A stretch of DNA of 64,000 nt. Origin: Anaerolineae bacterium. Lineage in GTDB: Bacteria; Chloroflexota; Anaerolineae; Aggregatilineales; Aggregatilineaceae. Positions 1 to 64,000 of this stretch are shown here, one piece after another. Numbering within the stretch: position 1 is the stretch's first letter; every line of letters starts with the position of its first letter. The notes beneath the pieces are model-generated. The model was not told the origin of the DNA, made no database searches, and saw only the letters and a list, made by a program, of their open reading frames with translations. The position numbers and the translations under genes are program-made. Location of the stretch: assembly GCA_016930015.1 (NCBI GenBank), contig JAFGHR010000025.1, forward strand, positions 1 to 64,000, read 5' to 3'.

Positions 1-1261
1 GGATTTCGTTCCAGACTAACGCCTGCTCACCGGTCAGCGGCGGCGGCAGTGTCGGAACAAAATCACGCTCCGCCAGTGGATCACGCCAGGTTTCCGCTTC
101 ACCCAGCACCACCAGCCCATCTTCGGCCAACTGGCGCAGTTTTGCCAGGTCCGCGCCAGTTTGGGCGCATACCGTCTTCACATCCTGTGCATCATCATTG
201 GCCGCGAGAAAACGCAGCACATCCAACTGGGGCTGCCCGCCGCGCAGGTCGATGATACGCTGCCGCGTGTCGGCTTCAGATCGGTAAAGTTCGACGGTCG
301 CGGGTTCAGTCCAGCGGCGAACTGTACCGGCAGTCTCAAGCGTACGCAGCGCCGACGCGTTAAGCTGGTCACTCGCAACCGGGCCGTCCGCATTCAACAG
401 GGCCTCAAGCACACCGCGCTGGGCAGGCGCACGCTCGTACTGTCCACCGGCCAAACGAGCCGCCACATGCTGTGACGGCAGCGCCAGTTCGACCCAGGTT
501 TGGCGGGTTTCGATGCGCACATCACCGGATTCGGCAAGTACCTTAACCGGCGCATCGGTACAGCCCACCGCCATCAGAATAGCGCTCAAACTCAACCGCC
601 GCCGGGGATAAGCCAACAACACTTCCAACACGTTCGCCCGGCGTGACTCACGTCCGAGCCGCAGCGCCACATCGTCTACCCGTTCCGGGGGAATAACAAG
701 CCGGACGGTTCGGACGACCTTCGGTTTGACGTCCGGACGGTCGAGCACGGCTTCTCTGTGTACAAGACCACGCTTGATCAGGGCGTTCATCGAACCACGC
801 CAGCGTGTGCGGGGCAGGGCGTGATCAAGCTGTTTGCCGCGCAGCGGTCCGCGCCGCTGGAGCAGGCTCAGCAGCCGTTTCTGTGTGGGCGACAGCTGCG
901 CAGTGTCGTCTATTTCGGATTCCACCAGCGAATAACGTTGACCGCCTGGTTTGGCCAGCCCCGGCGGAAGCATCAGCCACAAACACGGGCCGAGCGGGGC
1001 CAGGGTTTCTGCTGATATCCAGCGTGCCAGGGCTATCTGGGTCGGCGTTACAACCGGCAGCGGGTCCAGGCGCTCACGAATGGGTTTGGTTTTAGGCACA
1101 GGGGAGGCAGCGTGCAGCGCGATCACAATGCCAGTGGTGTAAGCCGTGCCAAACGCTATCTCAACCAGATGGCCTGGGGCAATCTGATCGATCAGTTCGG
1201 CGGGAATGTGGTAATGAAACGTGCCACGCACACGCCGGTTAACGGCGACTTCAGCAAACAT
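1..1261 (-). CDS. priA: Primosomal protein N' (PriA), N-terminal part; 3' end beyond window
   Basis: Open minus-strand frame running off the window edge. Translation begins MFAEVAVNRRVRGTFHYHIPAELIDQIAPGHLVEIAFGTAYTTGIVI, typical of the PriA N-terminal DNA-binding domain. Confidence 0.8.
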   Translation of the reverse strand, partial: MFAEVAVNRRVRGTFHYHIPAELIDQIAPGHLVEIAFGTAYTTGIVIALHAASPVPKTKPIRERLDPLPVVTPTQIALARWISAETLAPLGPCLWLMLPPGLAKPGGQRYSLVESEIDDTAQLSPTQKRLLSLLQRRGPLRGKQLDHALPRTRWRGSMNALIKRGLVHREAVLDRPDVKPKVVRTVRLVIPPERVDDVALRLGRESRRANVLEVLLAYPRRRLSLSAILMAVGCTDAPVKVLAESGDVRIETRQTWVELALPSQHVAARLAGGQYERAPAQRGVLEALLNADGPVASDQLNASALRTLETAGTVRRWTEPATVELYRSEADTRQRIIDLRGGQPQLDVLRFLAANDDAQDVKTVCAQTGADLAKLRQLAEDGLVVLGEAETWRDPLAERDFVPTLPPPLTGEQALVWNEI

Positions 1262-1273
1262 AGACGCGTTAAA

Positions 1274-2641
1274 TCACTCACTGTCCGCCAAAGTAGACGC
1301 TGCTTTTGCAGACAAAATGGTCAGCCGGTCAATGCGCAAGTGATCCATTTCTTCGACCTGAATTTTCACACCGTCTACCTCCACAACATCACCGGTACGT
1401 GGTATGCGGCCAAGCTGTCCCATCACATACCCGGCAATGGTATCATAGTTTTCGTCGGTGATGGACAGCGCAAAAGCTGTGTTCACTTCACTGATCGGCA
1501 TCAGCCCACTCACCGAACATGAACCATCGGGCAGGCGTTGAATATCGGGGTCTTCATGTTCTTCGAATTGATCTTGCACCTCACCGACCAATTCTTCTAA
1601 GATGTCCTCAAGCGTTACAATCCCGGCTGTACCGCCATATTCATCCAGCACCATCGCCACATGCTGCCGCTGCGCTCGGAACCGGGCTAACAGCACATCG
1701 ATAGGCAGCATCTCCGGTACAAACAACACATCACGCATCAGGTCGCGTAGGGAGGGCGGTTCTTCCTTGCGTACCAGCATCGGGACCAGGTCACGCAGAT
1801 ACACGATACCCACAACATGATCCGGGTCGCCTTCGTAAATGGGGAACTTAGTATACGGGCTGTCTGCCGTCAGTTTGACCAGGTCCGCCACGCTGGCATT
1901 GACGTCAACCATAACGACCTCTGTACGCGGCACCATCACCTGCCGGGTTGCGGTTTCGCGCAGGTCAAAAACGGCACGCAGAATCTCGCTTTCGTTGTTT
2001 TGCAGCACGCCGCTTTCTTCACTTTCACGGACGATCTGCTTCAGTTCTTCCACCGAATACAGCATCGAATGGCCGCCGTCATGTTCAAGACCGAACAAAC
2101 GTAATACACCACCGGCAATAGCATCCAAAACCGAATTGAACGGGCCGGTCACACGGCGGAACCATTCCATCGGCAGGGCCATGCGCATGGCCAGCCCTTC
2201 CGGGTTGCGCAGCGCGGCCACTTTGGGAATCTGCTCGCCAAAAACAACATGCAAACCGCTGACGATGATCAATGACAGCAGCACCGGAAGGGCGCGAATG
2301 ACGTTTTCAACAGCCGGTGAGAACCCTTCAAAACTGGCGAAAAGGGTACCCAGCAACGACTGGAAAGCACTTTCGCCAACCATACCCAACGCCAGCGACG
2401 CTACGGTAATACCAAGCTGAGCCGCCGCGATAAGGCGGTCTTTGTGGTGAATATCGTAAACCCAGTTTCGCACCAGCGCCCCAGCCCGACTACCTGCCGG
2501 GGCAAGTTGTTCAATACGCGAACGGCGCGACGCAACAACGGCGAATTCCACTGCCACAAAAAAACCGTTGATGCCGATCAGAATGACCAACAGGGCTAAT
2601 TCGAGAATCAACGTTTCCGTAGAGACGACTTTTGTTTCCAT
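1274..2641 (-). CDS. CNNM/CBS-domain membrane protein (hemolysin C / CorC family)
   Basis: 455 aa: N-terminal TM DUF21-like domain, CBS pair (ATRQVMVPRTEVVMVD...), C-terminal transporter-associated (CorC_HlyC) domain. Confidence 0.88.
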   Translation of the reverse strand: METKVVSTETLILELALLVILIGINGFFVAVEFAVVASRRSRIEQLAPAGSRAGALVRNWVYDIHHKDRLIAAAQLGITVASLALGMVGESAFQSLLGTLFASFEGFSPAVENVIRALPVLLSLIIVSGLHVVFGEQIPKVAALRNPEGLAMRMALPMEWFRRVTGPFNSVLDAIAGGVLRLFGLEHDGGHSMLYSVEELKQIVRESEESGVLQNNESEILRAVFDLRETATRQVMVPRTEVVMVDVNASVADLVKLTADSPYTKFPIYEGDPDHVVGIVYLRDLVPMLVRKEEPPSLRDLMRDVLFVPEMLPIDVLLARFRAQRQHVAMVLDEYGGTAGIVTLEDILEELVGEVQDQFEEHEDPDIQRLPDGSCSVSGLMPISEVNTAFALSITDENYDTIAGYVMGQLGRIPRTGDVVEVDGVKIQVEEMDHLRIDRLTILSAKAASTLADSE

Positions 2642-2680
2642 GTATCTGTTTTTATCTAACTACCGGGTACGTGTGGATAC

Positions 2681-2728
2681 ACTATGTGATTTAACCACTG
2701 TGTGATTCAACTACTATGTGATTCAACA
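2681..2728. repeat. Three tandem imperfect 16-bp repeats
   Basis: actatgtgatttaacc / actgtgtgattcaact / actatgtgattcaaca read directly with exact 16-bp period. Confidence 0.85.
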
Positions 2729-3565
2729 TTGATGAGATTGATAAAACAGGGCCGCGCCATAACCTACCACCTGATCAAAATCACAGGTGACATCGCCAGA
2801 GGTCGCATATGATACCACCTGTGCCACATCCGCGCCGAGCTCTTTGGCGGCCACCATTATCGTAGCGATAGCTCCCCGGCCACAGGCAAAACCGATCCCT
2901 TGCTCCTCGACCTGGATAACACGCGCCGGGTCAAAACTGGCAACAGCATCCAGCACAACTCGATCGAGCTCGTTAGCAATATGCTGGGGGTAGAAGTGAG
3001 ACAAGTCCGAACTGGCTACCAGGAGCGCCCGCTGACCGCGCAGAGCGTCACTGAGCGCATGCCCCAGGCGCTCCGCCGTAGCCAGTGATTGATCGATGAG
3101 CGCCAGCGGCACCAGGCGAAAATCGTCCAGCACGCGCTGTAAAAACGGTAATTCGATCTCCAATGAATGTTCCTGGTCGCGTTTCACCGGCTCAATAGGG
3201 ATCGAACGTCGCAGCTCATCCAGCACATCATGATCAACCGGAACCTGCCCCAGCGGCGTCTGGTAGGCGCTGTGCCCGGTGGTGAGAATATCCGCCGGAT
3301 ACGGATAATGCGACGGCCCCACCAGCGCCACGACATCCACATCCATACCGCGCAGGGCCGCAAAAGCATGACCCGCTACCGGCCCTGAAAACCGGTGGCC
3401 CGCATGCGGCGCCAACACACCAATAAGCCGCCCGTTTACCGGTTCCACTTCGGCGCGAGATAGATAGGTATCCACCGTTTTTGACAGGAGTGAAGCATCG
3501 CCAGGATACCACCGGCCTGCAATAGGCGAAGGTCTTACATCCAACAATGAATCGTTGCTGCTCAT
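2723..3565 (-). CDS. MEMO1 family protein (AmmeMemoRadiSam system protein B-like)
   Basis: SPIAGRWYPGDASLL, GVLAPHAGHRFSGPVAGHAF, LVGPSHY, EHSLEIELPFLQ motifs typical of the MEMO/DUF52 family. Start placed at MSSND; the ORF is open to 3619. Confidence 0.85.
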   Translation of the reverse strand: MSSNDSLLDVRPSPIAGRWYPGDASLLSKTVDTYLSRAEVEPVNGRLIGVLAPHAGHRFSGPVAGHAFAALRGMDVDVVALVGPSHYPYPADILTTGHSAYQTPLGQVPVDHDVLDELRRSIPIEPVKRDQEHSLEIELPFLQRVLDDFRLVPLALIDQSLATAERLGHALSDALRGQRALLVASSDLSHFYPQHIANELDRVVLDAVASFDPARVIQVEEQGIGFACGRGAIATIMVAAKELGADVAQVVSYATSGDVTCDFDQVVGYGAALFYQSHQC

Positions 3566-3654
3566 TGGAATACTACATAATATACCTTGGTTAGCTGTTG
3601 TCATTGTATCACGGCGCACTCAGCGCCGACAACCAACACACACCATACAAACCG

Positions 3655-3679
3655 ACAGCCGGGTACTATGCCCGGCTGT
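3655..3679 (-). terminator. Hairpin downstream of groES
   Basis: Perfect inverted repeat acagccggg/cccggctgt just after the groES stop on the minus strand. Confidence 0.5.
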
Positions 3680-3703
3680 TAGTGATCGCACGTGATGGCT
3701 AAC

Positions 3704-3985
3704 TTACTTGATGCGCGCCAGCACATCATCCTCGTTCATCAACAGGTAAGTATTGCCTTCGTACTTGATCTCGGTGCCCGTGTATTTGGGGAACAACACG
3801 CGGTCGCCAACCTTGAGGTCGGTTTCCATTTCATCGGGATCACCGATAGCTTCGATCGTACCCTGCTGCGGCTTTTCCTTGGCGGTTTCCGGCAGCAGCA
3901 CGCCACCGGGTGACTGAGATTCTCCCTCAATTGGCAGAACCAATACTCGCGCACCCAGTGGTTCAATGTTGATCTTATCGGCCAT
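3704..3985 (-). CDS. groES: Co-chaperonin GroES
   Basis: 93 aa: INIEPLGARVLVLPIEGESQSPGGVLLPETAKEKPQQGTIEAIG...GDRVLFPKYTGTEIKYEGNTYLLMNEDDVLA. Confidence 0.95.
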   Translation of the reverse strand: MADKINIEPLGARVLVLPIEGESQSPGGVLLPETAKEKPQQGTIEAIGDPDEMETDLKVGDRVLFPKYTGTEIKYEGNTYLLMNEDDVLARIK

Positions 3986-4086
3986 TTGCGTATTCTCCTT
4001 AAACGTAGTTGCTGATTATTCCACTCATATGCCGGTCTGGGCGTGACCCGCGTGAGGTCACACCCAACAGCGGCATCGTCATCCAA

Positions 4087-4740
4087 CTATGAAGCCAGTA
4101 CCGCGGCCTTGAGCTTTTCCAACAGCATCGGTTCGGGTACAGCGCCCTCAATATAGGTATCCTCGTTGATCACCGTCCGTGGCACCCCCATCACGTCATA
4201 CTTTTGACCAAGATGCGGGAACTCGGTCACTTCGACCATATCGGCCTGTACCATGTCGGAAGCCATAGCCAGTTTGTGCGCCAGGACTACCGCGCCGGGG
4301 CAGTAGGGGCAAGTCGGTGTGACAAAGACCTGCAAATGCAGCGGCTGCTCCAGGTTTTCGAGAAAGGCCAGGGTCTGATCGTTCAACTCAAATGAACCGG
4401 CGCCCATCGCCAAAATAGCCTCAAGCAGTGAGGTAAACTCATACCCGGATGGAATGCCATAAAAACGCACGCCATAATCCCTGTCATCTTTGCCCAACAC
4501 GGCGATAGCCGGAATTTTGTCCACCGCCAGCGAGTCGGCTAACTCATGGTCTTCGACAAAATCGTGCACGGCCACCGCCACGTTGTCAGACAAGGCCGCT
4601 ACTTCTTCGGCAATCTGACGCGTTTCTTTGCAGTAACCGCACTCGTATTCCTGCGTGAATACATGCAGCGTTACCGGTGAGTTGATCGGTGCCAACAGGT
4701 CACGAACCTGATCTTGAGTGTCTTTGTCCATCAATGCCAT
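4087..4740 (-). CDS. Thioredoxin/glutaredoxin-like protein disulfide oxidoreductase with two Trx folds
   Basis: 217 aa with two motifs, CGYC and CPYC, and the cis-Pro region VMGVPRTVINE. Confidence 0.87.
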   Translation of the reverse strand: MALMDKDTQDQVRDLLAPINSPVTLHVFTQEYECGYCKETRQIAEEVAALSDNVAVAVHDFVEDHELADSLAVDKIPAIAVLGKDDRDYGVRFYGIPSGYEFTSLLEAILAMGAGSFELNDQTLAFLENLEQPLHLQVFVTPTCPYCPGAVVLAHKLAMASDMVQADMVEVTEFPHLGQKYDVMGVPRTVINEDTYIEGAVPEPMLLEKLKAAVLAS

Positions 4741-5010
4741 CGGAGCTTATCCTTATGACTCTTGTCGAAACATTACACCCCATTAGATGCAGTAGTGCCC
4801 GGTTGGTTGCGCTGGGTTTCGAACTGTGCTGCCTGGTCACACACGATGACTCAAAACTACACACTGTCCATGCCCATCATACCCTGAAAAAAGAGGGGGT
4901 TCTAAAAGAAATTCGTTAGAGGTGCCCGGAACAACGGCTTATGGTTATAATTGCGCTTGTAGCTGTCACGTCAACTGACCCACAGGTCACCAGATACACA
5001 AGAGGAAAAA

Positions 5011-5439
5011 ATGGGTATAGCAACAGTAACCTGGGTTCAAAAATTTCAGTTCGTGGGGACCGACTCCACAAAACATTCGGTTGTCGTGTCAACCCCTGAC
5101 GATGAAAACGGCGTGGGTATGAAACCAAGCGAACTGCTGCTGATATCTCTGGCAAGCTGCACAGCTTATGACGTCGTCAACATCTTACAGAAAAAACGTA
5201 AGTTGTTATCATCCGTCCGTGTGGATGTTGAAGGCCAGCAGCAGGAGACAGCCCCCTGGCCGTTTACACACATCCACCTGCACTATGTTGTCGTTGGCAG
5301 CGATATCACGGCCCGCGATGTGGACAAAGCCATTCACCTGTCGCATGAAAAATACTGCTCGGTATCGGCGACACTCCGGGCCAGCGTAGAGATTACACAT
5401 GATTACGACGTGCGCGAAGCGGGTGAACAGACTGGCTGA
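5011..5439 (+). CDS. OsmC family protein
   Basis: GMKPSELLLISLASCTAYDVVNILQKKR ... HLSHEKYCSVSATLR; the two conserved Cys of OsmC are present. Confidence 0.9.
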   Translation: MGIATVTWVQKFQFVGTDSTKHSVVVSTPDDENGVGMKPSELLLISLASCTAYDVVNILQKKRKLLSSVRVDVEGQQQETAPWPFTHIHLHYVVVGSDITARDVDKAIHLSHEKYCSVSATLRASVEITHDYDVREAGEQTG

Positions 5440-5522
5440 TCGTCAGGCAAACAGGGTTAAACCGCCGGACCGGATTGGTATCCGGTTCTTGACCATCTGA
5501 CTACAAAAAAGAGGAAACTTAC

Positions 5523-5762
5523 GTGGAAATTTTGGAAATACTGCTAGGCCGACAAGCCTTATCTAGCCGCGGCATCCTGGGCGGGGCAACACGATGGGTT
5601 GTGGGGTGTGGCTGTTTGATGCTCGTGGTTGCGGTGGCGGGTATCGTGCTGCTCATCGCCGGGATCATCAATTTTGGTGAATCCGCGCTGACAGTGATCA
5701 TGGTGTTTGCCATGATCGTTGTGGCCGTGATCTCAATGATCCGAAGCAGTCTCGGATACTGA
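5523..5762 (+). CDS. Small membrane protein, 79 aa
   Basis: Two hydrophobic stretches; intergenic ORF in the sense orientation. Confidence 0.5.
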   Translation: MEILEILLGRQALSSRGILGGATRWVVGCGCLMLVVAVAGIVLLIAGIINFGESALTVIMVFAMIVVAVISMIRSSLGY

Positions 5763-5805
5763 TGGTTACGCCGGTGCACGGCCAGATACACAACACCTGC
5801 TCATG

Positions 5806-6081
5806 TTATCCGGATTCGGTTTCCTGATCCTGGTCTGGCTGCTCGACTGTGCCGGTGGCCTGTATACCTGACTGCATCTCAGAGCAGTCCAACATGTCCA
5901 GAATCGCCTGCCCCGTGATAAAAACACGACGCAGCCCCACCGGTTGGCTGGCACGCAGTTCGCCCGAAGCCAGCAGCCGCTTGACGGTGCTCAGGCTGAC
6001 ATCGAGAATCTCGGCGGCTTCGGCCCGCGAATAAACGCGCGTGGGCAGGATGGGCGGGCGTTCGGTATGGTGCTTGCTCAT
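5806..6081 (-). CDS. Helix-turn-helix (excisionase/MerR-like) DNA-binding protein
   Basis: VYSRAEAAEILDVSLSTVKRLLASGELRASQPVGLRRVFITGQAILDML is the typical excisionase-family HTH pattern. Confidence 0.8.
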   Translation of the reverse strand: MSKHHTERPPILPTRVYSRAEAAEILDVSLSTVKRLLASGELRASQPVGLRRVFITGQAILDMLDCSEMQSGIQATGTVEQPDQDQETESG

Positions 6082-6099
6082 GGCGCAACACTCCACGGG

Positions 6100-7539
6100 T
6101 TAGGGAAATGACTGGCTCACCCACTGCATCGGGTCAACCTGGACACCGCCCACCCACATTTCCCAGTGCAGGTGCGGCCCGGTGGAGCGCCCGGTAGACC
6201 CCACCATACCAATTACCTGTCCTGGTGACACAACATCCCCCACCGTTACATTGATCTCACTCTGGTGCCAATACCCGGTATACACGCCCCATCCATGATC
6301 GATGATCGTGGCGTTGCCCCGCACCGGCAGACTCTCAGCCAGCACAACGACACCCGCGGCTGGCGCGAGAATCGAAGAACCGGGCGCGCCGCCAAAATCC
6401 ACACCGCTGTGAAACGTATTGAGCACCCCGCCGTTATAGGCTCGCCGGGTGCCAAATTGGGACGTAACCGCGCCCGTTGATGGCAGTCCCATCAGGCCGT
6501 CAAAGTAACGCTGCGATGTAAACCCGCTCATCATGATTGCCACTTTTTGCCATTCGGGTTCGGTGACATCCGTATTCAGCAAATCCTGCTGCTGTGTTTC
6601 GAGTGAAATGTCCTCAGCGCCATAACCACCATCATCAACACGAATACGCAGCCGCAGCGTCGTTTGTGTGCCATCCGGCGCCACCGCCGTCAGCACCATG
6701 GGATAGACTCCGGCAACGGTAAACGTGTGCACGCCGAACAAAAGAACATGCCGGGTAGCGTCTTCGGTCGCGATCTGAAGCGGAAACCCCATAAATGAGC
6801 CGGTTAATGTCGCCGGGCCGGTTGTCGCCAGATGAACGCTAATCGTCTGCCCCTGCACTGCCGGAATCGGCGCGATCGTACACGCGGTGAATGGCAGCGG
6901 CAGGTCAACCAACGCGTCCGCCTCACCCTCACCTGGAATCCACAGCCGCTGGCCCGCAAAGAGCGGCGCGGGCAAAGACAGAGCGTTGTAACGCAGCAAG
7001 TCGTTTAATGGAACGCCATATCGAAGCGCCAACCGGTAGATGTTATCTTCGGCCTCAACAGGGTGTAACCGGGCCGGAGTAGGCAGCACCGTGCCGGACA
7101 CGCCATAACTGAGCACAAGTTCCTGGCCGACATAGAGTTGATCCGGGCTGGTCAGGTAGTTGGATGTCACAACACTGTCGAGGGTGGTGTTGTAAATGCG
7201 CAGAATCTTATGCAGGCTGTCGCCCGGCTTCACGGTGTGATAAACAACAGCCCCCGGCGCGATAGGCTGTGCGCCAGGGATCAACAGGCGCTGCCCAACC
7301 GAAATAACCTGCACGTCGATGATACCGTTGGCGGCGGCAATGGCTTCAACCGTGGTGCCATGTAACATGGCGATCCGGAACAGGGTTTCGCCCTGCTGCA
7401 CCACGTGGATCGTGGTTTCCGCGGGCGGGCTGCTGTTCTCGCCATCTTGAGCCGCCGCCGGGCCACCGAAACCAGCCCCTATCACCAGCGCCACCGCTAA
7501 CACGGCGGCCCCAAACCGATTGAGCCGAAAACGTTTCAC
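6100..7539 (-). CDS. LysM-domain M23 family metallopeptidase
   Basis: LysM-type motifs (QQGETLFRIAMLHGTTVEAIAAAN; VKPGDSLHKILRIYNTT; VEAEDNIYRLALRYGV) plus C-terminal peptidase_M23 region FHSGVDFGGAPGSSILAPAAGVVV...GPHLHWEMWVGG. Confidence 0.9.
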   Translation of the reverse strand: MKRFRLNRFGAAVLAVALVIGAGFGGPAAAQDGENSSPPAETTIHVVQQGETLFRIAMLHGTTVEAIAAANGIIDVQVISVGQRLLIPGAQPIAPGAVVYHTVKPGDSLHKILRIYNTTLDSVVTSNYLTSPDQLYVGQELVLSYGVSGTVLPTPARLHPVEAEDNIYRLALRYGVPLNDLLRYNALSLPAPLFAGQRLWIPGEGEADALVDLPLPFTACTIAPIPAVQGQTISVHLATTGPATLTGSFMGFPLQIATEDATRHVLLFGVHTFTVAGVYPMVLTAVAPDGTQTTLRLRIRVDDGGYGAEDISLETQQQDLLNTDVTEPEWQKVAIMMSGFTSQRYFDGLMGLPSTGAVTSQFGTRRAYNGGVLNTFHSGVDFGGAPGSSILAPAAGVVVLAESLPVRGNATIIDHGWGVYTGYWHQSEINVTVGDVVSPGQVIGMVGSTGRSTGPHLHWEMWVGGVQVDPMQWVSQSFP

Positions 7540-8975
7540 CCGTTGCCACGTCCCCGGATCAAGTCCAGCACGGCTTGCGCTTCATTAAACTTATTGATCG
7601 CATCTTCCGCCAGCGGAATCCCGCTGGCCGCCGTCTGATTGAGTGTCTGCGCTGTACAGGACGGCTCATAAAGCGCCCGTGCTTGATAAGCCAGGTCAAC
7701 GCCTTCATTAAGAAGCTGGTACGCTTGCATCAACTGCGCATCAGCCACGCCTTCGGCCTGAATCGCCGCTAACTGGGCCTGAGTCCACTCGAATGGCGCG
7801 GGCCAATCATTCAGTTGGCACATCAGCGGGTTTGGCTGTTCGCCTTGAAGCGCGCGTTGCCAGTAATCGAGCATACCGGTCTGGAAATTGTTTTTTAGAT
7901 CACCCAGAATGATAAACCGGGCATCCATATCCCCCAGCACCGCGTTGTAGTCCATGTTCGGTGTCGGCAGCGGTTGAGTGGGTTCTGGCGACAGCGTAGG
8001 TTCCGGTTCATCTGTCGCGGTGGGTATGGGCGTTTCAGTCGGCGGCACGTCGGTCGGCACAACATCAATCGGCGCGGCTTCAGTTTCCACTGGCACAGCC
8101 TCGGTTTCCGGCAAGCTGGTGGACGCTGCGCCCGCGTCGTCCGTGCTGGCCGTTGGGCTGTCCTCCGGAGTAGCCGTGTTGGTGGGCGGCAGCGTTGGCG
8201 CTGGCCCAAACGTAGGCGCAGGATTCCGTATTTCTTCTTGCAGCAGCGTATTAACCTCAACAAACTGCCCGTTGATATCGTCCAGGCTATCCAGAATACC
8301 TAGACCGTCTTCGAGAGACGCGATCTTGCTGCTGCAAATACGCTCCCAGGCAGCCTGGGGCTGCTCAAGCTGGAATAACGCCAGGTTCAACCTGTTGCCG
8401 ATGATCGCCAATTGACGGAATGTGTCCCGGTCTATGCCCGACAAAACAAGCGGCTGGGGTTTATTGTAGGTCACGTCACACACCACCTGTGACGTGCTGT
8501 TGTGGTGTTCAACTTCGGCCCGCAAGTTTGTCAGATCGCCTTGCGCCTGTGATAACCGCTCTTGAATCTGATCGATCAACACCTGCCAATCAGAAGGACT
8601 GGTAGCCTCGGTAGCGACTGCGCCCTGGTCTCCGTCGCCATCATCCTCTGATCCGCCGAACGCAGCAACGGCAAGATTCAGCAACAGGGATACGCCAAAC
8701 ACGACCGCCAACCCGATCATAATCCGCCGCAATGTGTCCGGGCTCACCGGCAAATTTCTGCTGGTCTGGCCAAGCTGCATGGCTTTAAAAGTCGCCAGCG
8801 CATCATGCGCAACCTGACGCACATGCTCATCTTCCTCTTGAAGATACAGGTTGCGCAGAAACGGCAGCGCTTCGGGATTACCCGCTGCCGCCAGGCGCCG
8901 GCAGGCTTTGCGGCGCACCTTGGGATCGGGGTCCTGTAATTGCTCAACTAGAGCTTGCCATCTCGGTTTAGCCAT
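7536..8975 (-). CDS. HEAT-repeat domain membrane protein with T/P-rich stalk
   Basis: N-terminal HEAT-like repeats (DPDPKVRRKACRRLAAAGNPEALPFLRNLY), TM segment, long S/T/P-rich linker. Overlaps the downstream gene by 4 nt. Confidence 0.75.
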   Translation of the reverse strand: MAKPRWQALVEQLQDPDPKVRRKACRRLAAAGNPEALPFLRNLYLQEEDEHVRQVAHDALATFKAMQLGQTSRNLPVSPDTLRRIMIGLAVVFGVSLLLNLAVAAFGGSEDDGDGDQGAVATEATSPSDWQVLIDQIQERLSQAQGDLTNLRAEVEHHNSTSQVVCDVTYNKPQPLVLSGIDRDTFRQLAIIGNRLNLALFQLEQPQAAWERICSSKIASLEDGLGILDSLDDINGQFVEVNTLLQEEIRNPAPTFGPAPTLPPTNTATPEDSPTASTDDAGAASTSLPETEAVPVETEAAPIDVVPTDVPPTETPIPTATDEPEPTLSPEPTQPLPTPNMDYNAVLGDMDARFIILGDLKNNFQTGMLDYWQRALQGEQPNPLMCQLNDWPAPFEWTQAQLAAIQAEGVADAQLMQAYQLLNEGVDLAYQARALYEPSCTAQTLNQTAASGIPLAEDAINKFNEAQAVLDLIRGRGNG

Positions 8976-9135
8976 ATACTGGTGTCCTTATCACCCCACC
9001 CAAAACCTCTTTCCTATAATACGTTAAGTCTGGGAGCGGCGAAAGCTTTTTTACACTTTTCACAAATAACAAACTGACTCTAGGTCTGCGGAGACAAAAA
9101 ACGCCACGCAGACCTATGGAAAAGGGGATCAGCAG

Positions 9136-9255
9136 ATGAAAAAACGGGGTCGATACAGCAACGAGTTCAAAGAAGCAGCGCTGTGGATGGCCAAAACAAG
9201 CGACAAATCGCTGTCGGTGCTGCCGCCACTCCTCGCCGGGTTATCTCGGCCCTGA
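9136..9255 (+). pseudogene. Remnant of IS3-type transposase OrfA
   Basis: MKKRGRYSNEFKEAALWMAKTSDKSLSVLPPLLAGLSRP*: the start resembles IS3-family OrfA HTH proteins (KKRRRFSxEFKxEAVxLAxxSxKS), then the frame breaks. Confidence 0.5.
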
Positions 9256-9321
9256 TGCGTTTGAGCAGCAGAACGGGTGTGACAAAATCAGTGCTCACTA
9301 CGCTGGGGCCAGTTCAGCCAA

Positions 9322-10320
9322 TCATGGCTCTGTTACAGTAAACGTACATTCCCCCTGATCAACTTCGCTGGTTGTCCCAGGACCGAACTGCCGATACCCA
9401 TCCGTAATCGGCTCATCCCACGTCAGCTCAAAATCAACCGTGTGCTCTCCCGGTTCCATTTTGCCAATCGGGTAGTACCAGTAAACGATCCACACGCCTT
9501 GTTCGTATTTTATCTCGGTCGCGTAGTCGCCCCAGTCTTCGAGTAGCTCACCATCCACCGTCACATTGTAATTGGCGTTCTCGATATGTTCGTCCATGTA
9601 CGCTTCACGTGAGACGTACCAACTCCACTCAATGAACACCTTGTCGTTGGTGGTAGGTACGGGAGGACGCACGCCCTTCTGCTGGCAGTATGCCAGGATA
9701 TTCACCCGGTTGATCGCGGGCGTAGCCGCTGTCTCCCCGGCAACCGTCGAAGCGGCGGGTGTTTCGGCGGTCGATTCATCACCTGTTGAAGCCACAACAA
9801 TTTTCTCAAAGTCAGTATCTACCAGGTTGGTCCGCACCCACAACGGCTGTTGTTCACCCTCTGCGGACACGTAAACCACTTCATACCAACTCAGCCCCTG
9901 GTCATCTATCTGCTGGTCTAAAACGCCCATTTCAGTACCCGGAGCAATACTGACAACCACGGGATACTCCAGCCCAGGGCCACTACGCAAATTTACGTTT
10001 TCTTCTGCCCGAATGATCCCGGCGCTGGTAGGCGTCGGGGTGGGTGACGGCGTATGGGTCGCTGTCGGTGGAATAGGCGTGTCGGTTGGGGTTGGGGTTT
10101 CCGAAGGAATTGGCGTTTCACTGGGTATCGACGTCGCCGTAAAACGCGGGGTAAAGCTCACAATCGGTTTAACCGTCCGTGTGGGCTGGCTCAGAACCGT
10201 ATCACCCGGTGAATCAGATTGAGATGCCGGCGTCTCAGTCTTGACCGTTTCACATGCCGCCAGTACAGGCATAATGCTTATGATCAGAAACCCCAAAACC
10301 CATCGTAAACGTTTGGTCAT
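9322..10320 (-). CDS. SH3-domain (bacterial SH3_3-like) lipoprotein
   Basis: Lipobox VLAAC, T/P-rich linker, then AEENVNLRSGPGLEYPVVVSIAPGTEMGVL. Confidence 0.8.
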   Translation of the reverse strand: MTKRLRWVLGFLIISIMPVLAACETVKTETPASQSDSPGDTVLSQPTRTVKPIVSFTPRFTATSIPSETPIPSETPTPTDTPIPPTATHTPSPTPTPTSAGIIRAEENVNLRSGPGLEYPVVVSIAPGTEMGVLDQQIDDQGLSWYEVVYVSAEGEQQPLWVRTNLVDTDFEKIVVASTGDESTAETPAASTVAGETAATPAINRVNILAYCQQKGVRPPVPTTNDKVFIEWSWYVSREAYMDEHIENANYNVTVDGELLEDWGDYATEIKYEQGVWIVYWYYPIGKMEPGEHTVDFELTWDEPITDGYRQFGPGTTSEVDQGECTFTVTEP

Positions 10321-10408
10321 CCTGCCACATCTCCGCCAATCGAGCTCCGTTTTCCAGGTTCAGCTTAACAGCAAACCTATCTCCGCACAACATAGTGATC
10401 GTATTACC

Positions 10409-10439
10409 AAAAATTAACCCGCCATAAACCGGGGCGGGC
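10409..10439 (-). terminator. Rho-independent terminator after response regulator
   Basis: cccgcc...ggcggg stem with T-rich tail on the minus strand. Confidence 0.6.
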
Positions 10440-10462
10440 TGATCACTGTTTTTAGGGTACCG

Positions 10463-10909
10463 TCAGGAATCCTGAGAATTCTGAGGTCGTTCGTTGGGCT
10501 GTGTCCTGACCGGCTGCCGCTTCACGCTCAACAGAAGCCGCACACGATCGATCAGGCTGTTGGCGATGTAGGGCTTGGTAACATAACCGTCCGCGCCATT
10601 TTCTAACCCCTGCCGGATCGAGCTAGGATCAGCCTTAGCCGATAAAATCAAAACAGGGACATGATCAAAGCGATCATCGGCACGAATATGGCGCAGGATT
10701 TCAAAGCCATTGATATCGGGCAACATCAAGTCTAATATTACCAGGTCAGGCGTGTGATCTTTAAAATAGTTCAGTACATTCTGGCCATCATAGAATGATG
10801 TGGCCTCGGCGCCAATCCGGCGTAGGAGCATACCGATCAGCTTAACAAGCTCATAGTCATCGTCGACGACTACAATATGGGGAATTTTTCCTTCAGGAGC
10901 TTTGCTCAC
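10463..10909 (-). CDS. Single-domain response regulator (REC)
   Basis: IVVVDDDYELVKLIG...PDLVILDLMLPDINGFEILRHIR...VLILSAKAD...GYVTKPY. Confidence 0.92.
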   Translation of the reverse strand: MSKAPEGKIPHIVVVDDDYELVKLIGMLLRRIGAEATSFYDGQNVLNYFKDHTPDLVILDLMLPDINGFEILRHIRADDRFDHVPVLILSAKADPSSIRQGLENGADGYVTKPYIANSLIDRVRLLLSVKRQPVRTQPNERPQNSQDS

Positions 10910-11182
10910 CTCAGAATACCTCGTTGAATATCTGGGTTTTGGAACTAGCTACCCTATAGTGTATGATCTAGGTGTGGCATGCAGGCGGTTCTGGCTGAAT
11001 TATACAATGTTTTACACTCGGCTGATACTACGAGCAAATTATAGCCGTAAAGCAATAAACTTAGGAAGCAAAATGAACCAAGTTGGTACTGAGCGCATCT
11101 AATTGGCTGTGAGTGTGTTTTTAGTTTAAACAATCGTTAACCTGTATTGTAAACGTACAAGAAGAAACGAGGTTGGTCGCGA

Positions 11183-11815
11183 ATGAATGTTACATTTGTT
11201 ATCCTGGCCGTCGTGTTTGGCTATATCATCGGCTCATTCCCGACCGCTTATCTCATCGCCTATATGAAGGGTATCAACATTTTCGAAGTGGGCAGCGGGA
11301 ACATGGGCGCTACGAATGTTGCCCGTGCCTGTGGCCCGCGGTATGGCGTTTTGGTGTGGATCGGTGATGGGCTGAAGGGCATAATAGCCGTGCTCCTCGC
11401 CCGTTGGCTCATTCCAGATAATCAAGCGCTGGCCAGCGTGCTGGGCGCGCTTGCTGTCGTGGCCGGTCATAACTGGTCACTTCTGGCTACGATCATCACC
11501 GGCAGTATCCGGGGCGGCAAGGGAGCAGCCACGGCCAGCGGCACGTTTCTGCTGTTAGCGCCCACATTCCTGGTCGCGATAACCCTGGCGCTGGCCGCTG
11601 CGGTCGTTCTACTGACACGTTACGTATCGCTGGCGGTGCTGACTGCTGTCTCCGTGGCCGGACTGATGTTTGTTGTTTTGCTCGGCATCGGTATGCTTGA
11701 CCCCATCTACAGCCTCTATCTACTGGTGGGCTTCATGATTCTTGTGCGGCACCGCAGCAATATCTACCGCCTGCTGGACGGTAAGGAACGCCGTTTGGGC
11801 CAGCGAGCTAACTAA
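11183..11815 (+). CDS. plsY: Glycerol-3-phosphate acyltransferase PlsY
   Basis: YIIGSFPTAYLIAYMKGINIFEVGSGNMGATNVAR, GHNWS, GGKGAATASGTF motifs. Confidence 0.93.
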   Translation: MNVTFVILAVVFGYIIGSFPTAYLIAYMKGINIFEVGSGNMGATNVARACGPRYGVLVWIGDGLKGIIAVLLARWLIPDNQALASVLGALAVVAGHNWSLLATIITGSIRGGKGAATASGTFLLLAPTFLVAITLALAAAVVLLTRYVSLAVLTAVSVAGLMFVVLLGIGMLDPIYSLYLLVGFMILVRHRSNIYRLLDGKERRLGQRAN

Positions 11816-11843
11816 CCCCCAGCAACCCAACCGAATAAGCGCG

Positions 11844-11870
11844 AAGCCCGGCGGTCAGCCGGGCTTTTTT
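11844..11870 (+). terminator. Rho-independent terminator of plsY
   Basis: aagcccggc-ggtca-gccgggctt followed by T-run. Confidence 0.85.
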
Positions 11871-11966
11871 CATGTGTTCATTCAGATTGAGGGGTGGCAC
11901 CATGTGGACCACGGATACGCGTTGCTGTCAGGCGGCAGTGTCAAATGGCAACACGGCCTAATCCCG

Positions 11967-13367
11967 CTATCGCACCCGCCGGCCCCCGCGATAATCCGGC
12001 GCCAGAATCGCAAATGCGTGACAGAACCGGTCATCCAGCAAACGGCTGCGCACCAGGGGATCAAGTTCCGCAAATGCCTGCACGGTTGTGAATACCGTCG
12101 GCAGCTTGGCCAGGTAACGATGATCAACAATCTGGCGGATTTTTTCCAGCGACCAGGACGAGGCATTATTCAAATCCAGTTGGTCGATCACCAGCAGCGA
12201 CGCCGAACGAATATCATTAAGCCGTTTTCCAAATGTATTGGCGGCAGCGGCGCTGAATGACGCCCGTAGATAATCCAGCAGGTCGGGCGCCGTGACCAGG
12301 ATCACCGTATCGCCCAACGCCTGCCGGTAGTTCGCGATAGATGCCGCCAGGTGTGTTTTACCGCATCCGTGTTCACCGATAAACACCAACCAGCCTTGCG
12401 GGTCACGGGCATAGTTAGAAGCCGTCTCAAACGCATCAGCCAGATTACGGCGTTCGTCGTCGGGCAGGTTGCGCCGTGGATCGAAGGTTTCAAACGTCAT
12501 GTGGCCATACAGGCTGAGGTCTGCCAGCAGATTCGGCTCAGCGGCGGCGTCCTTGCGGCGATAATCAGGCAGCAGCATGTTGACGCTGCGTGCCAGGTGC
12601 CAGTCCACCAGGCGGCTCCTAACACGAGGATCAAGGTCTTCCAGCACGCTGTTGGTAGTGATAACCGTGCACAGCCGGTTTACATAGCGGTGATTGATGA
12701 GTTGGTACAGTTTTTCCTGTGCCCACGGTGTACTGCTTTCTGCCCCCAGGTCATCCAGAATGAGCAGGGGCACGCCGCGCACCTGTTCAAACAAATCGTC
12801 GTAGGGCACCTCCGACGTTGGGCCAAACGTCGAACGTAAATGATCCAAAAAATCCGGCGCTGTCACAAATATCACAAAGTCACCGGCTTCAAAACGGTAG
12901 TTCGCAATCGCCGCCGCCAGATGAGTCTTGCCGCTGCCAAAATTCCCTTGCAGCAGCAGCCAACCTTGCGGGCTTTCCGCATAACGCCGCGCCAGATCAA
13001 CACTTGAACGAAGAACAGCGCGCTGCTCGTCACTCAGGTTGGGCAGATCGACTTCGAATGCATCGAACGTTTTGTCCGATACAGCGTCCAGATTGCTTAA
13101 CGCACGCAGCCGGGTATTACGCCGGTCGGCAATCAAATCACGCTGGCACACGCAGGGAAACGATTTTCCAAAGTCCGGATGCCCGACAGACACATTCCGC
13201 GTAACATACCCCATGCCATCACAGATCGGGCAGACGGCTTGTGGTGCGGCCTCTGACTCACCATCCGGCGGTGTTGGATTCGCGGGGTTAGTGGTCGATG
13301 AAATCGGCGAACTCCCCTTCGATATACCGTCTGCGAGCCGCCTGACTTGATTGTTTAGTGAATCCAC
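11967..13367 (-). CDS. DnaC/DnaI/IstB-like ATPase with two tandem AAA+ domains and N-terminal Cys cluster
   Basis: 466 aa: CPICDGMGYV...CVCQ, then two Walker A motifs GNFGSGKTH (aa141) and GEHGCGKTH (aa331), aligned at a constant 190-aa offset. Confidence 0.85.
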   Translation of the reverse strand: MDSLNNQVRRLADGISKGSSPISSTTNPANPTPPDGESEAAPQAVCPICDGMGYVTRNVSVGHPDFGKSFPCVCQRDLIADRRNTRLRALSNLDAVSDKTFDAFEVDLPNLSDEQRAVLRSSVDLARRYAESPQGWLLLQGNFGSGKTHLAAAIANYRFEAGDFVIFVTAPDFLDHLRSTFGPTSEVPYDDLFEQVRGVPLLILDDLGAESSTPWAQEKLYQLINHRYVNRLCTVITTNSVLEDLDPRVRSRLVDWHLARSVNMLLPDYRRKDAAAEPNLLADLSLYGHMTFETFDPRRNLPDDERRNLADAFETASNYARDPQGWLVFIGEHGCGKTHLAASIANYRQALGDTVILVTAPDLLDYLRASFSAAAANTFGKRLNDIRSASLLVIDQLDLNNASSWSLEKIRQIVDHRYLAKLPTVFTTVQAFAELDPLVRSRLLDDRFCHAFAILAPDYRGGRRVR

Positions 13368-13992
13368 GGTCTTTTCCTTCTGACTGCCATCGTTTAAGAA
13401 TACCCATCACGTAGCGCCAGTTTCGCTTGTTACGTTCCACCGCCGTCTGGATCGCTTCCGCGATCCACTCCGCCGGGTAGTCCTGTTCCGCGTCGCGCAG
13501 TTGATCACTGATCAAGGGTGTCAGCGGGCCGATATTCTGCTCGTAGAGTGAATAAATATTGGGGCGCTCGACAATCAACGCGACCGGGTAGTCCCGGCTG
13601 CCGGCTTCGTACTGCCCGTTGTTGATCGCCTGGACCGCATTACGACCACGAACCGTGTTCAAAAAGTACAAATCCTCCGGGCCGCCAACACCATCCACCC
13701 GGACATGCAGCAATATCCCGCGTCCAACCGTGCGTTCAAATGCCGCGTCAACCTTGTGTTCCGCCGCGACCGGATCAGCATCAAACCCACTCAGGAACAA
13801 CTGGTCGGCCAGCACCTCGCGGCGGCGCAGATAACGGCAGTCGCCCTCCTGCTGCTGAATGGCCCAAAACGCATATAAAGCAAGTTTTAGCTCGGCCAGA
13901 TCATCGATTTGTGGCAGCAGTTCGCTAAAAAACTGGCTTGGCACGGTTGTCGTATGCATTTTACCCGGTGGAAACCCGTCAAATTTACGCAT
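13288..13992 (-). CDS. DnaD-domain replication initiation protein
   Basis: SLYEQNIGPLTPLISDQLRDAEQDYPAEWIAEAIQTAVERNKRNWRYVMGILKRWQSEG is the DnaB_2/DnaD-type domain. Lies between dnaB and the DnaC-like gene. Confidence 0.85.
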   Translation of the reverse strand: MRKFDGFPPGKMHTTTVPSQFFSELLPQIDDLAELKLALYAFWAIQQQEGDCRYLRRREVLADQLFLSGFDADPVAAEHKVDAAFERTVGRGILLHVRVDGVGGPEDLYFLNTVRGRNAVQAINNGQYEAGSRDYPVALIVERPNIYSLYEQNIGPLTPLISDQLRDAEQDYPAEWIAEAIQTAVERNKRNWRYVMGILKRWQSEGKDRGFTKQSSQAARRRYIEGEFADFIDH

Positions 13993-14037
13993 CAGCCTGT
14001 TTCAACCCCGGTTCCCTAGCACCAATAACCCTATTCG

Positions 14038-15408
14038 CTAATATCCGACCAGGTCCATGTCCGTTTTTCGCAGGTTGGCAAACTGTGTTAATTCTTTGCG
14101 GAAAAACAGAGTGACCGTGCCCGTCGGCCCATTACGGTGCTTGGAGACGATCACATCGGCCTGGTTGGGACGTTCGGTGTTTTCATTGTAGACTTCGTCC
14201 CGATAAATGAACAGGACCACATCCGCGTCTTGCTCGATACTGCCTGATTCACGGAGGTCCGACAATTGGGGGCGTTTGTCCTGCCGCTGTTCGACCGCAC
14301 GCGATAACTGGGCAGCAGCCAGCACAGGTACGTTTAACTCACGCGCGATCTGCTTAAGATTGCGCGAGATAAAGCTGATCTCCTGCACGCGGTTTTCGCT
14401 GCGGCTCGTTCCGCTGATCATCAACTGCAAATAGTCTATCATGATCAGGTCCAGCCCGTGCTCGCTGTAGAGGCGGCGGCACTTGGCCCGCAGTTGGAGC
14501 GGCGACAAGGCCGGGGTATCGTCCAGGTAAATTCGAAGCCCGCTCAGGCTGCCGGTTGCTTCCACAAACAGCGCCCACTCGCGTTCATCAAGCTGGCCCA
14601 AACGCAGCTTGTGCGTGTTGATACCGGTTTCAGACGACACAAGCCGCTGAACGATCTGCTCGTTGCTCATTTCCATGCTGAAAATGGCGACGCGTGATCG
14701 CGCCTGCCGGGACGCGTTCAACGCCGCACTGAGCAGCCATGACGTTTTGCCCATACCGGGCCGGCCTGCCACAATCGTGAGGTCAGACTTCTGAAACCCG
14801 CCCAGCAGATTATCCAGATCGGTAAACCCGGTGGGCACCCCAAGCGGCTCGCCGCGCTGTTCGTACAAATACTCGATACGGTCAAAATAGTCACTGATAG
14901 CGATCCGCATCGGCACCAGATCACGGTGTAACCGCCGCTCGGTGACCGCAAACAACGACGCTTCGGCGCGATCGATCACCTCGTTGATATCAGCCGTTTC
15001 CTCATGGGCCAGTTGGGCGATCTCGCTGGCGGAAGCCAACATACGGCGGCGCAGCGCGGCACGCTCGACAATACGCCCATATGCCTCAGCATAGATCGAG
15101 GATGGCGTATGGTTAATGAGATAGGTGATATACGCCGCCCCGCCAATCTCGTCCAGGCGCGCCTGGTGACGCAGCTCCTCGACCACCGTAACGTAATCAA
15201 TTTCCTCATTACGCTCTTGCAGGGTCAATATGGCTTCCCATATCCACCCATTACGTACAATAAAAAAGTCGTCTGCTTGAAGAAACGCCGCCACTTCAAA
15301 CAGGGCATCGGGATTGATCAAAACAGAACCCAGCACAGCTTCTTCAGCTTCCACGCTGTGCGGGGCCATTCGATCAGGTTGGGCAGCCGTTGGTTCCTGA
15401 TGGCTCAT
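14038..15408 (-). CDS. dnaB: Replicative DNA helicase DnaB
   Basis: HSVEAEEAVLGSVLI, GFQKSDLTIVAGRPGMGKTSWLL, IDYLQLM, LSDLRESGSIEQDADVVLFIYR. Confidence 0.95.
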   Translation of the reverse strand: MSHQEPTAAQPDRMAPHSVEAEEAVLGSVLINPDALFEVAAFLQADDFFIVRNGWIWEAILTLQERNEEIDYVTVVEELRHQARLDEIGGAAYITYLINHTPSSIYAEAYGRIVERAALRRRMLASASEIAQLAHEETADINEVIDRAEASLFAVTERRLHRDLVPMRIAISDYFDRIEYLYEQRGEPLGVPTGFTDLDNLLGGFQKSDLTIVAGRPGMGKTSWLLSAALNASRQARSRVAIFSMEMSNEQIVQRLVSSETGINTHKLRLGQLDEREWALFVEATGSLSGLRIYLDDTPALSPLQLRAKCRRLYSEHGLDLIMIDYLQLMISGTSRSENRVQEISFISRNLKQIARELNVPVLAAAQLSRAVEQRQDKRPQLSDLRESGSIEQDADVVLFIYRDEVYNENTERPNQADVIVSKHRNGPTGTVTLFFRKELTQFANLRKTDMDLVGY

Positions 15409-15461
15409 GTTGGTTTCTGATTTGGGATTGAATATAAAATGGTTGATGTCCAGCTCAGGTC

Positions 15462-15495
15462 AAAAACGGGGCTACTCTTTATGAGTTGCCCCGTT
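15462..15495 (-). terminator. Rho-independent terminator downstream of the bifunctional nuclease gene
   Basis: aacggggc ... gccccgtt with T-run on the minus strand. Confidence 0.65.
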
Positions 15496-15524
15496 ATTCA
15501 ACGCGGGTAGCATGCCAAAGATGG

Positions 15525-16049
15525 CTATTCTTTTTCGTCGTCTTCGAGATCGTCGAGGTCAAGCGATTCGACAAAATCTTCAAAGATACTCAAACGTTCT
15601 TCGGCTTCGTGTTCTTTTGTATCAGTTGGGATTTCGCTGGTGACCTCTTCATCGGGCATAACACCGGCACGCTCCATAACCGATTCTTCCACATAAATGG
15701 ATACGTCCAAACGCACCGCCAGGGCAATCGCGTCACTGGGACGCGAATCGATGTTACGTGTTTGCCCATTTTGTTCAACAACAATCTGGGCGTAGAATGT
15801 GTCCTGCCGGAGATCATTCACCACGATATGCTTCACCTCGCCGCCCATTTCCGACACCATTGACCGGAGCAGGTCATGCGTCAACGGGCGTTCGGGAGCC
15901 ATGTTCTGTAACTTGACTGCAATGGCTTCTGCTTCACACGGGCCAATAAAAATGGGGAGATACTTTCCGCTGATCGGATCCTTGAGAACCACAATCCGCA
16001 GTTGTGACATGAGGCTGACGCGAATGCTATCGATATTGACCTTGATCAT
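15525..16049 (-). CDS. Bifunctional nuclease family protein (DUF151)
   Basis: VVLKDPISGKYLPIFIGPCEAEAIAVKLQ...RPLTHDLL...RNIDSRPSDAIALAVRLDVSIYVEESVME. Confidence 0.92.
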   Translation of the reverse strand: MIKVNIDSIRVSLMSQLRIVVLKDPISGKYLPIFIGPCEAEAIAVKLQNMAPERPLTHDLLRSMVSEMGGEVKHIVVNDLRQDTFYAQIVVEQNGQTRNIDSRPSDAIALAVRLDVSIYVEESVMERAGVMPDEEVTSEIPTDTKEHEAEERLSIFEDFVESLDLDDLEDDEKE

Positions 16050-16323
16050 GGCATATTCCCACTAATTCCGCGTGAAACCGAACGCTCGAAAACAGCAGTT
16101 TGACCTGAATCGATTATACCATCAAGTCCACCACGCCAGCAAAGCCCCTGGATTCGGAGCACCTGCGAGTTGTCCGGCTGGTCCGATACAGGGTTAACTG
16201 ACAGAGCGCATTTTTCCGGCGTAAAATAGGGTGATCGCTCACAATGCGTCATACCAGATGCTCAGGTTGTGTTGATATCTGTACTCCGCGAGATACCTTT
16301 TTCAGGCAAAAAACCAACCCGAT

Positions 16324-18198
16324 CTAGTCAGACGATGGGCTTGCATCGAGCGGCAACACAAGGGTAAAGATACTGCCTTTACCCGGTTGGCTTTGTACGC
16401 CGAGATCACCGCCCATCAATTGCAGCAAATTACGCGTAATCGCCAGCCCTAGCCCGGTGCCGGGCTGGTTGTTCACATGCTCGTGATCGGCACGCCAGAA
16501 TTTTGTGCCCAGTTTGGCAATTTGTTCAGGTGTCATGCCGATCCCGGTATCGGCCACGCTGACACTGACATGTGAATCGTGCACACGTGCGGTCAGCGCT
16601 ATCTTGCCACCGGACGGCGTATACTTGTACGCGTTGCTCAACAGGTTAATCATCACCTGGATAACGCGGCTGCGATCGGCCTGGATCGGTGGCAGGTCCA
16701 GCGGAACGTTTTCGACATAGTTATGTTCGCGCTCGCTGATCTGCTGCATCACGCCTTCTTTGGCTTCTTCGATGGTCGAACGCAAATCCACTCGCTCGGA
16801 ATTGACTTTTAGCTGGCCGCTTTCGATACGGCTGATATCACTCAGGTCACTGACCAACACGGTCATGCGCTGTACATTATTCTTGATCGTTTTGACAAAA
16901 TCGCGCTGTTGGTCGTTGACATCGCCCACAACGGTTAACAAGTCGGCGTACCCGCTGATGCTGGTCATGGGCACTTTCAGTTCGTGGGCAACCAGGCTGA
17001 CAAATTCAGACTTGGCACGGTTAGCGGCCTGAACCGCGTCATACAAGCGCCCGTTTTCGATGGCAATGGCCGCGCGGTCAGCCAGCCGAGACACCAGGGC
17101 CTGGGCATCTTCGTCAAACGCATCGGCACGATTCGCAACCAGAATCACGACCCCGATCACGTTATTCTCCCGGCAGACGGGCACACATAACACCGTGCGC
17201 GCCGTTTCTGCGTCAGGTGCTGAGAACTGTAAAGCCGCCTCTGCCGTCTCGAACACCTGCCCGATCAACGGGTGGACAAGAGGAATCTGGGCCGTGGCCG
17301 AAAACTCGTCCGGCTCGCCATAATGGGCCACGATACGGATCACGTCTTCTTCAGGATCATGCATACCCAGGCTGGCGCTTTGTGCCCGGCACAAATGAGA
17401 TGACCATTCCAGCGTAATATGCATGGCATGTGACATATCCAGGGTTTCGTTAAGCTGCCGGTCGATCCATTGGAGCATGGTCAGTTCTTCGACACGATCG
17501 GCCAGCGCCTGGTCTTTGGCGCCATACAAACGCGCATTATCGATCGCAACGGCAGCTTGCCCGGCAAACGCGTCGAGCACTTCCAGGTCTTGTTCAGAAA
17601 AAATGCCTGTTCGAATACGGTTATCAACGTACACAACACCGATCGTGTTACCGCGCGCGCGCAGTGGGCTGGCCATAATACTGCGCAGGGCATGGGCGAC
17701 AATACTGGCTTGCCCGGCATAACGCGGGTCAGTTTGCGCATTGGTTGTAACCACCGGCTGCCCGGTGTTCACAACCTGATTCGTAACTGTGCGGCTGACC
17801 GCAAAATCGCCGCTGTCCAGCGTTTCCTGGTCAAAATTGCGGGCAACACGCACCGTTAATTTGCCGTCATCATCTAACAGCATCAAAAAACCGCGCTCTG
17901 CTTCGGTCAGGTTAATGATCGCGTCCATCACCTGATCAAGCACCGTCTGCTGGTCCAGCGAGGAACCGATCACACGGCTCACATTGTACAGGGCACCTAA
18001 CCGTTTTTGATGCACTGTCTCTTGATGGCTGGTCGCAAGCTGTTGCAGCAGTTGATCCAGTGTAGCTAAGCGTTGGTCCAGATAATCCGGATCAACAGCG
18101 TTGGCTTGCGCCTGACTGCGCAGCAAGGTGATATTCTGACGCGCATTGGATATCGCCAGATTAAGATCATGATCCTGTCGTGATGATGGTTGACTCAT
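16324..18198 (-). CDS. Sensor histidine kinase with GAF domains
   Basis: Two GAF-like regions, HisKA box FVSLVAHELKVPMTSISGYADLL, HATPase motifs NLLSNAYKYTPSGG, DTGIGM, GTGLGLAI. Confidence 0.93.
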   Translation of the reverse strand: MSQPSSRQDHDLNLAISNARQNITLLRSQAQANAVDPDYLDQRLATLDQLLQQLATSHQETVHQKRLGALYNVSRVIGSSLDQQTVLDQVMDAIINLTEAERGFLMLLDDDGKLTVRVARNFDQETLDSGDFAVSRTVTNQVVNTGQPVVTTNAQTDPRYAGQASIVAHALRSIMASPLRARGNTIGVVYVDNRIRTGIFSEQDLEVLDAFAGQAAVAIDNARLYGAKDQALADRVEELTMLQWIDRQLNETLDMSHAMHITLEWSSHLCRAQSASLGMHDPEEDVIRIVAHYGEPDEFSATAQIPLVHPLIGQVFETAEAALQFSAPDAETARTVLCVPVCRENNVIGVVILVANRADAFDEDAQALVSRLADRAAIAIENGRLYDAVQAANRAKSEFVSLVAHELKVPMTSISGYADLLTVVGDVNDQQRDFVKTIKNNVQRMTVLVSDLSDISRIESGQLKVNSERVDLRSTIEEAKEGVMQQISEREHNYVENVPLDLPPIQADRSRVIQVMINLLSNAYKYTPSGGKIALTARVHDSHVSVSVADTGIGMTPEQIAKLGTKFWRADHEHVNNQPGTGLGLAITRNLLQLMGGDLGVQSQPGKGSIFTLVLPLDASPSSD

Positions 18199-18935
18199 AA
18201 CGCTTCTTCACCCATTATCTGATCAGACTGAGCAGTAAAATAGTCACACTGTGCGGCCAAGGGACAGGCCTCACACTGCGGTCGTCGTGCCTGGCATATG
18301 GTTCGACCGTGCCGGATGATGTTCAAATGGGCCGAGTAGTAGTCATCTGGCGGAACAATGGCTTCCAACTCAAGATGGGCACGCTCGGCATTGGTTTTTT
18401 GACCGATCAGCCCCAGCCGCCTGGACACGCGGTGAACGTGTGTATCAACCGGAAACGCCGGTTTGTTGAACGCAAACAACAGGATGATAGCGGCGGTTTT
18501 GGGTCCAATCCCATTGATCTGTGTCAGCCAATCTTTGGCCTGCGGCACATCCATTTCAGCCAAAAAGTCCAATGATATCTCACCCTGATGCGCGGCAATA
18601 TACCGTAATGCCGCCTGGATGCGCGGTCCCTTCTGGTTAGCCAATCCTGCCGGACGGATAACCGCGATCACGTCATCAAGTGGCGCATCACGCACCGCTT
18701 CCCACGAAAAAAACGCCTGTTTGAGCCCGTCAAAAGCCATGTCCCGGTTGGTGTCAGTCGTACTCTGACTGAGTATCGTGCTAACCAACTCGTCAACCGG
18801 GGGTAGATGCTGGCGCCATGCAGGATACCCGTAAGCGTTTTCTAGCAGCGGCGCGATTCGTTCGTATTTTCGACGTCTAAACGCCAATGTAGCGACATCA
18901 AGTGTGTGCATGTGGCGTGATGTTTTCATTAACAC
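18195..18935 (-). CDS. nth: Endonuclease III (HhH-GPD) DNA glycosylase
   Basis: LVSTILSQSTTDTNRD, INGIGPKTAAIILLFAFNKPAFPVDTHVHRVSRRLGL, 4Fe-4S motif C-x6-C-x2-C-x5-C (CQARRPQCEACPLAAQC). Confidence 0.9.
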   Translation of the reverse strand: MLMKTSRHMHTLDVATLAFRRRKYERIAPLLENAYGYPAWRQHLPPVDELVSTILSQSTTDTNRDMAFDGLKQAFFSWEAVRDAPLDDVIAVIRPAGLANQKGPRIQAALRYIAAHQGEISLDFLAEMDVPQAKDWLTQINGIGPKTAAIILLFAFNKPAFPVDTHVHRVSRRLGLIGQKTNAERAHLELEAIVPPDDYYSAHLNIIRHGRTICQARRPQCEACPLAAQCDYFTAQSDQIMGEEAL

Positions 18936-19059
18936 AACATTTCATTATCCATGCATCAAGAATACAACAACATTTGATTGATCAGGTGACACAAAGGCGT
19001 TTTTATATTTTTTTCAGAAGCTGGTATTTGCGTACAAATGCAGTTCTTTATTTGATCCG

Positions 19060-19995
19060 TTACACAACCAGCTCGTCATACAGCCGATCCAGGCTCAGAT
19101 CAGTAGCCACTGTTTCCCGCGTGCGTAACGTCAGCGCCGCCGCTGACACCCCCAGCCGCATCGCCTCATCCAGCGGCATGTGGTGCAGCAGGCCAAAGAT
19201 GACAGCGGCTGTCAACGCGTCACCTGCGCCGGTTTTATCGATAACCGGCGTGCGCAGCGCCGCCATATGGCCTGCGCTGCTGCCGTTTGCATAGGCCAAT
19301 CCTTGTTCGGCCAGCGTAACAATGGCGATCCCAACCCCCCGGTTGACCAGGCATTGCGCCACCTCGATCGCGGTTTCGCTAGTAGTCGGCGGGTTGTCCA
19401 TACCACACAACATCGCTGCTTCATTCGCATCCGGCGCAATCATATACAGGTCGGGCAGGTAATCTACAAACTTAACCGCCAACTCAACCGATGTTGGATC
19501 GGCACAAACCGGCAGATCATAACGCTTGGCTATTTTAAAAATGGTGGACAGCGCTTTAGGCGACAAACTGGCATCGATAGCCAGCATATCCGCCTCGGCA
19601 AACAAGGCGCTCTGGCGGCGCAGGTACGCGGGCGAGATGGCTTTGACGATATCATAGTCACTGATAGCCACCACTAACTGGCCCTCATCGTCAAGAATGG
19701 CCGTGTAACTCCCGGTATGGCCTGTCTCGACATGCAGCACCTGGCTGGTATCAACACCCGCCTCAGTTGTACGTTTCATCACCACCGCACCGGCGCTGTC
19801 CTGCCCGACCGCGGAAAGTAACGTGGTAACAACCTCAAGCCGCGCCAGATTTTCGGCGATGTTACGAGCCACACCCCCAACACTGTTTTTTATGACACCC
19901 CGGTTCACGGTATTCATCTGAAGCGATTCATACGGTCGCCCTTTGGTGTCGATACCGGATGCACCGATCACTAATACCGATGGATCAGCATCCAT
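19060..19995 (-). CDS. PfkB family carbohydrate/nucleoside kinase (pseudouridine kinase-like)
   Basis: GGVARNIAENLARL, DPTS, DKTGAGDALTAAVIFGLLH. Confidence 0.85.
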   Translation of the reverse strand: MDADPSVLVIGASGIDTKGRPYESLQMNTVNRGVIKNSVGGVARNIAENLARLEVVTTLLSAVGQDSAGAVVMKRTTEAGVDTSQVLHVETGHTGSYTAILDDEGQLVVAISDYDIVKAISPAYLRRQSALFAEADMLAIDASLSPKALSTIFKIAKRYDLPVCADPTSVELAVKFVDYLPDLYMIAPDANEAAMLCGMDNPPTTSETAIEVAQCLVNRGVGIAIVTLAEQGLAYANGSSAGHMAALRTPVIDKTGAGDALTAAVIFGLLHHMPLDEAMRLGVSAAALTLRTRETVATDLSLDRLYDELVV

Positions 19996-20306
19996 TGATT
20001 ATCGCTCCTCAAACACACTAGCTGAACAGGGTGGATATCGTCTTTAAAAACAGCATATTATTGGTGGTACTGGTTACAGACTGCACATTTTCATTGTGCC
20101 TCAAACGTGGTGTGGCGTCAAAGTATTGAGCGACAAAGCGCAATAAAACAAGGGCGCTGGTACGAAATACTCAGCAGATGAGGTAAAATAGTAACTTGTC
20201 AAGCGGCAGAGAACCGACTATATATGAATATGCCACACGACATCCGAACAAACGGTTAGAAGCGGTTTGTCGTTATGTGAGCAACTGCTTGCAGGAGTGT
20301 ATACAC

Positions 20307-20681
20307 ATGAGTATGGAAAACAATAAAGACGCCGCCTCACCCAATCTTGAGCAGTTGATACAGCTCGGCATCCAGACAGCTAAGCAAGGTAACCTGCAAA
20401 ACGCGCGCATGATTTTTCAGCAAGTTCTGGATGAAGATAAAAAGAACGAACGCGCCTGGTTGTTGATGGCCCGCGTTGCCGAGAACCGGGTTGACCGCCA
20501 GCGTTATATTCAAACTGTGCTGAACATCAATCCCAATAATGCCGATGCACAGCGGCTGTGGCGAGCCGAACAGAAAAAACGCCAGTCGAGTAACAGCCAG
20601 GTGCTTGTTTACGGTGGAATCGCCTTGTCTATTGTGTTGATTCTGATCGCGGTCGCTCTTCTGGCGCTTTTTGTACTCTAA
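20307..20681 (+). CDS. TPR-like domain protein with C-terminal TM helix
   Basis: LIQLGIQTAKQGNLQNARMIFQQVLDEDKKNERAWLLMARVAENRVDRQRYIQTVLNINPNNADAQ plus C-terminal TM. Start chosen at MSMENN. Confidence 0.75.
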   Translation: MSMENNKDAASPNLEQLIQLGIQTAKQGNLQNARMIFQQVLDEDKKNERAWLLMARVAENRVDRQRYIQTVLNINPNNADAQRLWRAEQKKRQSSNSQVLVYGGIALSIVLILIAVALLALFVL

Positions 20682-20807
20682 CCCGTTGCCATCACAGCCC
20701 GTAGAACCGGAACATCCATCGGGCGTCCAGTTAGTCATGTGAACGTCTGCGTGAAACACAGTTGCTTCTGTTGCCGGTAGCGTTTTAGCATCCAGGATTA
20801 ACCTGTC

Positions 20808-22382
20808 GTGGGAAACCAAGAGATTCAGAACCTGTTACACATGGCTATCGAGGCCGCTAAGAGCGGCAACAAGGCCATTGCCCGTGGTATTTTTGAGCAG
20901 GTGACGGACCAGGACCCCAATAATGAATTGGCCTGGTTATGGTTAGCATCTGTGGTCGATTCAATCGACGAACGGCGTGCCCATCTGCACCGTGTACTCG
21001 ACATTAATCCCGATAACCAACGCGCTAAACAAGCGCTCCAGAAGCTCGAACAAATGGCAGCCCAGCCACCTGTCAGGCGCCCAACACCAGCACCGACTCC
21101 GGCACCCATCCGTCCTGCCGAACCGGTCGATACGCTGCGCGATGAACTGTCATTCGAGGAAATGGACAGCAGCGCACAACCCGACGTACAGCCGCAACAC
21201 AGGCGCAGACGATCATCGTCGTGGGTATTCTGGGTGATCGGCCTCCTGGCCGTTTCGATGATCGCGGCGGGCATTGTGCTGCTCGTTACCCGTTCAGGCG
21301 AAGAAAAAACCACAACACCTGAACCGACTGAAGCCCTGGCCGCCGCACCGGGTACGGCTACCAGCCCTGGCAACACAGCTACACCGCGTCCAGCAGTGAT
21401 CACACTGGCCGCCACGGAGCCACTGCCCGCTACCTGGACCCCTACGGCCACCTGGACCCCCACCTCGCTGCCCACCGCGACAGAAACGCCACCGCCGCCC
21501 GTTGGTTACACGCTGTTGATCACCGCCCGGCGCGGAGGACAAGGGGAATGGCGCCTGTACACACTTCGTGGTGATGGGACGCAAGAAGAAGCCGTACCGG
21601 TGCGGCTGCCATCAAACATAGCCAATCAATCTATGCTGGAAGTGTACAACGCCACGTATTCACCCGGTGGCGAGCGGATCGCGCTCGTCGCCAGAATCCG
21701 CGAAACGCGCACGGTGGATGATGGCAGTGAAACCGTTGAGTTCAGAGACATCTACATCGTACCGGCTGAGGGTGGTGAGATGCAGCGCCTGACCACGCTC
21801 GAAGCACAAGAGATCGATAATCCCGACTGGTCACCGGATGGCAGCAGCCTTGTTTTTGCATCCAACCAGGACGGTGATTATGATATTTTCTCAGTTGGTA
21901 TCGACGATGGCGTTTTATCACCGATCACCGAAAACACGTTCGAAGACCGCGAGCCAGCATGGTCACCCGATGGCGCCCACATTGTATACGCGTCTGACCA
22001 GGGCGGACCGGGGTTACTCGAAGTCTGGCGTATGCAGGCTAACGGCCTGGATCAACAGCAGTTGACGAACGATGCCAATAACAGTTATGCGCCCGCGTGG
22101 TCACCGGACGGCAGCATGATCGCGTTCATCTCCGACCGTCACCAGGACAACGATTTGTTCATTATGAACGCCGATGGTACAGGCGAACGTTTGTTAACGA
22201 TCAGCGATGGCACCAACGAAGACCGTGATCCGGCATGGTCGGCAGACTCGCAGTGGATCGCGTTCAGCTCAACCCGTGACAGCGGGGTATTCGAAATTTA
22301 TTTGATACAACCCGATGGGCGTAACCTGTTTCGCAGTACAACCCAGGACGGCGACAGCCGGTTTCCGGCCTGGAAACCGTAG
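20808..22382 (+). CDS. TPR-TM protein with TolB-like (WD40/PD40) beta-propeller ectodomain
   Basis: GTG start. Same N-terminal TPR-like module as 20307, TM, T/P linker, then repeated xPDWSPDGSxLVFASNQDGDYDIF motifs. Confidence 0.85.
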   Translation: MGNQEIQNLLHMAIEAAKSGNKAIARGIFEQVTDQDPNNELAWLWLASVVDSIDERRAHLHRVLDINPDNQRAKQALQKLEQMAAQPPVRRPTPAPTPAPIRPAEPVDTLRDELSFEEMDSSAQPDVQPQHRRRRSSSWVFWVIGLLAVSMIAAGIVLLVTRSGEEKTTTPEPTEALAAAPGTATSPGNTATPRPAVITLAATEPLPATWTPTATWTPTSLPTATETPPPPVGYTLLITARRGGQGEWRLYTLRGDGTQEEAVPVRLPSNIANQSMLEVYNATYSPGGERIALVARIRETRTVDDGSETVEFRDIYIVPAEGGEMQRLTTLEAQEIDNPDWSPDGSSLVFASNQDGDYDIFSVGIDDGVLSPITENTFEDREPAWSPDGAHIVYASDQGGPGLLEVWRMQANGLDQQQLTNDANNSYAPAWSPDGSMIAFISDRHQDNDLFIMNADGTGERLLTISDGTNEDRDPAWSADSQWIAFSSTRDSGVFEIYLIQPDGRNLFRSTTQDGDSRFPAWKP

Positions 22383-22403
22383 TGTTGTGCCAGTCGGCAA
22401 AAG

Positions 22404-22451
22404 ATGCCAACCGGCGTTTTATGCCAACCGGCGTTTTATGCCAACCGACAC
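22404..22451. repeat. Tandem 17-bp repeat (2 exact copies plus partial third)
   Basis: atgccaaccggcgtttt x2 + atgccaaccgacac. Confidence 0.85.
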
Positions 22452-22532
22452 TATACCACTGAGCGTTCACACGTTATGATCAACAGTACGGTTGGGTTAA
22501 GTTGGCATTCATGCAATGAGTAGAGGGACCAC

Positions 22533-24032
22533 ATGAGTAATCAGGACCCCAATCCAGAAGTACAAAAATTACTCCAAGAGGGGATCAAAGCCGCCCGCGA
22601 AGGTGACACCAACACCGCCCGCAAATTATTAGAGCAGGTTGTGGAGCAGGACCAGTACAGCGAAAAAGGCTGGTTTTGGCTGGCAGCCGTGGTTGAAACC
22701 ACTGAAGAAAAACGCGTTTGTCTCGGCAATGTTGTCGTCATTAACCCCGACAACCAGCGCGCCCAGCGTCTATTGGAACGCCTGGAAGAAGGGGAGATTG
22801 GTGATTCTAAACGCGGAAAATCCAGTGGGGACGAGGGCGTTAGCAAAAGCTCGGTTCGCCTGGCAATTGGGCTGGGCGCAGTGGCCGTAATCGCGCTGCT
22901 GGTTGTGCTCGTGATCGCTGTCGGGGGTGGGGGCAACGATAATGAAAGTACGCCCCAGGCCAACAACGCTACCACCTCGGAGGGTGTACAAGCCCAGGAA
23001 ACACCCGAAACCGGGACTCAACAGATCACTGAAACCGTGATCTTCCAACCCACGCTGACACTAACACCGACCTTAACACCTCTTCCGCCAACATGGACAC
23101 CTGTTCCAAGCCCAACACCGATCGATACCAATCCGACCACGCCCCTGGCGCCGCCGCCGTCCGGTCTGACCGGGACCATCATCATGCGTTCCGGCCAGGT
23201 TGCAGCCGATCCATACAACCAGCCGATTGCCATCATCCAGCCTGACGGTACTGGTTACCGCATTGTTTCACCGGAAGGCGCACGCGGCCATGCACCGGTA
23301 TTGTCACCGAAGGGGCAGCGGTTCGCATATGTCCGGTTTGCTACCGGCACGCGTGAAAATGTGCTTCAGCACGCGCCGCTGGATGGGATCGGGGATTCGT
23401 GGAACTGGACCGGCGCCCCATATCTATACTACCAGGACACACCAGACTGGTCGTTGGATGGGGCGTGGATCGCTTTTACGGCCAGTGGTTCTGGCGCCGA
23501 AGAACCGGACTTGTACCGGGTATCGATCGTAGCTCCAGGTGAAACCGGCGAACTCCAACGCTTGACCAGTGACAAGGTAATCGAAAGCTGGCCGGCCTTT
23601 TCGCCTGACGGCACAGAAATCGTATATGTCAGTGATTTCACCGAAACCGGTGATCCCATCGTCGAGCTGCAAATCATCAACCTGGAAACGATGGAAATCC
23701 GGCGGCTTACTCATAATGGGTCCGGGTTGATTGAATCCGCACCGGATTGGTCACCCGATGGGCGGACGATTATTTTCCAGGCGCAGGAAGCCGGATCGGA
23801 AGAAACGGATATATTCCAGGTACCGGCGAACGGTGAAGTGCAGCCGATCAAAATCATCGACTCGGATTCGATGGATAGTCAGCCGCGTTACTCGCCGGAT
23901 GGGCGATATATCGTGTTTTCATCTAACCGTACAAGAAACTGGGACGTGTTTGTATACGAAATCGCGTCGCAAACCATTTTTCAAGTTACGACAGACGCTC
24001 GCACGGATATTGCCAACGGTTGGGGTCCTTAG
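22533..24032 (+). CDS. TPR-TM protein with TolB-like beta-propeller ectodomain (paralog of 20808)
   Basis: LLQEGIKAAREGDTNTARKLLEQVVEQDQYSEKGWFWLAAVVETTEEKRVCLGNVVVINPDNQRAQ; TM; xxWSPDGRTIIFQAQ repeats. Confidence 0.85.
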   Translation: MSNQDPNPEVQKLLQEGIKAAREGDTNTARKLLEQVVEQDQYSEKGWFWLAAVVETTEEKRVCLGNVVVINPDNQRAQRLLERLEEGEIGDSKRGKSSGDEGVSKSSVRLAIGLGAVAVIALLVVLVIAVGGGGNDNESTPQANNATTSEGVQAQETPETGTQQITETVIFQPTLTLTPTLTPLPPTWTPVPSPTPIDTNPTTPLAPPPSGLTGTIIMRSGQVAADPYNQPIAIIQPDGTGYRIVSPEGARGHAPVLSPKGQRFAYVRFATGTRENVLQHAPLDGIGDSWNWTGAPYLYYQDTPDWSLDGAWIAFTASGSGAEEPDLYRVSIVAPGETGELQRLTSDKVIESWPAFSPDGTEIVYVSDFTETGDPIVELQIINLETMEIRRLTHNGSGLIESAPDWSPDGRTIIFQAQEAGSEETDIFQVPANGEVQPIKIIDSDSMDSQPRYSPDGRYIVFSSNRTRNWDVFVYEIASQTIFQVTTDARTDIANGWGP

Positions 24033-24162
24033 GTTAGCTACCAGAGCACGGGTGTTTTTTGCCGTGCTCTGCTTCTGGACTCTGTTGACGTTTGATGTTT
24101 AAGATGAAAAGCTGCTACGGTCGTAGTATAACAACCGTAAACTGGATGCGACTATCATATAA

Positions 24163-25863
24163 ATGCCAACTCAGTCACGCACGTATGATAAACTGGCACT
24201 GGGCGGTTATGTAATACTTACGATCGTTTTGGCCTGGCCCCTGCCCATGCATCTGGCTACCCATGTGCTTGGCCCCTGGCGCACCGATAATTACGAATAT
24301 CTCTGGAAAATGTGGTGGGTGCCAGAAGCCATTTTCCGACGTAACGTGTCGCCATTTTTCATCCCAGACATCTATTATCCACATGGTTATAAGTTAGCCT
24401 ACGGCGAAATCACCCCCGGACACACGTTTTTACTGGCTCCTCTAACGCTGGCGCTGGGCCCAATCGTGGCCTATAACCTGGCCAATCTGGTATCGATTAG
24501 CTTGTCCGGATGGTTGTTATATCTCATGGCCCGTCGCTGGTTGTCTAACCTGGCCACCCCCCAATTAGCCGCAATGGCCGCGTTTGTAGCCGGAACTGCT
24601 TTCACCTTCAGCGGCTACCGGATGCATCGTATCAGTGGTCACCTGCCGCTCATCGATACTCACTGGGTCGTGCTGGCGGTGTTGGGTTTGGATTCCTGGT
24701 TAGATACCCGGCGCTGGCGCGACGCCTGCCTGACCGCGCTGGGTATCAGCCTGGCAACCTTATCATCGTGGTACTACGCGTTACTGCTGGTGTTCATCCT
24801 GCCAGTCTATGTTTTAGCCCGGACAGGTAATCCTTTTACCCTCCTGCGCGACCAGCGCAGTTGGCTGGCGGCGGGGTTGGTGATAGGTATCACGGCGGTA
24901 GTCTGCGTTCCCTTCCTCATCCCCTATCTGACCGTAGCCGAGGAAGGCGAAATGACAGTCCCCCTCCAGGATGCTGCGTTTTGGGCTGCCAGCCCTACCG
25001 ACTACCTGATGCCCAATCCGCGCCATCCACTGTGGGGCGATACCATTCAGCCCCTTATGTGGCCTGTGCAATGGGCTGGCGAAATGCCTGTCGAATTTGC
25101 CGTGACTAGCGGCCTACCGATGTTGTTTTTTGGCACCTGGGCATGGCGCAAGGTCCAGGGTCCACGCTGGCGAGCACTCAAGTGGATAACACTCACGGCG
25201 TTTGTGTTGAGTCTGGGACCATACCTGAAGTTAGGTCGTTTTTCGTTAGGCATTCCATTGCCGGCACTGGCCCTACGCGAAATAGCTCCGTTTGCGACCT
25301 CGGTGCGCAGTTGGGGACGATTTTCACTGATAGTCACTATGGGCATGTGTATCCTCGCGAGTGCAGGGATTGCGCTGGCATTACACACATCCTCACCCAA
25401 AGCTCAGAAGCGTGTTATTGCCATATTGCTGCTCCTGGTGTTGTTCACAACCTGGATTGGCCCCTGGGAACTAATCCGAGTCGAAGCGCGACCGGTTGAT
25501 GCCTGGTTGGCCAACCAACCCAGCCATTCTGTCTTGATGCAGTATCCTATCGGAGAAGCGCTGAGCGGGTCGAGCGTGTTCTACACTCGCACTCATCAGC
25601 AGCCGATCGTGTTTGGCTACGGCACCTATTTCCCGTTTCTGTTCCGCGATCGCCACCCGGAACTACTTGATTTCCCCGCAGACGCGGCACTGGACAGGCT
25701 GGCCGAATGGGGGGTGCGTTACATTTTAATCAACACCGAAGCGCTTGACGCCCTACCGGATCAGTCTGCCGAGAAATTTTCCCTTGCCGCGGTAGACGCA
25801 CAACACCGTCTGCGGTATGTGATTACGCTGGATACCGAGCGCGTATACGAACTAATCAACTGA
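24163..25863 (+). CDS. Polytopic membrane protein, glycosyltransferase-C-like architecture
   Basis: 566 aa with many hydrophobic segments and a C-terminal soluble domain. Confidence 0.7.
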   Translation: MPTQSRTYDKLALGGYVILTIVLAWPLPMHLATHVLGPWRTDNYEYLWKMWWVPEAIFRRNVSPFFIPDIYYPHGYKLAYGEITPGHTFLLAPLTLALGPIVAYNLANLVSISLSGWLLYLMARRWLSNLATPQLAAMAAFVAGTAFTFSGYRMHRISGHLPLIDTHWVVLAVLGLDSWLDTRRWRDACLTALGISLATLSSWYYALLLVFILPVYVLARTGNPFTLLRDQRSWLAAGLVIGITAVVCVPFLIPYLTVAEEGEMTVPLQDAAFWAASPTDYLMPNPRHPLWGDTIQPLMWPVQWAGEMPVEFAVTSGLPMLFFGTWAWRKVQGPRWRALKWITLTAFVLSLGPYLKLGRFSLGIPLPALALREIAPFATSVRSWGRFSLIVTMGMCILASAGIALALHTSSPKAQKRVIAILLLLVLFTTWIGPWELIRVEARPVDAWLANQPSHSVLMQYPIGEALSGSSVFYTRTHQQPIVFGYGTYFPFLFRDRHPELLDFPADAALDRLAEWGVRYILINTEALDALPDQSAEKFSLAAVDAQHRLRYVITLDTERVYELIN

Positions 25864-25970
25864 ATAGGTGTGGACGAACAAAAATACAGCGGAACACCGT
25901 GCGCCAAAGGTCCACCGCTACCGAAATATCAACAGAACCTGGTGCGGGGTTTGTGTTTTTGAAGGTCGTA

Positions 25971-26585
25971 TCACGCCTGAGGCGTGGTATCGGATTTGTC
26001 AGACACAGGTGATTCAGCCTGTTCAGAGGATGAATCGACCTCTGGACCATCGCCGCCTTGGGCGGCAGCGGTGATATCGCTTTTAACAGGCGCCTCGGCG
26101 TCAGGCGTCCCGCCGGATGGTTCGCTTTCAAAGTCGTCCGGCAAAGGTAATGTTGACGGGTCAAATCCCTGAGCGGCTGCATGGGTGATCATGGTGATTT
26201 TGCCGTCGATAAACGCGCCTTCTTCGGTCGATATCGACGTTGCCGTGATATCACCCCACACGCGCCCCGTGCGAAGCAGTTGCACTTTTTTGCCGCTCAC
26301 ATTACCACGCACCGCACCGGCAATCGATACGTTCTTCGCGTGGATGTCAGCCGTTATTTTGGCCGTTTCACCCACCAGGACGTTACCATCAATCGCCAAT
26401 GTACCTTCAAACGTGCCATCCAAACGTACATTGGCCTGGCTTTTTAAGTCACCCTGTAAGGTTGTGCTGGCCCCTAACACGGTTTCAAAACCGACCGGCG
26501 AACGCGGCAGAGGCGGGGGAGCGGGAAACGTATCCTCGTGATGTTCTGTTATTTCTTGCTGTTTGCGCCCACCGAAAAATGACAT
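25971..26585 (-). CDS. Bactofilin (polymer-forming cytoskeletal protein)
   Basis: ETVLGASTTLQGDLKSQANVRLDGTFEGTLAIDGNVLVGETAKITADIHAKNVSIAGAVRGNV. Confidence 0.9.
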   Translation of the reverse strand: MSFFGGRKQQEITEHHEDTFPAPPPLPRSPVGFETVLGASTTLQGDLKSQANVRLDGTFEGTLAIDGNVLVGETAKITADIHAKNVSIAGAVRGNVSGKKVQLLRTGRVWGDITATSISTEEGAFIDGKITMITHAAAQGFDPSTLPLPDDFESEPSGGTPDAEAPVKSDITAAAQGGDGPEVDSSSEQAESPVSDKSDTTPQA

Positions 26586-26800
26586 ATTTTTCCCCTTCCA
26601 CAGCCGCCATCACACTACCAGGACTATACTCTTGTTGAGATATAGAGTCAACGTGTCCAACAGGTGAACAGCCGCACCCCGGATCACTCCGACAGGGTAG
26701 ACCAGGTAACCAAAAAAGAGCATAAAACACCGCATGGTGTAAATGCCCTTTATCGATTGTCAGGTGGTGCTCAGCTCGCCGTGTACGGTCCAACCTGCGT

Positions 26801-27478
26801 TTAGCTGAGTTCGGTGCTGGGATCAGCTTCAGGCAGGTTGCGGGCGCGGCGCTCGTCAAGGAAGTCCTTGAGGAAGTGGATACCGGGCGGTAGAACCGAC
26901 ACAATGATGATCAGCAGCACAATCGGGATCAGGTACTTGTCTGCGTCCGGGAACTGCTGGCCCAGGAAATAGCCTCCGGACGTAACACCCACCGCCCACA
27001 GGAAGCCACCAACCACATTGTAGGAAATAAAACGGCGGTAGTGCATGGTACCAATGCCGGCCACAATCGGCGCGAACGTGCGCACAATCGGCATAAAGCG
27101 TGCGATCACAATGATCTTGCCACCGTGTTTTTCATATAGTTCTTGCGCCCGATGCAGGTGTTTTTTCTTAAACAGGAAAGAGTCTTCACGCTGGAAGAGC
27201 CGCCGCCCCACTTTGTGGCCGAACCAATACCCGGCGGTGTCACCGGTAACAGCAGCAACAAAACACCCAATAGCCAGCACGGGCAGGCTCAGTTCAACAT
27301 TCAACGTTCGCTGTAATGCTGAACTTCCCGCAATCATACCGGCGGTGAACAATAAGCTATCGCCCGGCAGGAAAAAGCCGATAAGCAGCCCGGACTCGGC
27401 AAACACGATGAAAAAAATGCCGATATAGCCGATAGTGGCGATAAACTCCTGAAGATCAAACGAGATAATATGCTCCAT
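26801..27478 (-). CDS. DedA family membrane protein
   Basis: FFIVFAESGLLIGFFLPGDSLLFTAGMIAGS...GDTAGYWFGHKVGRRLF...ARFMPIVRTFAPIVAGIGTMHYRRFISYNVVGGFLW. Confidence 0.93.
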   Translation of the reverse strand: MEHIISFDLQEFIATIGYIGIFFIVFAESGLLIGFFLPGDSLLFTAGMIAGSSALQRTLNVELSLPVLAIGCFVAAVTGDTAGYWFGHKVGRRLFQREDSFLFKKKHLHRAQELYEKHGGKIIVIARFMPIVRTFAPIVAGIGTMHYRRFISYNVVGGFLWAVGVTSGGYFLGQQFPDADKYLIPIVLLIIIVSVLPPGIHFLKDFLDERRARNLPEADPSTELS

Positions 27479-27724
27479 AGATATCAGGCGCAGTCCGCAT
27501 TAACCATACCCAACGCGGCACAAACGCCTCTCTCCTTTCACGCTATTGTAACGACCGAATGATATCGATGTGCGTTCCAACGTTATAGTTCGCAGCAACT
27601 GGTTTCATATACACGCAAACAAGGCATTCGTCGTACTATTTTCTAGCACAGCATCAAACCTAATGACAATAAAAACTGTAGGTGCGTCTCAAACAATCTT
27701 TGAGGCTGATTCGGTGTGCCGATA

Positions 27725-28633
27725 TCATTGCGTAAAAATTACATTGCCCACGCTACCATCATAGCCCAGTTCTTCAAAAACCGTGTTAAGTGTTTCGATG
27801 GGATAGCAAACAAACTTCTTTCTTCGTTTAACCCAGTAATGACGCCAGATGCCTCCGGCGATTTCGCAGAATTTTTCCTGACTCATCCCCGCCCGTCTGA
27901 TACCATATGGCCAAATCTCAGACACAACCGGTATTCCCTTTGACAACAAATTCTTCGCACCCAAGAAAACATATCCTTCCCAACCCTGAACATCAATCCA
28001 CATAAGTGCGATATTTTCGGCAAAGGAAGCTGGAAAACTCGGAACTAAATCATCCAGCCGTTTACACTCTACCGTGATGGTTGCGCGTGTGGACTCGTCT
28101 TGTAGTTCCATTGAGCTATGGAGAGAGGCAGCCTCTCGAATTCGATGATCACCGAAATTAGTCTTACTGAGTTCAAAAAGAGATTCACCTACTTGATCAG
28201 ATGCCGCGTAAGGGTAGCAGACAAATCGATCATCAAGTCCATTCAGTGTGACATTCTGCTGGAGCAAAGAGAAGTTATACGGTTCAGGTTCAAAAGCGAT
28301 CGCTTTTTCCATCTGACCTTTTTGGAGCATACCTATCGAAATAATCCCAATATTTGCGCCAACATCAATTACTGTTCCTTTTCCCTCTGCAGGAAGTTGG
28401 TTTATGCTCCTCAGCAGTGTGATTGAGCTTAACATCAAATCAAGCTCATATTGTCCAGATACGAATAACGATCTTCCAATGGATTCCTCCGCCCCAAGTC
28501 GAATTGTGAAGCGTCCTTGTTTGGTGCGAATCGTGATGAACTTGCGGAATCTCCTAATGATTTCCCAATTCAATAATTTTAACTTGACGTAGAAGCGTCG
28601 AATGATCTTAGGAGCCAATTTGCTGTACCGCAT
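27725..28633 (-). CDS. FkbM family methyltransferase
   Basis: GTVIDVGANIGIISIGML, AFEPEPYNFSLLQQNVTLNGLDDR, LMWIDVQGWEGYVFLGAKNLL. Confidence 0.85.
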   Translation of the reverse strand: MRYSKLAPKIIRRFYVKLKLLNWEIIRRFRKFITIRTKQGRFTIRLGAEESIGRSLFVSGQYELDLMLSSITLLRSINQLPAEGKGTVIDVGANIGIISIGMLQKGQMEKAIAFEPEPYNFSLLQQNVTLNGLDDRFVCYPYAASDQVGESLFELSKTNFGDHRIREAASLHSSMELQDESTRATITVECKRLDDLVPSFPASFAENIALMWIDVQGWEGYVFLGAKNLLSKGIPVVSEIWPYGIRRAGMSQEKFCEIAGGIWRHYWVKRRKKFVCYPIETLNTVFEELGYDGSVGNVIFTQ

Positions 28634-29052
28634 ATGTTTTACCTCATTAATGGAGCACTCATTCCTGGTCTGAGCGACTTTGGGCCAGCAATCCTAAGAT
28701 TTGAACGAAAGGCATGTCTTTAATTAGCTCAAACTGCCCTTCCCAGGAATATCCGAAACGAACTGGTGCAAATCTTTCCAGAGATTCAACGCAGATGATA
28801 TTATCGATAAACTTTTTCACAAAGTATTTTGAAGTGGTTTCGGTCCTCTTCAAGATCAACCAATCCGGCGCAAACATCAAGCCGGCGGGCACCTGGCTTA
28901 GCGGCGGGAAGTGTACCATAACTCAGCAGGCACGACCAGGGCATATTCCAGCCACGCGTATCCGGCATATCCAATCGCCGGAGCCGGTTCTCCTTGAGAG
29001 GTGGGTATGCTATAATGCAACCAGCATCAATAACCATCAGGATTCATATTGT

Positions 29053-29823
29053 ATGACACGGACGCTCGTAATTGCCAATCAAAAAGGTGGCGTCGGAAAA
29101 TCCACCTCCGTCATGAATTTGGGGGTGGCATTGGCGGAACGCGGCCTGCGCGTGCTGTTGATCGATTTGGACCCGCAAGGCGGCCTAACAGCGGCCTTTG
29201 GCATCGACACGTATGATATCCGGCGCAGCGCCTTCTCGCTGGTGATGCACAGCCATATTTCGCTGGCCCGTGTGATGCGGCCTGTTCGTGAACGGGTAGC
29301 GCTCGTACCGGCCAGTATCGATCTGGCCGCCGGTGAGATTCACCTTGCTTCAAAACCGGACCGGGCGCTCCGGCTGCGCCAGTCGCTCCAACGAAGCCGT
29401 ATCCCGTTCGACTATATCCTGATCGACACCCCGCCAGGATTAGGCATCATGAATGCCAACGGCCTGGTGGCTGCTGATGAAGTGTTTATCCCGGTGCAGT
29501 GCCAGTATCTGGCGATGCGCGGTGTACGCGCCTTGATGGATACCGTGGTGCGTATCAAAAACTCGATAAATCCAACACTCCGGTTATGCGGGCTGTTCGG
29601 CACCATGTACCGGCCCGAGTCACGGCATGCCCAGGAAGTCGTAGACGAGCTGCGTTCGGTTTTTGGCCCCAAGATGTTCAAAACCCTGATTGATTATGAC
29701 GACATAGTCGCCGAAGCGCCGGTCGCCGGGCTTTCGATGCTCGAATACATGCCCCGGCACCCGATCGCCGAGGGGTATCGAGTGCTGGCCGAGGAGGTCA
29801 TGCGTGGACGACTCAACAAATGA
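29053..29823 (+). CDS. ParA family ATPase
   Basis: MTRTLVIANQKGGVGKSTSVMNLGVALAERGLRVLLIDLDPQGGLTAAFG...YILIDTPPGLGIMNANGLVAADEVFIPVQ. Start set at 29053; the ORF is open upstream to 28714. Confidence 0.93.
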   Translation: MTRTLVIANQKGGVGKSTSVMNLGVALAERGLRVLLIDLDPQGGLTAAFGIDTYDIRRSAFSLVMHSHISLARVMRPVRERVALVPASIDLAAGEIHLASKPDRALRLRQSLQRSRIPFDYILIDTPPGLGIMNANGLVAADEVFIPVQCQYLAMRGVRALMDTVVRIKNSINPTLRLCGLFGTMYRPESRHAQEVVDELRSVFGPKMFKTLIDYDDIVAEAPVAGLSMLEYMPRHPIAEGYRVLAEEVMRGRLNK

Positions 29824-31174
29824 ACAACGCCCCAGGGCTTCCCTTCGCGGCAGAGGGCGTGAAATCCTGCTGGGACAACAAACAACTGACTCAGAAAAAA
29901 CCGGTCCGGCTGAGGATATCCAACCCGCAGCCGAAGCACTTCCGGAAGCACCAGCCTCGGAACCGGTGAACGCGTCGTCACTGGCGCTGACGCCGGAAGA
30001 AACCGAAGCGTTGCTCGATTTCTCACCCGCATCACCCGCGTATGATGTTGAGGATGTGCCATCGTCTGAAGCTGTGCCGGAACACATATCCGGCGGTGAT
30101 AGTCTGGTGCCCGAAGATACTGCCGGTTATCCGGACGCTCTGCCGCTGGCCGAACGGTCGGAAGCACAACTCGCGGCGATGGACGATGTCCTGTATCTGG
30201 AAGACCCGGCCATTGATGATCTCGTTCCCAGTGAGCCTGAGCTGTGGCGAAAACCACCGGAAGAACCGGTTTCTAATGTCAGACCCGCTGTAGACACAAC
30301 TGCGGACACACAGCCCGACAAAACAGCGCCAACTTCTGAGCACGAAGGTGGCCTGGTCGCACCGGAAGGCGCACCAACCTACCCGGCACCGGCGCGCGGC
30401 ATCGCCGATCCCTTTACGCCTACGCTCAAACGCCAACCCTCCGCAGACCTGTTTGACGATACCGGCCAACCGGATGCGGAGATGCTCAAGGCACTGGTTG
30501 ATGATGAACGGCTCCAGGCGTTGTGGCGACAGATCGATGACCTGCACGAAGAACTGGTCCAGACGGTGAAAGGTGATCGCGGCAGCACGGATGTTTTCCA
30601 GCAGGAGCTATTACAAGCCAGTTCGCTGCTGCTGGAATCACGGGCGAATTATGATGACGCCCGCGCCATCGTATACCGGATTCGTGCCGACATAAACCGC
30701 CTGCGCAAAGTCGAAGCCGACATCATGCGCTACCGCCCGCTCATGCTCAATTACTACATCGGGTGGGGTATTGCGCTGGTTGTGCTGGGGCTGCTTAAGG
30801 AGCTGTTCGCAGGCGTGGCCGAATCGGTGGGGGTTGACGTGGTATCGGCCCTGTATTACCCGATGTTATTCGGCATTGCCGGGGCCCTGATTTCTGGCTA
30901 TATCACGCTGGACCGGCACACCAACCAGTTACGTGATTTTGATCCGATTCACACAAGCTGGTACCTGTTCAACCCGCTGTTGGGCGGCATGATGGGGCTG
31001 CTCATGTTTTTGTTGGCGTCGATTGCCAATGAGGACTTGCTCAAAGAAAATGCCAGCGGCGCAGAGTTGGCCATCGCCCTGCTTTTGTGTGTGGTAGCCG
31101 GGATGAACCAGAACACCGTTTTGCAGCAGCTAAATGATATGCTCAAACGGTTTGGCGGCAGCCGTAATTCGTAA
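29804..31174 (+). CDS. Membrane protein with acidic disordered N-terminus, overlapping parA
   Basis: GTG start 29804 with gaggagg SD, 20-nt overlap with parA. Several C-terminal TM helices. Confidence 0.8.
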   Translation: MDDSTNEQRPRASLRGRGREILLGQQTTDSEKTGPAEDIQPAAEALPEAPASEPVNASSLALTPEETEALLDFSPASPAYDVEDVPSSEAVPEHISGGDSLVPEDTAGYPDALPLAERSEAQLAAMDDVLYLEDPAIDDLVPSEPELWRKPPEEPVSNVRPAVDTTADTQPDKTAPTSEHEGGLVAPEGAPTYPAPARGIADPFTPTLKRQPSADLFDDTGQPDAEMLKALVDDERLQALWRQIDDLHEELVQTVKGDRGSTDVFQQELLQASSLLLESRANYDDARAIVYRIRADINRLRKVEADIMRYRPLMLNYYIGWGIALVVLGLLKELFAGVAESVGVDVVSALYYPMLFGIAGALISGYITLDRHTNQLRDFDPIHTSWYLFNPLLGGMMGLLMFLLASIANEDLLKENASGAELAIALLLCVVAGMNQNTVLQQLNDMLKRFGGSRNS

Positions 31175-31189
31175 ATACAGTTGCGTCAC

Positions 31190-31231
31190 AACAGGCCGGT
31201 TCCCGCAGCATAACGGAACCAGCCTGTTTTT
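31190..31231. terminator. Intergenic terminator between convergent genes
   Basis: acaggc-cggttccc...ggaacc-agcctgtttttgt. Confidence 0.65.
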
Positions 31232-31251
31232 GTACACGGCAGTCCGATGGC

Positions 31252-31614
31252 CTAATCCAGAAAAACGCTGTTGTCGGGCGTCCAGGCGGGCACACACACC
31301 GCCAGGAACACCAGATCGGTGCCGGTGTCGTTAAAAACCTGGTGGACCTGTCCCGGCAAAATCGCCACAGCATCACCGGGGCCAAGCGATTTCGACACAT
31401 CATCAATTATCATACGCCCGGTGCCTGACAAAATGATATAACTCTCTTCGGCGGTGGGATGGTAATGCTTCAAGCAGGCTTTACCCGGCGCCAACACAAC
31501 CTGAGCCAGGCTGTGCGCCTGGCTGCCGCCGGATGCAGCCCCTAACAGTTCGTATACGGTTTCACCGTGATCACTTTCGATTGGTGTCACGCGTTTAACG
31601 TTGTTCACAAACAT
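31252..31614 (-). CDS. Cupin domain protein
   Basis: QVVLAPGKACLKHYHPTAEESYIILSGTGRMIIDD...GDAVAILPGQVHQVFN. Confidence 0.85.
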   Translation of the reverse strand: MFVNNVKRVTPIESDHGETVYELLGAASGGSQAHSLAQVVLAPGKACLKHYHPTAEESYIILSGTGRMIIDDVSKSLGPGDAVAILPGQVHQVFNDTGTDLVFLAVCVPAWTPDNSVFLD

Positions 31615-31636
31615 AACAGCCCTCGCCATAAATTGG

Positions 31637-32482
31637 TCACAACCAGCGGTCGATGATGGCTTCCAGGGTACCATCAGTTTGCATATCGTCCAAAACCTGC
31701 TCTACGGCTTCGATCAGCCGGAAGTTTTGCTGGCGCATGGCGATCCGGTACGCTTCAGAATACACCGTATCATCCGCCATGACCAGGTCGTTGTGCTGTT
31801 TTAGATACAACCGGGCGCTGACCGTATCGACCAGGGCCGCGTCAGCCTGCCCTTGCTGAACGGCCTGCATCGCTTCGTCCGGCAGCATAAAGCGCTCGAT
31901 GGCCAGCGCATGCAGGCGGCGCTGCCATCGCAACGCTTCCAGGTCACCCGCCGACGCAAATTCAACCGCCAGCGTTTTGCCGTCGAGATCACGAATCGTG
32001 CCAACCGGCGCGTCTGCCAGGGATATGAGAATCTGCCCGGCGTCAAAATAAGGCTGGCTGTAATGCACCCACGACACGCGCCCCAGGTCGATTTGCAGGC
32101 CGGAAATAATCATATCTACCGTGCCGGTATACAGCGCATCGTACAACCCGTCGTAGCCCATGATCAAAACCTGGGTTTCTACACCCAGGCGCCGCCCAAT
32201 CTCGCGGGCAAGATCGGCTTCCAGCCCGACAATGGCTTCCGGCGTCCACTCGGCAAACGGGGGATAATTGGGATCAACCCCAACGTACAAATCCCTGTTG
32301 ACCTGCACACGATGCCATGTCAGGTCTTGCGGTCCAAACAGCGCCCCCGGACGGGTCAACTGCCAGTAAGCGATCCACACCGCGACAGCCATAAAAATAA
32401 CCAGGGTCACGCGTGGATGCAGCACAGCCCAATCCCGCCACCGCTGCACGGCGTTTCGAAAGATCACAGCATAACGTTTCAT
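31637..32482 (-). CDS. Membrane-anchored periplasmic binding protein-like (SBP_bac_3) protein
   Basis: N-terminal TM, then LYVGVDPNYPPFAEWT...GLEADLAREIGRRLGVETQVLIMGYDGLYDALYTGTVDMIISGL. Confidence 0.85.
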   Translation of the reverse strand: MKRYAVIFRNAVQRWRDWAVLHPRVTLVIFMAVAVWIAYWQLTRPGALFGPQDLTWHRVQVNRDLYVGVDPNYPPFAEWTPEAIVGLEADLAREIGRRLGVETQVLIMGYDGLYDALYTGTVDMIISGLQIDLGRVSWVHYSQPYFDAGQILISLADAPVGTIRDLDGKTLAVEFASAGDLEALRWQRRLHALAIERFMLPDEAMQAVQQGQADAALVDTVSARLYLKQHNDLVMADDTVYSEAYRIAMRQQNFRLIEAVEQVLDDMQTDGTLEAIIDRWL

Positions 32483-33636
32483 GGTGTAAACGGGTTTTCC
32501 CAGCCGTGGGTATACGCCTGGATCGCTTCGTAGATCGGCTTGGGGTGGAATTCCGACGACACCAGGGCATAGTATGCGTCGCGGCGGTTGTGGCGATCGA
32601 ACGGCTGGCGGAAATTCCACAAGCACAACTGCTCAGCCCAGGGCCACCCTTTCACCAGTTCGAACGCGTCCAGCGTATAAACGATACGTTGGCCGGGACG
32701 GACGGCATACGACCAGCGCGGATCATCATTCCAGCCGCCCTCGGTGATGGTAACGGGCGTATCACCATCACCGGCGCGTTCCATCACGCCGCGCAGCAGT
32801 TCCACGCGCCGAAAATTGATCACGCCCGGATCAGGCTCATCCTGTGTCGCACGCGTGAACCCATACGTATGCACCGCCAAGACATCAAAATAATCAGCGG
32901 CACCGGCGGCATACATACGCTCAAGAAAACGTACCTCGTTCATGCCGGATGCACTGTCCTCCGGTTCCAGGGTAGGCGCCAGCGCCCCGCCCATCACGAT
33001 CACATCCGGGTTAGCGTCGTGTGCCGCCCGGTAGGATACGCGCAGCAGTTCCGTATAACCTTCAGGATCAACTGCCCGGCTGCCCCATTCCAGGCTGAGG
33101 TTGGGTTCATTCCAGATAATGACCGCGCTCACTTCGTCCTGGTAACGGGCGACAAACGCCTTGACAAACACGGCAAAATCTTCGAAATGATCGTATGGCA
33201 AATACGCCAGCGAGGTTACTTTTTCGTCAACCGGCGGGCGTGCCCAGCCCGGAACCAGTCCCAGCCGCGCGATCACGGTCAGCCCCTGATTATGCGCATG
33301 CCGGATAATCCGGTCGGGGAGCGTCCAGTTAAACTCGCCTTCGACCCCTTCGACATAGGGCCAGGGGAAAAATTCGACAATGGTAGCCGCGCCCATCTCG
33401 CGCACCATGCGCAAGGTGCGCTGAATCTTCCACTCCTCGACCTCATCAGTCAGCCGTGTATGCACACATACTACAGGCTCGTTTGTTTCAACACGTTGTG
33501 GGGGACCCAGTGTTACACGTGGGGGAGCAGGCATCAACGGGTGCAGCACAGCCCACACCAGAATCAACCTGATCAGCAGGCCGCCAACGCGCACCACGAC
33601 AGGGAAGACGGGCAATCGAGGGTAATAGAGCATCAC
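32479..33636 (-). CDS. Glycoside-hydrolase-like (TIM barrel; GH5/GH39-type) protein
   Basis: VSAVIIWNEPNLSLEWGS (acid/base-type NEP), VTITEGGWND (nucleophile-type E), N-terminal signal/TM. Confidence 0.75.
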   Translation of the reverse strand: MMLYYPRLPVFPVVVRVGGLLIRLILVWAVLHPLMPAPPRVTLGPPQRVETNEPVVCVHTRLTDEVEEWKIQRTLRMVREMGAATIVEFFPWPYVEGVEGEFNWTLPDRIIRHAHNQGLTVIARLGLVPGWARPPVDEKVTSLAYLPYDHFEDFAVFVKAFVARYQDEVSAVIIWNEPNLSLEWGSRAVDPEGYTELLRVSYRAAHDANPDVIVMGGALAPTLEPEDSASGMNEVRFLERMYAAGAADYFDVLAVHTYGFTRATQDEPDPGVINFRRVELLRGVMERAGDGDTPVTITEGGWNDDPRWSYAVRPGQRIVYTLDAFELVKGWPWAEQLCLWNFRQPFDRHNRRDAYYALVSSEFHPKPIYEAIQAYTHGWENPFTP

Positions 33637-33718
33637 AACCAGGCGCGCATAGGGTGCAGTCTACAACACCACGGCAGAAACACCACCACAAGACGCCTCA
33701 TACAAACAATGGCAGGTG

Positions 33719-33979
33719 CTATTTTTTGCCGCCGTTCGCGCCCAGATCGGTAATCTGGCGCACGATCGAGAGCAGCGCGACAGCCAATCCGAGTGCGTCC
33801 ATAGCCTTGATTCGGCCAGGGCTTTCTACATTACTTTCTTCTGAAGCCCGGACGTAAAAATAGGCCGCCAGCAGTCCAACAGCTACGCCAAGCACGCCGC
33901 CCATAACATAACTTCGTGATTTCCAGTTTGATTCCGGAGCAGCAGACAAATCACTCACTTGCTTTTCCGTCCTTTCCAT
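33719..33979 (-). CDS. Small single-TM protein, 86 aa
   Basis: SYVMGGVLGVAVGLLAAYFYV hydrophobic segment; overlaps its upstream neighbour as in an operon. Confidence 0.55.
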   Translation of the reverse strand: MERTEKQVSDLSAAPESNWKSRSYVMGGVLGVAVGLLAAYFYVRASEESNVESPGRIKAMDALGLAVALLSIVRQITDLGANGGKK

Positions 33980-34484
33980 CTATCTCATCATTTGTTTCGA
34001 CCGCAGCCGGTTGTGATAAGCCGCGTACCGTGTGCTCCAAACGCGTTACCCACACATTAAACGCGGCTACCGGCTGGGCCAAACGCGGCATAATCTGTTT
34101 GGTCCGTTCAGCAATCGAACCCGATAACCGGCGAGCACCGCGCAGCGGCTTGTGCACATTAGCATGCAGCCGTCCAGCACCAACAGCGGTGAATGCCAGA
34201 ATGAAATAGGGTACAAGACACAATATCATCATGGGGAGTGCTAAAAAAACGGTCGCGACAACACTCATGATAATGGCGACTTGTTTATGAACCAATGCCC
34301 CTGTTGCCACACCAATCACCAGCGCCACACACAACGCGATCAGCGCCAGAAAAGACAAAACTACCGGCGCGACGATACGAGTCCAGACCTCGCGCCGGTG
34401 TTTGCGTTTTGGATCAACGGGGCGTGATAATGTACTCATAAACTCTCCCGGCCCCATTCTAGCATGGTTCCGACGATCTACCAA
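33951..34484 (-). CDS. Membrane protein, 177 aa
   Basis: Two strongly hydrophobic segments; operon-like overlap with 33719. Confidence 0.65.
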   Translation of the reverse strand: MVDRRNHARMGPGEFMSTLSRPVDPKRKHRREVWTRIVAPVVLSFLALIALCVALVIGVATGALVHKQVAIIMSVVATVFLALPMMILCLVPYFILAFTAVGAGRLHANVHKPLRGARRLSGSIAERTKQIMPRLAQPVAAFNVWVTRLEHTVRGLSQPAAVETNDEIDGKDGKASE

Positions 34485-34532
34485 CGAAACACTTACCTGC
34501 CAGAACGCGCTTGCCCTACGCTCTCCTGATAC

Positions 34533-36077
34533 CTAGTCCGTCACAATGACACGGAAAAAGTAGGTGGCGTCTTCGGACCCCCACACAAAACGGACCGAAA
34601 GAATATAGGTGCCGGGTTCGGGCGAAACGGTGAACAGGACCAGGTTATCGCCGGACTGGGTTTCAGGAGTGCCAGTCGGCACACCGGTATCGCTCAAATA
34701 CTCAATCCGGACGGTGTCGGGCCGGTCATCATCCAGCCTTAATTGGGCAGGTGCGCCGCGCTGGAAGCGTACACGCCTGGTCATTGTCTCCGGCACGGGC
34801 GATTCGACACAGATGCGTTCGCCCGTTTCTATACGGCGGCAGTACTGGTACCCGACCGGTGTGAAATCCTTCCCCGCAAACGTCAGTTTTAACTCCGGTA
34901 TCTCGCCAGGCAAACTCAACTCTGGGGCTGGACCTGGAGCAGCGGCTGTCTCGATTTCACCGGCAGCCGGTGCGGCTATGCCTGACAGCACCAGCACAAT
35001 ATCAAACTGCGGGTTCGTCCAGGTTTCAAGCCCGCTGCGCTGTATACGCTGCGCGTCATAACCGGCAGCTTCGACACTCACAACAATCTGGTCGGTATCA
35101 TGCAAAAAAAGTGGTCCGACTAAGAATCGCCCATCGAAATCAGTTTGCACGGTACCTGAACCGCTTATGTCGGTGTTGACGATCGAACTGTGCGAGTAAC
35201 TCACCGAAACGCCCGCTACAGGTTCATTATTGTCACCGGACAGCACCGTTCCAAAAACCGTTTTCTCGCCCAGGTCGCCGACAACAGTCACTTCCGGCGA
35301 AGCAACCGCTACTTCAACTGTTTCTATCGTGGGGGGTGTTTCTTCTTCGGTCGCGGCGGGTTCAGCCGTCTCGACAACGTTTTCGGTCGCCAGTTCGGCA
35401 GGTTCCTCGGTCGGTTCTTCGATCGGCCCAGACGTGGGTGTTGATGTCGGCTCCGGTGTAGGCGTGGCTGTTATTTCGGGCGTTGGCGTCAGGGTCGGGG
35501 CTTGCGTCAGAGTGGCGGTCGGTGTCACCGTGGGTGTAGCCGAAGGCTCCGGTGTACTGGTCGGGATCGCCGTTGGTACCGCAACAACCACACCGCTCAC
35601 GTTCAGGCCATACACATATGAGACATAGGCTTGCTGGCCTTCGATGTCGGCGTATTCGGCATCCACCCGGACACGATAAAAGCCGTCTACCAACTCGGCG
35701 TTGTAGATGCCGGAAGTGGATGTGCCCAGGTTTTGCACACCGCCCGGTCCATCCAACAGGGTAGCCGTAAACTGCTGCGGCGCTCCAACGTCGCCTGCAA
35801 CCACAAACTGCACCTCGTCACCGGCCACCACATCGGCCAGTATGCCCGGCTGGGACAACGCCGCCGCGTTAACATCACAGTCCAGGTTATTTGCTGCTTC
35901 CGGCCAGCAGTAGCTGTAAAACGACACTCTGTAAACCTGGTCGTTTACCTGAAGGTGCACTTCAGGCCGGGCGACGACGTCACTGCCGGAATCATCGCTG
36001 CCGCAAGCAGCCAGCGCCATCATGACTACAGCCAACAGAGCAAACAACGAAATAAGCGTTCGGTTTTTCGTAATCAT
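34533..36077 (-). CDS. Lipoprotein with T/P-rich stalk and carboxypeptidase-regulatory-like domain
   Basis: Lipobox ALAAC, VTPTATLTQAPTLTPTPEITATPTPEPT, VFGTVLSGDNNEPVAGVSVSYSHS...TDFDGRFLVGPL. Confidence 0.75.
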   Translation of the reverse strand: MITKNRTLISLFALLAVVMMALAACGSDDSGSDVVARPEVHLQVNDQVYRVSFYSYCWPEAANNLDCDVNAAALSQPGILADVVAGDEVQFVVAGDVGAPQQFTATLLDGPGGVQNLGTSTSGIYNAELVDGFYRVRVDAEYADIEGQQAYVSYVYGLNVSGVVVAVPTAIPTSTPEPSATPTVTPTATLTQAPTLTPTPEITATPTPEPTSTPTSGPIEEPTEEPAELATENVVETAEPAATEEETPPTIETVEVAVASPEVTVVGDLGEKTVFGTVLSGDNNEPVAGVSVSYSHSSIVNTDISGSGTVQTDFDGRFLVGPLFLHDTDQIVVSVEAAGYDAQRIQRSGLETWTNPQFDIVLVLSGIAAPAAGEIETAAAPGPAPELSLPGEIPELKLTFAGKDFTPVGYQYCRRIETGERICVESPVPETMTRRVRFQRGAPAQLRLDDDRPDTVRIEYLSDTGVPTGTPETQSGDNLVLFTVSPEPGTYILSVRFVWGSEDATYFFRVIVTD

Positions 36078-36111
36078 TTATAATTCCCCCACTTGGTGGA
36101 GTAAACGATGA

Positions 36112-36648
36112 TCAGCACCGTTCGGAAATCGGATACCATGCCGGACTCCGAAATGGAGCCAAAGCCAGTCGCAAGATCGACTCATAGGCACTCTGGCGAG
36201 TTTCCAGGTTGTGGGTCAGGATACCAATCGCCCCGGTTCCCCATTTGGTGTTGTGTTCGTTGACCAGGTTGTCTATGGCTGTGCCCAACTCATCACCCTG
36301 GCGCACCTTGTCAACCACCGCCGGGGGCAGCATAATGCAGGCATTGCCGCCGACACCGATCCGACCATCGCGGCCAACCAACACACACCAGGCACAGGTC
36401 AACAGGCCAACTTCTGTATCCTGCACACCGGCTTCCATGCCGACCGCCAGATCAGCCTGTGACTGTTCCAGGGCGGCACGGGCGCGATTCAGAGCACCGG
36501 CGCGTGTTTCGACATCACCCCAGGGCTGAGATGCCACACCGGATGGCACGTCAACACAGTCAAAAACCGCGTCTGGGTATAAAGACGCCAAAACCGCACG
36601 GCTTGCGTTACACTTGACAGGATTAGTCGAGCCTATGGTAATACGCAT
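36112..36648 (-). CDS. Inosine/xanthosine triphosphatase (NTPase_I-T / YjjX family)
   Basis: MRITIGSTNPVKCNASRAVL...VPSGVASQPWGDVETRAGALNRARAAL...DLAVGMEAGV. Confidence 0.88.
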   Translation of the reverse strand: MRITIGSTNPVKCNASRAVLASLYPDAVFDCVDVPSGVASQPWGDVETRAGALNRARAALEQSQADLAVGMEAGVQDTEVGLLTCAWCVLVGRDGRIGVGGNACIMLPPAVVDKVRQGDELGTAIDNLVNEHNTKWGTGAIGILTHNLETRQSAYESILRLALAPFRSPAWYPISERC

Positions 36649-36754
36649 CGCAACACGTTCTCACAAACTATGTTCGCATTGTAGCATTGCCCTTGTAAAT
36701 TGACTAATTGACCTTTAGGCTATTTCACAATACGGCGAGTTAAGGACCAAAAAG

Positions 36755-38452
36755 ATGGACTTCGACGCGGTTACAATCATGGCGCTGGTAGACGAACTGG
36801 ATGCAACACTGACCGGGGGGCGTGTACAGGACTCTGTACAAATAGACGCAGATACCATCGGGCTTGAAGTGTACGCCAACCGGCAGCGTTATTATATCGT
36901 TATCGGCGCCCATCAGCAGTATGCCCGTGTACACCTGTCATCAGAGAAACTCCGGCGCGGAGTGCAGACACCATCACCGCTGGGGCTGCTGCTGCGGCGT
37001 TATGTGGAAGGCTCACACATTAGCGCCATCCGCCAGCCGCGCTGGGAACGCATGGTCATGTTTGACCTGGAAGGCCCGGAAGGTGTGTTTGAACTTATCG
37101 TTGAGCCGATGGAACGCCGGGCAAACATCCTGCTGGTGCGTGACGACGGTGTGATCGTGGACTGTATCCGGCGCGTTGGCCCGCAGGACAACCGGGTGCG
37201 CACCAGTCTTCCTAACCAGCCATATACCCTACCCCCGCCGCAGAAGCTCAAGCGCGATCCGGCTAATCTGACAGCAAACCAGCTTGGCGACTGGCTCGAT
37301 AACACGCCCGGTGAAAAAACGCGGCAAATCCTGACGCGGCGGTTGTTAGGATTCAGCCCGCAGCTTGCCAAAGAAGTTGTTTTCCGTGCCACCGGGGCGA
37401 TCAATACCAAAGCAGGCGATACCAGCCCGCGCCAGTTGGTCAGCGTCATTCAAGACCTGTTCGCCGCGTTTGAAAAAACCGGCTGGCAGCCCGGCGTCAT
37501 CATGCAGGAAGACACCGTTATGGCGTATTCAGTGTATCCCCTGACACACCTCGACGGCTGGACGCCGACCGGCAGCGTAAGCCAGGCGCTCGAAGCGTAT
37601 TTTGGCGTACACGTGGGGGAAGGTGCTTATGACGCGGCGAAAAAACCGGTCCGGGCGATCATCGACGAAGCACATGTCCGCGTTCAGAAAAAACTAGATG
37701 CGCTGCGCCGTTCGCTGCAAGATGACGCCGCGCTGGAACATCTCAAACAAAGCGGTGAACTGCTGTTAGCTTACCAATACACTCTCGAACCGGGCCAAAC
37801 CGAACTGCGGGCACAATATGAGGTAGACGGCCCGGAACTGGAAATTACGCTTGATCCCTCACTAACGCCGCTGGAAAACGCGCAGCGTTATTTTGAAAAA
37901 TACGAAAAAGCCAAGCGTGCCCGTGCCGGAGTTCCCGCGCTGGTGAGCGCCACTGAGGCCGAACTGGCTTACCTGGAACAACTTAAAATGGACCTGGAAC
38001 TGGCTACAAACTGGCCCGAAATCGGCGAGGTGCAGGACGCGCTGCAAACCAACGGCTACTGGCGCGGACCTCGAACCAGCCGTCCCGGCGGGGGTAAATC
38101 CGGCCCGCTCAAGATCACGACCGACTCCGGTTACGTGATCTGGGTCGGGCGTAATTCGCGGCAAAACGCCATCGTGACGTTCGACAAGGGCGGCCCAAAC
38201 GATTTATGGTTACATGCGCGTGACGTACCGGGGGCACACGTGATCATCAATGCGAGTGGGCGCACGGTGCCGGAAGACATCATCCACCACGCCGCCGCCA
38301 TCGCCGCGTATTACAGCCGCGCCCGCAGCGAGTCACGCGTGCTGGTCGATGTCACACAGCGTAAACACGTGCGCAAGATCAAAGGTGGCAAACCCGGCAT
38401 GGTGACCTATCGTAACGAATCGCCGGTCACGGTCACACCGGCGCCCGAATAG
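36755..38452 (+). CDS. rqcH: Rqc2/RqcH-like NFACT family protein
   Basis: MDFDAVTIMALVDELDATLTGGRV...YARVHLSS...LLLRRYVEGSHI...EPMERRANILLV; C-terminal NFACT-R domain GYVIWVGRNSRQNAIVTF...NDLWLHARDVPGAHVII. Confidence 0.9.
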   Translation: MDFDAVTIMALVDELDATLTGGRVQDSVQIDADTIGLEVYANRQRYYIVIGAHQQYARVHLSSEKLRRGVQTPSPLGLLLRRYVEGSHISAIRQPRWERMVMFDLEGPEGVFELIVEPMERRANILLVRDDGVIVDCIRRVGPQDNRVRTSLPNQPYTLPPPQKLKRDPANLTANQLGDWLDNTPGEKTRQILTRRLLGFSPQLAKEVVFRATGAINTKAGDTSPRQLVSVIQDLFAAFEKTGWQPGVIMQEDTVMAYSVYPLTHLDGWTPTGSVSQALEAYFGVHVGEGAYDAAKKPVRAIIDEAHVRVQKKLDALRRSLQDDAALEHLKQSGELLLAYQYTLEPGQTELRAQYEVDGPELEITLDPSLTPLENAQRYFEKYEKAKRARAGVPALVSATEAELAYLEQLKMDLELATNWPEIGEVQDALQTNGYWRGPRTSRPGGGKSGPLKITTDSGYVIWVGRNSRQNAIVTFDKGGPNDLWLHARDVPGAHVIINASGRTVPEDIIHHAAAIAAYYSRARSESRVLVDVTQRKHVRKIKGGKPGMVTYRNESPVTVTPAPE

Positions 38453-38463
38453 GCCCCCGGCGC

Positions 38464-39276
38464 CTAGTCCGGGATCACGACCTGGTCGAGATCAGGCTCC
38501 GGGTCGGGATAGCGCAGGTTCAACTTTTCCAGCGTTTCGACAATCCTGCTGGAAATCACCAGGTTGCGATACCATTTTTTGTTGGCGGGCACAATATACC
38601 AGGGTGCCCACTCCGTATTGCAACGCGTCAGGGCGTCTTCATACGCGGCCATGTACTGGCCCCACTTGGCCCGTACTGTGAGATCACCTTTGGCGAACTT
38701 CCAGTTTTTGGTTGGATCATCCAGCCGGGCCTGGAAGCGCTCTTTTTGCTCGTCCCGCGAAATATGCAGGTAGAACTTAAGAATCGTCACCCCGGCATCG
38801 GTCAGCAAACGCTCAAAGGCGTTGATGTGTTCGTAACGTGCCTGCCAGACCGGTTCGGGCACGAGCTTTTCGACACGCACGACCAGCACATCCTCGTAGT
38901 GCGAGCGGTTAAAAATGCCGATCATGCCGCGCGGCGGGGTATGCTGGTGGATACGCCACAAAAAATCGTGATCGAGTTCCTCGGACGTTGGCACTTTAAA
39001 GCCCGAAACCTGCACGCCTTGAGGGTTTACGCCGTGCATCACGTGCCGGATGGTGCCATCTTTGCCACCGGCATCCATGGCCTGAAGCACGATCAGCAGG
39101 GCATGTTTGTGTTCGGCCCACAGCACTTCCTGAAGTTCCCGCATTCGGTCGCGGTTATCTTTCAGTAGCTCGCGTGCAGCGTCTTTGTCTGCGTAGCCGC
39201 CGGTGTCGCCCGGATCGTAATCTTCCAGGTGTACGACATTACCGGGCTTTGGACGGAGCGGTTGTTTTTTGTTCAT
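38464..39276 (-). CDS. Polyphosphate kinase 2 family protein
   Basis: ALLIVLQAMDAGGKDGTIRHVMHGVNPQGVQVSGFKVPTSEELDHDFLWRIHQHTPPRGMIGIFNRSHYEDVLVVRVE. Confidence 0.94.
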   Translation of the reverse strand: MNKKQPLRPKPGNVVHLEDYDPGDTGGYADKDAARELLKDNRDRMRELQEVLWAEHKHALLIVLQAMDAGGKDGTIRHVMHGVNPQGVQVSGFKVPTSEELDHDFLWRIHQHTPPRGMIGIFNRSHYEDVLVVRVEKLVPEPVWQARYEHINAFERLLTDAGVTILKFYLHISRDEQKERFQARLDDPTKNWKFAKGDLTVRAKWGQYMAAYEDALTRCNTEWAPWYIVPANKKWYRNLVISSRIVETLEKLNLRYPDPEPDLDQVVIPD

Positions 39277-39306
39277 AACAGGTCCCTTCTCAGGACGCAG
39301 CAGCGA

Positions 39307-40527
39307 TTACGTGCCCACCACCTGATCATAAACTTGAAGCAAACGCGGCACAATTGCCGACCAGTCGTGATGCGCCCGGACATAATTCGCGCCCGCTTCT
39401 CCGAGCGCCTGGCGTTCGGCCTGGTTTTCGAGCAGGGTGATTACGGCTTCTGCAAATTGACCGGCATCATCCGCCAGCCGCAGCTCGACACCGTCCTGTA
39501 CATTAAGCCCCAGCGCACCGACTGTCGTCGATACAATCGCCTGTTGGGCCGCCATGGCTTGCAGCAGTTTTAGACGGGTTCCGCTGCCCATCCTGAGGGG
39601 AGCCACATAAACGGCGGCGGCATGCAAAAACGGATTCACATCCGGCACCCAGCCGGTGATCTCAACATCCTCGCGCCGGCGCAGCGTGTCAAGCCGCCGG
39701 TGCGGGTGACTGCCCACGATAAAAAACTTGGCATCAGGCACACGCGCACGCACACGGTGTAGTATCTCGTCGGCAAACCACAGCGCCGCGTCAACATTGG
39801 GCCGGTAGCTCATCGAGCCGGTGAATACCAGCGCATGGGGACCGAGGTCCAGCGATGCGTCTGTTTGGGCATAACGTTGGACGTCAATACCATTCGGCAC
39901 AACCGTGATCGGGTATTCCGGGGTAAGCCAGTGCATGGCTTCAGCGTCGGCATCCGACACGGTCACCACGTGCGCCGAAGCCAAACACACCCGCCGTTCG
40001 AACCGCGCCAGCCGGTGCCACTGAAGCCACGAATATACAGCCCCTGGCAAACGCCGGAGACGGTTGGCATCAGTTTCGTACATGGAGCGCTGCAAATCAA
40101 ATTCCGCGTTATGTGCATCGTAGATAACCGGTGTATCGGGCTGGCATTGTTCGATCACGGGCAGATATACCGCCACTTCCAGTCCTTCAAGCTGGATCAG
40201 GTCGAACGACTCATTGATCAGGAGCCGTTTGAGATGATCAACAAACAGCGGGGTGTACAACCGCCGCTCCATATCCGGCTTGTGAGTCAGCAACAGGTCC
40301 CGCAGGCGGTCCCGCAGACGGCGGCGCGGCGCAGGCACCGGGTCGATCGTAGCGCAGTATGATTCAAGCGTTTCCCGGTTACGTTCGAGTTCGGCCAGGG
40401 TGCCAAATGTATACAGCACAATGTCATGACCGGCAGCATGTACACCTCGCATCAGACCGCTGCAACGAAGCGCGTTCCCGCCGTGCGGCGGTTCAGGGAG
40501 TTGGGGCGTGATAAACAGAATACGCAT
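39307..40527 (-). CDS. Glycosyltransferase family 4-like
   Basis: MRILFITPQLPEPPHGGNALR...VVPNGIDVQRY...FTGSMSYRPNVDAALWF...APLRMGSGTRLKLLQAMA. Confidence 0.92.
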   Translation of the reverse strand: MRILFITPQLPEPPHGGNALRCSGLMRGVHAAGHDIVLYTFGTLAELERNRETLESYCATIDPVPAPRRRLRDRLRDLLLTHKPDMERRLYTPLFVDHLKRLLINESFDLIQLEGLEVAVYLPVIEQCQPDTPVIYDAHNAEFDLQRSMYETDANRLRRLPGAVYSWLQWHRLARFERRVCLASAHVVTVSDADAEAMHWLTPEYPITVVPNGIDVQRYAQTDASLDLGPHALVFTGSMSYRPNVDAALWFADEILHRVRARVPDAKFFIVGSHPHRRLDTLRRREDVEITGWVPDVNPFLHAAAVYVAPLRMGSGTRLKLLQAMAAQQAIVSTTVGALGLNVQDGVELRLADDAGQFAEAVITLLENQAERQALGEAGANYVRAHHDWSAIVPRLLQVYDQVVGT

Positions 40528-40566
40528 AAGAATTGTGATCCGATTCCGGTGATATCCTAAACAACC

Positions 40567-41673
40567 TCAGGATGATAACACATTCCGATAAACCTGGAGC
40601 ACAACCGACGCGGTCTTGTGCCAGGTAAACGTCGCCGCACGTGCCAGCCCGGCAGTGCGCAGCCGCTCATACAGCGCAGCGTCGCCTAACAAACGCTGGA
40701 TGGCGTGGGCCAGGTCATCCGTATCATCGGGATCAACCAGGACCCCGGCTTCACCGATCACTTCGGGCAGCGAACTGCGGTTCGCCACAACCGACGGCGT
40801 ACCACACGCCATTGCTTCCAGGGCGGGCAGTCCAAACCCCTCGTAATGTGACGGCAGCACCAGCACCGCTGCCCCGTTATAAATCGCCGGTAAGTCGGCT
40901 TCCGGGACATTTTCCAGCCAGATCACATGTCTGGCAAGATTCAGGTCTTCGACCCTGGCGAATATATCGCCATACAACCAGCCGCGCCGCCCCACCATCA
41001 CCAGCGGGGGTATGTTCGCGGAGTCCTGGCGCAGCCGGGCATAAGCATCCAGCAGGCCGGGGATATTTTTGCGCGGCTCAAACGTGCCGACAAACAGAAT
41101 ATACGATTCGGGCAGTCCCAGCCGTTCCCGGCAGGCCACTACGTCTGCATCCGGCAGGGGGTGGAAGGCTTCGTTTACGCCCAGCATGTGAACGGTCATG
41201 TTCCCGGCAGGCACACCCAGCAGGTTCCCCAGATCGTCGCGCGTGGCCTCAGAATCAACCAGGATGTGATCCGCGTGGCGCACGGCCCAGGTGATCTGAT
41301 CGTTGTAATAACGCAGGCTGGCCGCCGTCATGAACTGGGGATAATGCAAAAAGTTCAGATCATGCACGGTGATCACGTGCCGCCGCGCGCCCCGTCCCGG
41401 CGGGATCATATCCGGGCTGTGCAGCAAATCCAACCGGAAACGCGCCAGTTCGACCGACAGGCTCCAGCGTTCCAGCCGGTGATGGCATGGCGTCACCGCA
41501 TTGATTCGCCTGAAATTTTCACCGCGTGCTAACGTATCCTGGTCGCGATGATGGAGCACATAATACGGGGTTGTGCGGTCCAGGTCGGCCAACTGCTGGA
41601 TCACATGCCGGGTATATTCGGCGATTCCGCCAGGGCGGTAATAAACCAGTCGTGCATCGATTCCTATCCGCAT
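40567..41673 (-). CDS. Glycosyltransferase family 4
   Basis: MRIGIDARLVYYRPGGIAEYTRHV...FVGTFEPRKNIPGLLDAY...VLPSHYEGFGLPALEAMACGTPSVVANRSSLPEVIGEAG. Start set at 41673. Confidence 0.93.
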   Translation of the reverse strand: MRIGIDARLVYYRPGGIAEYTRHVIQQLADLDRTTPYYVLHHRDQDTLARGENFRRINAVTPCHHRLERWSLSVELARFRLDLLHSPDMIPPGRGARRHVITVHDLNFLHYPQFMTAASLRYYNDQITWAVRHADHILVDSEATRDDLGNLLGVPAGNMTVHMLGVNEAFHPLPDADVVACRERLGLPESYILFVGTFEPRKNIPGLLDAYARLRQDSANIPPLVMVGRRGWLYGDIFARVEDLNLARHVIWLENVPEADLPAIYNGAAVLVLPSHYEGFGLPALEAMACGTPSVVANRSSLPEVIGEAGVLVDPDDTDDLAHAIQRLLGDAALYERLRTAGLARAATFTWHKTASVVLQVYRNVLSS

Positions 41674-41813
41674 GAGGGCAAGTATAGCGGAAGGGTTATT
41701 TCTGACCAAAATCGAATTTGAAGCGTGCAATAATTGCTGCCAGAGCACCAGCAGGGTATGTTATAATCGCGGTTCGAAATCAAGACACGTCGTTAGTCGG
41801 CAGGAGGATGGCT

Positions 41814-43010
41814 ATGGATTTAGCACAAGCCGCTCGCATGATCGAATGGCTGGATGAAGAACGCCGCCGGGACCGGGGGACTATAGCCTTACTGGAAGAA
41901 CAGAACACCCAACAGGCCGAACTGCTCAATACCCTGACGCGCCGGTTGGATGGGCTGGAAAGTGAACAGTCCAACCTGCGCACGTCGTTTATCCCGGTCA
42001 CGCGTGAAGCTGAACTCAGCGACTCACTGCGGAACGATTTTCAGCAGATGCTCGAAAACGCCGAAAGCAAACGCTTGATGGCCGAGCGCGAGGCGGAACG
42101 CCGCGCTGAAATCGCCCGCGAAAGTGTCACGCGTATGGTGCGTGATCTTGAAGATCGCGCCGACAAGATCGACCGGGCGATCGAAGAACTGCCCGCCGCC
42201 CGCGTTGAACGCGACCGGGTCGCGGCGGCGCTGGCTGCCGTGCAGCAGCGTGTTGAAGACCTCGCCAAAAAGTTTGAAGAACCGGAGCGACGGCTCACAT
42301 TCCTTGAGGAACAGCGGCGCCAGGACTCGCGGCGTATTTCCGATGTCCAATCAGAAATTCCTGAAATTCAAAAACAAGTTGACGGCTTGCGTCCCAAAAT
42401 GGAAGCGATCGAAAGCATGGTGCTGCGTAACGAAAAGCGCATCTTGGACACACAAACCGCTGAAAGTAACCGGCGTGAAGAGATGCAGCAGTTCATCGAC
42501 CAGCAAACGCTGCTCCAACAACAGCGTGATCAGCAGGTTGAAGACCTCACCAAGAATTTTAGCGCCTACGACGAAGCCATGCAGCGCCACACCGAACGCT
42601 TCGAAACCTGGGCCGAGACTCATCGCCAGATGAAAAAAATCCTGGACGATTTTGAGCGTATCGCCGAGCGCCTGGGCCGCCGCATCAACGAGGTAGCCGA
42701 AATGCAGCGGTTGTCAGAAGAACGATTCCGCCAGGAATGGAACGACTGGATCGCCGATGACCAGAAACGCTGGAAACAGTTCACGCTGACCAATGACGAA
42801 GCCTGGCGCAACCACGATAAACAAATGGACCAGTTCCGCCAGAGTGTCCATGATCTGGATAGCGCCCTTACACCGCTCAAGCACAGCATTGATCGTGTCT
42901 GGCAGCTTGAGCGTGCCAAAGGTGAACTATACCGCGATCGTTACCAGGCACTGATCGTCGAATACGACCAGGTGGAGCGTTCATCATCGCCGAGCAACGG
43001 CAGGGAGTAA
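41814..43010 (+). CDS. Long coiled-coil protein
   Basis: SD aggagg 6-7 nt upstream; ~400 aa rich in E/R/Q heptads. Confidence 0.75.
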   Translation: MDLAQAARMIEWLDEERRRDRGTIALLEEQNTQQAELLNTLTRRLDGLESEQSNLRTSFIPVTREAELSDSLRNDFQQMLENAESKRLMAEREAERRAEIARESVTRMVRDLEDRADKIDRAIEELPAARVERDRVAAALAAVQQRVEDLAKKFEEPERRLTFLEEQRRQDSRRISDVQSEIPEIQKQVDGLRPKMEAIESMVLRNEKRILDTQTAESNRREEMQQFIDQQTLLQQQRDQQVEDLTKNFSAYDEAMQRHTERFETWAETHRQMKKILDDFERIAERLGRRINEVAEMQRLSEERFRQEWNDWIADDQKRWKQFTLTNDEAWRNHDKQMDQFRQSVHDLDSALTPLKHSIDRVWQLERAKGELYRDRYQALIVEYDQVERSSSPSNGRE

Positions 43011-43232
43011 CATACCGCCCACCTGAATCCTGACTGATCCACTCAACTGAATAAACATTTATGACCCGCCAAGTATTCGCCGCCGAACTGCCCTATAATG
43101 AAGGTGAGCAGGTTTTAACAGTCGGCGCATGAGTTGGTTACTCATGTGATGGGTTCTGGCGGTTTTTGATTTCCAAGCTGGCTTACGTCGTGACTCGTTG
43201 CAGCCCAGAACGTGTTCAAGAGGGAGAATAAT

Positions 43233-44594
43233 ATGCTTGATGATCGTGTGACACCCGAAGAACTGCTTGAGCGAGCAAAAAAACCGGCGGCTGACGCCAT
43301 GCGTCTCCACAAGTTCTACCGGGGAAAAACACAAACGGCCCTGCGCTGCCGGGTGCGGGACCTGAATGATTTTGCCATCTGGTATACGCCAGGGGTAGCC
43401 GCCCCCTGCCGCGCCATCGAAGCCAACCCGGAGCTTGTTTACGAATTCACCAGCAAGTGGAACACGGTAGCCGTTGTTTCGGACGGGACACGCGTCCTGG
43501 GCCTGGGGGATATCGGGCCCAAAGCCGGGCTGCCGGTCATGGAAGGTAAAGCGCTGTTGTACAAGTATTTGGGCGGCGTGGACGCCGTACCGATCATGCT
43601 CGACACCAAAGACCCGGACAAAATTATCGAAACCGTGTTGATGTTGCAGCCATCCTTTGGCGGGATAAATCTCGAAGACATCTCACAGCCGAAATGTTTC
43701 CGGATTCTTGACACGCTGCGCGAGCACGCCGAAATCCCGATCTGGCACGATGACCAGCAGGGCACCGCCAGTGTGATCCTGGCCGGGCTGATCAACGCGG
43801 CGAAGATCGTGGGCAAAAAACTGGCAGATATGCGGATCGTGTTTCTGGGCGCGGGGGCGTCAAACGTGGCGTGTTCGCGCCTGGTCTTTGCCTACGGTGC
43901 CGACCCCTCCCACTGCCTGATGTTAGACAGCAAGGGCATTCTGGGCAAACACCGGCGTGACCTGTATATGCGTCGTGCCGAGTACGTCCAGAAATGGAAT
44001 ATGTGCCAGATCACAAACGGCGAAGAACTCCAGGGTGACGTTGAAACCGCGCTGCGGGGTGCGGACGCGGTCATCGCCCTGTCCAAACCGGGGCCGGGCA
44101 CGCTCAACCCGGAATGGATCAAGGGCATGGCACAAGACGCGATCGTGTTCGCCGCCGCCAACCCCATCCCCGAAATCTGGCCCTGGGAAGCGCAGGAAGC
44201 CGGTGCGGCTGTGGTCGCTACCGGGCGCTCAGATTTCCCGAACCAGGTCAACAACTCGCTGGGTTTCCCCGGCATCTTCCGAGGCACATTGGACGTGCGG
44301 GCCACAACCATTACCGATGAAATGGCGATCACCGCGTCTGAATCACTGGCGCAAATGGCCGAAGAACAGGGCCTCTCACCGGATCGCATCCTGCCGACAA
44401 TGGATGATTGGGACGTCTTCCCGCGCGAAGCCGCCGCCGTGGCGATGAAAGCTCAGGAACAGGGTGTCGCCCGGCGTCCGACCACATATGATGAAGAATA
44501 TAAACGCGCCGCCGAGATGATCCGTATGGCGCGCGACATGACACAATTACTCATGCGCGAAGGGTTTATTCCCGAAGCAACGGACGAGGAGTAA
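43233..44594 (+). CDS. NAD(P)-dependent malic enzyme
   Basis: DLNDFAIWYTPGVAAPCRAI, GDIGPKAGLPVMEGKALLYKYLGGVDAVPI, INLEDISQPKCF, IPIWHDDQQGTASVILAGL. Confidence 0.94.
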   Translation: MLDDRVTPEELLERAKKPAADAMRLHKFYRGKTQTALRCRVRDLNDFAIWYTPGVAAPCRAIEANPELVYEFTSKWNTVAVVSDGTRVLGLGDIGPKAGLPVMEGKALLYKYLGGVDAVPIMLDTKDPDKIIETVLMLQPSFGGINLEDISQPKCFRILDTLREHAEIPIWHDDQQGTASVILAGLINAAKIVGKKLADMRIVFLGAGASNVACSRLVFAYGADPSHCLMLDSKGILGKHRRDLYMRRAEYVQKWNMCQITNGEELQGDVETALRGADAVIALSKPGPGTLNPEWIKGMAQDAIVFAAANPIPEIWPWEAQEAGAAVVATGRSDFPNQVNNSLGFPGIFRGTLDVRATTITDEMAITASESLAQMAEEQGLSPDRILPTMDDWDVFPREAAAVAMKAQEQGVARRPTTYDEEYKRAAEMIRMARDMTQLLMREGFIPEATDEE

Positions 44595-44598
44595 AACC

Positions 44599-45525
44599 AT
44601 GCACGAAGTCATTATTATTGGTGGTGGACCGGCAGGGTTGGCTGCTGCCGCGTATGCCGTCCGCAAACGGATGGACGCGTTGTTCATCTCTAAGGGACTC
44701 GGCGGGCGCACCAATCGCCAGTTGACACTGCCCTGGGTCGAAGATTACCAGGTGATTGTCGGTGAAGAGACCATTCAGCGTTTCCGCACGCAGCTTGACT
44801 ACTTGAACTTTATGCGTGTGCGCACCCTGGTCACCGGCATTTCACAAATCGAAGGCGGTTTCCGCGTGACGGTAGCCGGCGGCAAAACGTATGACACCCA
44901 GACCATCATTTTTGCAACGGGTGCAGCCGGTGAACCGCTGGGTGTCCCAGGCGAAAGCGACTATGAAATGAAAGGGTTATGTTACAGCGCGATGACCTAC
45001 GCGCCCCTGATGGTGGATCGTAACGTAACCGTCATCGGCGAAGAAGTGATGGCGCTGCGTGCCGTCGCCGAATTGAGCCGGATCGCCACACAGGTCACGT
45101 TGATCGCCAGGACAGATGGTGACCTGGATACACAAGTTGGCCGACGTGTCCTGGCTGCCGACAACGTGGTTGTCAAGCGCCATGCACACGTGGTCGAAAT
45201 CAAAGGTGATGATTATGCCCGCGCGGTCGAAATCGAGTGTGAAGGACAGCGCGAAGAACTGACCACCGACGCGATCTTTGTTGAAAGACGGCTGGTTCCC
45301 AACACACAACTTGTCAAGGGGCTGGTGGACTTTGACGAATGCGGGTTTATCAAAATAGACGCCCGCAACCGGACCTCTGTCCCTGGCTTTTTCGCGGCAG
45401 GCGATGTCAGCAGCAGCAGCGCCTTTCAGGTTTTGATGGGCCTGGGTGACGGCGAAAAAGCGGCGCTCAGTGCCTACGACTACGTGATCGGCATTGATGT
45501 CCCTGAAGACACACCGTGTGACTGA
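44599..45525 (+). CDS. Thioredoxin reductase-like FAD-dependent oxidoreductase
   Basis: EVIIIGGGPAGLAAAAYAVRK; ATGAAGEPLGVPGE; GFFAAGDVSSSSAFQVLMGLGDGEKAALSAYDYV. Confidence 0.88.
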   Translation: MHEVIIIGGGPAGLAAAAYAVRKRMDALFISKGLGGRTNRQLTLPWVEDYQVIVGEETIQRFRTQLDYLNFMRVRTLVTGISQIEGGFRVTVAGGKTYDTQTIIFATGAAGEPLGVPGESDYEMKGLCYSAMTYAPLMVDRNVTVIGEEVMALRAVAELSRIATQVTLIARTDGDLDTQVGRRVLAADNVVVKRHAHVVEIKGDDYARAVEIECEGQREELTTDAIFVERRLVPNTQLVKGLVDFDECGFIKIDARNRTSVPGFFAAGDVSSSSAFQVLMGLGDGEKAALSAYDYVIGIDVPEDTPCD

Positions 45526-45551
45526 AATACTCCTGGGGCCGGTCGGGGAAG

Positions 45552-45590
45552 TGAAACGGGGTGTCGTGCTGGCACTCCGTTTCTGTTTCA
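45552..45590. terminator. Hairpin between convergent trxR-like and murA genes
   Basis: gaaacggggtgt...cactccgtttctgttt imperfect inverted repeat. Confidence 0.5.
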
Positions 45591-46886
45591 GCCCACGTCT
45601 ATCGCCTCGCGCCGGATATTGGCTCCCAACTGTTGAAGTTTTTTCTCGACCTGCTCATAACCCCGGTCGATCTGCCGGATGTTATGAATAACGGTCGTGC
45701 CGCGCGCGCACAACGTCGCCAGCAGCAGCGATATCCCGGCGCGGATATCCGGGCTGGTGATGTTGGGAACAGCGCGTAAGGCCGTTGGGCCATGTACGAC
45801 CGCCCGGTGAGGATCACACAGAAAAATGCGCGCGCCCATACTGCTTAACTTGTCGGTAAAGAAAAACCGGCTGTTGTACATCCATTCATGAAACAAAATG
45901 GTGCCCGCTGACTGGGTCGCCACAGTGAGCGCGATACTCAGCAAGTCCGACGGGAACGCGGGCCAGGGCTGCGCTTTGATCTCCGGGATGTGATTTCCCA
46001 GATCACGTTCGATGCTTAACGATTGGCCGCGCGGCACCAAAATATCATTACCGTCTACCTGCCAGGTCACGCCCAGTTTACGAAATACAAGCTCGACCAT
46101 ATCCAGGTGCTGAGGATCGGCTTCACGGATGCGAATCTCACCGCCGGTTACAACGGCAGCGCCGATAAAACTGACCGCTTCCAGGTAATCGGCCCCTACG
46201 CGGAATTCACCGCCGTGCAGCCGGTCTACGCCCTCGATCACCAGCCGATTGGTACCGATCCCGTCAATCCGGGCGCCCATCCGGGTGAGCATGTGACACA
46301 AATTTTGGACATGCGGCTCTGATGCCGTATTCCGAATCGTGGTAGTGCCTTTGGCGAGGACGGCGGCCATAAGTGTGTTTTCAGTAGCGGTGACGCTGGC
46401 TTCATCGAGCAGAATATCAGCCCCGTGTAATCCGTCCGCATTCATGTTGAACGTGCCGTTAAACGTGATATCCGCGCCCAGCTTTTGCAGCGCGAGCACA
46501 TGAGTATCCAGCCGCCGCCGCCCGATCACGTCACCGCCGGGCGGGGACAGCTCCAGGCTGCCAGCACGCGCCAGCATCGGCCCGGCAAAAACGATCGATG
46601 CCCGTGTTTGCTGGCACAGGTCACGATCAAGCACATAGTTGGTGATATTTTGAGCATGGACGCGCACACGTGAATCGCCCAAAACGTCTACCTCAGCGCC
46701 GAGGTGACGCAGCAGGTCAAACGTAATCCGCACGTCGGCAATATCGGGCACGTTGGTCAGAATCACCGGCTCATCGGTCAGCAGGCAGGCTGGCAGCATT
46801 TTGGTCGCGGCGTTTTTGTTGCCGCTGATCGTGACCTCACCCTGGAGTTTATGGCCGCCCTCGATTACAAACTGTTCGCGCATCAC
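45588..46886 (-). CDS. murA: UDP-N-acetylglucosamine 1-carboxyvinyltransferase MurA
   Basis: GEVTISGNKNAATKMLPACLL; LELSPPGGDVIGRRRLDTHVLALQKLGA; AFPSDLLSIALTVATQSAGTILFHEWMYNSRFFFTDKLSSMGA. Confidence 0.93.
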   Translation of the reverse strand: MMREQFVIEGGHKLQGEVTISGNKNAATKMLPACLLTDEPVILTNVPDIADVRITFDLLRHLGAEVDVLGDSRVRVHAQNITNYVLDRDLCQQTRASIVFAGPMLARAGSLELSPPGGDVIGRRRLDTHVLALQKLGADITFNGTFNMNADGLHGADILLDEASVTATENTLMAAVLAKGTTTIRNTASEPHVQNLCHMLTRMGARIDGIGTNRLVIEGVDRLHGGEFRVGADYLEAVSFIGAAVVTGGEIRIREADPQHLDMVELVFRKLGVTWQVDGNDILVPRGQSLSIERDLGNHIPEIKAQPWPAFPSDLLSIALTVATQSAGTILFHEWMYNSRFFFTDKLSSMGARIFLCDPHRAVVHGPTALRAVPNITSPDIRAGISLLLATLCARGTTVIHNIRQIDRGYEQVEKKLQQLGANIRREAIDVG

Positions 46887-46889
46887 CTG

Positions 46890-47744
46890 TTACTCCTCGT
46901 TTGCCAACCGCAGTATAACCGGATCACCCGGCGACACGCCTAACACCTGCGCCGCGTTCCCCTGGTTCACGCCGATCTCAAGCTGGCCGGAACTGCCCAC
47001 CAGCGGCGTTAATGTGCCCGGCGGCACCGCGCCATATGTGGTATGTATAGGTTGAAGCGTGCGCGAGCCGATCACGATGCTGCACGCTGCCGCATTCAGT
47101 GTAATGGGCGCCTGCTGTTGGGCGCCAAATGCGGGCGTCAACGACAACGTATCCGGCCCCGTCCAGGCTAAATAACCGATGCTGGTGATCACATTGCCGA
47201 AATGATCCACGTGTAACACTTCCCCGTGGATGCCGGCAGCGGTGATCACCAGCGTGGGATCGTCCAGGCGGAGCACATCCGCGGGCGATCCTAACCGCTC
47301 GATGGCGACGCCGTTTGCCAGGTGAGCCGCCGCCGGGCTGAAGATATCACGCCCGTGAAACGTCTGGCTGACATCGGCCAGGTGATAGGCCGGGTTGTCC
47401 AATACAACCGCCTGCTGATCCTGCACACGCGCCAGAACATAACTGAGCACACCGTTATTGGGTGCGACATAAACACCCTGATCGGTCTGGACAGCTACCG
47501 GCTCACGCGCCGTGCCCACACCGGGATCAACAACCACCAGGAATACAGTCTCCGGCGGAAAGTGACGAAACGCGGTCAGCAGCACATAGGCCGCCTGTCT
47601 CACCTGTTGGGGCGGAATGGCGTGTGTCAGGTCCACCAGGCGAGCCGCCGGGCAGATAGATAACAGCACACCCTTCATCGTGCCTACATAAGCATCTTGT
47701 GTTCCAAAATCCGTTATGAGTGCAATAATGGGTTTGTGATTCAT
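46890..47744 (-). CDS. SAM hydroxide adenosyltransferase (DUF62 family)
   Basis: PIIALITDFGTQDAYVGTMKGVLLSICP...VVVDPGVGTAREPVAVQTDQGVYVAPNNGVL...FHGRDIFSPAAAHLANG...VDHFGNVITSI. Confidence 0.93.
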   Translation of the reverse strand: MNHKPIIALITDFGTQDAYVGTMKGVLLSICPAARLVDLTHAIPPQQVRQAAYVLLTAFRHFPPETVFLVVVDPGVGTAREPVAVQTDQGVYVAPNNGVLSYVLARVQDQQAVVLDNPAYHLADVSQTFHGRDIFSPAAAHLANGVAIERLGSPADVLRLDDPTLVITAAGIHGEVLHVDHFGNVITSIGYLAWTGPDTLSLTPAFGAQQQAPITLNAAACSIVIGSRTLQPIHTTYGAVPPGTLTPLVGSSGQLEIGVNQGNAAQVLGVSPGDPVILRLANEE

Positions 47745-48089
47745 GCTGCTGATTGTACCAACGATCATCACGTCGGCAACCCGGAAATTGCCCTCAACAC
47801 CGGCACGAGCTATAATTAAACAAAAGTTGGCCGTTTTTTTGGATTTTGATTATAATCTACCAAAATGCGAACATTAGTTCTCGATCATCAACCCTTGAAC
47901 TAACTGGGGCAGAAATAATACAAACGGCTGGTTTACCTCAAAAGCATGATCTAATCATGATCTAATACTGTGTTCAGAGCGACCGACAACTGCCAGAAAC
48001 TGTGGTCACCTTAATCAGGTTGGCCTTGTGCTGTTTTTTGTGACTCGTTGAGAAAACCGGATAGGGTGGCATGTGGTAAGGAGGGTTAT

Positions 48090-50045
48090 GTGGCAGAACA
48101 AATTACCAGGCAAACTGAAGAAAACATTCGCGTACTGGAAGGTCTAGAAGCCGTTCGACTCCGTCCCGGCATGTACGTTGGCGGCACGGATATGCGGGCG
48201 CTGCACCATCTCATATACGAAGTTGTTGACAATGCGATCGATGAAGCCCTGGCCGGGCGGTGCGATCACATTGCGATCATATTAAACGAAGATGGTTCGG
48301 TGTCAGTATCCGACAACGGCGGCGGTATCCCGGTTGGAATCCACAAGCAAAAAGGGGTATCAACGCTGCAACTGGTGATGACCACCTTGCACGCTGGCGG
48401 TAAGTTCGACGCGTCGGCCTACAAAGTATCGGGCGGGCTTCATGGTGTGGGTGTATCGGCGGTTAACGCGCTGTCAGAGTGGATGGTGGCCGAAATCTGG
48501 CGTGACGGCAAGGTGTATCGCCAGGAATATCAAATCGGCATCCCGCAAGGCGATGTTGAAGTCGTACGGAAAATGACGCCGGATGAATCCAGCGGGACCT
48601 GTATCACGTTTTTGCCCGATTCAACGATCTTGGAAGAAACGGACTTCAGCTTTAATACGCTGACCCAGCGCTTCCGCGAGATGGCATTTGTTGCGCGTGG
48701 AGTCACGATCACGCTGCGTGATGAACGTGTCACGCCGATTCCGAAGGAGATGACGTTTTACTTTGAAGGCGGCATCCGCTCGTTTGTACGTTATCTCAAC
48801 CGCAACCGCAGCGGCCTGCACGAGCCTGTCCATGTTGATCGTGATCTGGAAATTGAGTTTGAGGAAAATGGGCGTGACCCGTTCACCATTGGTATAGAAG
48901 TCGCATTCCAGTATACCAATGCTTCGACCACCACCGAGCTGTATTTTGCTAACACGATTCACACCCCGGACGGCGGCAGTCACCAGGCGGGGTTGCGCAC
49001 CGCGATCACACGCACGATCAACAACTATGCGCGTAAGGCAGGTATGCTCAAGGAAAAAGACGCTAACTTTTCCAGCAATGATACGCTGGAAGGCCTGACC
49101 GCCATCGTCAGTATCAAACATCCGGACCCTCAGTTCGAGAGCCAGACCAAAGTCAAGCTGATGAATCCAGAGGTCCAGGGCGCGGTATCGCAGGTCACAG
49201 CCGACGCGTTCGCCGAATTTTTGGAAGTCCACCCGCGTGATGCCAGGCGCATCGTTGAGCAGTGCATGACATCCATGCGCGCGCGTGATGCGGCCAAAAA
49301 AGCGCGTGAACTGGTTCGCCGGGGCGCGAACCTGCTGGAAAACACAACACTGCCCGGCAAACTGGCAGACTGCTCTGAGCAAGACCCCAGTCGTTCGGAA
49401 TTATACATCGTTGAGGGTGACTCGGCTGGTGGCTCGGCGAAACAGGGCCGCGACCGTCATTTCCAGGCGATCTTGCCCTTACGCGGCAAGATTCTGAACA
49501 CCGAGCGGGCCCGGCTGGACAAAATCCTGGATAACAATGAAGTCAAAGCCTTGATCTCGGCGCTGGGCGTGGGGATCGGCGATGATTTTAACCTGGACGG
49601 CCTACGTTATGGCCGCATCATTATCATGACGGATGCCGACGTAGACGGCGCTCATATCCGCACGCTGCTGCTGACGTTTTTCTTCCGCTACATGACACCC
49701 TTGATCACCACCGGTCACCTGTATATCGCGCAACCTCCGCTGTACCGGGTGTCGTCGGGCAAAAAAGTATCTTATGCCTATACGGAAACCGAGCGCGAGC
49801 AGATTATGAAATCGCTGCCCGCCTCGCAAAAAATCGGGTTGCAGCGGTATAAGGGGTTGGGTGAAATGAATCCTGACCAGTTGTGGGATACAACCATGGA
49901 CCCTGGCAGCCGTACCCTGCTCCAGGTGACGATAGAGGATGCTGCTGAAGCCGATCGGGTGTTTGATATGTTGATGGGCAGCAGTGTGCCCCCACGCAAA
50001 CGTTTTATCACCACGCACGCCAAAAACGCCACGCTCGACGTGTAA
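48090..50045 (+). CDS. gyrB: DNA gyrase subunit B
   Basis: GTG start with aaggagg [110 protein letters not shown]. Confidence 0.95.
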
Positions 50046-50074
50046 CCGCCGGGCACAACCAGGCATAAACAACT

Positions 50075-50112
50075 ACACGGGCCTGCGCGTTATACAGGCC
50101 CGTGTGTTTTTG
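50075..50112 (+). terminator. Rho-independent terminator of gyrB
   Basis: acacgggcctg-cgcgttata-caggcccgtgt followed by gttttt. Confidence 0.85.
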
Positions 50113-50117
50113 GTGAG

Positions 50118-51200
50118 CTACGGAAGCTGAACCAGGCTGTTTGCTGCCAATACCAGCCGGTGCGATACCGGCTTAGCTTGTGCACGAATCACGGTCACAT
50201 TTTCTGCGATCAAACTGGCGTCAATGCGGCCACTGATATCCTTGATGGTACAGCAGCACATCACAATACTGTGTTCGATTTCGCTGCTTTCGATCACCAC
50301 ATCGTCGCCAATTGACGTATACGGTCCTACATATGAATCGCGGATAATAACATTATCGCCAATGGTAACCGGGCCTCTGATCACACTATCAATGATCTGC
50401 GTATTTTCGCCTATCTCCACCCGGTGTGAGACGGTCGATTCACCCTGGATACGGTCATCGTTTTCATGGGGTGGCGAATAGGGGAGTTGTTCAAGCACCA
50501 GTTGGTTTGCCAGGACAATCGCATTCGGCTTTCCGGCATCAATCCACCATCCATCGACCACGTATGGCATCACGGTCTTGCCCTGTTCCACCAGGTATTG
50601 GATAGCGTCGGTGATCTCAAGCTCGTCGCGCCAGGACGGTTTGATGTGGTCGATAGCATCAAAAATATCGGGTCGGAACACGTATACACCGGCGATAGCC
50701 AGGTTAGATGTCGGGTCTTTGGGTTTTTCCACCAGGCGTTTGATGTTATTGTGACCATCCAGCTCGGCAATCCCAAACGCTTGCGGATTGGTCACTTCGG
50801 TCAAAGCCAGCGCTGCGCTGGCGCCTGTTTCCTCAAATCGCGTGTATAACACTTGCATGGAGTCCTGGAAAATATTGTCACCCAGATAAACGATGAACGG
50901 CTCATCACCAACAAATGGCTCGCATAACTTGACAGCATGTGCTAACCCGCGTGGGTTCTCCTGCGCGATATAGGTAAGTGGGACACCCACGGTATCAACA
51001 CCATCACCCAACCGCTCACTGATGGGTGAGTCAAGGCTGTTCACCACCAGGCCGATCTCAGCCGCGCCCATGCCGGTGAGGGTGTCAATCGCATAGGTTA
51101 ATAGCGCTTTATTCGCCACAGGCACCAGGGGTTTGGGCATAGTCAGTGTTACCGGGTACAGCCGGGTGCCTTTACCGGCACACAGGATGACAGCTTTCAT
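50118..51200 (-). CDS. Sugar-1-phosphate nucleotidyltransferase with left-handed beta-helix (RmlA-long type)
   Basis: MKAVILCAGKGTRLYPVTLTMPKPLVPVANKALLTYAIDTL...VYLGDNIFQ...WIDAGKPNAIV; hexapeptide repeats. Confidence 0.92.
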   Translation of the reverse strand: MKAVILCAGKGTRLYPVTLTMPKPLVPVANKALLTYAIDTLTGMGAAEIGLVVNSLDSPISERLGDGVDTVGVPLTYIAQENPRGLAHAVKLCEPFVGDEPFIVYLGDNIFQDSMQVLYTRFEETGASAALALTEVTNPQAFGIAELDGHNNIKRLVEKPKDPTSNLAIAGVYVFRPDIFDAIDHIKPSWRDELEITDAIQYLVEQGKTVMPYVVDGWWIDAGKPNAIVLANQLVLEQLPYSPPHENDDRIQGESTVSHRVEIGENTQIIDSVIRGPVTIGDNVIIRDSYVGPYTSIGDDVVIESSEIEHSIVMCCCTIKDISGRIDASLIAENVTVIRAQAKPVSHRLVLAANSLVQLP

Positions 51201-51462
51201 CGTTTCATACCTGCCTTCTCAATTGTTCTGTGTTCGACTCTCAGATCAGATGCTAGCGTATGCCAGTGTCAGCCGCAACCTGAATTTATTATTACTGTTT
51301 GCTGAAGTTCAGACCAGCCGCGCGCTTGACCTGACATTTATCAGACAAAAACCACAACCACTAGTTTTTTTCTGCGTAAGTATTTAAGATAAAGGGCAAC
51401 CTTCCATAACCAATACCTGCCCACGGAGCCGCTGCAACACACGCTCTCGCCGGGCGCATAAA

Positions 51463-52251
51463 GTGAAGGACACCATGTTTCGACATAGTAATCGCGGCAC
51501 AATCGTCTGGTTGTTTATTGTGGGTGTTGCCCTTGGGCTGACATTGGTAACCGGTGATGTTCCAACATCAATTGGGGCCGGACTCCTTGCAGCCTACATG
51601 GCACTCGTCATCATGGTGGCGCGGAACGTGCAGCCAGGCGCTATTGTCAATTTATTCTCAAATTCGCGCGCACGCCCGGTCAAATCCACCGCGATCGCAC
51701 AAGAGGCTATCGCTAGAGCCCGCACCCATCCAACGTATGACGCGTTGATCCAACTGCTTGATATTGGCCTGGTGGTCGATGAACAGCGTCCGGACGGTTT
51801 ATCACTGCGCAGGGGGCGTTTCCTGTCACTGGACGATGACGGGATACGACCGTTTGCCATCATTCATGTATCCGAAACCCTGGGGCGCCGTGTGGCACGT
51901 ATCCGGTATGAAATTTGTGACGAAACTGGCCGGGCGCAGTACATTTTCGAAGACGAAAAATGGCTTGACCCAGGCGAAAACGCGCTGCTGCCCAATTACC
52001 GGTTCCCGATTCGGAAAAACACCACCGGCCTGCTGCCCGGCACATGGACTGTACATTGCTCGATCGATAGTGGGCTGCTGGGCATTCACAGTTTTAATCT
52101 GGGACCATCACTGCGCGAACAGCACCAGATGATGGCATCGGATGGTGAACTGCGCGAACGTGTGTGGCGTACCGAGAAAGAAGATACATCATTGCCCGTC
52201 AGCCTGGAAGAACTGCTTCGCCAGCAGAGCCGCCAGCGCTATCCGAACTGA
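51463..52251 (+). CDS. Membrane-anchored protein, N-terminal TM helices with C-terminal beta-rich domain (paralog A)
   Basis: Two hydrophobic N-terminal segments. The C-terminal ~150 aa align by eye with the next gene product. Confidence 0.75.
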   Translation: MKDTMFRHSNRGTIVWLFIVGVALGLTLVTGDVPTSIGAGLLAAYMALVIMVARNVQPGAIVNLFSNSRARPVKSTAIAQEAIARARTHPTYDALIQLLDIGLVVDEQRPDGLSLRRGRFLSLDDDGIRPFAIIHVSETLGRRVARIRYEICDETGRAQYIFEDEKWLDPGENALLPNYRFPIRKNTTGLLPGTWTVHCSIDSGLLGIHSFNLGPSLREQHQMMASDGELRERVWRTEKEDTSLPVSLEELLRQQSRQRYPN

Positions 52252-52267
52252 CCTCGAACGATACCTA

Positions 52268-52942
52268 ATGGACGCTGTCATATTTCTGGTTTTTATCGTG
52301 TTGTTTGTGGTATTCCTGTTCAGCCTGTCTTCAGTCGCTGAAGGGCGGAGCCGGTCTGCCACAACCTTTAGGCCCAACCTCCGCCACATGAGCCAGCGCG
52401 GGCCGCACATTACGCGAGCCGCTGCCGTCGCTATGCGACAAGCAGGTTACGAAAGCGGACCGGCGTATGTCCAGATCACCGATCTTGGGCTGCTGACATA
52501 TCGGAATCCCGAAGAGCCCAAGCTCGTGCGTTACGGGGACGTGATGATGGACACGCGTTTTTTGCGTCCATTTGTCGAGCTCTGGCTGCCATACGCCGCC
52601 ACCGGCATGGTCCGCCTTGAGATTCAGGACAGCGAAAAACGCATTCGGTACGCCGACGAAGCAGAATACGACCTGGAACAGGGCAAAAACATGGTCCTGC
52701 CAAACACATGGCTGCCGCTCGAAGGAAAATCAACGCTGTCCGATGACTGGACACTTCGTGTGCTTTCCAGTGATACCCTGCTGGCTCAACACCGGTTCGG
52801 CTGGCGGCGTGTTGGCGGGGGAGCCCTCCACCGTTATGTTGCAAATGACGGTGAGATCAGTCCGGAGCTGCGGCAGGCCGCGCAAGCCAGCGCCCGGCAG
52901 GCCGTCAGCCTGGACGAACTGTTATCGGATCAAGAAGAATAA
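52268..52942 (+). CDS. Membrane-anchored protein with the same C-terminal domain (paralog B)
   Basis: MDAVIFLVFIVLFVVFLFSLSSVAEG single TM. IRPF/LRPF, W(T)LR/VH, SLEELL/SLDELL correspond to paralog A. Start set at 52268. Confidence 0.75.
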   Translation: MDAVIFLVFIVLFVVFLFSLSSVAEGRSRSATTFRPNLRHMSQRGPHITRAAAVAMRQAGYESGPAYVQITDLGLLTYRNPEEPKLVRYGDVMMDTRFLRPFVELWLPYAATGMVRLEIQDSEKRIRYADEAEYDLEQGKNMVLPNTWLPLEGKSTLSDDWTLRVLSSDTLLAQHRFGWRRVGGGALHRYVANDGEISPELRQAAQASARQAVSLDELLSDQEE

Positions 52943-52996
52943 CGGCGATTTATCGGTATACTATTTTGGTACAGTCCACACAACGCGAATAACGGC

Positions 52997-53080
52997 TAAG
53001 GCTACACCATAAAAATCAATGCCCCGTCCCCGGCAAAGGACACACAAATGGGGGATTTATTTTCTTAGCTCAGCCTGACA
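52997..53080 (+). repeat. Intergenic element copy A (leader of the E2-JAB-E1 operon), possible structured RNA
   Basis: taaggctacaccataaaaatcaatgccccgtccccggcaaaggacacacaaatgggggatttattttc aligns with copy B at 55726. Confidence 0.7.
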
Positions 53081-53114
53081 TTCAAGGTGTTGGGTGTATT
53101 CAGGAGGAACTATC

Positions 53115-53594
53115 ATGAGCGACCATACCTGGTGGGGGACACCGCAGCGCGTATCTCCCCGGTTGCGGCTCGAAGTCGAGATGATGCGCGCGACTTTTGC
53201 CGATACATTCCGGCTGGTTGTGCCCAAACGCGATCTTCTTCACTGGATCGGGGATGTTGAGATCAACCTTGCAGGCATCAAAGAGCGCCTGCACACCGTG
53301 AAGATTCTGTATCCAAGCGAATACCCAAACCGCCCAGCCGAAGCGTATGTGCTCAATCCTAAAATCTACAGCGAAAAACACCAGTTTGAGGATGGGCAGC
53401 TTTGTTTGTTTAATCCCAAAGATGGCACCACGTATGGCTGGAATCCCAGCACATCCACCGCCGTCACCATCACCGGGTGGGCCGTCGAATGGTTATACTC
53501 GTATTACACGTGGCGTAAAACACATGTGTGGCCGGGGCAGGAAGAAAACATGCAACCTGTCAAAGACCGCAGGCGCGGCAGAAGGAGAAGGTAA
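53115..53594 (+). CDS. E2 ubiquitin-conjugating-enzyme-like protein (prokaryotic E2)
   Basis: 159 aa: LHTVKILYPSEYPNRPAEAYVLNPKIYSEKHQFEDGQLCLFNPKDGTTYGWNPSTSTAVTITGWAVEWLYSYYTWRKTHVWPG. Shows YPxxPP-like strand, G-x-L-C97-L catalytic Cys context, then W and C-terminal helices. Confidence 0.83.
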   Translation: MSDHTWWGTPQRVSPRLRLEVEMMRATFADTFRLVVPKRDLLHWIGDVEINLAGIKERLHTVKILYPSEYPNRPAEAYVLNPKIYSEKHQFEDGQLCLFNPKDGTTYGWNPSTSTAVTITGWAVEWLYSYYTWRKTHVWPGQEENMQPVKDRRRGRRRR

Positions 53595-54826
53595 TGAGCG
53601 AACACGCGTCGAACAACAGCCGTGACATTCCACAAGTCATCCTGGCTCAGCGAGTTGTTGATAAAATGGTGCGCGGTGCGCTGCTCTACCCGGACCCCGA
53701 AACCGGGGAAGCGTTGATCGGGTTGATCGTGCCACGCGGGGAAAATCAGGAACCGGATATTTACGTGCTCGATACCATTGGGCCGGGTGAAGACGCTGTC
53801 CGCGAATGGGGCATGTTCGAGCAGGGCAACGACTGGCAGGCTGATGTGTTTAACTGGCTGTACGCCAACTGGGAAACGTTCCGCGACCTGCGGCGCAGTT
53901 CATATGGGCGGGCGCTGGCGGCTAAATGGGATGTACCGCTCAGCCACGTAGGTGACTGGCACAAACAACCGGGTGACATGACCGCACCGTCTCCGGGTGA
54001 TGCGCAGACCGCGCGCCGCATGATCGGGGATTCCGAAACACCGGTCGAGCATATCGTAGCCCCGATCGTCACCCTGTATCCGCTGGCCGGTGAAACCGAA
54101 GCTGAACCGGATGCTGATGTTGATACGAACACCGACGTTGACACCGGTTCTGAGGAGTTATCCCCGGAGAAACAGCAACCGCTGGCGGCGGAATCTGAAC
54201 CCGAATCGTCTTCGCCAACCCCTGCCGAGTCCGAAGAAATCCAAGAATCCGGCGATAACGACGACGATAACGACGAGCCGGTCGCACAGAATGGCAGCAA
54301 AACCAACACATTGAGCGTGGCATTAACCGACGAAGGCTGGACCGTTCGTATCGATTTTTGGTACATGAGCAAACGTGTAAAACGTTTTGTGCCGGTCACA
54401 CCAGCGGTATGGCCTGACGACCGGCTGCCGGGCCTACCGCCGATCGCCTGGCACCTGGTGCACACGAAACGTTTTGAACAAGAACTCACGCTGCTGACTG
54501 ATGCAAAGTATATCGTGGATGTGGTGCAGTGGGATGCCGACGGCAAGCCCCCCTACGAAATCTGCTTTTCGGCCTACCATCCCGGCAGCAAACGCGTGAT
54601 CCTGCTGGTGACAACCGCAGACTACCCCAACGATATGCCGGCGGTAAGACTCGCGCCCCTGGTGCCCGTGACGGATGACGAGGACATGTTCAGCAAATTG
54701 TACGAGGCGTCTGAGTCGATCCTGTTAAGCCAGATGCCCGGCTGGCAGTGGGACTCCAAACGCACGCTGCTCGAATTGATCTGGCACGTTGAAGAAACCT
54801 TCAAAGAGAAAGTGGAGCCTTCATGA
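53594..54826 (+). CDS. JAMM/JAB-like domain protein with acidic linker and C-terminal E2/UEV-like domain
   Basis: ATG overlaps the E2 stop (taATG). PETGEALIGLI and HVGDWHKQPGDMTAPSPGD match JAMM E...H-x-[H>Q]-x7-S-x2-D. C-terminal YEICFSAYHPGSKRVILLVTTADYPNDMPAVRLAPLV...WQWDSKRTLLELIWHVEETF is E2-fold-like without Cys. Confidence 0.72.
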   Translation: MSEHASNNSRDIPQVILAQRVVDKMVRGALLYPDPETGEALIGLIVPRGENQEPDIYVLDTIGPGEDAVREWGMFEQGNDWQADVFNWLYANWETFRDLRRSSYGRALAAKWDVPLSHVGDWHKQPGDMTAPSPGDAQTARRMIGDSETPVEHIVAPIVTLYPLAGETEAEPDADVDTNTDVDTGSEELSPEKQQPLAAESEPESSSPTPAESEEIQESGDNDDDNDEPVAQNGSKTNTLSVALTDEGWTVRIDFWYMSKRVKRFVPVTPAVWPDDRLPGLPPIAWHLVHTKRFEQELTLLTDAKYIVDVVQWDADGKPPYEICFSAYHPGSKRVILLVTTADYPNDMPAVRLAPLVPVTDDEDMFSKLYEASESILLSQMPGWQWDSKRTLLELIWHVEETFKEKVEPS

Positions 54827-55719
54827 GCTGGCACCGGGTCGAGGAATTGTTAGGCAAAGATGTGTTGGCCCACCTCAAAACGCGAACCGTCGGCATCATT
54901 GGCCTTGGGTCCGGGGGAAGTTTTGCGGCAGTAAGTCTGGCCATGAGCGGCGTCGGGCGCTTCATCCTGATCGATGATGACGTTCTCGAACCGGCTAACG
55001 TCGTGCGGCATGCCGCCGATCTGCGTTACGTCGGGCGCCCGAAAGTAGACGCCGTTGCCGAACTCGTTCGTTACCGGAATCCCGAAGCTGACATCAAAAC
55101 GGTGATCGGACGCATCGAAAACCACCTCGATCTGCTCAGCAAAATGGATGTTGTTGTGGCTGGTGTCGATGGCGAAGCATCCAAGTTTGCCATCAACCAG
55201 GCCTGCATTGACCATCACGCACGCGTTGTATACGCGGGTGTTTACGAACGGGGCGAAGGCGGTGATGTGTGTGTCATCCAACCCGGCGCTGGCCCGTGTT
55301 ATGCGTGCTGGTCGGAACATTTGCGCGAAGGGATCAGCCAATCGCTGCCGGATGACGATACCGAATTAGACTATGGCATGATCGGCCCGGATGGCACCCT
55401 GGCGGCTGAGCCGGGACTCTGGCTGCATGTTGTGCGCATCGCGGCCACACAGGCCGATCTGACGCTTAACCTGCTGCTGGAAAACACCGACGGTCACCGG
55501 CCTGTTCCGGCGAATACCGTGGTGCTGGCCAATACACAATTAGAAATTTTCGAAGACCGGGTTTCGCTGCCATACACGGCAGAATGGGTTAATATACCGC
55601 GCAATCCAGACTGCCTGGTGTGCGGGCACCTGCACCGGCCACCTGATGACCAACCCGACGTTTCGTTGAACGACTTGATCAACTTAGGGCATGTTATCAA
55701 CGAATCCGACACTGACTGA
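54823..55719 (+). CDS. ThiF/E1-like ubiquitin-activating-type enzyme
   Basis: ATGA overlap with previous gene. VGIIGLGSGGSFAAVSLAMSGVGRFILIDDDVLEPANVVRHAADLRYVGRPKVDAVAELV; GGDVCVIQPGAGPCYACW and CLVCG zinc-knuckle pairs. Confidence 0.93.
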   Translation: MSWHRVEELLGKDVLAHLKTRTVGIIGLGSGGSFAAVSLAMSGVGRFILIDDDVLEPANVVRHAADLRYVGRPKVDAVAELVRYRNPEADIKTVIGRIENHLDLLSKMDVVVAGVDGEASKFAINQACIDHHARVVYAGVYERGEGGDVCVIQPGAGPCYACWSEHLREGISQSLPDDDTELDYGMIGPDGTLAAEPGLWLHVVRIAATQADLTLNLLLENTDGHRPVPANTVVLANTQLEIFEDRVSLPYTAEWVNIPRNPDCLVCGHLHRPPDDQPDVSLNDLINLGHVINESDTD

Positions 55720-55725
55720 TATTCG

Positions 55726-55810
55726 TAAGGCTACGCCAAAAAAATAATTACCCGATCCCTGGCAAGGGCAAACAAACGGGAGAGTTATTTTCCTGGTTTA
55801 ACCTAACCAA
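55726..55810 (+). repeat. Intergenic element copy B, possible structured RNA
   Basis: taaggctacgccaaaaaaataattacccgatccctggcaagggcaaacaaacgggagagttattttcc aligns with copy A at 52997. Confidence 0.7.
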
Positions 55811-55823
55811 AGAGGAAGCAACG

Positions 55824-56141
55824 ATGACTGATGAAAGGGTTCCCCCCGCCGACAACCAGATACCCGGTGAGCCGCCTGTGGTTGAACCGTCAGATGCCGA
55901 TACACCAGCCGCTCCCCCCGATGTGGATGCGCCGGATCACGCCGTGCCGGACGATTTAGGGCCGCGTCTTGAACGGTTGGGGGGCGAACCTGCACCGGAT
56001 ATTACACCGGAGGAATTCGCACGCCTTCAACAGGCAGGCCAAATCCATATCGATCCACGCGGGCGGGTGCGGACACCGGCCACCCCAACCAATATCGATG
56101 CCGGTATTTCGCTTCGCAAACGCCGGGCCTGGTATGCATAA
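55824..56141 (+). CDS. Small acidic, Pro-rich protein of unknown function (105 aa)
   Basis: agagg SD upstream. PDITPEEFARLQQAGQIHIDPRGRVRTPATPTNIDAGISLRKRRAWYA; largely disordered-looking. Confidence 0.65.
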   Translation: MTDERVPPADNQIPGEPPVVEPSDADTPAAPPDVDAPDHAVPDDLGPRLERLGGEPAPDITPEEFARLQQAGQIHIDPRGRVRTPATPTNIDAGISLRKRRAWYA

Positions 56142-56144
56142 CTT

Positions 56145-56783
56145 ATGCCGCTGATCGATCTCCAGCACGTTCGTGCAGCGCTGGCGCTCGAAAACTTTGA
56201 TGCCGTTGCAGCCCGGCGCCGCATGGCCCCGACGCCGCGCGCGTTCCAACGCAGCAGCGGCCAGACAGGTCAACCGCGCCAGGCAAGTGTGCTGATCTTG
56301 CTGTATCCCGCTGCAACCGGGTTGGACCTGGTGCTAACCCGGCGTACCGAAAACCCACATGATGTGCACAGCGGCCAGATCAGTTTGCCCGGCGGAGCGC
56401 AAGAACCGGGCGAAACACCGGTCCAGACGGCCCTGCGCGAAGCCCACGAGGAACTGGGTTTTCATGAACCGGTACAGGTAATCGGACAACTGGCCCCGCT
56501 GTACATTCCCCCCAGTGATTTTGAAGTCCACCCGGTTGTGGGCGCCATCACCACGCACCCGATCTGGCAGCCACAGGCATCAGAAGTAGCCGAAGTGCTG
56601 GAGTGCCCGGCAGCATGGCTGCTGGATGACAATCGTAAAGTGTTCGAAGACTGGGACTGGGGCGGTTACACACTGCATGTCCCCTGGTACAACTTCCACG
56701 CGCATCAGGTCTGGGGCGCAACAGCTATCATTCTAAGCGAATTTGAGCAGCGCCTGCGCCATATCTCTGACCGTAAACCTTGA
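56145..56783 (+). CDS. NUDIX hydrolase (CoA pyrophosphatase-like)
   Basis: Nudix box GAQEPGETPVQTALREAHEELGF fits GX5EX7REUXEEXGU; upstream LILLYPAATGLDLVLTRRTENPHDVHSGQISLPGG. Confidence 0.92.
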   Translation: MPLIDLQHVRAALALENFDAVAARRRMAPTPRAFQRSSGQTGQPRQASVLILLYPAATGLDLVLTRRTENPHDVHSGQISLPGGAQEPGETPVQTALREAHEELGFHEPVQVIGQLAPLYIPPSDFEVHPVVGAITTHPIWQPQASEVAEVLECPAAWLLDDNRKVFEDWDWGGYTLHVPWYNFHAHQVWGATAIILSEFEQRLRHISDRKP

Positions 56784-56978
56784 TCGGGTAACACACGACA
56801 CCAACCCCGTGTCGTGGAGTCCGGACGATGGGCGACCGGTACATTCTCCTGTGATTTGTAACCATCAATTACTTGCACTGGTGCATCATGCGTGGTACAT
56901 TGCTTACAGAATCTTAACCATTTAACAACTGAAACACTGCTAAACTCCAATCAATACCGGGTATGGGGATAGTGCTCT

Positions 56979-57665
56979 ATGGGAGAAAAAATACTGGTTA
57001 TCGACGACGAGGAGATGACTGTCCAACTGATCAGTATCCTGCTCGAACGACGTGGGTACGACGTTATCAAGGCGCATCGCGCCGAGGAAGGCTTGCGCAA
57101 AGCTTACCGAACCCACCCTGATCTCATTTTGTTGGATATCATGATGCCAGATATGGACGGGTGGGAAGTCTGCCGCCGCTTGCGCGAGCTGTCCGACGTG
57201 CCGATCGTTTTTCTCACAGCCAAAGATGATGTCCGCGATGTCGTCAAAGGGCTTGAAATGGGCGCTGATGACTACATCGTCAAACCGTATGATAACAACG
57301 AACTGGTCGCACGAATTCGCGCCCATCTGCGCCGTGTTCCAAAACCGTCCATATCGGAAGAATTAGTGTTCGACTCAGCTAATTTCCGGATCAACTTCAT
57401 CAGCCGCGAGGTGCGCGTACGCGGCAACCCGGTGCACCTGACACCGAAAGAGTTTAATCTGCTGGGTGTTTTGGCACGTAATGCCGGGCGCGTGATCACA
57501 CGCACCGAACTTGTCAAAGAAGCGTGGGGTCCAGAATACGCCGACGCCATCGACAGCTTAAAACTATACATCCATTATCTACGGCAAAAAGTAGAAAAGG
57601 ACCCGCAGCGCCCAATCTATATCCTGACATCGCGTGGGGTGGGGTACCGGTTTGCCAATTTGTAG
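56979..57665 (+). CDS. OmpR/PhoB family response regulator
   Basis: ILVIDDEEMTVQLI...DLILLDIMMPDMDGWEVCRRLR...VFLTAKDD...DYIVKPYDNNELVARIRAHLRR; winged-helix VHLTPKEFNLLGVLARNAGRVITRTELV...RGVGYRF. Confidence 0.95.
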   Translation: MGEKILVIDDEEMTVQLISILLERRGYDVIKAHRAEEGLRKAYRTHPDLILLDIMMPDMDGWEVCRRLRELSDVPIVFLTAKDDVRDVVKGLEMGADDYIVKPYDNNELVARIRAHLRRVPKPSISEELVFDSANFRINFISREVRVRGNPVHLTPKEFNLLGVLARNAGRVITRTELVKEAWGPEYADAIDSLKLYIHYLRQKVEKDPQRPIYILTSRGVGYRFANL

Positions 57666-57680
57666 ATGAATCGGCCCTGG

Positions 57681-58082
57681 TCAGATTAATCCGGTGAGCA
57701 GTACGAGCATAATTACAGTGGTTATTCCCAACCCGGCCACTAGCAATCGTAAAACCCAACGCCGCCGTTTTTGGTGACCGGTCGCCGGAGCCGCTGTGAC
57801 ATTCGAATTTTTCACTCCCATCCGCACCAACTGGCGTCGCGCCGTCGGATTTGTAGGATTCAGCTCCAAAACGTTCTCAAAACAAACACGCCGATCGGCA
57901 TCAGTCTCTACTACACTGGCCAACCACAGCCACACAACTTCGTGATACGGATCAAGCTCAATTGCTTTGCGAAACAACTCGTGAGCCTTGGTGTTAGCGC
58001 CTTTTTTCGCCGCTTCTTTGCCAGCCTTGAAATATTCGAAAAACTCGTTTGATACATTACTCGGTTCAGAAGAATGAGCCAT
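57681..58082 (-). CDS. TPR-like domain protein with C-terminal TM helix (same family as 20307)
   Basis: YFKAGKEAAKKGANTKAHELFRKAIELDPYHEVVWLWLASVVETDADRRVCFENVLELNPTNPTARRQL plus C-terminal TM. Confidence 0.8.
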   Translation of the reverse strand: MAHSSEPSNVSNEFFEYFKAGKEAAKKGANTKAHELFRKAIELDPYHEVVWLWLASVVETDADRRVCFENVLELNPTNPTARRQLVRMGVKNSNVTAAPATGHQKRRRWVLRLLVAGLGITTVIMLVLLTGLI

Positions 58083-58346
58083 CCAGCCCGCCCCTTTGCG
58101 CTTCTCGCTCCCACTCGTTATCTAGTATACAGCAGTTGGTTCGTTTTTCTGCCCCCGCCCCCGGCATCGTTTGCAGCGCGTTTTCTCACAACACCCGGCA
58201 TAACCCGAACTTATTCTAACACAATGTATTACCAAACGGTAGTACCTTGCTCCTATTTTGCTGCTCGCCATTCAAAATCAATCGCTTGATATCGGATACG
58301 AGTACAAGAAAACTATTAACATTCGCGAAAAATACCAACATTTCTA

Positions 58347-58374
58347 TTGACATCAGCACACAACATGATATACT
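58347..58374 (+). promoter_or_regulatory. Sigma-70-like promoter upstream of rpoB
   Basis: TTGACA (58347-58352), 16-nt spacer, TATACT (58369-58374). Confidence 0.65.
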
Positions 58375-58544
58375 ACTTTTTCCTAAACCCCTTAAAAATG
58401 TGTAAAATTGCCTAGACATACATGCTGACCTCTGGGAACTTAAGAATATGACATTAAGGAGACATTGTCTCCCTATCCCCACGTCGAAATCTTTAGTTTG
58501 GTTTTGGATGCCTATTGTCGGTAGTGACCTCCGAGGAGTGACGA

Positions 58545-61500
58545 ATGCGGCGTCAGCTAGATGAGAAGAATTACGCACGCACGTTTGAAGTACATCAACT
58601 ACCCTCACTCATCGAAATTCAGCTCGATTCGTTCAGGCGCTTTTATGAAGAAGGTCTGAACGAGCTATTTGACGAGATCAGCCCCATTGAAAGTTTCAAT
58701 GGGAACCTGCGGCTTTACTTTCCGGGTAGCAGCCAGGAAGCGTCAGAATTTGGGCTGAGGTACTGGTTCGAAGACCCCAAGTACTCAGAAGAAATCTGTA
58801 TGGAGCGCGACATCACCTATGCCGCGCCACTATACGTCAAGGTTGCGCTTGTCAATCGCGTTGCCAGTGATGAAGTGATGATCTCGGACATTTTCATGGG
58901 TGATTTCCCGCTCATGACCGAAAAAGGCACATTCATCATCAACGGGACTGAGCGCGTCGTGGTCAGCCAACTCATCCGCTCGCCGGGTGTGTATTTTGAT
59001 GCGGAAGAGGACCGGACCACCGGGCGCAAACTGTCGACTGCCAAGTTGATCCCGGATCGCGGCGCGTGGATGGAGTTTGAAACGCGCAAAAGCGATTATC
59101 TCGCGATCAAGTTCAACCGGAAGCGGACAATCCCGGTAACGATCTTGCTGCGTGCCCTGGCAGCCGTCAGTGACGGGTTTGACGCCAACTCCCCGATTCA
59201 GGATGGCACTGACGACGAACTGCTCGCCATCTATGAGGAAGTTGACAACAACACCGATCACCGGTACATCGAGGGCACCATTCGTATGGAACCCCAGTGG
59301 GACCTGCGCAACAATCGCACGATTGCCGAAGCCGCCCTGCTGGAATTCTACAAACGGATGCGCCCAGGTGATCCGCCAACGCTGGATAACGCACGCGAAT
59401 ATCTCAAAAGCCAGCTTTTTGATCAGCGCCGCTACGACCTGGAGCGGGTTGGACGCTACAAGCTTAACCAACGCCTGCGCATTGACGATGTCGTGCCCCG
59501 GATGCACCGCACGATCACCAAATATGACCTGGTAAAACTCGTCGAGCGCATGATCCTGATCAACAACGGCCTCGAACAACCCGATGATATCGACCACCTT
59601 GGCAACCGCCGGGTTAAAACGGTCGGGGAACTGATCCAGAATGCGCTGCGTATTGGCTTGCGGCGTATGGAACGCGTCATCCGCGAGCGTATGTCCATCC
59701 GTGAATCGGACAACCTGTCGCCCATGACCTTGATCAACATCCGGCCTGTTGTAGCTGCCATCCGCGAATTTTTCGGATCGAGCCAGCTCTCGCAGTTCAT
59801 GGATCAAACAAACCCATTGGCAGAATTGACCCACAAACGCACCCTCTCCGCTCTGGGACCAGGCGGTCTGCGGCGTGAGCGTGCGGGTTTTGATGTACGC
59901 GACGTGCATCACAGCCACTATGGTCGTATCTGCCCTATCGAAACACCGGAAGGCCCCAACATCGGGTTGATCGGTCGCCTGGCCAGTTATGGCCGGGTAA
60001 ACGAGTACGGTTTCATCGAAACGCCCTACCGCCACGTGTTTCGCGTGCTGCCTTCTGACAGCGAGCACCTTGTGAACCGTATTCTTCGCGAAGAAATCAA
60101 AGTGGGTCGAAAAACGATCCCGGCAGGCACGGTTATAGACGAAGAACTTCGCCAGAAGTTAGTCCAGGACAAGATAAAAGAAGTGCCAACCGTGCCCTTT
60201 GTCAGCCAGGAAATTGTGTACCTGTCGGCAGACGAGGAAGACCGGTTTACCATTGCCCAGGCGAACGCGCTGCTGGATGAAAACCACCACTTTGTCAACG
60301 AGCGTGTATCGGCGCGCCACCACCAGCATTTCCTGGTCGCGTCTGTACTGGGCATTGACTACATGGACGTTGCCCCGCGACAGATCGTGGGCATCTCAGC
60401 CGCGCTGATTCCATTCCTGGAACACGATGATGCTAACCGCGCGCTGATGGGCTCTAACATGCAGCGCCAGGCCGTGCCATTGCTCAGGCCAGATATTCCG
60501 CTGGTCAGCACGGGCGTTGAGCGCCAGGCGGCCTATGATTCCGGCCAGGTGCTGGTTTCTGACGAGAACGGCGAAGTCGTCTCGGTTGAGGGCGATCGTA
60601 TCTGGCTCCGTCTTACCGACGAAGAGCGGAGCAACCGCTTCAAAAATCAAGAAAACGACGTACCGGATGGTGTGCGCGAGTATAAGCTGCGCAAATACAA
60701 CCGGTCGAATCAGTCAACGTGTATTGACCAGCGCCCGGTTATCCAAAAGGGTCAGACCATCACCAGCGGGCAGGTCATCGCCGACAGTTCTTCGACTGTT
60801 TACGGTGAATTGGCGTTAGGCCATGACGTATTGTGTGCTTTCCTGTCGTGGGAAGGCGGCAACTACGAAGACGCGCTGCTGATCAGCGAAGACATGGTCC
60901 GCGAAGACAAATTCACCTCGATCCACATCGAAAAACACGAGGTTGAAGCCCGCGATACCAAGCTGGGACCCGAAGAGATCACCTACGATATCCCCAATGT
61001 CGGTGAGGATGCGCTCAAAGACCTGGATGAGTACGGTATCATCCGCATTGGTGCCGACGTGGGACCCAATGACATTCTGGTTGGCAAGATCACACCAAAG
61101 GGTGAAAAAGAACTCAGCCCAGAAGAAAAACTGCTGCGTGCCATCTTCGGCGAAAAAGCCCGCGAAGTGAAGGACTCGTCCTTACGGCTCCCGCACGGTG
61201 AAAAAGGCAAGGTTGTTGACGTAAAAATCTTCACACGTGAGGAACATCGCGACCTACCGGCGGGCGTTGATCAGATGGTGCGTGTCAGTGTGGCGCAGAA
61301 GCGTAAAATGACGCAGGGCGACAAGATGGCCGGGCGTCATGGGAACAAGGGTGTTATCTCCAAAGTCGTCTCCATCGAGGATATGCCGTTCCTTGGAGAC
61401 GGTACGCCGCTGGAGATCATCCTGAACCCGCTGGGTGTGCCGGGCCGTATGAACATCGGGCAAGTGCTCGAAACTCACCTGGGGTGGGCTGCCGATCGCC

Positions 61501-62504
61501 TGGGCTTCCGCGCGATTACGCCTGTATTCGACGGGGCCGATGAAGAAGAGATCGAAGCCGAATTGGGCCGCGCCTGGATGATAGACCGGGCCTGGAAAGA
61601 TATTACCGAACGGGCCTGGCAGTGGCTGAAAGAAGAAGAATATGACACCGAATACCTGCAAAATGATGAGGAAGTTCGGCGGTTGTATATTGACCATTGG
61701 CTGGGTGCCCTGGGCGGCTACAACATGGAAAGCCTGGCGCTCGAATATGTGTATGCGCGCCGCGCGGTTTTGAGAGAATGGCTGCGCGAAAAAGGGTTTG
61801 AGCCGAACGATATTCTGTTGTTCGGCGACGAAAACGTCAGTGTGAAGGAACGCGATCGCCGTGATTACAACGCGCGTTATGCAACCCTTGTGCTTTGGAT
61901 CGAGTCGATCACCCCGGATGTCAACACGGAAGGGCTGAACGAAGACGAACTGCGTGAAACCGCTCGCCGCGTGTCGCTCAAATACAACAAACCAATCCCG
62001 ATATACGGCAAACAGCGCCTATACGATGGGAAGACGGGCGAAGCGTTTGACCAGTTTGTTACTGTTGGCATCATTCATATGCTAAAACTGGCGCACCTGG
62101 TCGAGGACAAAGTGCACGCCCGGTCAACCGGCCCCTACAGCCTGGTGACTCAGCAGCCGCTCGGCGGTAAAGCTCAGTTTGGTGGCCAGCGCTTTGGTGA
62201 AATGGAAGTATGGGCGCTCGAAGCCTACGGCGCCGCCCATACGCTTCAGGAAATGCTCACCGTTAAATCGGACGATGTGCAGGGCCGTGTTAAGACCTAT
62301 GAAGCCATCGTCAAGGGTGAGCCAATTGAAGAACCCGGTGTTCCGGCCAGCTTCCGCGTTCTGGTCAAAGAACTGCAAAGCCTGGGCCTGGCTGTCGAAG
62401 CGATCACCGACGCAGGCGAGGTTATCAAGTTTGGCAAGGACGAGGAAAAATCGCGCCAGCCCAAGATGCCGATGGGGTTACTCGGTCTGGCCGACAATCA
62501 CTAA
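58545..62504 (+). CDS. rpoB: DNA-directed RNA polymerase subunit beta
   Basis: [126 protein letters not shown]. Confidence 0.97.
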
Positions 62505-62528
62505 CTTCCGGATTTCACAGGACTCAAG

Positions 62529-62566
62529 GAGCGAGCAGCCGACACTTTAGCTGCTCGCTCTTTTTG
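62529..62566 (+). terminator. Rho-independent terminator of rpoB
   Basis: gagcgagcag-ccgacactttag-ctgctcgctc followed by ttttt. Confidence 0.88.
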
Positions 62567-62666
62567 TTTTCGCCACAACAAACGTTTTTTTGCACGTTTC
62601 CCTTTGACCGATTACACTCGTGCGTGAATTAGTGACTTCATTATGCACCATTAATCGAGTAAAAAC

Positions 62667-62840
62667 ATGTCAAAAAACAGCACGACCTGTCCTCACTGCG
62701 GTAAGGAAGTGTGCAGCCCTGACAAGCTCGCATGGCACCTTAGCCGCGAATGTCCGGCAATGCCATCGCTCGCCGCCGCTTCCGCCGCCGCCAACATTAA
62801 GTCCAAACGTCTGAACAGCTCACACCAAAACGCCGGTTAA
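62667..62840 (+). CDS. 57-aa C2HC-type zinc-finger-like microprotein
   Basis: MSKNSTTCPHCGKEVCSPDKLAWHLSRECPAMPSL..., followed by a strong hairpin at 62881-62911. Confidence 0.55.
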   Translation: MSKNSTTCPHCGKEVCSPDKLAWHLSRECPAMPSLAAASAAANIKSKRLNSSHQNAG

Positions 62841-62880
62841 GCCCCTGGCTTGTGAAGAACGGGAAAATCCAGTTAGACTG

Positions 62881-62911
62881 GCGAAAGACGGCGCACATGC
62901 GCCGTTTTCGC
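62881..62911 (+). terminator. Hairpin downstream of zinc-finger ORF
   Basis: gcgaaa-g-acggcgca-ca-tgcgccgt-tttcgc inverted repeat. Confidence 0.5.
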
Positions 62912-63110
62912 TTGTAGTACGGGGAATGTTGGGGTTACGTGTATCACACGTCAGGTGCCCGCGTTGTAGGAGTGCTGCAACCCCTGTAAAATGGATAGTG
63001 TAGGCCGTGTTGACATATTTACCTTAAAGTTTATTTGAGTATAGCTGTTCACACGACCCGGTATTTCAAAATGATTGATCCATCATTGATTGATGCGGAG
63101 GGTTATCGCG

Positions 63111-64000
63111 ATGCGCTACCAACGTTCTCTTTTGATCCGCCTGGCATTTTTGCTAGTCATCCTTGCAGTTGCCGTAACAGCCTGTGATTCAGGAGATGAT
63201 ACCGACTCCGAAACACAGCCGACCGTAGCCGCTACCATCACCCCTCCGCTGACCAAAACGCCGATTCCGACGTTTACGCCGTTCCCGACGTTTACGGCCA
63301 CGCAGCCATTTATCGCGCCGCCAACGTCAACCCAGCTTGTCCTGCGCCCGACCTCGGCGGTGGTGGTGCCAACATCAACGCCGCTGGTGCCGTCAGCGAC
63401 ACCGTACCCGTATGATATCCGGATCACGTACCCAGTGGATGGCAGCACAATCGCCGGGTATGTCACCGTTATCGGCAGTGCCAGCCACCCGCGCTTTGTC
63501 CAATATGCGTTGGAATGGGGACCGGAGCCTAACCCCGGCAACCTGTGGTACCCGTTCCTGTCACCGCCGCAGCGAACCAACATTGTGCAAAATGGCGCGC
63601 TGGGGTCGTGGGATACCAAAATCGTGCGCGATGGCATCTACCGTGTCCGGCTGCACGTCTGGTTAAACGACGGGACCGATACCGACTATGTGATCGGGTC
63701 GATTCGCGTGTCGAACTCGCAGCCGACCGCGGTGCCAACATTCACCCACACCCCGCGACCCAACCAGCCACCGACGATCGATCCGATCGCCAGCCAAAAA
63801 GTGCAGACCGCCAAAGTGATCAACATCCCGGTTACGACCAGGGACGCGGATAATGATACGGTCAACCTGTACGTGACCTCCGACAACACCGCCGTCGCCA
63901 TTGCACAGGTTGTGAGCGGGTCCGGAATCACCGTGGCGGGCGTGTCGGCAGGCACGGCCACGATCACGGTTACGGCCAACGACAATCACGGCGGCACGGT
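63111..64000 (+). CDS. Lipoprotein with T/P-rich stalk and Ig-like/BIG-like domains; truncated by window end
   Basis: MRYQRSLLIRLAFLLVILAVAVTACDSGDD lipobox; PTKTPIPTFTPFPTFT; ITYPVDGSTIAGYVTVIGSA. Confidence 0.75.
   Translation, partial: MRYQRSLLIRLAFLLVILAVAVTACDSGDDTDSETQPTVAATITPPLTKTPIPTFTPFPTFTATQPFIAPPTSTQLVLRPTSAVVVPTSTPLVPSATPYPYDIRITYPVDGSTIAGYVTVIGSASHPRFVQYALEWGPEPNPGNLWYPFLSPPQRTNIVQNGALGSWDTKIVRDGIYRVRLHVWLNDGTDTDYVIGSIRVSNSQPTAVPTFTHTPRPNQPPTIDPIASQKVQTAKVINIPVTTRDADNDTVNLYVTSDNTAVAIAQVVSGSGITVAGVSAGTATITVTANDNHGGT

Follow-up and report, generated by a model that had tools for sequence, protein, structure and literature searches.

The window, the whole stretch of DNA that we analyzed, comprises 64,000 nucleotides from an Anaerolineae bacterium (GCA_016930015.1, contig JAFGHR010000025.1, positions 1 to 64,000 of the forward strand). 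The locus under study holds the following genes and elements.

51475–52251, + strand: membrane protein memA, a paralog of memB with two N-terminal hydrophobic segments (by hydropathy), a soluble C-terminal domain, and the motif SLEELL (52201–52218)
52268–52942, + strand: membrane protein memB, with one N-terminal hydrophobic segment and the C-terminal motif SLDELL (52907–52924)
52997–53080, + strand: dispersed hairpin repeat, copy 1 (the "leader"), which has about 20 copies in its own genome
53115–53594, + strand: E2 (UBC-like) conjugating enzyme with catalytic Cys97, assigned from PADLOC and UBE2L3 profile matches
53594–54826, + strand: JAB/MPN and RWD-like protein, assigned from an AlphaFold model, PDB fold matches, and motif counts
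54823–55719, + strand: E1-like adenylating enzyme of the ThiF/MoeB/MccB type, assigned from Pfam and MccB matches, with the C-terminal motif SLNDL (55663–55677)
55725–55805, + strand: dispersed hairpin repeat, copy 2, identified by repeat comparison
55824–56141, + strand: 105-aa small protein, a candidate conjugated protein, singled out by a phylogenetic profile like that of E2
56145–56783, + strand: NUDIX hydrolase, assigned from Pfam NUDIX (4e-13) and gene neighborhoods

The E2, JAB, and E1 genes form an operon spanning positions 53115 to 55719. As the initial annotation of this DNA had pointed out, they are coupled by overlaps, with a TAATG at 53592 to 53596 joining the first two genes and an ATGA at 54823 to 54826 joining the last two. 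The order E2–JAB–E1 is kept in 64 of the 65 loci with enough sequence. The proposal that the first gene encodes an E2-like protein with C97 is supported, for both the UBC fold and the catalytic cysteine, by matches to PADLOC E2 models (E = 4e-17), by matches of the family profile to eukaryotic UBE2L3 structures in the PDB (E ~ 2e-5), and by the invariance of H89 and C97 in 62 of 62 homologs.

In the AlphaFold model of the JAB protein (pTM 0.77), a JAB/MPN domain (approximately residues 10–165) is followed by a disordered linker and then by an RWD-like C-domain (approximately residues 284–405). Matches to PADLOC JAB models are weak (2e-7). The predicted structure matches CSN5, Rpn11, and BRCC36 in the PDB (E ~ 1e-5, probability 1.00), and the JAB fold proposed earlier for the N-domain of the 53594 product is thereby borne out. 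The accompanying description of the protein as JAMM-like had missed a change at the metal site. The JAMM residues are E39, H123, Q125, S133, and D136, and at position 125, the second zinc ligand (His2), 30 of the 35 aligned sequences, this one among them, have Gln and the other five His. This change may abolish protease activity.

The JAB C-domain has the alpha-beta4-alpha order and the YPxxxP motif of RWD/UEV folds and lacks a catalytic cysteine. We rejected the idea that it is a sequence-detectable E2, because an hhalign comparison with the family's own E2 gave a probability of 0 and a PDB profile search returned no relevant match. Given the fold order and the YPxxxP motif but no sequence-level match, the label "pseudo-E2" for this domain, and with it the JAB–pseudo-E2 fusion suggested initially, is plausible but not proven.

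The E1 is a single 298-aa ThiF domain (Pfam ThiF, 1e-33) whose zinc cysteines (Cys159, Cys162, Cys264, and Cys267) form two CxxC pairs that are invariant in 65 sequences. The earlier reading of a ThiF-type adenylating enzyme with paired CxxC knuckles is therefore sound, but it overlooked the absence of a transthiolation cysteine. No cysteine beyond the four zinc ligands is invariant in the 65 sequences, and the segment that aligns by eye with the MoeB loop cysteine reads LDYG. By profile, the closest PDB relative of this E1 is MccB (1e-18), an E1-like enzyme that adenylates a short peptide, MccA. We consider the identities of the E2, JAB, and E1 proteins to be highly probable.

The two upstream genes, initially described as encoding membrane-anchored paralogs, are indeed paralogous (29.5% identity over 166 aa, E = 1e-13), and both products bear N-terminal hydrophobic segments. 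The C-termini of memA and memB carry SL(D/E)(D/E)LL, and a similar motif is present in the otherwise variable C-terminal tail of E1. The pattern SL[DENSKQAT][DE]L occurs within the last 45 to 50 residues of 24 of 24 mem proteins, 55 of 67 E1 proteins, and 2 of 894 other ORFs of the loci, a count that is descriptive and no blind test, the motif having been spotted first and counted after. Among the 308 ORFs of the window, only memA, memB, and E1 have it. Because we found no homology between E1 and the mem proteins beyond this motif, the simplest reading is that they have one binding partner in common. UBA5 likewise recruits its own E2 via a C-terminal peptide. Judging from the motif common to E1, the membrane proteins appear to belong with the E2–JAB–E1 cassette, as the initial annotation had supposed. 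The mem genes lie upstream of E2 in 11 of 61 loci, and they must be accessory because many genomes do not have them beside E2. In several relatives (L160:6314-7090; also L021, L022, L023, L024, and L026), a third membrane protein, mem27, which lacks the C-terminal motif, is encoded between memB and E2; its place in the window holds only the dispersed repeat.

That repeat, described at first as a repeated leader element of the system, does exist at both positions but is not part of the system. It is a hairpin-forming intergenic element of about 80 nt with about 20 significant copies genome-wide, which are 74 to 84% alike. Since it has so many genomic copies, has no Rfam match, and was not found in the relatives' loci examined, we rejected it as an operon regulator.

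A scan of the collection yielded 73 loci, with labels that are mostly Anaerolineae or Chloroflexi. Orthologous E2 genes are present in 135 of 154 genomes of one Anaerolineae order, with one copy in 87 of the 90 good genomes, compared with 20 of 298 genomes across the class and 2 of 301 across the phylum. In families f3, f5, and f6 of the order, neither E2 nor JAB was found. There were no phage matches to the system, and plasmid matches were distant only (30% identical). One locus of the Anaerolineae type (L031) is titled Bacteroidetes and probably comes from a mislabeled genome bin. The cassette is a vertically inherited part of the core genome, unlike a defense island. Because it is vertical and present as one copy in nearly all good genomes of the order, it very probably has a housekeeping role rather than one in defense.

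The 105-aa protein encoded beside E1 was missed by the initial annotation. Its N-terminal half is disordered, acidic and proline-rich, and not conserved. The C-terminal half is among the most conserved stretches of the locus, with a mean majority identity of 0.84 over residues 46 to 104. The conserved part ends in SLRKRRAWY and is followed by an unconserved tail of 0 to approximately 30 aa. AlphaFold predicts a short helix and a hairpin with the rest disordered (pTM 0.28); we rejected the protein as a beta-grasp Ubl because this model, albeit of low confidence, shows no such fold.

The distribution of the small protein follows that of E2. The two are found in 48 and 47 of 61 relatives, respectively, and across the class, the 20 genomes out of 298 that encode one are precisely those that encode the other, with none elsewhere. 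Among 154 genomes of the order, 130 have both, 14 have neither, 5 have only E2, and 5 have only the small protein (Fisher p = 4e-12 for the 154 genomes, a value not corrected for phylogeny). The fact that two of the five genomes with only the small protein retain JAB sequence beside its gene suggests that draft fragmentation lies behind some of the discordance. For much of the pattern, the co-occurrence could stem from one joint gain and subsequent vertical inheritance. The small protein of G046, the genome with the greatest divergence, has lost its RLERLGG part and keeps KKRRAWY. Both E2 and the small protein are diverged there, and the NUDIX hydrolase likewise falls toward the bottom of its range; the codivergence may therefore be a lineage effect. 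Genomes in which the small gene is no longer linked to E1 still retain it, usually beside PCMT and NUDIX genes. The NUDIX hydrolase travels with the small-protein gene and is probably an accessory. In many genomes, a cluster of PCMT-like methyltransferase, NUDIX, and often PfkB-kinase genes adjoins the small gene, even far from the E2–E1 genes (L150, L153, L154, L158, L159, L163, L164, and L165). We judge it likely that the small protein is functionally tied to the pathway; that it is itself conjugated is possible but rather doubtful.

We found no conserved beta-grasp gene in the locus and operon neighborhoods examined. A ThiS-family search recovered at least two such proteins in each of 11 of 11 genomes tested, and the one copy whose neighborhood was typed (in G376, locus L168) adjoins a ThiF–rhodanese E1. 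We therefore do not take a ThiS/MoaD protein to be the obvious Ubl, an idea that a single copy with its own E1 neither excludes nor supports. Tagging for proteasomal degradation was also rejected as unlikely, because 10 of 12 carriers tested have no match to the 20S proteasome family (PF00227).

Function is inferred here from sequence, structure prediction, and distribution. The explanation that best fits the whole, to which we give an about even chance, is a chromosomal, vertically inherited, reversible housekeeping conjugation pathway of one Anaerolineae order for which the 105-aa protein is the likeliest partner. In such a pathway, the Cys-less E1 would adenylate the C-terminus of a small partner, and the activated carboxylate would then pass straight to Cys97 of E2 and thence to targets. 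MccB provides a precedent for an E1-like enzyme acting on a short peptide and supports the adenylation of a small partner. The JAB/RWD-like protein, with Gln as its second zinc ligand in most members, would process, remove, or merely read the mark. The C-terminal SL(D/E)(D/E)L peptide of E1 would dock a common component, which the membrane proteins could bring to the membrane by means of the same peptide.

The likeliest partner, the disordered 105-aa protein, would be used via its RRAWY C-terminus once the variable tail had been trimmed, possibly by JAB. Trimming at RRAWY would be needed because the last residue of the protein is not conserved, and it is the weakest step of the explanation, made doubtful by the His2-to-Gln change that may abolish the very protease activity it calls for. 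The invariance of RRAWY even in the most diverged copy counts for the small protein as the partner, and the position of the unlinked gene beside NUDIX and PCMT genes rather than E1 counts against it. The 105-aa protein is thus the leading modifier candidate, strong but unproven, and its conjugation, proposed on computational grounds, is a tentative suggestion. The complete scheme, in which the core E1 and E2 attach a disordered non-beta-grasp protein, the adenylate goes straight to E2, and membrane adaptors mimic the docking peptide of E1, is rather unlikely as a whole.

A conventional Ubl pathway, in which the beta-grasp modifier is encoded elsewhere (a ThiS/MoaD protein or an unrecognized one) and the 105-aa protein serves the pathway as a dedicated target, adaptor, or regulator, is the most serious alternative, with perhaps one chance in three. 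The ThiS-family proteins of every genome tested could supply the modifier, given that archaeal SAMPs are sulfur carriers able to double as modifiers, and the NUDIX and PCMT neighbors of the unlinked small gene also fit. Against it stand the ThiS-family gene of G376 with an E1 of its own and the operon neighborhoods devoid of beta-grasp genes.

All three proteins match PADLOC E2, JAB, and E1 models, and related bacterial cassettes are defensive; nevertheless, we find an antiphage system of the Bil or CBASS type improbable. The framing of the locus as antiphage defense is disfavored by its core, vertical rather than patchy distribution and by the lack of a CD-NTase, effector, or Ubl, and the CBASS-like E2s of the order (in G053 and G376) are separate and very divergent. 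Least probable of all is peptide tailoring, in which the E1-like enzyme would adenylate the small protein, in the way that MccB adenylates MccA, to give a modified peptide and no protein conjugate, for although the kinship with MccB, the missing transthiolation cysteine, and the PCMT-like methyltransferases whose genes adjoin that of the small protein in many genomes fit that picture, an E2 with an invariant cysteine and a JAB/RWD-like protein accompany E1 in all but one of the 65 loci, no transporter is a constant neighbor, and the C-terminal half of the small protein is nearly invariant, unlike the core of a peptide product.

As the initial annotation had noted, the layout matches neither CBASS nor Bil, there being no CD-NTase and no Ubl in the locus. 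Type II CBASS, with Cap2 and Cap3, likewise combines an E2, a ThiF-type E1, and a JAB protein, and there Cap2 conjugates cGAS, which is not a beta-grasp protein, by its C-terminus, the last residue being a conserved Gly/Ala (PMC10097602); this is a precedent for an E1/E2/JAB set that attaches a protein outside the beta-grasp fold. However, no CD-NTase was seen among the locus proteins scanned and the conserved neighbor families, E1 and E2 are separate genes here rather than an E2–E1 fusion, Cap2 has a predicted catalytic C513 whereas our E1 has no transthiolation cysteine, and the cassette is a vertical core gene set and not an island. The Bil systems (BilABCD) resemble the locus in that a single operon contains E2, JAB, and E1 as separate genes, but a BilA-type Ubl gene is absent from the locus here, and BilD has an inactive adenylation domain and a Cys domain (PMC11354881), unlike the single adenylation domain of this E1. 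The prokaryotic operons of Iyer, Burroughs, and Aravind, classes 6a to 6f, also group E1, E2, and JAB and include inactive E2/RWD-like domains, but, by their descriptions, not a JAB–RWD-like fusion, a small disordered protein, or membrane proteins with a docking motif (PMC1779556). Pup resembles the candidate modifier, which is likewise small and disordered, and differs in that the present operon encodes ubiquitin-type enzymes, no proteasome was found in most of the carriers tested, and the candidate has no Pup-type C-terminus.

Short E2 genes also occur beside CD-NTase-like nucleotidyltransferases with no E1 or JAB visible (L175:3700-6739, L176:6528-9555, and also L170, L171, L173, and L174). 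Some of these CBASS-like loci have a possible SAVED-type effector, the families having been read by eye, and two of them come from genomes in which the window's system is present too.

Rare other Chloroflexota harbor cousin loci (L172:3194-8026, L180:3792-14717, and L181:2727-11670) with an E2, an E1 without the loop cysteine, a JAB protein with an RWD-like C-terminal part, and membrane association. Unlike the window's system, they are sporadic, their E1 has an N-terminal extension, their JAMM motif keeps HxH, and their membrane partners are RWD-like, vWA, and TPR proteins; neither the small protein nor a Ubl was found in these three loci. Given the traits in common, the window's system appears to be a pared-down core form of a Chloroflexota family associated with the membrane.

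We found no description of the locus in the literature searched, which did not include Burroughs et al. 2011. What is new within the E1/E2/JAB kind is a chromosomal core cassette, a Cys-less E1, an altered JAB, a docking motif common to E1 and the membrane proteins, and a candidate partner. To our knowledge, the characterized bacterial E1/E2/JAB systems are mobile antiphage systems. A vertical cassette present throughout an order suggests that conjugation of the ubiquitin type can belong to the everyday physiology of bacteria. The locus also offers a short docking motif and a candidate modifier that does not have the ubiquitin fold, and it bears on the origin of E1/E2/JAB cascades before eukaryotes.
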